This document shows, piece after piece, positions 1 to 36,269 of a DNA stretch of 36,269 bases. The notes below the pieces were generated by a model. The model was given only the letters and a program-made list of their open reading frames with translations. It ran no database searches and was not told where the DNA came from. Position 1 is the first letter of the stretch. Every line of letters starts with the position of its first letter. Source of the DNA: Clostridia bacterium. GTDB lineage: Bacteria > Bacillota > Clostridia > Lutisporales > Lutisporaceae. Where the stretch lies: assembly GCA_029238945.1 (NCBI GenBank), contig JAQZBM010000007.1, positions 1 to 36,269 on the forward strand, read 5' to 3'. A program made the translations under genes and the position numbers.

Positions 1-1280
1 TGAAATGGTATTGAAGCTCCCATAATCATTGCAATTATCAGCGAATTGATATTCCATGGCATAAGAGGTGCTATTATCGTACCCGTATCAGAAATGGTTC
101 TGGCAAAAATCCCTCTGTCCACATTAAGCTCTTCATATTTATCCCTTAAGAGCCTGCCGGGAAGCACTATGCCCATAGTCTGGTCACAGGTCAGCATAGT
201 CAGAGCTCCGCTTATCAAGCCAGTATTTATTATAAGCTCTCCTTTATTCCTGATAGATGCTACTATAGAGCCAGTTACACCGTTTATTATGCCGGTACCC
301 TCCAACAGGCTGCTTAGGGCAATAGCCCCGATGACAATCATAAGCACCTCCACCATGGAAAGCACCCCTCCGCTTATAAGCAGCTGGTTCAACATCGTAG
401 ATGCTGTGGCAGCTTTATATCCGAAAAATACTGCCTTTAACATTTCACCCATACTCATACCCTGAAGCGTCAAGCTGATTATTACTCCACCTGAAAGTCC
501 CGCCAGGATTGAATAAATAGTCTGAACTCCAAAGGAAGATATGACTACAATAATCAGAGGCATCAGCAATAGGTAAGGAGATATGAAAAATGCTTCCTTC
601 ATGCCGGCTTGCAGCTCTGAGATTCTTGTCATGTCAATCCCGGCGATGTATTGAGTGCCTAAGAAATAGTATATAATAGAAGAAATCAATAGACTTGGTA
701 TGAGTGTCTTCAGCATAGACCCGAAGGCCTGCTTATAGTCAGTCCCTGTTGCATTCAGACTTAAGTTCAGAAGTCCTGATATCGGTGATATCTTATCAGC
801 TATGAAAGCTCCTGATACAATAGCACCCAAAAGCACAGCCGTCGGGATGCCAAGACCACGTCCTATACCTAATATGGCGATACCTACCGTACTTATAGTT
901 CCTACAGCCGTACCCATAAACACCGAGCTGATGGATACAATCAGGAAAGCAGCTAATATAAAATTCATTTCCTTTAAATATTCAAAGCCATAGTAAATCA
1001 TAGAGGGGACCACCCCGGAGCCCATCCATACTGATACTGTCACCCCTATCATAAGTATAAGCACATACAAAACCCGGTACTCCAATACCCCTGATATAAT
1101 CATGCTGCTTAATTCTCTCAGCCGGAAGCCTCTATGCATAAAAATCAGCATACTTACAATTATGCTGATTGAGAAACCGTAAACCAGAGAAAGACTCAGC
1201 AAAACACATCCTGCAATAGCCGCTGCAGATATTGATAGAATTACATACATATTCAGCCTGCTTAATCCTTTTGTCCTCAT
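1..1280 (-). CDS. NhaC-family Na+/H+ antiporter (C-terminus cut by window edge)
   Basis: My own translation of the minus strand gives an uninterrupted frame of about 426 residues, starting at the ATG whose first base is 1280 and running off the left edge. It is strongly hydrophobic, with many membrane segments. The stretch GAIVSGAFIADKISPIS near residue 155 matches the DK-SP motif of NhaC antiporters, which exchange cytoplasmic Na+ (or an organic acid pair such as malate/lactate) for protons at the membrane. A late segment with TCDQTMGIVLPGRL and TISDTGTIIAPLMPWN also fits the family. A G-rich ribosome site (GGGGGA) lies 4 bases before the ATG. NhaC proteins are usually about 450-480 residues, so only the tail is missing. 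The substrate cannot be told from sequence. It is divergent from the ferritin-like gene. Confidence 0.85.
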   Translation of the reverse strand, partial: MRTKGLSRLNMYVILSISAAAIAGCVLLSLSLVYGFSISIIVSMLIFMHRGFRLRELSSMIISGVLEYRVLYVLILMIGVTVSVWMGSGVVPSMIYYGFEYLKEMNFILAAFLIVSISSVFMGTAVGTISTVGIAILGIGRGLGIPTAVLLGAIVSGAFIADKISPISGLLNLSLNATGTDYKQAFGSMLKTLIPSLLISSIIYYFLGTQYIAGIDMTRISELQAGMKEAFFISPYLLLMPLIIVVISSFGVQTIYSILAGLSGGVIISLTLQGMSMGEMLKAVFFGYKAATASTMLNQLLISGGVLSMVEVLMIVIGAIALSSLLEGTGIINGVTGSIVASIRNKGELIINTGLISGALTMLTCDQTMGIVLPGRLLRDKYEELNVDRGIFARTISDTGTIIAPLMPWNINSLIIAMIMGASIPF

Positions 1281-1436
1281 AAATCCCCCAAAATCAAGTT
1301 AATTTATATAATTCAATTATTTTCATTATACCATCTATAAATGAGAATTAAGAGAATTGTGAAAAAAGATTTCTAATACTCTGCGAATTAAACTCCAACT
1401 ATTACAAACAATAAAGTAGGAAAGGAGCGTGAAATT

Positions 1437-1859
1437 ATGAAACAGAATGAAATCGACGAGCTGAATAAAGCTCTAAAAGGTGAAAATATGGCTATTGAAG
1501 GCTTTGACCATTATATCCAGGATATCAGGGATGAGGATTTGAAGCAGCGCTTACAGGATATGCAGGAAAGGCATAAGTTCCATGCTATTGAGCTTTCCGA
1601 GAGGATACAGAAGCTGGGCGGCAATCCGGTCAATACATCAGGTGTTCCCGGCATCATGTCCGAGGTAAGATATAAAATCAGCCCACAGAAATATATGAAC
1701 AACAGCATTATTGAGACAGCCTTACACGGAGAAAGATTGGGTATTGAGGCCTACGGCGACATCAAATCCAGACTTCATGAAGAAGCCAACAAACAGCTGG
1801 TTGAGTCTATGATGGTGGATACCGTAAAGATTGTTGAAGAGTTGAATAGGTATGTATGA
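1437..1859 (+). CDS. Ferritin-like helical protein (DUF2383/rubrerythrin-like)
   Basis: The 140-residue protein is almost all helical and shows two similar halves, each with a glutamate and a nearby histidine: E16/E21 with ERHKFH (44-49), then HGERLGIEAY (97-106) with E123. This resembles the carboxylate-bridged di-iron four-helix bundle of the ferritin-like/DUF2383 proteins found in spore formers and anaerobes. A strong Shine-Dalgarno site (GGAAAGGAG) precedes the ATG. The gene stands alone between the divergent antiporter and the convergent desulfidase, and shares a bidirectional terminator with the latter. The role is unknown. Iron binding or stress protection is inference from the fold only, and no rubredoxin-like CxxC domain is present. 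Confidence 0.7.
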   Translation: MKQNEIDELNKALKGENMAIEGFDHYIQDIRDEDLKQRLQDMQERHKFHAIELSERIQKLGGNPVNTSGVPGIMSEVRYKISPQKYMNNSIIETALHGERLGIEAYGDIKSRLHEEANKQLVESMMVDTVKIVEELNRYV

Positions 1860-1863
1860 AAAA

Positions 1864-1905
1864 TATGCCCCCGGATAAGGTTCCCATACCTTGTCCGGGG
1901 GCATA
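1864..1905. terminator. Bidirectional hairpin between convergent genes
   Basis: An 18-bp inverted repeat (arms 1864-1881 and 1888-1905, one G-T wobble) with a GC-rich core CCCCCGGA lies between the stop codons of the ferritin-like gene and the desulfidase. On the minus strand it is followed by ATTTTTC. On the plus strand the following bases are only moderately T-rich, so termination is likely stronger for the minus-strand gene. Confidence 0.85.
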
Positions 1906-1913
1906 AGTTTATC

Positions 1914-3218
1914 TTAATTCAATGCCTTATTATGTGAGGAGTCCATTACTTCTACAATTACCTTGTCTGTCACCGTCATGCCCTTGTTGCTTACTGTTCC
2001 AAGGTTTCTGATGCTTTCCTCCACCGTACTGCCTACGATGCCGTTTAAGCTCGGTATTACAGAGCCGTACTTTACATACAATGCACTTTGTATGGCAGCC
2101 CCGGCTGCACTAGCCAGCTTATAAGCGCAACCCGGCTTGGCTCCGTCGCAGATCATGCCGCTTAGGTTTCCAATCATATTGTGTATGATACCCTCAATCT
2201 GCTTATAGTTCAAATTCATAAGCCAGCCTACACCTGAAGCTGATCCGGTGGCTGCCGCCACACCGCAGCCGCAGATAGCTGATAGTCTGCCTGTGAAATT
2301 CTTTATATATGCTGTCAGCAGATGGCTGATAGCTAGTGCTTTTGCCATCCTTTCATCACTTTGCGGAAACTTCTCTGCATAAGCCGCAATAGGCAGAATG
2401 GCGGTCAAGCCGTTATTGCCGCTGCCATTAGAGCTCATTACCGGCAGCACAGCTCCAGACATTCTGGCATCTGATGCTGCAGAAGTCATCATAATAGCTC
2501 TATTGACTACGTCATCTGCAATTATGCCGTCGTCCAAAGCCTGTTTCATGGAGTAGCCTACTCCTGCTCCCAATTTATGGTTCAGCCCTTCTTCACAGAC
2601 CGTTTTATTCATATCCAAGCCTTCAAGCAAAAACTTAATATCTTCAAAATCAAATAGTTCTACCTCTTTAATGAGCTGCTCTATGGTAAGACTGGCAAGC
2701 AGGTTTTGACTGGATTCCTCTCCCGCCTCCTCATTGTCGATGCAAAGAAAAACTTCATCATTTCTCTGAATGTATACAAACTCATCATGCCTTCCTCTAA
2801 TTAAAACCTTTGAAGAATTTATCTTACCCTTCATATCCACCTGTATGTAGATTTTCTCAGTGGTATCATAAACATGAATTTGTACCTTCCCGCTGTCTTC
2901 CAGCTCCTTTGCCAGTATGAGTTCATCACTGCCTACAGTCTCCAAAGCGCTTAGTCCGAGACTGGAATCACCTCCTGCTATACCCATGCAGGCGGCTGCC
3001 ATAAGCCCTACTTGATCAGTACCGGGTATACCTACACCCATCCCATTCTTATAAATATTTGGGCTTACATAAATTTTGCAGTTCTCTACAGAATCATCCA
3101 ATATTTCTCTCGCCCGGGAAGCAGCCAAAGCTACAGCACCGGGCTCAGTACAGCCCAAGGCCGGCTTTACCTCCATTCGTAACAGTTCGATTAGCTTGCT
3201 TGAAGTTTTTGAATACAT
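1914..3218 (-). CDS. cyuA: L-cysteine desulfidase, CyuA/YhaM (UPF0597) family
   Basis: The 434-residue protein is close to the normal length of the UPF0597/YhaM family, whose characterised members (CyuA, and the archaeal L-cysteine desulfidase) break L-cysteine into pyruvate, ammonia and sulfide using an oxygen-labile 4Fe-4S cluster. Visible hallmarks are KPALGCTEPGAVALA (C23) near the N-terminus, the SSNGSGNNG turn (262-270), CGCG (C316, C318) and MICDGAKPGCAYK (C357, C364), which supply the expected conserved cysteines. It is also distantly related to the L-serine dehydratase alpha chain, so some serine activity is possible. A very strong site (AAGGAGGAG) precedes the ATG. It is monocistronic as far as the sequence shows. 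Confidence 0.85.
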   Translation of the reverse strand: MYSKTSSKLIELLRMEVKPALGCTEPGAVALAASRAREILDDSVENCKIYVSPNIYKNGMGVGIPGTDQVGLMAAACMGIAGGDSSLGLSALETVGSDELILAKELEDSGKVQIHVYDTTEKIYIQVDMKGKINSSKVLIRGRHDEFVYIQRNDEVFLCIDNEEAGEESSQNLLASLTIEQLIKEVELFDFEDIKFLLEGLDMNKTVCEEGLNHKLGAGVGYSMKQALDDGIIADDVVNRAIMMTSAASDARMSGAVLPVMSSNGSGNNGLTAILPIAAYAEKFPQSDERMAKALAISHLLTAYIKNFTGRLSAICGCGVAAATGSASGVGWLMNLNYKQIEGIIHNMIGNLSGMICDGAKPGCAYKLASAAGAAIQSALYVKYGSVIPSLNGIVGSTVEESIRNLGTVSNKGMTVTDKVIVEVMDSSHNKALN

Positions 3219-3391
3219 AATAACTCCTCCTTATATAAGTCATAAACCATCAAATAATAACCTTTTATATTTCTACTTTGCGTGCTTGAAATCCTCCATT
3301 GTTAAATAAAGTATAAACATAACTGAAACAGCACATATTTTAATTAGATGAATAATATACAAGCTTCGGCTGTATGAAATGGAGAGATATT

Positions 3392-3958
3392 ATGGATAAC
3401 GAAACCCTTAGAAGCATTAAGAACAGAAGAAGTCTCAGAAGCTTTGAACCGGAACAGCTCCGTGATAATGAGCTTGAGACAATTGTAAATGCAGGCTTGT
3501 TTGCACCCAGCGCTGTTAACCAGCAGTCCTGGCACTTTACTGTAATACAAAATAAGGATATTATGAAAAGAATGTCCGAGGACACCAAAGAATATCTTAA
3601 GAAATCAGACAATCCTCATTTTCTGGAAATGGTGCAAAGAGCAGATTTCAGCATCTTCCACAACGCGCCCTCAGCTTTACTGGTAAGCGGTGATACAAAG
3701 GCAGTGATGCCAGAGGCTGACTGTGCAGCTGCAATGCAGAATATTCTTCTGGCGGCAGAATCACTGGGAATAGGCTCCTGCTGGGTAGATACCCCTGTAC
3801 ATCTCTTCAACAGTGAAAAAGCTGAGCAATGGAAAAGGGAGCTCGGCATCCCTGAGGGCTATAAGCCGCTGCATGCTGCTTGCTTAGGCTATAAATCTTC
3901 TGCCCCGGCACCTGAAGCCCCTATAAGAAAAGAAAATGCAGTAAATTATATCAGGTAA
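3392..3958 (+). CDS. Nitroreductase-family FMN oxidoreductase
   Basis: The protein has the nitroreductase fold signature: the N-terminal FMN-phosphate motif NRRSLRSF, then APSAVNQQSWHF, then an Ala-rich helix preceding ESLGIGSCWVD and a late GYKPLHAACLGYK strand. Such proteins are homodimeric flavoenzymes that reduce nitro compounds, quinones or enoates with NAD(P)H. The physiological substrate is not predictable. I start at 3392 (188 residues) rather than at the in-frame ATG at 3374, because GGAGAG at 3381-3386 is correctly spaced for 3392 and nothing supports the earlier one. It is a single gene with its own strong terminator. Confidence 0.87.
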   Translation: MDNETLRSIKNRRSLRSFEPEQLRDNELETIVNAGLFAPSAVNQQSWHFTVIQNKDIMKRMSEDTKEYLKKSDNPHFLEMVQRADFSIFHNAPSALLVSGDTKAVMPEADCAAAMQNILLAAESLGIGSCWVDTPVHLFNSEKAEQWKRELGIPEGYKPLHAACLGYKSSAPAPEAPIRKENAVNYIR

Positions 3959-3961
3959 TGC

Positions 3962-4001
3962 AAAAGAATCTTCTGTCGTTATGAGACAGAAGATTCTTTT
4001 T
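3962..4001 (+). terminator. Rho-independent terminator of the nitroreductase gene
   Basis: Perfect 16-bp arms (3962-3977 and 3985-4000, core GAATCTTCTGTC) enclose a 7-base loop and run into TTTTTAT immediately after the stop codon. Confidence 0.93.
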
Positions 4002-4235
4002 ATACATAAACCTGTATATATATTCAATAATACATATACAGGAAATGCTTACATATAATTACACGCGCATTGCAAATACTCATTTTTGTTAAATTTTTTT
4101 CAATATGTAATGTTTTTTAGCAGGGAAACTTTATTCATTGTAGAATATTTATCAATGCTAATAAGCAATAGTAGGCTTGATTAATTTATATAGCTCACAA
4201 ACCATTAAGAGTCTCACGCAATTATAATTTTCTTT
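4002..4235. other. AT-rich non-coding region before the surface-protein gene
   Basis: No ORF with a ribosome site was found. The region holds a small imperfect hairpin (CCTGTATAT at 4011-4019 against ATATACAGG at 4034-4042) and a long AT-rich leader. A degenerate GTTAAATTTTTTTC at 4086-4099 resembles the 21-bp repeats further downstream. It probably contains the promoter and 5' leader of the secreted protein, but I cannot point to a convincing -35/-10 pair. Confidence 0.5.
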
Positions 4236-4277
4236 GTTAAATTTGCAACATTCTTAGTTAAATTCGTAACATTCTTT
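4236..4277 (+). repeat. Two 21-bp tandem repeats upstream of the surface-protein gene
   Basis: Copies 4236-4256 and 4257-4277 both read GTTAAATT(T/C)G(C/T)AACATTCTT and differ at three positions (two within the motif, one in the final base). The 21-bp period equals two helical turns, so both copies would face the same side of the DNA. The array ends 42 bases before the TTG start of the secreted protein, which suits a promoter-proximal operator. That function is inference. Confidence 0.7.
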
Positions 4278-4319
4278 ATAAATTAGCTATAGCCTATAAA
4301 ATTAAAAGGGGGATAACAA

Positions 4320-5831
4320 TTGAAAAAACTAGTCTCATTTACTCTCGTTGCATCACTTATGCTAACATCTGCCGTATATGCTTCTGAAAGCTTCATAGCA
4401 GATGGAAAAAGTGTAGACGTTGTTGCTGCTGCTACCAACGCAACACCGGCACCGGCTCCGGCTACTAAGCCAACACCGGCTCCGGCTGCTAAGCCGACTA
4501 CAACTACACCAGCTACAGCTACAGCTACTCAAATTAGCCGTTTACTTGCATATGGTTCAAGGGGTGCTGATGTTAAGCTTTTACAGACTCTTTTGGTGAA
4601 TAACGGATATACCCTTGCGATTGATGGTATCTTCGGAAATCAAACACAAAAGGCAGTTAAGGATTACCAAAGTAAAAACGGACTTAAGGTTGATGGAATA
4701 GTTGGTCCTAAGACTCTAGGAAAGCTGAATGCAACAGCAGCTCCATCAAAGCTGACAATTTCAAACGCAAATGACAGTATCCAAAACAAAACCTTCAAGG
4801 GTGACGTATATGTAAGAGCTGCAAACTTCCAGTTAGTTAATGCTGTAGTGGATGGAAACATATACTTCGTTACTCAGGAGGCTAAAGATACCTTCAAAAT
4901 GGACGCCGGCAGCAAAGTAACAGGTGACCAAATACTTGCGGATGTTGACGCTGTATCAACTGCTTCATTAGTAAATGATGTAGCTGCCTTTGAAAAGGCA
5001 ATAAGCAAAGACGGTACTTGGATTGTTTGTCCATTAAGAGACTTAACTACAGACAAAGCTCTTGTAGTTGAAGGCACATTCTATGATAAGAATGATACTA
5101 CAAAGGCTTTAAAGCGTAAGATTGGTCTTTACACTCACAATGATCCAAATGATAAGAAAAAAGCCACACACAGCTTTACTTTGACAGCTCCATCACTGAC
5201 AATCAAGAGTCCAAGCACTACTCTGCAATATGGTACTTTTGTTGGTGATATCTATGTTAGAGCTGACAACTTCAACTTAACTAATACTAAGGTTGACGGA
5301 AACATATACTTTGTAACTCAATCAGCTAAGGATACCTTCACAAATACAAACAGTACTGTAACAGGTGAGCTTATACTTGCAGATGTTGATGCTGTATCAA
5401 CTGCTTCAATAGTCAGCGACGCTGCTGCTTTCGAGAAGGCAATAAGCAAAGACGGTACTTGGATTATTACTACTCTTAGAGACCTTGTTATCGATAAAGA
5501 GCTTGTAGTTGAAGGCACATTCCATGATAAGAATGACCCTGCAAAGGATTTAAAGCGTAAGATTGGTCTTTACACTCACAACAATCCTGAAAACAAGAAG
5601 ATAGCTACCCACAGCTTCACTTTAACAGTTCCTAAGCTGACTGTTAAGAGTCCAAACACTACTTTACAGTATGGAACTTTTATTGGTGATATTTATGTTG
5701 AAAGCAACAACTTCAATATAACTAACACTAAGGTTGATGGAAATATATACTTTGCAACTCAAGAAGCTATGGATTCCTTCACAAATGTAAATAGTGAAGT
5801 AACAGGGGTAATAGAGTTAAAAACAAATTAA
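4320..5831 (+). CDS. Secreted peptidoglycan-binding protein with long C-terminal repeats
   Basis: The gene starts with TTG at 4320, preceded by AAGGGGG, and encodes 503 residues. A signal peptide (MKKLVSFTLVASLMLTSAVYA, cleavage near 21-22) is followed by a Pro/Ala/Thr-rich linker (about 40-70), a PG_binding_1 domain (about 74-137, with GSRGADVKLLQTLL and DGIFGNQTQKAV), and repeats starting at 144, 292 and 439 of 148, 147 and 65 (partial) residues. Each unit opens with the pattern TFxGDIYVRxxNFxxxNxxVDGNIYF, which resembles stacked beta-helix rungs, then has an Ala-rich helix (ADVDAVSTAS) and a beta-rich part (DGTWI, VVEGTF, KRKIGLYTHN). The PG domain would dock it on the cell wall. The repeat family is not one I can name. 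No catalytic residues are evident. A structural wall or spore-envelope protein is the likeliest guess. Confidence 0.75.
   Translation: MKKLVSFTLVASLMLTSAVYASESFIADGKSVDVVAAATNATPAPAPATKPTPAPAAKPTTTTPATATATQISRLLAYGSRGADVKLLQTLLVNNGYTLAIDGIFGNQTQKAVKDYQSKNGLKVDGIVGPKTLGKLNATAAPSKLTISNANDSIQNKTFKGDVYVRAANFQLVNAVVDGNIYFVTQEAKDTFKMDAGSKVTGDQILADVDAVSTASLVNDVAAFEKAISKDGTWIVCPLRDLTTDKALVVEGTFYDKNDTTKALKRKIGLYTHNDPNDKKKATHSFTLTAPSLTIKSPSTTLQYGTFVGDIYVRADNFNLTNTKVDGNIYFVTQSAKDTFTNTNSTVTGELILADVDAVSTASIVSDAAAFEKAISKDGTWIITTLRDLVIDKELVVEGTFHDKNDPAKDLKRKIGLYTHNNPENKKIATHSFTLTVPKLTVKSPNTTLQYGTFIGDIYVESNNFNITNTKVDGNIYFATQEAMDSFTNVNSEVTGVIELKTN
4749..5828 (+). repeat. Intragenic repeat array (2.4 units of about 147 codons)
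   Basis: Units begin at 4749, 5193 and 5634. Long blocks are identical at the DNA level, for example AAGCGTAAGATTGGTCTTTA and the block coding for KAISKDGTWI, in both full units. The third unit stops after the VDGNIYF rung. Silent sites are also conserved in these blocks, pointing to recent duplication or ongoing gene conversion. Confidence 0.85.
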
Positions 5832-5846
5832 TTATCCACTTTTCAT

Positions 5847-5880
5847 AAAAAAGGTGAAGCATCCTGCTTCACCTTTTTTT
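5847..5880. terminator. Bidirectional terminator between convergent genes
   Basis: A stem AAAAAAGGTGAAGCA / TGCTTCACCTTTTTT with a 3-base loop, with A-run and T-run on the two sides. It can therefore end both the secreted-protein transcript and the convergent peptidase transcript. Confidence 0.93.
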
Positions 5881-5884
5881 ATCT

Positions 5885-6946
5885 CTATTTATTCAAAGCA
5901 ATTTCTGATATATACTCCTTCAAAGAGTGTATGACATGACCGCTCCTGCCCTTTGTGGTATCTGCACAGATAAGGGAATTAAGCACAGCTTCTTCGGTGC
6001 ACTCTATGGCAGCCCTGAACACTTCATCTATCCTCTTCTCATTTAGCGCCCTTATGCCTATAAAGCTTTCCGCTTCATAATGTTTGACCTTGTTTGCCGT
6101 TGTAAAGCCTATCACTATATCGCCGCTGCCGTTTCCAAAGTGCGTACCTGTCCTGCTCAGTCCGGCAGCAGTTCTCTTGCACACTCTCTTAAGCTGTCTG
6201 TGGGTCATAGGTATATCAGCACCCAGCACAATAATTACAGAGCCTTTATCACTGCTCAGCTCCTTTTCCTTGTCCAACCTATATATAAGCTGTCCTGCCT
6301 TAAAGCCATCAATAGTAAGGTCATTCTTTCTGCCGAAATTTGATAGAACAAGCACTCCTATAGTATAAGCTTCAGTCCCAAGTAAAATGCGCCTTGAGGC
6401 TGTTCCTATACCACCCTTTAAACCATAGCAGGTCATTCCTGTTCCTGCACCGACAGCCCCTTCAAGGAACTCTTCTCCGGCAGCCTCCAAAGCTTGCAGC
6501 ACATGCTCATCCTTTACATGTAAGCCTCTTATATCATTCAGGTATCCGTCATTGCATTCACATACTATGGGATTGACTGTTCCTGTTGTATCGCCAATAT
6601 CCTCATTTTGCTGCAGCATATATCTCACTACAGCCTGATGGGCAGTCCCTACGCTTAAGGTATTTGTCAAAACTATAGGAGCCTCTATAGTCCCCAGCTC
6701 TTCAAGCTGGATGGTTCCCATGGTTTTGCCGAAGCCGTTTATGACATAGCTTGCCGCAGTCACCTTTTCCCTGAACAAATTGCCCTGATGAGGCTTTATG
6801 GCAGTCACGCCTGTATTTATGTCATCCCCCTGCAAGGTGCAGTGCCCTACATGCACCCCTTGTACATCTGTGATTGAATTCAGCCTTCCGGTTTCCATAC
6901 TTCCTATTCTTATACCATAGTCTCTTATTCGTTTTTGTCCCTTCAT
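5885..6946 (-). CDS. P1-family (S58) DmpA-like aminopeptidase
   Basis: The protein matches the DmpA/BapA N-terminal nucleophile family: ITDVQGVHVGHCTL near the N-terminus, the GTGMTCYGLKGGIGTASR glycine-rich segment, then VLVLSNFGRKNDLTIDG, KGSVIIVLGADIP and GNGSGDIVIGFTT. In DmpA the precursor cuts itself between Gly and Ser; here the GS of KGSVIIV is the matching bond and the new Ser N-terminus the nucleophile. Family members release N-terminal D- or beta-amino acids or act on small peptides. I start at 6946 (353 residues) because GGAGAGG is properly spaced for it; a longer in-frame start at 6967 has no such site. It lies 34 bases after the DJ-1/PfpI gene and is probably co-transcribed with it. 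Confidence 0.85.
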   Translation of the reverse strand: MKGQKRIRDYGIRIGSMETGRLNSITDVQGVHVGHCTLQGDDINTGVTAIKPHQGNLFREKVTAASYVINGFGKTMGTIQLEELGTIEAPIVLTNTLSVGTAHQAVVRYMLQQNEDIGDTTGTVNPIVCECNDGYLNDIRGLHVKDEHVLQALEAAGEEFLEGAVGAGTGMTCYGLKGGIGTASRRILLGTEAYTIGVLVLSNFGRKNDLTIDGFKAGQLIYRLDKEKELSSDKGSVIIVLGADIPMTHRQLKRVCKRTAAGLSRTGTHFGNGSGDIVIGFTTANKVKHYEAESFIGIRALNEKRIDEVFRAAIECTEEAVLNSLICADTTKGRSGHVIHSLKEYISEIALNK

Positions 6947-6980
6947 ACGCCTCTCCCCATCATCCATAACCCGATTTATT

Positions 6981-7589
6981 TTATTTAGTCCCCAGCAGTT
7001 CTATTATACTGTCTGTAAATATTTTGGTGTCACCCGGATCGCCTGCAGTAATAATATTGTTTGATACCACTACACTGTCACTATTATATATAGCACCGTT
7101 GTCCTCCAGCTCTTTTTTATGGCTTGGATACACAGTTGCCTCCTCACCCTTCAGAACTCCCGCATTGGCAAGTACTACAGGGGCATAGCAAATGGCCGCT
7201 ATATACTTGTTTCCCTTGTCAGCCTGCTGTATAAGCTTCCTTATTTCCATATTTTCCAGTATCAGCTCTGTCCCGTCTCCACCTACCAGTACAAGCATTC
7301 TATAATTTTTTATGTTGACTTCTCCTACCAGAAGGCTGCATTCATATTTATTTCCTCTATCGTCTGTGATACTGCCTTTTACGGTACTTGAAACAGCTAC
7401 CTTATAGCCATGCTCCACAAGCATATCATGGGACTTTGTAAACTCGTAGTAATCAAAATCCTTTTCCGGCAGTACATATAAGATGCTGTTGCCGGAAGCT
7501 CCCTTGGCAAATATGCTTATGATTACTGCTATAATAATTATAAGAATTATACCTGCTCCAAGTCCAGTATATTTTACCCTTAAGAACAT
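6981..7589 (-). CDS. Membrane-anchored DJ-1/PfpI-family protein
   Basis: An N-terminal membrane helix (GIILIIIIAVIISIF) with short cytoplasmic basic start precedes a DJ-1/PfpI domain of about 165 residues. The nucleophile elbow reads AAICYAP, in which the usual His after Cys is Tyr. The acidic partner is in PEKDFDYYEF. The family contains deglycase-like, chaperone and peptidase-like proteins, so activity is uncertain, especially with the altered elbow. The anchor suggests an extracytoplasmic domain. The start is ATG at 7589 (202 residues), with GAGGGG 8 bases upstream. A GTG three codons earlier overlaps that site. It is upstream of the P1 peptidase in an apparent two-gene operon. Confidence 0.8.
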   Translation of the reverse strand: MFLRVKYTGLGAGIILIIIIAVIISIFAKGASGNSILYVLPEKDFDYYEFTKSHDMLVEHGYKVAVSSTVKGSITDDRGNKYECSLLVGEVNIKNYRMLVLVGGDGTELILENMEIRKLIQQADKGNKYIAAICYAPVVLANAGVLKGEEATVYPSHKKELEDNGAIYNSDSVVVSNNIITAGDPGDTKIFTDSIIELLGTK

Positions 7590-7716
7590 TGTCTTCACCC
7601 CTCTTTACTTATCGGAACCGATATATATTTATTTATATATAATTTATTATATATACTAATAGCATTATACCATAAATTTACAATACAGGAAGCACCTCAG
7701 TATAAATAATATAAAC

Positions 7717-7758
7717 AAAGACCATCCCTATATCATCACACATATGGGGATGGTCTTT
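7717..7758 (-). terminator. Terminator of the SASP gene
   Basis: Perfect 12-bp arms AAAGACCATCCC / GGGATGGTCTTT at 7717-7728 and 7747-7758, lying just downstream of the minus-strand SASP stop codon, with a TTTGTTTAT tail on the minus strand. Confidence 0.88.
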
Positions 7759-7765
7759 ATTGCTG

Positions 7766-7951
7766 TTATTTAAATCCTATTAAGTTGAATCTTGCTCTAT
7801 CTACAAGCCTTCTGTTTATCATTTCGTTCCGAGCGTCGTTTCCGTCCTTCTCTACCTTACCCAAATCCTGTATTCCAAGCTCCTGCGCAAATTCCATACG
7901 CAGCTCCCTCACACCTGCTATAGAGTTTGGATTTTGTAAGCCCTTACGCAT
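7766..7951 (-). CDS. Small acid-soluble spore protein, divergent alpha/beta type
   Basis: The 61-residue protein has the two-segment plan of alpha/beta SASPs: LRMEFAQELGI (18-27) with the E-FAQE context cut by the germination protease GPR between E20 and F21, and a second helix ARNEMINRRLVDRARFNLIG in place of the usual TARxNGxVGGxMVKRM. These proteins coat and protect spore DNA and are degraded at germination. It is shorter and more basic than the major SASPs and closer to the SspF-like minor class. An ideal ribosome site (GAGGTGAT) precedes the ATG. The upstream DNA carries a forespore-like promoter. The assignment rests on the GPR site and layout, not on a full-length match. Confidence 0.7.
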   Translation of the reverse strand: MRKGLQNPNSIAGVRELRMEFAQELGIQDLGKVEKDGNDARNEMINRRLVDRARFNLIGFK

Positions 7952-8001
7952 TCTATCACCTCTTTTTTACTTATTAATATAGAATCTGCGTAGAAGGCTC
8001 A

Positions 8002-8031
8002 TTATATGCAAGGTCTGCAAAAGAATAAACA
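8002..8031 (-). promoter_or_regulatory. Candidate sigma-G/sigma-F-type promoter for the SASP gene
   Basis: On the minus strand TGTTTA (8026-8031) is followed after exactly 17 bases by CATATAA (8002-8008), about 50 bases before the SASP start. The -10 resembles the CATA-type element of forespore promoters; the -35 matches TGAATA only in part. A sigma-E reading (CATATAAT) is also possible. Confidence 0.4.
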
Positions 8032-8109
8032 GCAGAAAATTTGGCATTCTATTCTAGAGAAGTGCAATTCTTTCTATTTAATCTATTAAAACGGAATGGA
8101 GGAATTTAT

Positions 8110-9954
8110 ATGGAAGAAAAGAAGGGGCTTTCACATAGCGCTTATGGCGGGGTAAAAGGCGATGACTATATGCCTTATATCCCTGCAAGTCAGGCTCTGC
8201 CTGAAATCACCGCAGCTTCTATTATATTAGGTGCATTATTTGCAATATTGTTTGGTGCTGCAAATACATATCTTGGCTTGAAGGTAGGCTTGACTATTTC
8301 CGCTTCTATCCCTACCGCCATCCTTGCTACAGGTATTCTTAAAGGTATTCTTAGAAGGAACAATATTCTAGAGGCAAATGTGATACAATCCGTAGGCTCT
8401 GTTGGAGAATCCATAGCAGGTGGACTTATCTTCACCCTGCCGGCAGTAATCATCTGGGGCTTATCCCTTGATATCACTACCATCACTGTAGTAGCTTTGC
8501 TTGGAAGTCTTTTGGGTGTTTTATTCATCGTTCCTTTAAGGAGATTTCTGACCATAGAGGAGCATGGCAGCTTGGTTTATCCTGAGGGCATGGCAGCTGC
8601 AGAGGTCCTTGTAACAGGCAGCACAGGGGGAACCGGCTTCAGAACTGTTATAACAGGTCTTACCGTAGGCGGTATATATAAGATTTTTTCCGGAGGCTTC
8701 AAATTCTGGATGGAGGAGCCTGAATGGACCATCAGGCCTATGCAAAACACCATATTCGGCATAGACGTTTTGGCATCCTTACTGGGCGTCGGCTACATCG
8801 TAGGTATAGAAGCTGCATTATATATGATGGCAGGCTCAGTAGTAGCATGGCTTGGTCTAATACCTCTAATCAAGTATATAGGCGGCGGCCTTACAGAGCC
8901 TTTATTTCCTGCTGCCGGTCTTATCAGGGACTTAGGGGCCTGGGATATCTGGAGCGCCTATATCAGATATGTAGGTGCAGGTGCTGTTGCTGCAGGAGGC
9001 TTTATCGGTCTTGCAAAATCCCTGCCGGCAATAATAAGCTCCTTCCGTTCAGCCATAGGCGGCTTTGGCACAGGAGGCGGGGGAATAAAAAGAACAGAAA
9101 AGGATATCCCTATGACCTGGGTCATTGTAGGTGCAGCTCTTGTATTTTTCCTGGCATGGTTTTTACCAGCCATCAATCTTGGTGCTGCAGGCTCCATACT
9201 GGTAGTCGTATTTTCCTTCTTCTTTGCAGTGGTATCAGCCAGACTGGTCGGTATCGTAGGAGTATCCAACAATCCTGTATCAGGCATGACTATAGCATCC
9301 TTGCTTATCATCGCCTCTGTATTTCGTTTGATGGGTGAAGTAAGCAATGCGGGTATGATGACTACGATAATTGCAGGTGCTATAGTGTGCGTAGCAATAT
9401 CCACAGCAGGTTCAGCCGGTCAGAATTTGAAAACAACCTTTATCGTAGGAGGTACTCCCAGAAGCATACAAATCGGTTCAGATATTCCCGCTCCGCAGGC
9501 TACATTGATGTCCATGGTGGTAAAAGGCGTATTAACAGCTCAGCTTCCTTGGACTCTTGTAATAATCGGTGCCGTCTTCGGAATAATGTGCGAGCTGGCG
9601 GGAGTGCCGGTACTGACCTTTGCACTGGGTTTATACCTCCCAATCCATCTGTCCGGCGGCATAGTAATAGGCGGTATAATCAGAGTGCTTATAGAAAAGA
9701 AATACCGAAAAGATGAAAATCTTGCTAAACAGCAGGTTGAAAAAGGCGTTCTGCTGTCCTCAGGCCTGGTTGCAGGCGATGCCCTTATGGGTATTGTAGT
9801 AGCTGCCTTCGCAGGCTTGGGTATTGATATAGCCTTTGGCAGAGCAGCGGCTTTCAGCGCCATAACAGGCCATCCCATAACTGCTACAGTTATTTTCCTG
9901 CTGCTCTCCTTCTGGGTGTACAGCTACACTGCAAAAGTGAGCAAATCACAGTAA
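8110..9954 (+). CDS. OPT-family oligopeptide/metallophore transporter
   Basis: A 614-residue polytopic membrane protein. Family signs are the N-terminal ASIILGALFAILFGAANTYLG, GSVGESIAGGLIFTLPAV, YPEGMAAAEVLV and the later NNPVSGMT motif. Bacterial OPT proteins import short peptides or metal chelates by cation symport, but few have a known substrate. I start at 8110, where TGGAGGAA is ideally spaced. An upstream in-frame ATG at 8041 would add 23 residues without a ribosome site. It is followed after only 12 bases by the PqqD-like gene, so the two are expected to be one transcript ending at the hairpin at 10356. Confidence 0.9.
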   Translation: MEEKKGLSHSAYGGVKGDDYMPYIPASQALPEITAASIILGALFAILFGAANTYLGLKVGLTISASIPTAILATGILKGILRRNNILEANVIQSVGSVGESIAGGLIFTLPAVIIWGLSLDITTITVVALLGSLLGVLFIVPLRRFLTIEEHGSLVYPEGMAAAEVLVTGSTGGTGFRTVITGLTVGGIYKIFSGGFKFWMEEPEWTIRPMQNTIFGIDVLASLLGVGYIVGIEAALYMMAGSVVAWLGLIPLIKYIGGGLTEPLFPAAGLIRDLGAWDIWSAYIRYVGAGAVAAGGFIGLAKSLPAIISSFRSAIGGFGTGGGGIKRTEKDIPMTWVIVGAALVFFLAWFLPAINLGAAGSILVVVFSFFFAVVSARLVGIVGVSNNPVSGMTIASLLIIASVFRLMGEVSNAGMMTTIIAGAIVCVAISTAGSAGQNLKTTFIVGGTPRSIQIGSDIPAPQATLMSMVVKGVLTAQLPWTLVIIGAVFGIMCELAGVPVLTFALGLYLPIHLSGGIVIGGIIRVLIEKKYRKDENLAKQQVEKGVLLSSGLVAGDALMGIVVAAFAGLGIDIAFGRAAAFSAITGHPITATVIFLLLSFWVYSYTAKVSKSQ

Positions 9955-9966
9955 GGGCGTGAAAAT

Positions 9967-10356
9967 ATGTTGAAAAGAAAGCAACAAAATAAAGAAGAGG
10001 ATAATTTTCTTCTTTATGTTCCAATTAAGATTCACAACAACTGGATAGAAGACCAAAATATCATACACCTGATATTTGAGCATAACAAGCCTATAGAAAG
10101 ATTTGCGGCATGGCTTGTGAAGAAGCCGACTACCACAGAAATCAAGCTGGATGAGCTGGGCAGCAAGGTATGGCAGCTGATGGACGGCTGCAGGTCAGTG
10201 TATGATATCGGACAAATACTTGTTGAGGATTTTGGTTCCAAGTGTGAGCCTGTCTATGACCGGCTTGTAATGTATCTGCATTATTTGTACAAAAGAAGCT
10301 GGATTAAGTTCAATAAGCCGGGCTCTCAAGAGGATGAAAGCATTTCTGCAAGCTGA
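9967..10356 (+). CDS. Stand-alone PqqD-like (RiPP recognition element) protein
   Basis: The 129-residue soluble protein has the PqqD winged-helix plan: a beta-rich opening, then KLDELGSKVWQLMDGCRSVYDIGQILVEDFG, which matches the LNxxGxxIWxLxDGxxTxxEI core of the family, followed by a helix with two Tyr (YLHYLYKR). PqqD-type domains bind leader peptides for peptide-modifying enzymes, but no radical-SAM enzyme or precursor peptide is nearby. It is tightly coupled to the OPT transporter gene. The tail (GSQEDESISAS) is acidic and probably disordered. The function in this context is unknown. Confidence 0.8.
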   Translation: MLKRKQQNKEEDNFLLYVPIKIHNNWIEDQNIIHLIFEHNKPIERFAAWLVKKPTTTEIKLDELGSKVWQLMDGCRSVYDIGQILVEDFGSKCEPVYDRLVMYLHYLYKRSWIKFNKPGSQEDESISAS

Positions 10357-10381
10357 AAAAGGCTCCCTATGGAGCCTTTTT
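10356..10381. terminator. Bidirectional terminator after the OPT-PqqD operon
   Basis: AAAAAGGCTCC (10356-10366) and GGAGCCTTTTT (10371-10381) form a compact stem with a 4-base loop. A- and T-runs on both sides serve the convergent ABC operon as well. Confidence 0.92.
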
Positions 10382-10384
10382 CTT

Positions 10385-11380
10385 CTATGTTAGTCCCTTT
10401 TGTATCTTTCCCTTGAAAAGCAGAAATACCAAGCCTGTCAAGGCAATTATCCATACTGTGTACTGCACTATCTGTGCCCATGTTATAGTATTGGCTATAA
10501 CCCTAATCAAACCTATACTGCTCCAGTAAAGAGGCGACCAATATAGAAAGATGTGTTTATCAGCTGGCAGTACAGCTGCTCCGATATAGGATGCAGATAC
10601 AAATATCAGAAGGAACTTCATATTGGCTATGCCTGTAATCTGATTGCTGCTGAGCACGCCCATCAGGAAGCCGAATATGACAGCTATGATGGAGCTGGAT
10701 AAGGTCATAACCAAAACCATCCCCACATTGACATCCCTAAGCCCCAATATCCATATGACTGCCAAAACCTCTATCACAGGAAGAACAAAACCTACAATGC
10801 TTTTACCTGCAATAAACTCCAGCCTTCTCATCGGCGTTACGCTTAAAGCGCTTATGGTCATGTCCTCCTTCTCTTCAATGATATTGAGCCCAATGACCAT
10901 TCCCCCGAGAAGTATTGCCATGAGAATCACCGAGCTGGCCCCATATACCGCTACCGAGGATATTTTGGCACCGATATCACTGAAGGTTACAGCCCGCTCA
11001 GCACCTTGGCTCTTCATGCCGCTTAATATCTGATATGCCATCAGCTTTGCGCTTTCCTTTTCATTACCCTGCGTAATCACTACGTAGCCGCCGTCTTCCT
11101 TCTGCAGCACTCCTATTATGTCATCCACTTTATTTACCCTGTTTTCAAGGGCTGTTCTCCCGTCTAAAAGCTCTGTTCTGCCGTATTTTTCAAACTCCTG
11201 CACAGCGGCTTCCTCCATGCCTTTGTCCAGTGCAAACTGGAGGGAAATTGCATTTACGCTTGGTATGAAGAAGCGCAAGCCTATGGTTACAACTATAGGT
11301 GCAAGTATGATATACAGCAGCAAGAATTCCCTTACACTGCTTTTCACATCTCTTCTGAATATAGATAATAGTCTTCTCAT
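10385..11380 (-). CDS. ABC-2 type exporter permease (second)
   Basis: The 331-residue protein has one N-terminal membrane helix, an extracytoplasmic segment of roughly 120 residues, and a C-terminal block of about five helices, the ABC-2/NatB-like layout. ALSVTPMRRLEFIAGK is the cytoplasmic loop typically found in this permease type. It is the last gene of the tetR operon, 13 bases after the first permease, with AGGAGG 9 bases before its ATG. With its partner permease and the ATPase it should form an exporter for a drug, lipid or peptide. The substrate is not predictable. Confidence 0.85.
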   Translation of the reverse strand: MRRLLSIFRRDVKSSVREFLLLYIILAPIVVTIGLRFFIPSVNAISLQFALDKGMEEAAVQEFEKYGRTELLDGRTALENRVNKVDDIIGVLQKEDGGYVVITQGNEKESAKLMAYQILSGMKSQGAERAVTFSDIGAKISSVAVYGASSVILMAILLGGMVIGLNIIEEKEDMTISALSVTPMRRLEFIAGKSIVGFVLPVIEVLAVIWILGLRDVNVGMVLVMTLSSSIIAVIFGFLMGVLSSNQITGIANMKFLLIFVSASYIGAAVLPADKHIFLYWSPLYWSSIGLIRVIANTITWAQIVQYTVWIIALTGLVFLLFKGKIQKGLT

Positions 11381-11393
11381 CCTCCTGCACCTC

Positions 11394-12437
11394 CTAGTCT
11401 CTAAGCAAGCTTCTCTTATAGATTAAGGTCGAAGCCCCGTAGAGTATTATACTCATTGCTAACAAGCCGCCGATATTCTGATATATAATCATACTGCTGC
11501 CTGACGGAAATATTGCCTCCCTTATGGCAAACAGCAGATTATAGGTGGGCATAATTGTTACAGCCCTTGGGGAGAAGCTGGGTACAAAATATGCTGCCAT
11601 GGGTACTGTCAATACTAAGCTTGTTACAATCAGCCATACCATAGCCTTTGACAAGCTGTCAAACAAGCTGGCAATAAACATCGCCAAGGTGGAACCGAAA
11701 ATACTTCCTGCGGCAACTGTAAGCAGAAGCAGCAGCCAATTAACTTGAAGCCCCACAGTGAAGCTTGTTATCAATATGGTGGAAATCAAGGCCAGCAGCA
11801 GCATAACTACAACTTTAGAAATCAGGTACTCTCCTATCCGAATCGGAGATACCAGATAGGCTTTGATTGTACCCTCTTCCTTTTCCATAAATATGAGTGT
11901 AGCTAGAAATATAAATCCAAGCATAACAGGTTCAACGAAAATCATAAGAGGCACAAAGCTTTTGTTCAGCGGTATATCATTTATCCCTGTGCTCTGCTGC
12001 AGTACCACATCTTCGATACTGCTATAGTCCACGTTCTGCGGATTTAGTGCTGCTCCGAAGGATAAGGCGAGAGCTCTCTTGCTCTTCTCATTTTCGTAGC
12101 CCTGCAGCAGGATTTCTACTGCCGGCTCTCCATTTTGCTGCCTTACTACGATTCCTATTGTGTTTTTGTCCTTCTTCATACTATCTATAATCTGTGCCTT
12201 GGAGTCAGCTCTTTTAGCTCCTTCCTCACTCTCCAGCATACCGAGCAGGAGCTTTGCCTTATCCGATTGCTGTCCCTCAGTTGTGTACAGCACCTTTGCA
12301 TCCATGCTTGCCTTTTCCGGTATCAGGAAGTCGGCTGCAATAATCAGCAAAAATGCAGCAATCAGCATAATCAGGAAGAAGTAGTTTCTAAAGGCAACCA
12401 GAGCATCCTTCTTCAGGAGTCCAAATAATCTTTTCAT
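11394..12437 (-). CDS. ABC-2 type exporter permease (first)
   Basis: The 347-residue protein has the same plan as the next permease: an N-terminal helix (NYFFLIMLIAAFLLIIAADF), an outer domain, and a hydrophobic C-terminal half with the loop EEGTIKAYLVSPIRIGEYLISK. The two permeases are diverged relatives and likely form a heterodimer. The ATG follows the stop codon of the ATPase gene by one base, so translation is probably coupled. Confidence 0.85.
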   Translation of the reverse strand: MKRLFGLLKKDALVAFRNYFFLIMLIAAFLLIIAADFLIPEKASMDAKVLYTTEGQQSDKAKLLLGMLESEEGAKRADSKAQIIDSMKKDKNTIGIVVRQQNGEPAVEILLQGYENEKSKRALALSFGAALNPQNVDYSSIEDVVLQQSTGINDIPLNKSFVPLMIFVEPVMLGFIFLATLIFMEKEEGTIKAYLVSPIRIGEYLISKVVVMLLLALISTILITSFTVGLQVNWLLLLLTVAAGSIFGSTLAMFIASLFDSLSKAMVWLIVTSLVLTVPMAAYFVPSFSPRAVTIMPTYNLLFAIREAIFPSGSSMIIYQNIGGLLAMSIILYGASTLIYKRSLLRD

Positions 12438-12438
12438 G

Positions 12439-13293
12439 CTATTTCAACTCCTTGCCGGTTATCTTGATGAATATTTCCTCCAGAGTAGCCTCCTGTGTAT
12501 GCATTGTCTCAACCTTGCAGCGGGTAATTAAATCGTTCAAACGCTGCTTTTGCCCTGCGTCCACCATGGATAAGGTTTCCTTCTTAGATTTTCCGTCCTC
12601 TATATACTCTACAGCTACCAGCCTTTCCCCAAAGCTTAGCTTTAGGCTTCTCGGTGAATCTATAGCACTGATTTCTCCGTTTGTTATAAAGGCAACTCTG
12701 TCGCAAAGCTCCTCTGCTATATGCATATTATGAGTGGTTAAGAATATGGTAGTGCCTTGCTTTTGCTTTTCCCTTATAATGGACTTAATCATGCTTGTTG
12801 TATTGGGGTCCAGACCGGAAGTAGGCTCGTCAAGGAACCATATCTTTGGATTGTTTATCATTGACCTGGCAAATACCAGTCTTTGAAGCATTCCCTTTGA
12901 ATATTCTCCTGCCTTTTTATGCGCTGCATCCTCCAAACCCACCATTTTGAGGAGTTTCAAGGGATCCTCCGTAGGTACTCCGAACATTTCGCTATAAAAC
13001 TTCAGATTCTCTACCCCGGTAAGCTTCTTATATACGTTTGGTCTTTCAAAGGAAACTCCTATGGAATCGAAAAGCTCCCTGCTGCTTTTCCTGACATCCG
13101 CTCCATCTACAGTTACATTGCCCTTCTGCAAAGGCAGCAAGCCGATGAGTATCTTCTGTGTAGTTGATTTTCCTGCTCCACTGGGCCCAAGAAAGCCAAA
13201 TATCTCGCCTTTTGCTATCTCAAAGCTTACATTCTTTACAGCGTATTGCTCATTATTGTTATAGGAGTGGTACAGGTCCCTCACTTTAATCAT
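12439..13293 (-). CDS. ABC exporter ATP-binding subunit
   Basis: The 284-residue nucleotide-binding protein has Walker A GPSGAGKST (36-44), signature YSKGMLQRL (131-139), Walker B IWFLDEP (151-157) and a downstream H-switch TTHNMH. The Q-loop position reads GVSFERP, with Glu where Gln is usual. The C-terminal extension after about residue 215 is common in drug/lantibiotic exporters of the DrrA/NatA type. The start at 13293 is chosen because AGGAGG lies 7 bases upstream; the ATG at 13311 overlaps the stop of the small ORF and has no good site. It powers the two ABC-2 permeases downstream. Confidence 0.92.
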   Translation of the reverse strand: MIKVRDLYHSYNNNEQYAVKNVSFEIAKGEIFGFLGPSGAGKSTTQKILIGLLPLQKGNVTVDGADVRKSSRELFDSIGVSFERPNVYKKLTGVENLKFYSEMFGVPTEDPLKLLKMVGLEDAAHKKAGEYSKGMLQRLVFARSMINNPKIWFLDEPTSGLDPNTTSMIKSIIREKQKQGTTIFLTTHNMHIAEELCDRVAFITNGEISAIDSPRSLKLSFGERLVAVEYIEDGKSKKETLSMVDAGQKQRLNDLITRCKVETMHTQEATLEEIFIKITGKELK

Positions 13294-13310
13294 TTCTATG
13301 CCTCCTGTCA

Positions 13311-13433
13311 TTACTCTTCCTCTTCAAAGGTACGTTTTTTCTTTTGAGTCATTTTCTTTAAAAGCTTCAGCTTAATTGGCAGCATAACTGCCGACACTGC
13401 CAGTATTAAAACTATCCATCCCCACAACGGCAT
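13311..13433 (-). CDS. 40-residue membrane protein in the ABC export operon
   Basis: A small ORF between tetR and the ATPase gene begins MPLWGWIVLILAVSAVM and ends with a basic-then-acidic tail (KLLKKMTQKKKRTFEEEE). It has one predicted membrane helix (about 3-20) with a strongly positive cytoplasmic side. The ribosome site GGGAGGTGAG is correctly spaced, and its stop codon TAA overlaps an ATG just ahead of the ATPase gene, which suggests coupled translation. It resembles small accessory proteins of transporters, but I recognise no family. A modulatory subunit is inference from position and topology. Confidence 0.7.
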   Translation of the reverse strand: MPLWGWIVLILAVSAVMLPIKLKLLKKMTQKKKRTFEEEE

Positions 13434-13447
13434 AAGCTCACCTCCCA

Positions 13448-14080
13448 TCACTTTGCTTTAAATCCGTTTTCCATGATAAAAAGCATTTTATCGACCTTAT
13501 CCAATAGCTCTTCCTTGTTCTGAAAAATTTCTTCGTAAGTCATATAAGTGAGCATATAGTCAACTATTGAAGTATTCAGGTTTGTTACTAAAAATGCCGC
13601 TACCTTTGTGTCAATATTTCTGCTCACTTCACCTTTGTTCTTTGCATTTTCTATAAGCTGCTCAAATAACTGATTACTTTTTTCTATGCTGATTCCTAAA
13701 ATCTCTTCCTTGAATTTTGTGTCATTTTCTTTCATGAAATTGTTTGCTATGCCTGCAAGCCTCGGATTATCCGCTGCAAAAGCCACACCCTTGACGTAAA
13801 GCTCTCTTATCATCTCTATGAAGCTCAGATGCTGCAAACGGTTCATCCACTCAATCAGATACTCCTTTTTCTTATTTGCGGATAGCTCCAATATATACTT
13901 ATATAAATCCTTCTTATCCTCAAAATACTGGTATAAACTTCCCTTGGCTATACCTGCCTTTTCAACGATTTTAGTTATGCTGGCACTGTTAAAGCTGTTT
14001 TTTGCAAACTCGTCAGTGGCAACATCTATCAACTTCTCTCTCTTTTCCTCAGGCAAATTGAAAAAGGTCTGTTTTGGCAT
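13448..14080 (-). CDS. TetR/AcrR-family repressor of the ABC export operon
   Basis: The 210-residue protein has a canonical N-terminal TetR DNA-binding domain (KLIDVATDEFAKNSF, then TKIVEKAGIAKGSLYQYFEDKKDL, residues about 12-60). The remaining helical part would bind the inducer and form the dimer. It is the first gene of an operon with the small membrane protein, the ATPase and two permeases. Two palindromes of TetR type lie across its own promoter, so it most likely represses itself and the exporter until the exported compound is sensed. Confidence 0.92.
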   Translation of the reverse strand: MPKQTFFNLPEEKREKLIDVATDEFAKNSFNSASITKIVEKAGIAKGSLYQYFEDKKDLYKYILELSANKKKEYLIEWMNRLQHLSFIEMIRELYVKGVAFAADNPRLAGIANNFMKENDTKFKEEILGISIEKSNQLFEQLIENAKNKGEVSRNIDTKVAAFLVTNLNTSIVDYMLTYMTYEEIFQNKEELLDKVDKMLFIMENGFKAK

Positions 14081-14102
14081 TAGTAATAAATCCCCTTTCT
14101 AT

Positions 14103-14161
14103 GTGACTACCCAGTCACTTGCTCTCAATTTCATTATATGACCACCCAGTCACACTGTCAA
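14103..14161 (-). promoter_or_regulatory. Consensus sigma-A promoter with two TetR operators
   Basis: On the minus strand TTGACA (14156-14161) and TATAAT (14133-14138) are perfect consensus boxes separated by exactly 17 bases. The spacer contains the palindrome TGACTGGGTGGTCA (14139-14152). A second, better palindrome, GTGACTGGGTAGTCAC (14103-14118), lies just past the expected start of transcription. Their centres are 35 bp apart. Repressor bound at both would block polymerase binding and escape. Confidence 0.9.
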
Positions 14162-14191
14162 TAGTCAAACCAAAATAATCCAAAAAATATT

Positions 14192-14233
14192 TAAGGGAGG
14201 CAATAAAGCGTATACACTATATTGCCTCCCTTA
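14192..14233 (-). terminator. Terminator of the UMF1-type permease gene
   Basis: Arms 14192-14205 and 14220-14233 (TAAGGGAGGCAATA and its complement) are perfect. On the minus strand the hairpin is followed by AATATTTTTTGG, after the stop of the MFS gene. Confidence 0.88.
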
Positions 14234-14269
14234 TTTGATCTTCAACTATATAATTATCTAATGATTAGC

Positions 14270-15547
14270 TTACAGCGCTTCATTTATTGAGTTATCCTGT
14301 ACCTTTGGCGCTGCATCAGGAACCTTGGTCAGCAGTATGCCGCCGATTACGAAAAGTATAATTATACTGAACACCCCGTTATTTGTACGGCCTGTAAGCT
14401 GTGTTACAAAGCCTACAAGGAAAGGTCCCATGATGGCTGCGAATTTTCCGAATATATTATAGAAGCCAAAGAACTCATTTGAATTTTCCTTAGGCACCAG
14501 CTTGCCGAAATAGGAACGGCTGAGAGCCTGTATGCCTCCCTGTGATGTACCTACCAGCATTGCCAGTATCCAGAAATCCAATACACTATCCATGAAGTAC
14601 GCATAAATGCAGATTATTGTATATATTGTAATGCCTGCATAAAGCAAGGTTTTGGCTTTGAAGCGTTCAGACAGCTTCCCATACAGCAGAGCGAAAGGAA
14701 AAGCCACAAACTGTGTAACAAGCAGTACCAGCAGCAGATCAGTTGTACCTATCCCTAAATCTGCACCGTAGGAGGTTGCCATCTTTATTATGGTATCCAC
14801 GCCGTCAATATAGAAGAAGTATGCAAGCAGAAACATAAACAATGTCTTATGCTTCTTTATATTCCTGAAGGTGTTTGCCAATCTCTTGAAGCTGTTCACA
14901 ACAGGCTTCGGCTCAATATCTATTCCGTAGACCTGCTTGACGTTTCTTAGCATTGGGATAGAGAACACAGCCCACCAAACCGCAGTAATGACAAAGGCTA
15001 TTTTGAAGGTTGTCTCTACAGCAAGGGGTATAATTTCAAATTGTGCCAGCATTACTAAGGCCATACAGATTATAAAGGGTATTGTGCTTCCGATATAGCC
15101 CAGCCCAAAGCCCATGGTAGATACTCTGTCCATCCTTTTTTCTTCAGTTACATCCACCAAGAAGGAATCATAAAATATATTAGTGCCCGAGAAACCCAGT
15201 ACTGTTATGACATAGAACGCAAGAAGCATCCACCAGTATGTGTTCGGAACTATTGACAGCATAGCTGTAAATACTACTCCAAGGCTGAAGAAAATAATGA
15301 AAAATCTCTTTTTATAGCCTCTGTAGTCTGCTATAGTTCCCAGTATAGGAGCCATTATCGCCAAAAGCAGAGTTGCAATGGAGTTTGCATATCCCCAATA
15401 TGCAGTGGAAAGGGTTGAACTTCCCCCGCTGTTTTGAAAAACCATTTTGAAATACAGCGGCAGTATGGTTGAGGTTACCGTCATTGAGTAAGCGGAATTT
15501 GCCCAGTCATAAAGAGCCCAGCTTTTTTCCGTTTTGTTTAGCTTCAT
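14270..15547 (-). CDS. MFS permease, UMF1/Atg22-like
   Basis: A 425-residue protein with about 12 membrane segments. The opening KSWALYDWANSAYSMTVTSTILPLYF and the later VTEEKRMDRVSTMGFGLGYIG with its GLGYIGS motif are distinctive for the bacterial UMF1 branch related to yeast Atg22, which exports amino acids from vacuoles. The bacterial substrate is unknown. The ribosome site is GAGAGGAAGG. It lies downstream of the cyanophycin genes but is separated from them by a terminator and repeats, so it is probably transcribed on its own. Confidence 0.85.
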   Translation of the reverse strand: MKLNKTEKSWALYDWANSAYSMTVTSTILPLYFKMVFQNSGGSSTLSTAYWGYANSIATLLLAIMAPILGTIADYRGYKKRFFIIFFSLGVVFTAMLSIVPNTYWWMLLAFYVITVLGFSGTNIFYDSFLVDVTEEKRMDRVSTMGFGLGYIGSTIPFIICMALVMLAQFEIIPLAVETTFKIAFVITAVWWAVFSIPMLRNVKQVYGIDIEPKPVVNSFKRLANTFRNIKKHKTLFMFLLAYFFYIDGVDTIIKMATSYGADLGIGTTDLLLVLLVTQFVAFPFALLYGKLSERFKAKTLLYAGITIYTIICIYAYFMDSVLDFWILAMLVGTSQGGIQALSRSYFGKLVPKENSNEFFGFYNIFGKFAAIMGPFLVGFVTQLTGRTNNGVFSIIILFVIGGILLTKVPDAAPKVQDNSINEAL

Positions 15548-15610
15548 GGATACACCTTCCTCTCCGATATATTACCTCTAGTGTATCATATTTACATATA
15601 AGTTTTAACC

Positions 15611-15638
15611 AAAAAAGCTATCTGATTTACAGATAGCT
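15611..15638 (-). terminator. Terminator downstream of the cyanophycin operon
   Basis: AGCTATCTG and CAGATAGCT (15616-15624, 15630-15638) form a 9-bp stem with a 5-base loop, followed on the minus strand by TTTTTTGG. It is 160 bases past the cphA stop codon, with REP-like elements in between. Confidence 0.85.
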
Positions 15639-15696
15639 CCCCAACTGTTTTCAAAGGCTTCTTCCCGTGTCAATATGACATGTCTTGCGTGATATT

Positions 15697-15722
15697 GGGT
15701 CAGCATGGAAACTGACCCCTAC
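15697..15722 (-). repeat. REP-like element: GTAG plus hairpin (copy A)
   Basis: Read on the minus strand, GTAG (15719-15722) is followed directly by a hairpin with arms GGGTCAG / CTGACCC (15712-15718 and 15697-15703). The arms differ from the other two copies, but the GTAG foot and layout are the same. Confidence 0.55.
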
Positions 15723-15737
15723 ATCCTATTACACTCA

Positions 15738-15762
15738 GGACGCTGAAGGCAGCGTCCCCTAC
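15738..15762 (-). repeat. REP-like element: GTAG plus hairpin (copy B)
   Basis: On the minus strand GTAG (15759-15762) precedes GGGGACGCTG-CCTT-CAGCGTCC. The 26-base core 15738-15763 is identical to the copy at 23833-23858 except for one loop base, although the two are 8 kb apart in unrelated intergenic places. Confidence 0.75.
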
Positions 15763-15765
15763 AAT

Positions 15766-15799
15766 ACCTGTCACCTGTTACCTGTTATCTGTCACCTGC
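15766..15799. repeat. Heptanucleotide tandem repeat at the cphA stop codon
   Basis: Five units of ACCTGT(C/T) in a row (third-last unit ATCTGTC, last one truncated) run up to the first base of the cphA stop codon. They are adjacent to the REP-like hairpins. Confidence 0.7.
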
Positions 15800-18441
15800 T
15801 ATGCATTCTGCATGATTACTACATTTTGCTGGTTTGCCAGCAGCTCGGTTGTTTCGTTTATGGTGCCGGTTACTCCGTTATAGTCCTCATAAAAGACTAT
15901 AATTATATCTTCAGGCTGTGCCATCATCATAGCCTTTCTAAGAGCTTCTTCCTCTGACAGCTCAATTATCACATTGTTTTTGTCTATGCCTCCGATGATG
16001 CAGCCGTTCATAAGCTTCTTAGCAACATCTCCCGGGTCTCTTCCTCTGCGATCCTTATCCTCTTTTATGATTATGTGATGGAAATTCTCCCCGCACAGCT
16101 GTCCTACTCTCACAGTGCTGGTCTCCGTCCTGTCTCCGGGGACTCCGATTACTCCTATAAGTCTGTTGTGCTTCATATTCTTCAGGCTTGTTATTGCTTC
16201 CTTATATCCGTCTATATTGTGACCGTAGTCAACAACAACTTTGAAGCCATGAACATCATATATATTAAATCTTCCCGGATTGCATTCATCATCTGACTTG
16301 AACTTCTTCAGTGCTTTGACAATATATTCAGGCTCTACCCCCAAGCCGTAAGCTCCGGCAATTGACGAAAGACTGTTCTTGACATTATAGCTTACAGCCC
16401 CGTTTAAGGTAGCAGGGATATCCCAAGAGTGCATCAGCTTGATTTCTTCTCTGCCGTCAAATACATATATATCGCCCTCTCTCAGATATACCGCCTTGCC
16501 TCCCCCTGTAATCTGCTTCTGTATTATCTCATTTTTGAAGCTGATTGAGAAATAGATTACATTCTTGTTGAGGCGTTCCCCAATCTCAGCACAGTATTTG
16601 TCGTCTGCATTTAGCACAGCATAGCCGTCATCCTTAATTGCTTCAACCACGAGAGCCTTGACGTGAGCTAAGTCATCAAAGGTATTTATTCCATCCAATC
16701 CTAAGTGGTCCTCGGTAATATTTGTCAGGATGCCTACATCAGCCAAATCATAGCCTAAGCCCATGCTTACTATACCGCCCCTGGCTGTCTCAAGTACTGC
16801 TGCCTCTACGCGCTTATCCGTCAATATCATTCTTGCACTTCTATAGCCCGTAGTATCTCCCTTCATGATGCATTTGTCGTTTATATAAACGCCTCCTGTA
16901 GAGGTCATCCCTACAGTATAGCCTTTTTCCTGCAATATCTTGTTTATCATTCTTGTTGTTGTGGTCTTTCCGTTTGTACCTGTCACAGCGACCAAGGGTA
17001 TGCTGTTCTTGTTACCTTCAGGAAAAAGCATATCCACTATATGCTTTGCAACGTTTCTCGACTTGCCTACTGCCGGGTAGTAGTGCATCCTTATGCCCGG
17101 AGCAGCATTTACTTCAATAACCGCACCATTATCTTCCCGCATAGGATTGCTGATATCCCTTGTGGTTATATCTACTCCTGCGATATCCAGACCTACTATA
17201 GCTGCGGCATGTATTGCTATTTCTGCATTATCGGGGTGTATATCATCTGTCATGTCTATAGCTGTGCCCCCTGTGCTTAAATTATCGTTTTCTCTAAGCA
17301 GCACCTGCTCGCCTACTGCCGGTATATAGTTCACATCCATATCATTCTTTAGAAGGAGCATTTCCATTATAGGATCTATCTTTATCTTTGTAAGAGGCTT
17401 TTCATGTCCGTCGCCTCTAAGAGGGTTTAGGTTCTCTATTTCAATAAGCTCTTTTATAGTATTTTTACCGTTTCCCGTAATGAAGGGTGCAATTCTTTCG
17501 GCACAGGCAACTACCCTTCCGTTTACTACCAGTACTCTGTAATGCTTACCCTCAACAAACTTTTCTACTATAACTTCCTCGCCAAATTGCTTTGCAATGC
17601 CGAAGGCAGCTGTCACCTCATGCTGATTTTTGAGCTTAACCGATACTCCTTTGCCCTGATTTCCGCTGTTTGGCTTTACTACCACCGGATATCCCAGTCC
17701 CTCTGCGTAACTCAGCAGCTCTCCCAGATTATCCGCAATTCTTCCCTCAGGAATAGGTATTCCAGCCGTTCTGAGCAAATCCTTGGTAAGCTCCTTATCA
17801 CAGGATATATCAGCTGCTATACAGCTTGTATCTTCTGTCAGAGTGGCTTGTATTCTTTTGCTGTATTTACCGTAGCCCAGCTGAAGAAGGCTTCCTTTTC
17901 CCAGTACCAAAACCGGTATACCTCTTTCTTCAGCTTCCTTCTTTATGGCTGCAGTGCTTGGTCCAAGATCCAGCTTTGCTGCCTTAATCTTGATTTCATT
18001 TAATTTCTCATTGAAGTTAAGCCTTGAACCCTTTGAAATCTCATTGGTCAGATATATCGCTGTCTGCAAGGCTTCGTAACCGATAGTCCTGCTTCTATAC
18101 TCATATATTACAGAATACACTGTGCTTCCTTCCTCAAGCTGCCTTGCCTTTCCAAAAGCAACATCATAGCCTAAAAGATTCTGGATTTCCAGGCACATAT
18201 GTTCAAGCACATGAGCTAAATAAGTACCTTCCCTAAGCCTATCTACAAAGCCTCCTCTATAGCCTTTTGCGCATTTGTGCTCGATTAAAGACGGCATATG
18301 CTCCAGCAGCAGCTCATTAAAACCCGGTATGCTGCAGGTTGGAGTGTCGCATAGCTCCTCCAAATCAATATCTGCTCTGATACACGGCCTGTGAGTATAA
18401 ATGTTTCTGCCTTCGTATATCCTTAACTCCTGTATTTTCAA
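15799..18441 (-). CDS. cphA: Cyanophycin synthetase
   Basis: Three domains are visible: an N-terminal CphA domain (1-160), an ATP-grasp domain (about 205-475, with VVKPNSGNQGKGV and EVNAAPGIRMHYYP), and a Mur-ligase-like domain with P-loop VAVTGTNGKTTTT (484-496) and ETARGGI. The enzyme builds cyanophycin (multi-L-arginyl-poly-aspartate), a nitrogen and carbon store, adding Asp at one active site and Arg at the other. I take TTG at 18441 as start (880 residues): GGAGG lies 8 bases upstream and the product then begins MKIQELRIYEGRNIY, as family members do. The ATG at 18456 has no ribosome site and would consume the one used here. It follows the cyanophycinase gene directly. Confidence 0.93.
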   Translation of the reverse strand: MKIQELRIYEGRNIYTHRPCIRADIDLEELCDTPTCSIPGFNELLLEHMPSLIEHKCAKGYRGGFVDRLREGTYLAHVLEHMCLEIQNLLGYDVAFGKARQLEEGSTVYSVIYEYRSRTIGYEALQTAIYLTNEISKGSRLNFNEKLNEIKIKAAKLDLGPSTAAIKKEAEERGIPVLVLGKGSLLQLGYGKYSKRIQATLTEDTSCIAADISCDKELTKDLLRTAGIPIPEGRIADNLGELLSYAEGLGYPVVVKPNSGNQGKGVSVKLKNQHEVTAAFGIAKQFGEEVIVEKFVEGKHYRVLVVNGRVVACAERIAPFITGNGKNTIKELIEIENLNPLRGDGHEKPLTKIKIDPIMEMLLLKNDMDVNYIPAVGEQVLLRENDNLSTGGTAIDMTDDIHPDNAEIAIHAAAIVGLDIAGVDITTRDISNPMREDNGAVIEVNAAPGIRMHYYPAVGKSRNVAKHIVDMLFPEGNKNSIPLVAVTGTNGKTTTTRMINKILQEKGYTVGMTSTGGVYINDKCIMKGDTTGYRSARMILTDKRVEAAVLETARGGIVSMGLGYDLADVGILTNITEDHLGLDGINTFDDLAHVKALVVEAIKDDGYAVLNADDKYCAEIGERLNKNVIYFSISFKNEIIQKQITGGGKAVYLREGDIYVFDGREEIKLMHSWDIPATLNGAVSYNVKNSLSSIAGAYGLGVEPEYIVKALKKFKSDDECNPGRFNIYDVHGFKVVVDYGHNIDGYKEAITSLKNMKHNRLIGVIGVPGDRTETSTVRVGQLCGENFHHIIIKEDKDRRGRDPGDVAKKLMNGCIIGGIDKNNVIIELSEEEALRKAMMMAQPEDIIIVFYEDYNGVTGTINETTELLANQQNVVIMQNA

Positions 18442-18468
18442 TTCAATTGCCTCCATAACATTGGTTAT

Positions 18469-19287
18469 TTAGTGCTTTTCACTAATTATAATGGCAGTTT
18501 TATCTATAAGATTATACCCATAACGTTCTGGCAATATGTGTACAGTAACGTTAGTTAATGCCAATGGATCGTCAGGATACTGCTCTGTTATGTTCGTATA
18601 TTCTATATGTCTTCCATCCACTACTGTTACAACACCGTTTCCTATTACAGAAAATTTTTCATTTCCCTCTACAACAATTGCAGTGTCTTCATCAATGCCG
18701 ATTCCCAGTATACTTGGATTTTGAGCTACAGCAGCAAAAAGCCTGCCTATTCTGCCTCTTTGATTGAAATGTTGGTCTATAACTACACCATCTATCAAGC
18801 CCATTCCCGGCGCAAGCTTTATTGTACATCTGGCCGGAGCCTCCTCATCGTCTCCTTCTACAATCATAATTTGGCTCATCATGGATGCTCCTGCACTGGT
18901 GCCTGCAATTATCCTTCCTTCACGACGGTAATCATGTATCAGATTATGAAAGTCTGTACCGCCTATTATGCTGGATATTCTAAGCTGGTCTCCGCCGCTG
19001 AAAAAGAGACAGCTGTAGTCCATTATCTTGTCAATGGTACCGTGGATATCTGAAGTTTTTCTGCCCCCTATATTTATAGTATTAACTTCACTGACTCCCA
19101 TATCTTTAAACAATTTTTCATATTCTTGTCCTACTTCCTCCGGAAGCTTTGTAGCAGTTGTAACTATACCAATTCTCGCTTCCTTACCTCCCGCAAGCTT
19201 AACTACTTCCTTCAAAATCTTCTTATCAGCCTTTTTATCTTCGCCTCCGCCAATAATAACTAGCTTAAAATCTTTTGCATCCGTCAT
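18469..19287 (-). CDS. cphB: Cyanophycinase (peptidase S51)
   Basis: A 272-residue serine hydrolase of the S51 family. The nucleophile elbow GTSAGAS has Ser131. LFFSGGDQLR (94-103) and GIGIDEDTAIVVEG are further family marks. CphB cuts cyanophycin to beta-Asp-Arg dipeptides. It precedes cphA by 27 bases to the TTG start, so storage and breakdown enzymes share a transcript. An isoaspartyl dipeptidase to finish the job is not in the window. AGGTGGAG precedes the ATG. Confidence 0.93.
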   Translation of the reverse strand: MTDAKDFKLVIIGGGEDKKADKKILKEVVKLAGGKEARIGIVTTATKLPEEVGQEYEKLFKDMGVSEVNTINIGGRKTSDIHGTIDKIMDYSCLFFSGGDQLRISSIIGGTDFHNLIHDYRREGRIIAGTSAGASMMSQIMIVEGDDEEAPARCTIKLAPGMGLIDGVVIDQHFNQRGRIGRLFAAVAQNPSILGIGIDEDTAIVVEGNEKFSVIGNGVVTVVDGRHIEYTNITEQYPDDPLALTNVTVHILPERYGYNLIDKTAIIISEKH

Positions 19288-19610
19288 GCTTCTGTATCTC
19301 CACCTTTCGATGAATGTATTTTTTGCAAATGTTTTTATAATATGCTTTTATATATAAACTTGAACATGTGAATTATAATTGTTTGTGGGTTTATTGGCAT
19401 AATTTTCATGAAGGACTGCTAAGACTCAATAAATATTATTGACAGTTTTTCTGATTTTTTTATCCTTCTTCTTAAAAATTTTTCCTGCTGATTTGCTACA
19501 ATTTACTATGCTTTTCACGGCTCTTATGTTTTTGCTTTGCAGCTGCCGAAAAAATCTATGATATAATATATCAATGTAAGAAAAAACTTGTCCCAATAGT
19601 AAATAATCTT
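19288..19610. other. AT-rich intergenic region between divergent genes
   Basis: About 320 bases with no supported ORF. It should hold the leader and promoter of the cphB-cphA operon (minus) near 19300-19400, for which I see no clear boxes, and the promoter of the acyltransferase (plus) at 19559-19567. No riboswitch-like fold or attenuator was recognised. Confidence 0.5.
19559..19567 (+). promoter_or_regulatory. Extended -10 promoter element of the acyltransferase gene
   Basis: TGATATAAT is a TG-N-TATAAT extended -10 box, 55 bases before the start codon. No good -35 is seen, as is usual for extended -10 promoters. Confidence 0.55.
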
Positions 19611-19622
19611 ATGGAGGTCAAA

Positions 19623-20336
19623 ATGTTAAGAACTATAGCATGGTACGCACACTTTGCAGTCAGTCTGGTACTTACTATACCTCAGTTATATAAAGTAAAA
19701 GGTCTTATGAAAGCAGACAAAATATATGAGGCTGATGAGTATATACATAAGACTGTCTCAGCTTGGGCAATGTCCCAGGTAAAAATGAGCGGAGCAAAAG
19801 TAAAGGTATATGGAGAGGAAAACATACCGAAGGATATACCGGTATTGTTTGTCAGCAACCACCAAAGCAATTTCGATATAGCGATGTTTATGAGCTTTGT
19901 AAGTAAGCCGAAGGGCTATATCTCAAAAATTGAGATGAGCAAAATCCCAGTCCTTCGCACTTGGATGGAATATATGCATTGCGTCTTCATGGAGAGAGGA
20001 AATCTAAGAAAAGCAGCTGAGGCAATTTCAGAGGGCATCAAAATACTAAAACGCGGATATTCCCTTGTGCTGTTTCCCGAAGGCACAAGAAGCAAAAGCA
20101 ACGAAATGGGTGAATTTAAAGCAGGAGGCTTTAAGCTGGCCACCAAATCCAAGGTACCTATCGTACCGGTTACTATAAAAGGCACCTATAAGCTTATGGA
20201 GAGCAACAACAACAAAATCGTGCCGGCAGAGGTAGAAATGTTCATACACCCCATGATAGAAACGGCAGAGCTTACACGAGAAGAGGAAGTTGAGCTGTCA
20301 GACCAGGTAAGGAACATCATAATGAGCAAGCTGTAA
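19623..20336 (+). CDS. plsC: 1-acylglycerol-3-phosphate O-acyltransferase (PlsC family)
   Basis: The 237-residue protein has an N-terminal hydrophobic segment and the acyltransferase motifs in order: NHQSNFD (HX4D, catalytic His and Asp), then the glycerol-phosphate binding FPEGTRS, then a proline-bearing IVPVTIKGTY strand. PlsC transfers an acyl chain to lysophosphatidic acid to make phosphatidic acid at the inner membrane face. The start is ATG at 19623, since GGAGGT sits 4 bases ahead. The upstream in-frame ATG at 19611 overlaps that site. It is single, followed by its own terminator. Confidence 0.88.
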   Translation: MLRTIAWYAHFAVSLVLTIPQLYKVKGLMKADKIYEADEYIHKTVSAWAMSQVKMSGAKVKVYGEENIPKDIPVLFVSNHQSNFDIAMFMSFVSKPKGYISKIEMSKIPVLRTWMEYMHCVFMERGNLRKAAEAISEGIKILKRGYSLVLFPEGTRSKSNEMGEFKAGGFKLATKSKVPIVPVTIKGTYKLMESNNNKIVPAEVEMFIHPMIETAELTREEEVELSDQVRNIIMSKL

Positions 20337-20348
20337 AATGCATAAAGC

Positions 20349-20387
20349 AAAGTACTATTGTCCGTAGAGCGGCAATAGTACTTTTTT
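20349..20387. terminator. Terminator shared by plsC and alr
   Basis: AAAGTACTATTG (20349-20360) pairs with CAATAGTACTTT (20373-20384) and runs into TTTTTTAT on the plus strand. It lies just before the convergent alr stop codon. Confidence 0.88.
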
Positions 20388-20390
20388 ATA

Positions 20391-21527
20391 TCAAAATTCA
20401 TAGTAATAGTTTTTGGGAACTCTCTTGGTTATCCGCTGAAGCTGTTCATCCACCTCCACGTTAATCCCGCGGCAGACTTCATCCCAGCTGATGCTTTCGT
20501 CTCCCTGCCTTCCTGCTAATACAACCTCATCATACTCCCTTATGCTTTCCTGCAAACCCGTAATATCTGCAACTATTCCATCCATAGAATAATTGACTAT
20601 CGGTGCCCTTCTGCCTCCTATGAGCACTTCCTTCCAGCCCCTTGATATGCCGTCTCCGTAGCCTGCTGCTATAATTGCCAGCCGGCTGTCCCTGTGAGCT
20701 ATGAACTTGTCTCCATAACCGCCATGCTCTCCTTCCTTAATCTCCCTTATCTTTATAACATTGCTCTTTATGGATATCACAGGCTGCAGACTCTGGGGCA
20801 GAAGCTTCCTGCCTGTTACATACTCCAGCCCGTAAAGCAAAATGCCTACCCTCACCATATCAAACTGCGCTTCCGGGTACATGAGTATTCCTCCCGAGGC
20901 AGAGGAGTGGGCTACAGGAGGACACACTCCCGCTTCAGAAAGCTTAGACAACACATCTCTGAAGCTTTTGATCTGCCCTTCGGTGAAATCACGATTCAGC
21001 TCAGGGTCTCTGAAGTGTGTATATATGCCTTCCACATAGAGGTTTTTATATTTATCCTTAATTGACAATATGAAATCCAAGGCAGCCTCAGGCAGAATTC
21101 CATATCTGTTCAAGCCTGTATTTATTTTTATATGGACATTTACTTTCTTACCCTTAATGCCGGCATACTTATCAAGCTCCGCCGCCATAATATCATTGTC
21201 AAGCATAGGTGATATGTCAAGGTTAATGGCCGCTTCTGCCTGAGCAGGCATTAGCGGGGCAAGCATAACAATGGGCAGCTTAATCCCAGCCTCACGCAGG
21301 CTTGCAGCCTCTGTCAGCCTTACGACTCCAAGACAATCGCTGCCCCACGCCTCCACAGCTCTTGATATGGGTATCAGCCCATGTCCATAGGAGTCTCCTT
21401 TTACCACTGTCATAAGCTTCACTCCCGGCTTCAGGCTTTTGCGTATAAAATCCATGTTTCTCTTCAACTGAGTAAGATTAATATCCGCTCTGACTACTTC
21501 AACGATGTTTCTTTCTGCATCTCCCAT
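20391..21527 (-). CDS. alr: Alanine racemase
   Basis: A fold-III PLP enzyme of 378 residues that interconverts L- and D-alanine for peptidoglycan. The PLP lysine is K43 in VVKGDSYGHG. Aligning by eye with the Geobacillus enzyme, Y271 (HGGYGDKF) takes the place of the second catalytic base Tyr265, R141 and H171 (IYTHF) match Arg136 and His166, and the C-terminal domain ends with GRQGDE and RVPKNYY. Unusual details are VKGDSYGHG (normally VKADAYGHG) and HSSASGG (normally HxANSAA). The start at 21527 follows AGAGG at good spacing; ATGs at 21548 and 21560 lack one. Confidence 0.88.
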   Translation of the reverse strand: MGDAERNIVEVVRADINLTQLKRNMDFIRKSLKPGVKLMTVVKGDSYGHGLIPISRAVEAWGSDCLGVVRLTEAASLREAGIKLPIVMLAPLMPAQAEAAINLDISPMLDNDIMAAELDKYAGIKGKKVNVHIKINTGLNRYGILPEAALDFILSIKDKYKNLYVEGIYTHFRDPELNRDFTEGQIKSFRDVLSKLSEAGVCPPVAHSSASGGILMYPEAQFDMVRVGILLYGLEYVTGRKLLPQSLQPVISIKSNVIKIREIKEGEHGGYGDKFIAHRDSRLAIIAAGYGDGISRGWKEVLIGGRRAPIVNYSMDGIVADITGLQESIREYDEVVLAGRQGDESISWDEVCRGINVEVDEQLQRITKRVPKNYYYEF

Positions 21528-21614
21528 ATAAACCTCTTCCATTTCCATATATTGCTTCATACTTATTATTTATTATCTTTGCTCATTATATAAGTCGCAC
21601 TAACGCTTTTGCAT

Positions 21615-21648
21615 AAAAAAAAGGAACCACTGGATAGCTAGTGATTCC
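21615..21648 (-). terminator. Terminator of the GNAT gene
   Basis: On the minus strand GGAATCACT and AGTGGTTCC pair (one U-G), with an 8-base loop, followed by a run of eight T. Confidence 0.8.
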
Positions 21649-21685
21649 TCTATATCCTTCCTCCATCAGGATGATGCGACTGTAC

Positions 21686-22600
21686 TTATTTTGTCTCAAA
21701 TTCCTTTACCCAGGGATGCCTGAAAAACATTCTCTCAAAGCCTATATCCAAGTAGAACTGCTGGTCTGACTCAACAAATGCAACTGTCGCTCCGCATTCC
21801 CCGCAGCGCCTTATACCCTCCAGCACAGCAGCCTTGCCCAAGCCCATGCGTCTATAGGTCGGATCTGTTGCTACGGGCTCTACATATGCAAGCTTATTCT
21901 TCGGCTCATACCACATGCCGCAAATAGCTGCAAAATCGCCATTTGGAGCCTCTACTACAATAGTCAGGTCCTTCCTGAAATTCGGGCTGGACTGCATCTG
22001 CACTCTCCACTGAATTCCCTCCTCCGGCGGCTCTCCCTCATGGTTGAAGCCCCTCCACATAACTCTGTGAATTTTATGCAGATTATTGTCCTCCGCAAGA
22101 CTCTTCAGCCTATAGCCCTCTGGCAGAGTTATCTCCGGGAAAGGTCTGGGTATGACAAATTGTGATATCCCAAAGTGAGGCGGTCTGGTGCTCTCATACC
22201 TTGTATATCTCCTTTGTCTGACCAGCTCCAAAAGCTCCTCATCAAAATCATTTACATAGGCTGCAAGCTCCTTGTTTCCATTCTCCAAATCGGCACAAAG
22301 GTTCTGCTCAGCATAATCAAGCATATCCTTTTTTAAATAGGCATAGTCCTGATGCACGCTAAAAAATGCCTCACCTAAGGTACTTTCATAGGTTGCAACC
22401 GCTACAATGCTCCCGTCATCCTCCCAGATGCCTATCTTGTCAAGCTTCTCTGCATCCAGGTTGGGATGGCTGTGCATGTAATCCCATCTAGGCTGCAGCC
22501 AGTTTGGATACCTGCCTCCCGGTTTGTAGGTATCCATCAGAAAATCCGATACAGCAAAGAAATCCTCTCTGCCTTTATAATTTCTAGGCTTAACTGTCAT
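21686..22600 (-). CDS. Tandem GNAT-family N-acetyltransferase
   Basis: The 304-residue protein contains a degenerate N-terminal GNAT half (1 to about 150, without a clear P-loop) and a C-terminal catalytic half with the acetyl-CoA motif VEPVATDPTYRRMGLGKAAVLEGI (about 236-260) and FYLDIGFERMF near the end. Double GNAT enzymes acetylate amines of antibiotics, peptides or small molecules, but the substrate here is open. The motif C(x)2C-like pair (RRCGEC) near residue 268 is incidental. A strong ribosome site GGAGGAG precedes the ATG. It is monocistronic. Confidence 0.82.
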   Translation of the reverse strand: MTVKPRNYKGREDFFAVSDFLMDTYKPGGRYPNWLQPRWDYMHSHPNLDAEKLDKIGIWEDDGSIVAVATYESTLGEAFFSVHQDYAYLKKDMLDYAEQNLCADLENGNKELAAYVNDFDEELLELVRQRRYTRYESTRPPHFGISQFVIPRPFPEITLPEGYRLKSLAEDNNLHKIHRVMWRGFNHEGEPPEEGIQWRVQMQSSPNFRKDLTIVVEAPNGDFAAICGMWYEPKNKLAYVEPVATDPTYRRMGLGKAAVLEGIRRCGECGATVAFVESDQQFYLDIGFERMFFRHPWVKEFETK

Positions 22601-22806
22601 AATATCTCCTCCGTCTATAATCTTTAATTAAAAAATTATCAGCGAGTAGTAATCGACATCTTAAAACCTCCCACAGCTTTATGTTTATATTATAATAAAC
22701 AATTAGAAGATAATAATTAGACTAAATATATAAAACAAATCATTCCGTCAGTATTATTGATTTTTGGTATTAAGTGGAATATATTGTATATATCGAAGCC
22801 TTATGA

Positions 22807-22815
22807 TGATATAAT
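22807..22815 (+). promoter_or_regulatory. Extended -10 element of the hydrolase gene
   Basis: TGATATAAT, the same 9 bases as in front of plsC, lies 36 bases upstream of the start codon at 22851. No convincing -35 was seen. Confidence 0.5.
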
Positions 22816-22850
22816 TCTTTTAAAGACCAGAGTAAAGAGAGGGGATGCTT

Positions 22851-23798
22851 ATGTATAGCGATGTTCTTCTGACTATTGTACTTTTAGCTGCAGCCATAGC
22901 GGCTATACTCTTACTGGCAGGCAGCTACTTCTATAACTATGCCATACTTCGCAGAAAAAAAGAATTTCTACAGCATGACGAAGACCTGAAGGGCATGAAT
23001 TCCGGAGGCGAATGGGTACATAGCAAGGAGTGGCTGAAGCAGCAAGACTACAAGGAGCTGACTATAAATTCAAGTGATGGCTTAAAGCTGAATGCAATAT
23101 ACCTGCCTGCTGCTGACAATTCCGACAAGGTCGCCATACTGGTGCACGGCTATAGCAGCTGGAGCGGCTCAATGGCTAGTTTTGCCCAATATTACAGTCA
23201 GGAGCTGGGATATAGCATACTGATGCCCGACCTGCGTGGTCACGGCAAAAGCGAAGGAAAATACATCGGTTTTGGATGGCATGACAGAAAGGATATGCTG
23301 CAGTGGATTGATGTCATGATAGAAAAGCACGGCAGCAGCTGTCAAATAGTGCTGCATGGTGTATCTATGGGCGGTACTACTGTACTAATGACCAGTGGTG
23401 AAGAACTGCCGGACAATGTGCGATGCATTGTATCAGATTGTGCCTACAGCTCTGTTGAAGGCATACTTGGCTATCACATGAAAAGAATGTTTAAGCTGCC
23501 TAAGTTTCCTTTACTGAATGTAACCAGCCTTATATCCCGCATAAGAGCAGGCTACAGCATTAAGGAGGCCTCTGCCTTGGTTCAGGTGGAGCATGCCTGC
23601 AAACCGATTTTGTTTATACATGGAAGCGAGGATAAATTTGTCCCTACAAAAATGGTTTACCAGCTATATGATGCTGCAGCTTCAGCCAAGGAGCTGCTGA
23701 TTATAGATGGAGCTGAGCATGCCATGTCCTACTGGGTGGCACCTGCAGCCTACAAGGCGAAAGTAGAAGAGTTTTTGGATAAACACACGAAGCGCTAG
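22851..23798 (+). CDS. Membrane-anchored alpha/beta hydrolase
   Basis: The 315-residue protein has an N-terminal membrane helix (about 7-30) and a serine hydrolase domain: oxyanion region VHGYSSW, DLRGHGKSEG, nucleophile elbow HGVSMGG (Ser172), acid HGSEDKFVP (Asp261) and His290 (AEHAMSYW). The family includes esterases and acyl-peptide hydrolases of the DUF/BAAT-like S9 type (as in Bacillus YqkD). The ATG at 22851 is preferred because AGAGGGG is 6 bases upstream; an ATG at 22845 overlaps it. The stop codon lies inside a hairpin (23791-23817). Confidence 0.88.
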   Translation: MYSDVLLTIVLLAAAIAAILLLAGSYFYNYAILRRKKEFLQHDEDLKGMNSGGEWVHSKEWLKQQDYKELTINSSDGLKLNAIYLPAADNSDKVAILVHGYSSWSGSMASFAQYYSQELGYSILMPDLRGHGKSEGKYIGFGWHDRKDMLQWIDVMIEKHGSSCQIVLHGVSMGGTTVLMTSGEELPDNVRCIVSDCAYSSVEGILGYHMKRMFKLPKFPLLNVTSLISRIRAGYSIKEASALVQVEHACKPILFIHGSEDKFVPTKMVYQLYDAAASAKELLIIDGAEHAMSYWVAPAAYKAKVEEFLDKHTKR

Positions 23799-23817
23799 GG
23801 ACGGTTCCCAGCGCTTC
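23791..23817 (+). terminator. Hairpin over the hydrolase stop codon
   Basis: AAGCGCT / AGCGCTT arms with inner GGGA / TCCC make a strong stem with one bulged base. No T-run follows, so it may be an mRNA 3' stabiliser or a relic of a repeat rather than a true terminator. Confidence 0.55.
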
Positions 23818-23831
23818 ACAAATCTCAGCTA

Positions 23832-23857
23832 GGGACGCTGAGGGCAGCGTCCCCTAC
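23832..23857 (-). repeat. REP-like element: GTAG plus hairpin (copy C)
   Basis: On the minus strand GTAG (23854-23857) precedes a 9-bp stem GGGACGCTG / CAGCGTCCC with a 4-base loop. The core is nearly identical to copy B at 15738. The TAG of GTAG is the stop codon of the FG-GAP-like gene. Confidence 0.78.
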
Positions 23858-24633
23858 ATTAGCTCACTTCCAAATATGCAAAGCTCCTGCCTTTCGGGGG
23901 CGAATTTCTCTCCGTCCCATACCAGCAGGGTCTGCACCCATGCCAGGGTATCTGCATTGTACTTCCCTATAACTCGCTGTATCATATTCAGGTCATATAC
24001 TCTGTCTCTCTCATAATCCACCGGATAAACATTGCCAAGGGGGATGACCTCTCCCAAGAAAGGCGTATCAATGTTCTCCTTCAAGGTGCCGTTGGGATTG
24101 TAAAGCTCCGATAGATATTCAGCACCCTTGTCGCTTATATCAATGATATATCTTGTGTTCATGGTTTTACTTATGACCTCTACCTTATAGTTATCCATGA
24201 AGCTCACTTCATACTCAAGCTCCTGACTGTAAGCCTCAGAATCGAAAAGCAGCTTTGCTTTATTGTCCAGGAAGGAGTATACATACTCATAGGAGAAGCC
24301 CCCGCTGCCGCCGGAGTCTATGCTTACCAAGATATCATCAACCCCATCCTTTGTAAAATCCCCTAAAAACACTGTGGGATTATAGCCTTGGCTTTCCTTC
24401 AGCGGTATTCTTGTGTATTTGTGAGTCGCCCCATCCTGTATGAGCACTGCAATGTCTTCTACAAAAGGGCTCTGCAAATCCCCGGGTCTGTGTCCCACAG
24501 TACATACGCTGTCTCTTATCCTGTCTCCGTTTACATCTCCATCATCGCAGTCCAGTATATAATCGCTATGACCGTTATAATACATCATCTGACGAATGGC
24601 AGGCCTAAGCTGCCTATAGAAATTATTAAACAT
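23854..24633 (-). CDS. FG-GAP/VCBS-like protein with calcium-binding loops
   Basis: The 259-residue protein has two Asp-rich loops of the FG-GAP/EF-hand type: DVNGDRIRD (33-41) and GDFTKDGVDD (91-100), each followed by beta strands, and a later VDYERDRVYDL. No signal peptide is obvious (MFNNFYRQLRPAIRQ), so export, if any, would be by another route; spore-associated localisation is one possibility. I recall similar proteins being widespread in spore-forming Bacillota without assigned function. It is downstream of the ECF sigma/anti-sigma pair, and its ribosome site GAGGGTG is buried in a hairpin. Its stop codon comes from a REP-like element. Confidence 0.6.
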   Translation of the reverse strand: MFNNFYRQLRPAIRQMMYYNGHSDYILDCDDGDVNGDRIRDSVCTVGHRPGDLQSPFVEDIAVLIQDGATHKYTRIPLKESQGYNPTVFLGDFTKDGVDDILVSIDSGGSGGFSYEYVYSFLDNKAKLLFDSEAYSQELEYEVSFMDNYKVEVISKTMNTRYIIDISDKGAEYLSELYNPNGTLKENIDTPFLGEVIPLGNVYPVDYERDRVYDLNMIQRVIGKYNADTLAWVQTLLVWDGEKFAPERQELCIFGSELM

Positions 24634-24638
24634 TAAAT

Positions 24639-24684
24639 CACCCTCAAAAATAGTATGTATATATACATAGTATGCTTGAGGGTG
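24639..24684 (-). promoter_or_regulatory. Hairpin sequestering the Shine-Dalgarno of the FG-GAP-like gene
   Basis: On the minus strand CACCCTCAA (24676-24684) pairs perfectly with TTGAGGGTG (24639-24647), closing a loop that contains the palindrome TATGTATATATACATA. The 3' arm includes GAGGGTG, the ribosome site for the ATG at 24633. It lies just past the stop of the anti-sigma gene. No T-run follows, so it is more likely a translational control or processing site than a terminator. Confidence 0.6.
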
Positions 24685-24702
24685 GTTTTGTGTTATATTT
24701 AT

Positions 24703-26007
24703 CTATTCTATTGGAATGTCTATATACTCATCATAAGCCTTTTCATATCTAATACGCCTTATATCAAGCTTTAGCTCCTTAGCTGCCGTCTTGAATCTCA
24801 GAGTTCTTGTATGAGTTATTGTGCCATCAATCTTCTTTTCGAATTTGTTGTCTATGGTTTCTTCAAGCTCCACCTTATTATTGTCTGCCAAGAGATACAC
24901 TTTGCTTAACACCACTGTATCCCTTGTAGTGATAGTAACAAAGGTCTCTCCTTTGATTTCATCCACTCTTTCAATAGTAATATCCTGGCCTTGGATTTGT
25001 ATATGCTTACCCGCTTCAGTACCAGCCAGTTCTACTAATTGGTCTGTCTGGTGCTCTGCTGCAAAGCTTGTCAAATTAAGCTGGAGCTTTTCAGTGTCCT
25101 TTGGCAATGCATCGTACCTTAAGTCAAATTTCATACCATTCATGTCCGTACTTACACCTGTCCCCTGCACTGCTATCTCCTTGCCGTCAGCCAGAAGTCT
25201 TATGCCGATATTGGGCGAGTACAGCCTTTCTCCGCCTATCTGATCTGCTGCCAGCTCTACTATGTTCTTTATCGTCCCTTTTACTACTGTAGTTGTTGGT
25301 GAAGCAGTTATCGTATCGAATTTGACATTGCTTCCGTCAACTTCTATAGCTTTATTTATCCTGGCCTTTAGGGTATGCCCCATTGCCTTATCTCTATCCA
25401 GCACAAAGCTGATTTCGCCCTCTTCACTCTTGCTGCCTGAAAGCAAAGAAAATCTCCATATCAGCTTTTTCTCAAAGGCATAAGGCGGTTCATATTCTTC
25501 TACCCATCTTATGGTGCTTTTATCATCGTTTAGCTCTCCAGAGCCGCCTTCAGGGTCATGTAATCCAATTGCCCCTTTCATATGATTGCTTAAGAAATGA
25601 ATATCATCTACACTGCCATTGGGATTATGAATTGTATAAAAGGCTATGAGCTGATTGTCATCTGCCATAACTCCGTTCAAAGTGACCTTAACCCCGTTTG
25701 AGAATTCAAAAGACTTGTCTATAGTCTGTCCCATGCCCATTTTATTCAGGTCTCTCAAGGTTCCGTTCATAATATTTTCGAAGCCTAAAAGCTCCTTACC
25801 ATAAAAGGCAAGAGTATCAATATTATAGGTAACCAATACAAAAGCAATCAGCAATACGGCAACCTTCATTCTAAAACCGCTTTTACTCTTTCTGCCTTTT
25901 GTTTTATTCTCCAAAGCCTTGTTCAGCCTGGCATCCAACTCTTCCGGCACTTGCAGCTCATCAATTTCAAGCTTCTTCTTACTTAATATTTCTTCCAACC
26001 TGCTCAT
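24703..26007 (-). CDS. DUF4179-type membrane protein, putative anti-sigma factor
   Basis: The 434-residue protein starts with a short cytoplasmic part (1-46, acidic helix then GRKSKSGFRMK), has one membrane helix (about 47-62, VAVLLIAFVLVTYNI) and a large outer beta-rich domain (DUF4179, then a DUF5643-like C-terminal part). Proteins of this build commonly bind the ECF sigma factor encoded just upstream and release it on an envelope signal. The gene overlaps the sigma stop codon as ATGA, and GGAGGTGAAGAGC supplies the ribosome site. The signal is unknown. Confidence 0.82.
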   Translation of the reverse strand: MSRLEEILSKKKLEIDELQVPEELDARLNKALENKTKGRKSKSGFRMKVAVLLIAFVLVTYNIDTLAFYGKELLGFENIMNGTLRDLNKMGMGQTIDKSFEFSNGVKVTLNGVMADDNQLIAFYTIHNPNGSVDDIHFLSNHMKGAIGLHDPEGGSGELNDDKSTIRWVEEYEPPYAFEKKLIWRFSLLSGSKSEEGEISFVLDRDKAMGHTLKARINKAIEVDGSNVKFDTITASPTTTVVKGTIKNIVELAADQIGGERLYSPNIGIRLLADGKEIAVQGTGVSTDMNGMKFDLRYDALPKDTEKLQLNLTSFAAEHQTDQLVELAGTEAGKHIQIQGQDITIERVDEIKGETFVTITTRDTVVLSKVYLLADNNKVELEETIDNKFEKKIDGTITHTRTLRFKTAAKELKLDIRRIRYEKAYDEYIDIPIE

Positions 26008-26522
26008 TGCTCTTCACCTCCTAAAACAGCTTTCAGCTTGCTCAAGCCTATTGAGATGCGCGACTTTACCGTACCTACAGGAACCTTTAAAAGCTCTGCT
26101 ATGCTCTGATAATCCATATCCATAAAGTAGCGCAGTCTTATTGCCTCCTGATGCTTGATATTCAGTCTCTCCAGATGTTTTTCCAACAGCAGCTCTTCAT
26201 CCTTTCGTCCTACAGGGTCATCGCCGGCTTCCTCCCTCAGGGTATCCAGAAGTACAACCCTGCTCCTTTTCTTCAGGCTGTTCTTGCAGCAGTTTACCAG
26301 AATAGTCTTGCTCCAGCTGTAGAAGGAGCTCTCATTTTTCAGCCGGCCAATATTCTCATAAAGAAGCACAATCATATCCTCCATGACATCCATGGCATCC
26401 TCCGGGTTTTTCATATATACATAAGCAAGCTTGTAATAGTCCTGCTTCTGCGCCATTATAAGCTGCACCAGAGCTTCCTTATCGCCTTGCTTTGCCTTTC
26501 TGACCAATACTTCAGTCTCCAC
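26004..26522 (-). CDS. ECF (sigma-70 family) RNA polymerase sigma factor
   Basis: The 172-residue protein has region 2 (AYVYMKNPEDAMDVMEDMIVLLYENI, with the DAxDVxQ-like helix) and region 4 (LRYFMDMDYQSIAELLKVPVGTVKSRISIGLSKLK, typical helix-turn-helix), with no regions 1 or 3. This is the ECF type that redirects RNA polymerase to a small stress regulon. The start is GTG at 26522 with GAGGTGAG 6 bases upstream. It is followed by its putative anti-sigma factor in a 4-base overlap. A TGAACC box about 50 bases upstream of the start might be part of an autoregulated promoter, but I could not fix the -10. Confidence 0.92.
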   Translation of the reverse strand: METEVLVRKAKQGDKEALVQLIMAQKQDYYKLAYVYMKNPEDAMDVMEDMIVLLYENIGRLKNESSFYSWSKTILVNCCKNSLKKRSRVVLLDTLREEAGDDPVGRKDEELLLEKHLERLNIKHQEAIRLRYFMDMDYQSIAELLKVPVGTVKSRISIGLSKLKAVLGGEEQ

Positions 26523-26643
26523 GCTCTCACCTCAATTCTGTATATAAGAGTATTTTACCATCTAAAAGGTTCACGTCTTATAAAAATTATTTCTCATGTC
26601 AGTTCTATACCAAAGAAGAGTACATGACTATAGGAGACAAAAA

Positions 26644-26684
26644 AGAAGCCTGATATTGGGTTCCGGCCTAAATATCGGGCTTCT
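26644..26684 (-). terminator. Hairpin downstream of the oligopeptidase gene
   Basis: Arms 26645-26657 and 26671-26683 (GAAGCC-GATATT type, one mismatch on the minus strand) are followed on the minus strand by TTCTTTTTTG, just past the stop of the gene. Confidence 0.7.
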
Positions 26685-26691
26685 CACTCTT

Positions 26692-28212
26692 CTATTCCAG
26701 CATATACTTAAGAGAGAAATCGCTGCCGCTGATTCTCTTGAACAAGTCATTGTACTTGTACCTTCCTGAGGGCTTTATAACTTGGCCTATCAGGAACTGT
26801 CCAAACTCTGCAGGCTTCTCTGTAATTTCAGCACCGGTTTTCTCCTTGAATACCTTTCCCAGCATTTCACCGGTCAAGCTTCCCATGAAGTAATTGTGCA
26901 GATAAATCGGATGAGTTGTAAAGTGGATTATATACGCCCATGGCGGCTCTGCCCCGAAGGGCTCCTCCTTCAAAACCTCCTTATAGGTGTTCCAGTAGAT
27001 ATTATATATGTCCTCCAGGCCTTCAACATCGTTTTTATATAGGTTATGGTCAATAAATATTCTGTTTATAGACCGTAAAGAGTTTATCTTCTTATATTCT
27101 CTAAGCTTCTTGAACTCCTGCGCCGTACTTTCCTTATCCTCGAAGAACTTATCGAAGAATATAGGTTCATACAAGAAGCCTTGGAAAAAGTTTGCTATTC
27201 CCTCGCTGATTATACCGCTGACCCCTTCATTTAGTATAACCTCTTCAGGCTCCATCAGGAATGAGTGTATACCGTGCCCTGTCTCATGAAGCAGCACTCC
27301 ATATTCATAGAACTTGTTTTTTACGTTGGTTAGTATTCTGGAGTCCTTTGCTGTATCTATGGGGAAATTATAGCCCCACTCCGACTTGTTTGCTCTTGGA
27401 AATATGTCGTAGGTTATGTTGAACCTGGATATGTCTACTCCAAACAGCTCAAAGAATTCCTTCAGATTATCATAATAGCCTGACATATCAACCGTTCTGT
27501 TCAGCGACGGAGCTATCTTGGATTCTATGTACAGCTCATCCCAAGGCATTATTGTATCATCTTTCAAGTATTCTCTGGCATATTCGGCTCGCTGCTTCTG
27601 CATCCCTGGAAGCAGCTCATGAAGCTGGTCCAGCCAGCTGTCGAATATATCAGTGTTCAGCTCTGCCTGCTCCAGCTTATAGCTTATGAAGCTGCCTGCG
27701 CCGTACTTCCTTGCGTATTCCTTCCTAAGCTTAATAAGCTCCGCAAAGCCTGCATCAACCATGGGCTTGTTTATCTGATTTCTTGCAAAGTATGCACTCT
27801 TTCTTCTTCCTCTGTCACTATCTGTGCTTAATATCTGATCCAGCTCTACAGAGGATACCTGTCTTCCCTCAAATGTATACCTGAAGGTGTTTAGAAGCTT
27901 GGAAAGCTCGTTCACCTTCTTCTGTATCGCCATATCCAGCTCATTAAGCTCATCGGAAAGGTGATAGGGCTTGAAAATATTATGTACTATTTCGACCCTT
28001 CTCTTGTCCTCAGGTGATAGCGGAAGCTCCATACACTGAAGAATCAGCTCATAGTTTTCTTTGCTTTTCAGTATCTCGACTATCTTTTCATATTCCTTCT
28101 CCATTCCAAAGTCATAGCCGGCAGTATAAAGCACCCACTCAAGCCTCTGATAGTTGACCTGAAGCTCATGGTATTCATTAAACATAGCCCTGAGCCTTTC
28201 CATTTTGTCCAT
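26692..28212 (-). CDS. Zinc oligopeptidase, M3/M2-like gluzincin
   Basis: A 506-residue cytoplasmic protein (no signal peptide). In numbering from the ATG at 28218 the zinc motif is HETGH (H311, E312, H315) and E339 in ISEGIANFF is the probable third ligand, 24 residues later. The rest is mostly helical and fits the M3/M2 barrel shape; WAYIIHFTTHPIYLHNYFMG resembles the substrate-binding His/Tyr region late in M3 enzymes. It is somewhat shorter than oligoendopeptidase F. Such enzymes degrade short peptides. I prefer the start at 28212, since AGGGGG is 7 bases upstream, whereas the ATG at 28218 sits almost on that site. M2 (ACE-like) versus M3 cannot be settled by eye. Confidence 0.75.
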   Translation of the reverse strand: MDKMERLRAMFNEYHELQVNYQRLEWVLYTAGYDFGMEKEYEKIVEILKSKENYELILQCMELPLSPEDKRRVEIVHNIFKPYHLSDELNELDMAIQKKVNELSKLLNTFRYTFEGRQVSSVELDQILSTDSDRGRRKSAYFARNQINKPMVDAGFAELIKLRKEYARKYGAGSFISYKLEQAELNTDIFDSWLDQLHELLPGMQKQRAEYAREYLKDDTIMPWDELYIESKIAPSLNRTVDMSGYYDNLKEFFELFGVDISRFNITYDIFPRANKSEWGYNFPIDTAKDSRILTNVKNKFYEYGVLLHETGHGIHSFLMEPEEVILNEGVSGIISEGIANFFQGFLYEPIFFDKFFEDKESTAQEFKKLREYKKINSLRSINRIFIDHNLYKNDVEGLEDIYNIYWNTYKEVLKEEPFGAEPPWAYIIHFTTHPIYLHNYFMGSLTGEMLGKVFKEKTGAEITEKPAEFGQFLIGQVIKPSGRYKYNDLFKRISGSDFSLKYMLE

Positions 28213-28424
28213 ATTCATTCCCCCTCACAATGCAAACACAGAACAAGCTTTGCATGTAATCAATATTATATTTATTATACTATTCTGCATGTCCTTAAAA
28301 TAGCCTTGTTTGGATATATAAATATAATACATGAAATGGCACCCCTATCCACTATATGGTAAAATATTAATATACTAACTATTGATTTACAATAATCTTA
28401 TATATATTTTCAGGGGGGATTATC

Positions 28425-28976
28425 ATGTCAGACCTTTCAAAAGAAACCATTGTGCTTTATAAAACTAAATACGGCAGCGCTAATCGTTATGCTGAATGGA
28501 TTGCTGAGGAGACTGGCGGAGACCTGTACGAGAGCTCTGAAGTCTCCATTGATAAGCTGCAGGATTACAAAACTATTGTACATGTCGGCTCCTTGTATGC
28601 AGTGGGCATATTAGGCTTCTCTCTCATTAAGGATAACTTTGAGAAGCTGAAGGATAAGAAAATAATAATAGTCACTGTAGGTGCCACTCCGGCAAGACCC
28701 GAGGCCCTGGAAGAAGTGAGAAACAGCAACTTTACCGATGAGATGAAGCAAAGGGTGCATTACTTTCACGTCAGAGGCGCCTTTGATTACAGCAGGCTTA
28801 ACGCAGTTGACAAAATTATGATGTTCCTGCTGAAGCTGAAGATACAAATGAAGAAAGCGGAACAGCGCAATAACGATGAAATAGGCATGCTTGCAAGCTA
28901 TAAGCGCCCTACAGATTGGACAAACAAGAAATCCATCCAGCCCATAATTGAGTGTATTGCTGACAGAAAATCTTAA
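28425..28976 (+). CDS. Flavodoxin-domain protein
   Basis: The 183-residue protein begins with beta strand and FMN-phosphate loop IVLYKTKYGSANRYAEWIA (about 9-27), the flavodoxin signature, then HVGSLYAVGILG for the second FMN loop and a VTVGATP strand. It is longer than simple flavodoxins (about 140) and has a C-terminal helical tail (KKAEQRNNDEIGML). The HemG-like/flavodoxin_5 group often has this form. It would carry electrons in the cytoplasm, but its partner is unknown. It is followed after 12 bases by the lipoprotein gene. The ribosome site is AGGGGGG. Confidence 0.82.
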   Translation: MSDLSKETIVLYKTKYGSANRYAEWIAEETGGDLYESSEVSIDKLQDYKTIVHVGSLYAVGILGFSLIKDNFEKLKDKKIIIVTVGATPARPEALEEVRNSNFTDEMKQRVHYFHVRGAFDYSRLNAVDKIMMFLLKLKIQMKKAEQRNNDEIGMLASYKRPTDWTNKKSIQPIIECIADRKS

Positions 28977-28988
28977 GGAGGAAATACT

Positions 28989-29852
28989 ATGAAAAGAAAT
29001 GTATTGTTTATATCAGCTGTTATGCTTCTTTCAATACCAGTAATACTTTTGGGCTGTTCGGATAAAAATGCTGTACCTGTTGCCAATCAAGAAGCCCCTA
29101 GACTTACAATAGAAGAAATAACGAAGAAGTATAAAGACACAAGTATAAAGAATATCCATAACATAGGCGAAGATTATGTGCTTATTGAATCACAGCAGGA
29201 GACCTTTGCTAATAGATTTGACTTGTATAACCTTAACACAGGGGATATGGATATCATGCCTACAATGATAGACTTTGTTACATTAGAGAGTATAGAGAAC
29301 GAAAATTATATCATATTCCTATCCAGCGGTAAGAACAGCGAGAGTCCCTTTATCAACCCTCCTCATCTGATAAAGTGTGTAAGAATAAAGAATGAAGCAG
29401 ACAAAGAGGATGATTTCATAGCACTATATGAGGATAAATATCTGCCTCTGGACTATCCGCTGCAGCTAGGCTGCAAGGCAGAAACACAAATGCTGGATAT
29501 AAATATCAGCTTCAATGGATTTGAAGCAGCCTTTGGAGCAGTTAAAGGAAAAGAAGCGGCATTCTACGCTGATAATTCAGATATACCTCCTACAAGAACC
29601 ATCTATGACAAGGATAAGAAACAGCTTATCTTTGAAATGGACTGCGAAGAGCTATCCGGCAAGGTGGAAGCTAAAAAGAAGGCAGCTACTCCTGATAACC
29701 AATATATATCGGCCTATGAAATCAACGAGAAGGATAATAAATTTTATCTGTCCTTAGAGTTAAAGGATACTGCAAAGCAGTATTTACTGAAGAAAGATCA
29801 CCTTCCTGACGGTACCATGTATTTCAGGATAAGCTTTGTCGGAGAAAGCTAG
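28989..29852 (+). CDS. Lipoprotein of unknown function
   Basis: A lipoprotein signal peptide is clear: MKRNVLFISAVMLLSIPVILLGC, with lipobox LLGC and lipidated Cys23. The mature 260-residue part is beta-rich, ending TMYFRISFVGES, and acidic, with no catalytic motif that I recognise. It would sit on the outer face of the membrane. AAGGAGG precedes the ATG, and the gap from the flavodoxin gene is 12 bases, so co-transcription is likely although the roles of the two products are not obviously linked. Confidence 0.7.
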   Translation: MKRNVLFISAVMLLSIPVILLGCSDKNAVPVANQEAPRLTIEEITKKYKDTSIKNIHNIGEDYVLIESQQETFANRFDLYNLNTGDMDIMPTMIDFVTLESIENENYIIFLSSGKNSESPFINPPHLIKCVRIKNEADKEDDFIALYEDKYLPLDYPLQLGCKAETQMLDINISFNGFEAAFGAVKGKEAAFYADNSDIPPTRTIYDKDKKQLIFEMDCEELSGKVEAKKKAATPDNQYISAYEINEKDNKFYLSLELKDTAKQYLLKKDHLPDGTMYFRISFVGES

Positions 29853-29907
29853 GTAGAGAGATAGAAATAATGCTCAGTTAATATAAATTAATTTATGGGG
29901 GTACTAA

Positions 29908-30465
29908 ATGTCAGGAATACTTGATTTGATTAAGCTGGTTGCTCAAATTATTAAGTCGCCTGTTAAGACGATAAAAGGAATTGCTATTATCTCTTATGAC
30001 AGGGATGCTATGTTGAGGTTGTTCTCACTAACATCTTCAATATACCTTATATTGGAATTTTCATTCAGATATAATAGATTAAATCTTGGAATCATTTTAT
30101 TAGTTGGAATCCTTGCCCCATTTCTTATGTTTTTAGCCTATAACATAGCAGCAGTTTTATATTATGCAGCTTTTAAGTTGCTTGGCAAGGACATTAAGGC
30201 AAATTATGATGCTGTAAAAAAAGCATTATATCCTGTATTTCTCACGCTGATGATTTTGAATATCTTCATCCTATTCATAGCTCGCATTATACCCGCTATT
30301 AATACATTACTCCAATATGCCGCTAATCTGTGGCTTTATGCAATGATTTTCTTTTTATTGAAATACAAGTTAAATCAGACAACATCCAGAAGCATACTTA
30401 TCTCCCTGACGCCTATCTTTATAACTGTTATCATGACTCTGGTGCTGATAGCTGTTAGGTTATAG
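29908..30465 (+). CDS. Yip1-like integral membrane protein
   Basis: A 185-residue protein with about five membrane helices. The N-terminal KSPVKTIKGIA and the central KLLGKDIKANYDAVKKALYPVF, between helices, resemble Yip1-domain proteins, whose bacterial function is unknown. A G-rich site (ATGGGGG) lies ahead of the ATG. It is 55 bases after the lipoprotein gene and probably in the same operon. Confidence 0.6.
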   Translation: MSGILDLIKLVAQIIKSPVKTIKGIAIISYDRDAMLRLFSLTSSIYLILEFSFRYNRLNLGIILLVGILAPFLMFLAYNIAAVLYYAAFKLLGKDIKANYDAVKKALYPVFLTLMILNIFILFIARIIPAINTLLQYAANLWLYAMIFFLLKYKLNQTTSRSILISLTPIFITVIMTLVLIAVRL

Positions 30466-30520
30466 AAGAAATTAAATATAATATATCATTATCAAAATGT
30501 TATAAGCAGAATATAATATA

Positions 30521-30562
30521 TTGTATAAAATCAAATATAATTGTACAATACAATTATACAAT
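30521..30562 (+). promoter_or_regulatory. mazEF-type promoter with two 10-bp palindrome-like boxes
   Basis: TTGTAT (30521-30526) and TACAAT (30544-30549) are spaced 17 bases apart. The -10 lies inside the perfect palindrome ATTGTACAAT (30540-30549), and a near copy ATTATACAAT starts 13 bases later (30553). These would be the sites for the antitoxin or antitoxin-toxin complex; the binding itself is inference. Confidence 0.55.
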
Positions 30563-30579
30563 ATATTGGAGGTACTGTT

Positions 30580-30852
30580 ATGGCGTCAAATATTAAGAAT
30601 GTAACCTTTTCATTACCTATAGAGTTAATTGAAAAACTAAAAGTGCTTGCAAAAGATAACTATATTCCCTCCCTAAATGCCGGAGTAAAAGAAGCCCTGG
30701 AAGAATATACAAGAACTATTGAAAAAGAAGTACTGAAAAATAAAATGATAAAAGCCGCAAAGGACCCATTGTTCATGCAGGACTTAAATGAAAGTATGCG
30801 TTCATTTGAACACTCTGATAAAGAAGTGTCCAGGAGGTCAACAGAATGGTAG
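30580..30852 (+). CDS. Antitoxin of a MazEF/EndoAI-type pair
   Basis: The 90-residue protein has a ribbon-helix-helix-like N-terminus (NVTFSLPIELIEKLKVLA) and a charged C-terminal tail (KEVLKNKMIKAAKDPLFMQ) that would wrap on the toxin. It starts at the ATG at 30580, with GGAGG 7 bases upstream; an upstream TTG would be inside the operator region. It overlaps the toxin gene by 7 bases. It should neutralise the toxin and repress the shared promoter. Confidence 0.85.
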   Translation: MASNIKNVTFSLPIELIEKLKVLAKDNYIPSLNAGVKEALEEYTRTIEKEVLKNKMIKAAKDPLFMQDLNESMRSFEHSDKEVSRRSTEW

Positions 30853-31193
30853 ATTACCAATGGGGGATATTTTGGGCAGACCTTAATCCGTCTAGAGGTT
30901 CAGAGCAAGCCGGACAAAGACCGGTATTAGTTGTTTCGGCAGAGGAAGTAAATCAAGCTCTTCCTATAGTAACTATATTATCTATTACATCAGTAAAGCC
31001 CGGAAGAAAGGTATATCCTACAGAAGTCTTTTTACATTCAGATGATACTGGCTTATCTAAAGAATCAATTGTCATGTCGCATCAAATAAGAGCAATATCA
31101 AAGGATAGATTAAGAGAAAAATGTGGAAGCATTAATGATGAAAGTATTAAAGACCAGATTAGAAATGCAATGAGAATATATTTGGACCTATAG
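30846..31193 (+). CDS. MazF/PemK-family endoribonuclease toxin
   Basis: The 115-residue protein matches MazF/EndoA: GIFWADLNPSRGSEQAGQRPVLVVS near the N-terminus (with the Arg of the RP segment) and IVMSHQIRAISKDRL near residue 75, including the Ser and Arg used by the family to cleave mRNA at short specific sequences. Length is normal. A ribosome site AGGAGG lies within the end of the antitoxin gene, giving coupled translation. Confidence 0.93.
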   Translation: MVDYQWGIFWADLNPSRGSEQAGQRPVLVVSAEEVNQALPIVTILSITSVKPGRKVYPTEVFLHSDDTGLSKESIVMSHQIRAISKDRLREKCGSINDESIKDQIRNAMRIYLDL

Positions 31194-31216
31194 CAGGTTA
31201 GATTATCAATATAAAT

Positions 31217-31246
31217 AAGGTGAAGGGCTAATCCTTCACCTTTTAT
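31217..31246. terminator. Terminator after the toxin gene
   Basis: AAGGTGAAGG (31217-31226) pairs with CCTTCACCTT (31233-31242) around a 6-base loop, followed by TTATAA. It can also serve the convergent SGNH gene. Confidence 0.85.
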
Positions 31247-31248
31247 AA

Positions 31249-32301
31249 TTAATATTTAAATGTCATCTCATCCAAAAGCTTATCTACATTTTCCTTGGTT
31301 ACATGTCGCCCAAAGTTCTCGGGCACCTTTATATCCTTGTTTCCATACATCTTGGCCAGCATTATCCTGCCGACACTGTTGCGATAATGCATATTATCGT
31401 AGAAGTTGCGTGCATCATTGCTTATTTCATTATAGCCTGTGAAATCCCAGAAATCCGTGATTTCGGCGATACCCTTCCAGAAGCTTCTTATATCCTTTTC
31501 GCTGTATCGGTCCATCTCTTCATGATAGGCAGGTGCTGCTATAAATGTGAAGGTAATTCCTCGCTCATCGCAGTACTGCTTCATCCTTCTTATAGACTCT
31601 ATGTTTTGATCCACTGCAATCCCGGGAGTCTTGGGGAGATCCTTGCTGAACTCAGGATACTTTTTCAAGTATTCATCCAGTTTCCCTATGACCTCTGCAT
31701 CTCTTACAGATTTATTGTAGGTACCGTCCTCCGGCTTTATCTCATTGTATGCCATTGGGTCTACCTGCGCATGGAGAAGACCCTCCAGCTTTGCGAAGCT
31801 GTATTCCAGATTCAAGGTCAGGAACTTGGCATAAAACTTAACCAGGGAATCCCCGGTGACCTTTGCACTCAAATGTGTATTGATTTCCGGCTTCTGCTGC
31901 TTATAGTGGCCTATCTCATGCATGCTCATGTGAACTACTATATTTTTTACCTCATAGTTATCCACGATGTAGTAAAGGGTTTTCTCATAGTCATAGAAGT
32001 CTCCGCCGTACATCATCATGCTGTAAAAGCTTGCTCCATTATAGTACTTGTTAAGCTCTGCGGGTGAAATGGAGCTGGACTTGGAACCTCCTATCACATA
32101 TGAGTCGTACTTGTCATGATATTGGTCAAGATAAGCTATCTTTGCCATCCTGGGGTTATTGACCATGTCATAGGAATACCATTTCAGAAACTTGTCCCCG
32201 AACACGCCGAAGGGGTCCACCACATAGTTGAAGCCGCCAACCACAATGCCGCTTATAATCAATGCTATGATAAAAGTTATAAACCATTTATAATTCTTCA
32301 T
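31249..32301 (-). CDS. SGNH/DltD-like partner of an MBOAT acyltransferase
   Basis: The 350-residue protein has an N-terminal membrane anchor (about 7-25) followed by VDPFGVF, a start seen in AlgJ/DltD-like extracytoplasmic proteins. GGSKSSS (Ser73) takes the place of the SGNH nucleophile block, and DNMHY (D302, H305) supplies the acid-base pair. Such proteins receive an acyl group from an MBOAT protein and acetylate an extracellular polysaccharide or cell-wall polymer. GAGGTGAC overlapping the stop of the MBOAT gene is the ribosome site, so the two are translationally linked. The polymer is unknown, since no glycan synthase is in the window. Confidence 0.8.
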   Translation of the reverse strand: MKNYKWFITFIIALIISGIVVGGFNYVVDPFGVFGDKFLKWYSYDMVNNPRMAKIAYLDQYHDKYDSYVIGGSKSSSISPAELNKYYNGASFYSMMMYGGDFYDYEKTLYYIVDNYEVKNIVVHMSMHEIGHYKQQKPEINTHLSAKVTGDSLVKFYAKFLTLNLEYSFAKLEGLLHAQVDPMAYNEIKPEDGTYNKSVRDAEVIGKLDEYLKKYPEFSKDLPKTPGIAVDQNIESIRRMKQYCDERGITFTFIAAPAYHEEMDRYSEKDIRSFWKGIAEITDFWDFTGYNEISNDARNFYDNMHYRNSVGRIMLAKMYGNKDIKVPENFGRHVTKENVDKLLDEMTFKY

Positions 32302-32309
32302 GTGTCACC

Positions 32310-33737
32310 TCAAAACTGGAAGTAAAGAAATTCTGTTACGCCGCTCATTTGGAACAGCGATAAGCACAGCAGTATAGCTGCTACTATAGCAAAGCTTCGC
32401 TTTGGCTCAAAGTTTTCCGTAATCTGCTCCGTATTTCCGGCAAAAAAGGCGATGCCCATTGCCAGCAGCAGTACAGCTATAGTGTAAAAATTAAACACTA
32501 CAAATCTTCCTGCATAATGCACTATCTCGGATAAGCCCATGCCGCTAAGCTCGCTGAAATCAAACATAGTTCTGTAAACAAACAGCGCATCCTTTAGCTT
32601 GTTTGAAACAAACAGCACTCTTGTGCCTACAACCCCTGCAAAGGTCAAGGTCCATGCAAGAGGGAAGGGCAGCGACCACTTTCTCCTGGTCATGAAGTGC
32701 GCCATACAAACGAATATACCGTTTATAATGCCCCACAGCACAAAGGACCAGCCTGCTCCGTGCCAAAATCCCGAAACGAAGAACGTAATCATTACCGCGG
32801 TGTAAAACCTTACGCTGCCGCTGCCCTTTTTGTATACGCTTCTAAATACATAGTCTGATAGAAACTTTGACAGCGTCATATGCCAGCGTCTCCAATAATC
32901 CCTGAAATTCCTCGCCTTATACGGAGAATTGAAGTTCTGGGGCAGTCTGATGTTAAAGAACATTCCCAAGCCTATAGCCATATCGGCATAGCCGGATAAA
33001 TCAAAGTAATATGAGAAGGTGTATGCAAATACAGCAGTCCACGTCCTCCAAAGGCCTCCTGCATATACGTTGTCAAAAAATGCTTGGGCGTAGGTGGTCA
33101 GGGGATCGGCCAGCAGTGTCTTCTTTGCACTGCCTATAGAGAAAATAAGTATGCCCAGCATGATGCTTCTTAAATTTATGCCATTCTGTCTTCCCTCTTC
33201 AAACTGAGGGACTATATCCTTGTGGTGCACTATGGGTCCCACTATAAGCTGCGGAAAAAAGGTAATGAACAGCAAGTAGTTTAAAACAGTGTACTCCTTC
33301 GTTTCCCCTCTATAGCAATCCACCAGGTAGGCTATGAGCTGGAAGGTAAAGAAGGAAATTCCTATAGGCAGTATTATGCTTCTATAGGGTATTGCTTGTC
33401 CAGTAATTAAGTTGTAATTTTCGATAAAAAAGTTGGTATATTTGAAATATCCCAGCAAGGCAATATTTTCAATCAATCCCACAGCAAACAGGGCTTTTCT
33501 GTTTATAGCAGCAAATTTACCCTCCTGCTGTACCATCAATGAGCCAATTACATAATTGAAGAACACTGTGCCCATGAAATAGGGCAAAAATTCAAGAGTA
33601 CCTTGCGCATAGAAATAAAAAGAAGCTAAAACAAGCCAAAGCTCTGAAACCGAGTAGAGCTTAAGCTTGTTTAATATCACAAAAACGCTGAATACTACAG
33701 CGAAGAACCCCAAAAAACTATATGAAGAAAATATCAA
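32310..33737 (-). CDS. MBOAT-family membrane O-acyltransferase (AlgI/PatA-like)
   Basis: A 475-residue polytopic protein. The start is TTG at 33737, with GGAGGTAG 8 bases ahead, so that the protein begins MIFSSYSFLGFF as AlgI relatives do; the longer frame to 33803 lacks a site. Marker motifs are YFDLSGYADMAIG, NFRDYWRRWHMTLS (His286) and the catalytic region SGFWHGAGW (His326). These enzymes move acetyl groups across the membrane to a periplasmic/extracytoplasmic acceptor enzyme. It is the first gene of a pair with the SGNH protein. Confidence 0.9.
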   Translation of the reverse strand: MIFSSYSFLGFFAVVFSVFVILNKLKLYSVSELWLVLASFYFYAQGTLEFLPYFMGTVFFNYVIGSLMVQQEGKFAAINRKALFAVGLIENIALLGYFKYTNFFIENYNLITGQAIPYRSIILPIGISFFTFQLIAYLVDCYRGETKEYTVLNYLLFITFFPQLIVGPIVHHKDIVPQFEEGRQNGINLRSIMLGILIFSIGSAKKTLLADPLTTYAQAFFDNVYAGGLWRTWTAVFAYTFSYYFDLSGYADMAIGLGMFFNIRLPQNFNSPYKARNFRDYWRRWHMTLSKFLSDYVFRSVYKKGSGSVRFYTAVMITFFVSGFWHGAGWSFVLWGIINGIFVCMAHFMTRRKWSLPFPLAWTLTFAGVVGTRVLFVSNKLKDALFVYRTMFDFSELSGMGLSEIVHYAGRFVVFNFYTIAVLLLAMGIAFFAGNTEQITENFEPKRSFAIVAAILLCLSLFQMSGVTEFLYFQF

Positions 33738-33851
33738 GTGAACTACCTCCAAAATATATAAGCATAAAATATCGAAATATGAACATTCCCAAGCCGTAGC
33801 CATTTATATTATATCATATTATAGGACATTTCCCAGAGCTTTATACAGTTC

Positions 33852-35036
33852 TTAATCGCAATCCCCGGACAGAACCTTTCTAAGCTTAGCCAGGAAGTAT
33901 CCCGATGCTATAGGTGCAAGCCCCAGAAACAACAGGTATACCTGCAGTACAGAGAGATTTCGCACCATATTCAATAATATCAAAAGTATTATTGAGCTGA
34001 CAATACGCCCGCCATTCAGCACAAGGTCCTTGTTTATCATGTATTCAATCCTCATGTTTTCATCATGCGCATGATTTATAACATTATAGGTAGAGGAACT
34101 GAGCTGTATCAGAAAAAACGGAAGGAAAAATGCATCCATCGCAACGTACATCAGCAGTGTAGTATATTTCACCCTTATAGCCAAACCTACAACGGCAAGG
34201 AAAGCGCCTAATGCCCCTATAAGTATTGACAGCCTTCGCTTGGGAGGTTTTATTATCCTCTGCACCAATACATAGGAGGCAGAGGATAGGAGAGAACCCA
34301 TAAGAGTAAGCTTTCCGAGGGATAACTCGCTTTTGGTGGTTTCTATTATCAATATGTTCACTACAAAAACTATGATGACATCCCTTACACCCCATAAAGC
34401 CGTTGACCATCTTATGATGCCCCATTCCTCGCAGTTTCTTGAGAATGCCTTCCTAAAGTTCAGTCTGCCTCCATAATCCTTGCATTTCAACGTAAGGCTT
34501 ATAAGAACCAATAGAACGAAAATAGCCAGTGTCATGGTAAAAACTATACTGTACCCCTTGTTATCCTCAAACAGGCTTATTATATAGGCAGCTGTCATAG
34601 GAGCCGCTGCCGCAGCCACCCCTGAACAGCTTCCGTTATAGCCGTTGAAGGTATCTCTATTGGTGACCTCAGTAAAATCAAAGCTTAAGGTATTAAATGC
34701 CAGCCAGTAAAAGCCTGAACCTATTCCATGGATAACGCCAAGCAGATAAATATAGAGTACACCTCTGCTTCCAATAAATAGTATCAAGGTAAAAAACATA
34801 GCATATGCAAGGAGTCCCAGCCGCAGGCTCCATATCCCATTTCTCCTTTTTGATAATATGCCGCCTATGATAAAGGTTATGGGTATGACCAGATAATGAG
34901 TAAAATTATATAAAACAATAACATTAAAATTATTGGTTTGCTTCCAAAAGAATATGTTTACAAAAATATTTGAAAGCCCCATAGCAAAAGTAAATAAGGT
35001 GCTGACAAGCAGCAAAGCCTTTGCGTCTCTGCACAT
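33852..35036 (-). CDS. MFS transporter, function unknown
   Basis: A 394-residue membrane protein with about 12 predicted helices, including FAMGLSNIFVNIFFWK and LLGVIHGIGSGFYWLAFNTLSFDF. It resembles the YqgE/YxaM-like MFS group common in Bacillota, but no substrate motif is recognisable. GGAGAT is its ribosome site. It follows the MBOAT/SGNH pair's promoter region in the same orientation with a gap of about 110 bases, so the transcripts may be separate. Confidence 0.75.
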   Translation of the reverse strand: MCRDAKALLLVSTLFTFAMGLSNIFVNIFFWKQTNNFNVIVLYNFTHYLVIPITFIIGGILSKRRNGIWSLRLGLLAYAMFFTLILFIGSRGVLYIYLLGVIHGIGSGFYWLAFNTLSFDFTEVTNRDTFNGYNGSCSGVAAAAAPMTAAYIISLFEDNKGYSIVFTMTLAIFVLLVLISLTLKCKDYGGRLNFRKAFSRNCEEWGIIRWSTALWGVRDVIIVFVVNILIIETTKSELSLGKLTLMGSLLSSASYVLVQRIIKPPKRRLSILIGALGAFLAVVGLAIRVKYTTLLMYVAMDAFFLPFFLIQLSSSTYNVINHAHDENMRIEYMINKDLVLNGGRIVSSIILLILLNMVRNLSVLQVYLLFLGLAPIASGYFLAKLRKVLSGDCD

Positions 35037-35125
35037 AATTTATCTCCTTTATTTTTTCATGCCTATTTATTATGTGCACAAAAGACTTTGAATAATGAAG
35101 CATATTACAAGTAAAAAATGTCATT

Positions 35126-35998
35126 TCAGATGTCACTGCATGACTTGAAAAAGTCTTTCATAGCCTCTGTAAGATATTTATTTTTGTGGTGAACAAAGCT
35201 AAAGCGACGTTTAAATTTCAAGTCTTCCAGCTCCACTATTGCCAGCTCACCCTGTTCTAATTCCTTTTTTATGGCAATTTTTGAAATCACTGATATTCCT
35301 ATATCGGCAGCAACTGCATTCTTTATGGATTCTGCGTTATTCATTACAGCTGTCCTATGCCACTTTATCCCCAGCGAAGCCATTACCGATTCAAACAGCT
35401 CCCTGGTGCCGCTTCCCTCTTCCCTAAGTATAAAGCCGGCATCTTCAAGCTCTTTTCCCTTGATAGAATCTCTCTTAGCCCAAGGATGCTGCGGGCTGCA
35501 TATAAGCACAAGCTCATCCTCCATAAAAGGTACAACGATTAAGTCAGTAGAATGAACCTCTCCCTCCACCAATCCGAAATCTATTTCATCTTTAAAAAGC
35601 ATGTTTTCAATTACAGTAGTGTTGTCTACTATTGGCTCAATAGTTATATCAGGCTTCAGCTTCATAAACTTTTTTATTATATCAAACAGTATATAGGTTC
35701 CAATGGTTATGCTGGCTCCTATACGCAGTAAACCGCCTTCTTTGATTTCATGCATTTCCTTCTCAGCCTCATTAAAAAGGTTGATGATATGTCTTGCATA
35801 ATTTAAAAGCTTTTCTCCGCCTTGAGTAATATACAGCCTTTTGCCCAGTCTCTCAAAAAGCTTAACTTCATAGAAATGCTCCAGCTCACTAATTGCCTGA
35901 CTTACCGAGGGCTGTGATATATATAGCTTTTCAGCTGCTGCCGTCATGCTTCCTTCATCACAGACCATCATAAATATCCGAAAATGTCTCAGAGTCAT
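35126..35998 (-). CDS. LysR-family transcriptional regulator
   Basis: A 290-residue regulator. The N-terminal winged HTH (AAAEKLYISQPSVSQAISELEHFYEVKLFERLGKRLYIT, about 19-58) is canonical, followed by an inducer-binding domain (about 90-285, with EEGSGTRELFE, the segment that binds sulfate/selenate-type or acetylserine-type effectors in relatives such as CysL). It is divergent from the YeiH-type gene, which is a common arrangement for a regulator and its target. It may activate that gene in response to a sulfur compound; this is inference. Confidence 0.9.
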   Translation of the reverse strand: MTLRHFRIFMMVCDEGSMTAAAEKLYISQPSVSQAISELEHFYEVKLFERLGKRLYITQGGEKLLNYARHIINLFNEAEKEMHEIKEGGLLRIGASITIGTYILFDIIKKFMKLKPDITIEPIVDNTTVIENMLFKDEIDFGLVEGEVHSTDLIVVPFMEDELVLICSPQHPWAKRDSIKGKELEDAGFILREEGSGTRELFESVMASLGIKWHRTAVMNNAESIKNAVAADIGISVISKIAIKKELEQGELAIVELEDLKFKRRFSFVHHKNKYLTEAMKDFFKSCSDI

Positions 35999-36025
35999 AT
36001 AATCACCGCTTCCATAGGTATTTTC

Positions 36026-36048
36026 TTATAATTAATATTATATTATAG
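36026..36048. promoter_or_regulatory. Candidate LysR-type box between the divergent genes
   Basis: TTATAAT (36026-36032) and ATTATAG (36042-36048) form an inverted repeat with one mismatch in an AT-rich region, of the T-N11-A type. In such AT-rich DNA chance matches are frequent. Confidence 0.25.
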
Positions 36049-36109
36049 TATTTTACATATGTAATTTTCAAGTGTTATTGTATTTATGTAATAATTTTGG
36101 AGGTTATAC

Positions 36110-36269
36110 ATGAAGAACTTAAACACATTACAAAAAAACATTCCCGGGGTGCTTCTATGTCTGGCAATTGCTGTACCTGCTTGGTTTCTGGGCAGGAAGC
36201 TCCCAATAATCGGAGGTCCGGTATTTGGGATACTTCTAGGCATCATCATCGCTTTTTGGCATCGCCCTG
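36110..36269 (+). CDS. YeiH-type (UPF0324) putative sulfite/sulfate exporter, N-terminus only
   Basis: The first 53 codons are in the window. The ATG at 36110 follows GGAGG by 6 bases. The product starts with a short polar lead and a membrane helix with GVLLCLAIAVPAWFLGRKLP followed by IIGGPVFGILLGIIIAF, which matches the beginning of YeiH/UPF0324 proteins (ten-helix putative exporters of sulfite or related anions). It is divergent from a LysR regulator. The assignment depends only on the first 53 residues. Confidence 0.75.
   Translation, partial: MKNLNTLQKNIPGVLLCLAIAVPAWFLGRKLPIIGGPVFGILLGIIIAFWHRP

Follow-up and report, generated by a model that had tools for sequence, protein, structure and literature searches.

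The two hairpins behind the cyanophycin synthetase gene cphA of a Clostridia bacterium (family Lutisporaceae; GCA_029238945.1, contig JAQZBM010000007.1) are very probably REPs of the GTAG type, namely, short non-autonomous repeats of 26 nt, the folded single-stranded form of which is recognised by a RAYT (TnpA-REP, a HuH/Y1 nuclease) encoded elsewhere in the genome. The stretch analysed, hereafter the window, covers 36,269 nucleotides. A sequence-only reading of it had proposed REPs of this type, and the present study supports that proposal: many copies were found, they were enriched between genes, and a PF01797 gene was flanked by the same hairpins. None of the three results named beforehand as contrary to it (few or no further copies, no intergenic enrichment, no Y1-transposase gene in the genome) was obtained. 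Both hairpins were confirmed from the sequence, on the minus strand and at the coordinates given by that reading. The features of the window considered here are as follows.

14270..15547, minus strand: MFS-type transporter gene, downstream of cphA
15616..15638, minus strand: likely intrinsic terminator of cphA, hairpin AGCTATCTGTAAATCAGATAGCT and then TTTTTT (read from the sequence; missed by the consensus terminator scan)
15697..15722, minus strand: REP copy with type B loop (GTAGGGGTCAG-TTTCCATG-CTGACCC), full read GTAGGGGTCAGTTTCCATGCTGACCC (15722-15697)
15737..15762, minus strand: REP copy of type A (GTAG-G-GGACGCTG-CCTT-CAGCGTCC-T), full read GTAGGGGACGCTGCCTTCAGCGTCCT (15762-15737)
15766..15798, minus strand: tandem array of 7-bp units (AGGTRAC), immediately 5' to GTAG in the type A copy
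15799..18456, minus strand: cphA, cyanophycin synthetase (TIGR02068, 1218.7 bits), with the REPs just behind the gene
23832..23857, minus strand: third REP of the window, type A (GTAGGGGACGCTGCCCTCAGCGTCCC), the TAG of which is the stop codon of the ORF at 23854-24633

In both copies behind cphA, a palindrome of the 20-40 nt class has GTAG immediately at its foot. The copy at 15697..15722 comprises GTAG, a 7-bp stem, and an 8-nt loop (DNA fold -6.6 kcal/mol, z -3.7), and the copy at 15737..15762 has an 8-bp stem, the outermost pair of which is G.T, and a 4-nt loop (-9.9 kcal/mol, z -4.4). The arms of the two hairpins differ, as previously stated, with a type B loop in the former and type A in the latter. 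The shape of these hairpins is not rare: GTAG with a stem of at least 7 bp is expected 1.75 times per shuffled window. Hairpin shape alone was, therefore, rejected as evidence for REPs, and membership of a family repeated genome-wide is decisive.

The host assembly comprises 2.88 Mb in 326 contigs and is 77% complete, and REP counts are based on searches and fetched genome stretches. A BLASTN search with 86 bases returned 27 further matches in the same genome. They share the design of GTAG followed by a palindrome (22 nt, giving 26 nt in total in nearly all) and fall into several types: type A is GGGACGCTG-CCCA-CAGCGTCCC, type B is GGGTCAG-TTTCCATG-CTGACCC with arm variants, and type C is GGAACGAC-CCCTGT-GTCGTTCC. 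The genome-wide search proposed in the sequence-only reading yielded at least 117 copies with a covariance model, for which the best 150 candidates were scored. With the same model, four congeners had 11-54 copies, and the remaining family members that were searched had 0-6. The arms vary between types yet stay complementary, with 98.9% of cells paired. Double changes were present in 24 cells, versus 6.2 in shuffles, and affected five of the seven pairs; a covariation score as high was reached in 0 of 500 shuffles, and the pattern was destroyed when the partner was slid by one column.

The location of 73 REPs was assessed in the fetched stretches, in which 11% of the DNA is non-coding and ORFs were called mechanically, longest first. 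Enrichment in intergenic DNA had been predicted, and 57 of the 73 were intergenic (p = 3e-40 against the non-coding share). Nine others overlapped a gene end by 6 bases or fewer, and the seven called inside genes lay, by eye, mostly in over-extended or doubtful ORFs. The TAG of GTAG serves as a stop codon in eight REPs. Both neighbours were called for 57 REPs, 19 of which lie in convergent spacers and two in divergent spacers. A target-site signature was not detected beside the 73 REPs except for T at -1 and G at +1; CT directly precedes GTAG in 17 of them, which is weak, and a conserved insertion target was rejected. The 7-bp units occur near 11 of 72 REPs, including the copy at 15737..15762, nearly always upstream and in the same orientation. 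Arrays of AGGTRAC or AGGTGTC were also noted at L142 14197-14224 and L146 4679-4734, and others stand alone.

The REP pair lies between the cphA stop codon (15799-15801) and the terminator-like hairpin and, thus, probably forms part of the 3' end of the cphA mRNA. This position, together with the placement of REPs behind genes across the genome, is what may be said for regarding the hairpins as terminators or mRNA-stabilising 3' structures of cphA that are kept for their function, with their repetition being incidental. However, a consensus promoter and terminator scan detected neither a T-tract nor a terminator-like match at the hairpins, an Rfam search matched no family, and near-identical copies are scattered within RAYT genes and behind numerous others. 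The hairpins are also absent behind cphA in congeners. The distance from the cphA stop codon to the terminator is 160 nt here versus 39 nt in G004 and 42 nt in G001, and neither congener has a GTAG hairpin in that interval; G004 is syntenic on both sides in the cphA-transporter region. Since these spacers are short and lack REPs, the unit behind cphA was probably gained in this lineage; the exact ends of the insertion could not be placed owing to high sequence divergence. We consider a retained function for cphA to be very improbable. If the hairpins are mobilised REPs, any effect on the cphA mRNA would be a by-product. The genes for cyanophycin synthetase and cyanophycinase are adjacent in the window (15799-19287). 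A large tandem repeat (period 441, approximately 2.2 copies) occupies 4854-5806, inside the ORF at 4320-5831.

The sequence-only reading had also suggested a BIME-like two-element unit, and this part did not hold. The occurrence of two different REP subtypes 14 nt apart, and of 10 close pairs among the 73 REPs, might indicate one BIME- or REPIN-like composite that moves as a pair. However, the window copies share one orientation rather than being inverted, as do seven of the 10 close pairs. The close pairs vary in spacing and in the subtypes that they combine, most copies occur singly, and the same A-B pair with the same spacing was not found elsewhere in the fetched stretches. Alternating (inverted) REPs forming one repeated unit are the hallmark of BIMEs and REPINs; an inverted unit of this kind was rejected, and we regard a composite unit as the least probable of the explanations considered.

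The window contains no Y1 transposase, as had been stated, and the PF01797 search identified four Y1 genes in the genome, all of which are on other contigs. The following loci are relevant.

C61:707-1219: RAYT-1, with type A REPs upstream and downstream and two in-frame REPs with the type B loop inside
C61 842-867: internal REP 1 of RAYT-1, which codes for VGGGFHAAP
C61 1000-1025: internal REP 2 of RAYT-1, on the other strand, which codes for GGHGNPPL
Contig ends of C294 and C110: RAYT-2, split between the two, with type C REPs on both sides
C110:75-96, C280:14277-14298, and C294:57-78 of the host genome (G000): copies of an insertion-sequence end

RAYT-1 is the hairpin-flanked Y1_Tnp gene that the sequence-only reading had proposed to look for. 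The copy at 15697..15722 has the loop of both REPs inside this gene, and the copy at 15737..15762 is of the type that flanks it; therefore, the window pair represents exactly the two types of RAYT-1. Its motifs are NHIH (HuH), WQ (W), and YIVNNP (Y), the last of which fits the YIxNNP of subclass 2.4, and on these motifs RAYT-1 is classified as a TnpA-REP of subclass 2.4 (Bertels group 4). It scored 75.4 bits against NF047646 (E 4e-21), just below the curated cut-off of 80, and 37.3 bits against PF01797, above the cut-off of 23. The only PDB sequence matched by its profile was 4er8, E. coli TnpA-REP (E 6e-11), which also ranked first in a fold search with the model (mean pLDDT 76.8). The peptides encoded by the internal REPs are placed in loops of this model, between residues 31-55 and at approximately 98-106.

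RAYT-2 holds an internal type C REP that is now broken by an insertion sequence. All three copies of the insertion-sequence end (GTCAAGTACACATGGTATACAA) lie in the loop of a type C REP, one of them being inside RAYT-2; insertion sequences that target REPs are already known (PMC1525189). The other Y1 genes (C197, C142, and C116) were rejected as the mobiliser: no GTAGGG hairpins adjoin them, and their motifs, read directly, are NHVH or NHYH with FQ, resembling subclass 2.1. A second, unrelated palindrome of 29 nt (GAAGCGCTAGGGACGGTTCCTAGCGCTTC) has approximately 16 genome copies, one of which is in the window (23789-23817). It flanks the C197 gene with subclass 2.1-like motifs (C197:10486-10514 and 11362-11390), and subclass 2.1 is reported to lack REPs.

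TnpA-REP enzymes act on single-stranded REPs, require GTAG, and cut CT (or CA) near the hairpin with their tyrosine (Corneloup et al. 2021, PMC8266576). By analogy with the biochemistry of other RAYTs, from which we infer the recognition and cutting of the REPs described here, RAYT-1 would bind GTAG and the hairpin on single-stranded DNA, its tyrosine would cut a nearby dinucleotide, and the strand would be joined elsewhere. A REP strand may occasionally insert where single-stranded DNA is exposed, and such insertions would be tolerated behind genes. If a RAYT cuts and rejoins the REP strand in this manner, copies would accumulate where they are least harmful, which is mostly behind genes.

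Across 41 genomes, the presence of a RAYT coincided with that of at least five REPs (7/3/2/29; Fisher p = 1.6e-4), and the same was found outside the genus (4/3/0/29; p = 6e-4); both values are uncorrected for phylogeny. A RAYT was not found in the REP-bearing G001 and G003, the assemblies of which are incomplete (76% and 69%). G006 and G031, which carry a RAYT or a RAYT fragment, gave no matches to this REP model, and the RAYT of G031 adjoins a different hairpin of 24 nt. In G037, a 26-mer is present twice inside its own RAYT and has 47 exact and eight near copies in the genome; elsewhere, G038 had two copies and the remaining 39 genomes had none. The picture of one genome with one family was rejected as a general rule. 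Two further internal-REP families, from a search of 19 other RAYT genomes, were abundant in their own genome and also present in several others.

Scanning of genome contigs with the RAYT alignment gave 80 loci, many of which are from Clostridia and others from Chloroflexi, Calditrichaeota, cyanobacteria, and further groups. A homologue of RAYT-1 is present in Geosporobacter subterraneus (L173). GTAG hairpins lie inside the gene in 65 of these 80, and, as in RAYT-1 (C61 842-867 and 1000-1025), they do so without disrupting the frame, a feature of subclass 2.4. Among 82 genes with a HuH motif, two preferred sites were apparent. REPs at site 1 are in the plus orientation in 42 of 42 cases, mostly 42-43 codons before HuH, and GTA is a codon in 41 of these 42 although REP length ranges from 23 to 27. 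Those at site 2 are in the minus orientation in 63 cases, at a median of 13 and mostly 9-16 codons after HuH; most of the 19 plus calls at this site come from near-perfect palindromes, which score on either strand. The RAYT gene L073 1471-2172, from the relative G029, contains many tandem in-frame repeats coding for VGAIHESSE..., which are, to judge from their sequence, an amplified internal REP.

Both sites are occupied in 37 genes, for which agreement between the two REPs averages 0.90 within a gene versus 0.62 between genes. None of 10,000 permutations was as high, and 13 pairs are identical. Orthologous sites, compared with the nearest gene that is under 75% identical, matched at 0.76, which is also lower than the within-gene value (Wilcoxon p = 4e-4). 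Since the two copies are read on opposite strands, selection at the protein level is not an easy explanation for their match; concerted evolution of the DNA or selection for cognate binding may account for it. We propose, as a hypothesis with about even chances, that two in-frame REPs occupy preferred sites in the RAYT genes of group 4, in fixed opposite orientations, and that their match to each other and to the REPs of the genome is maintained either by copying at the DNA level (through gene conversion or replacement mediated by the RAYT) or by selection for cognate binding. The gene would thereby record its own specificity for DNA, through which it may also be regulated. The paired pattern is not discussed in the searchable part of Quentin 2018 (PMC6006769); this matched two-site arrangement may be new, although priority is uncertain.

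The present results describe a full REP/RAYT system in a member of the Clostridia, a placement to which its closest RAYT relatives also point: two RAYT genes are accompanied by several REP types and at least 117 REP copies. Clostridia are less described for REPs than proteobacteria, and a text search of Di Nocera 2013 (PMC3733652) did not find them mentioned. The apparent substrate of a RAYT is present in two copies inside each RAYT gene, such that specificity may be read from the gene and checked against the genome. The paired internal REPs are, thus, a natural experiment on the matching of a single-strand nuclease to its recognition hairpin.

The REPs described here resemble the GTAG REPs of Di Nocera 2013 in several respects: a palindrome of 20-40 nt has GTAG at its foot, copies are numerous and lie behind genes, a genome holds several families, RAYTs are linked to them, and GTAG often provides a TAG stop codon. 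In contrast to those REPs, nearly all copies here are 26 nt in total, with varying arms and loops. E. coli REP/BIME with its TnpA-REP (subclass 2.2; PDB 4er8) shares the HuH/Y1 enzyme fold and GTAG with a hairpin, whereas the palindromes here are perfect, lacking the stem bulge of E. coli, and do not alternate as BIMEs. The REPtrons of subclass 2.4 (RAYT group 4) in Quentin 2018 share NH[IFV]H, WQ, and YIxNNP, as well as canonical long REPs, the base of which comprises three G-C pairs. That paper already reports in-frame REPs within tnpA of subclass 2.4, as well as flanking REPs, and places internal REPs generally between HuH and Y. However, we observed two preferred sites, one of which is upstream of HuH, with opposite orientations and within-gene copies that appear to evolve in concert. 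The system described here is a member of the known GTAG-REP and group 4 RAYT kind, and this assignment is well supported.
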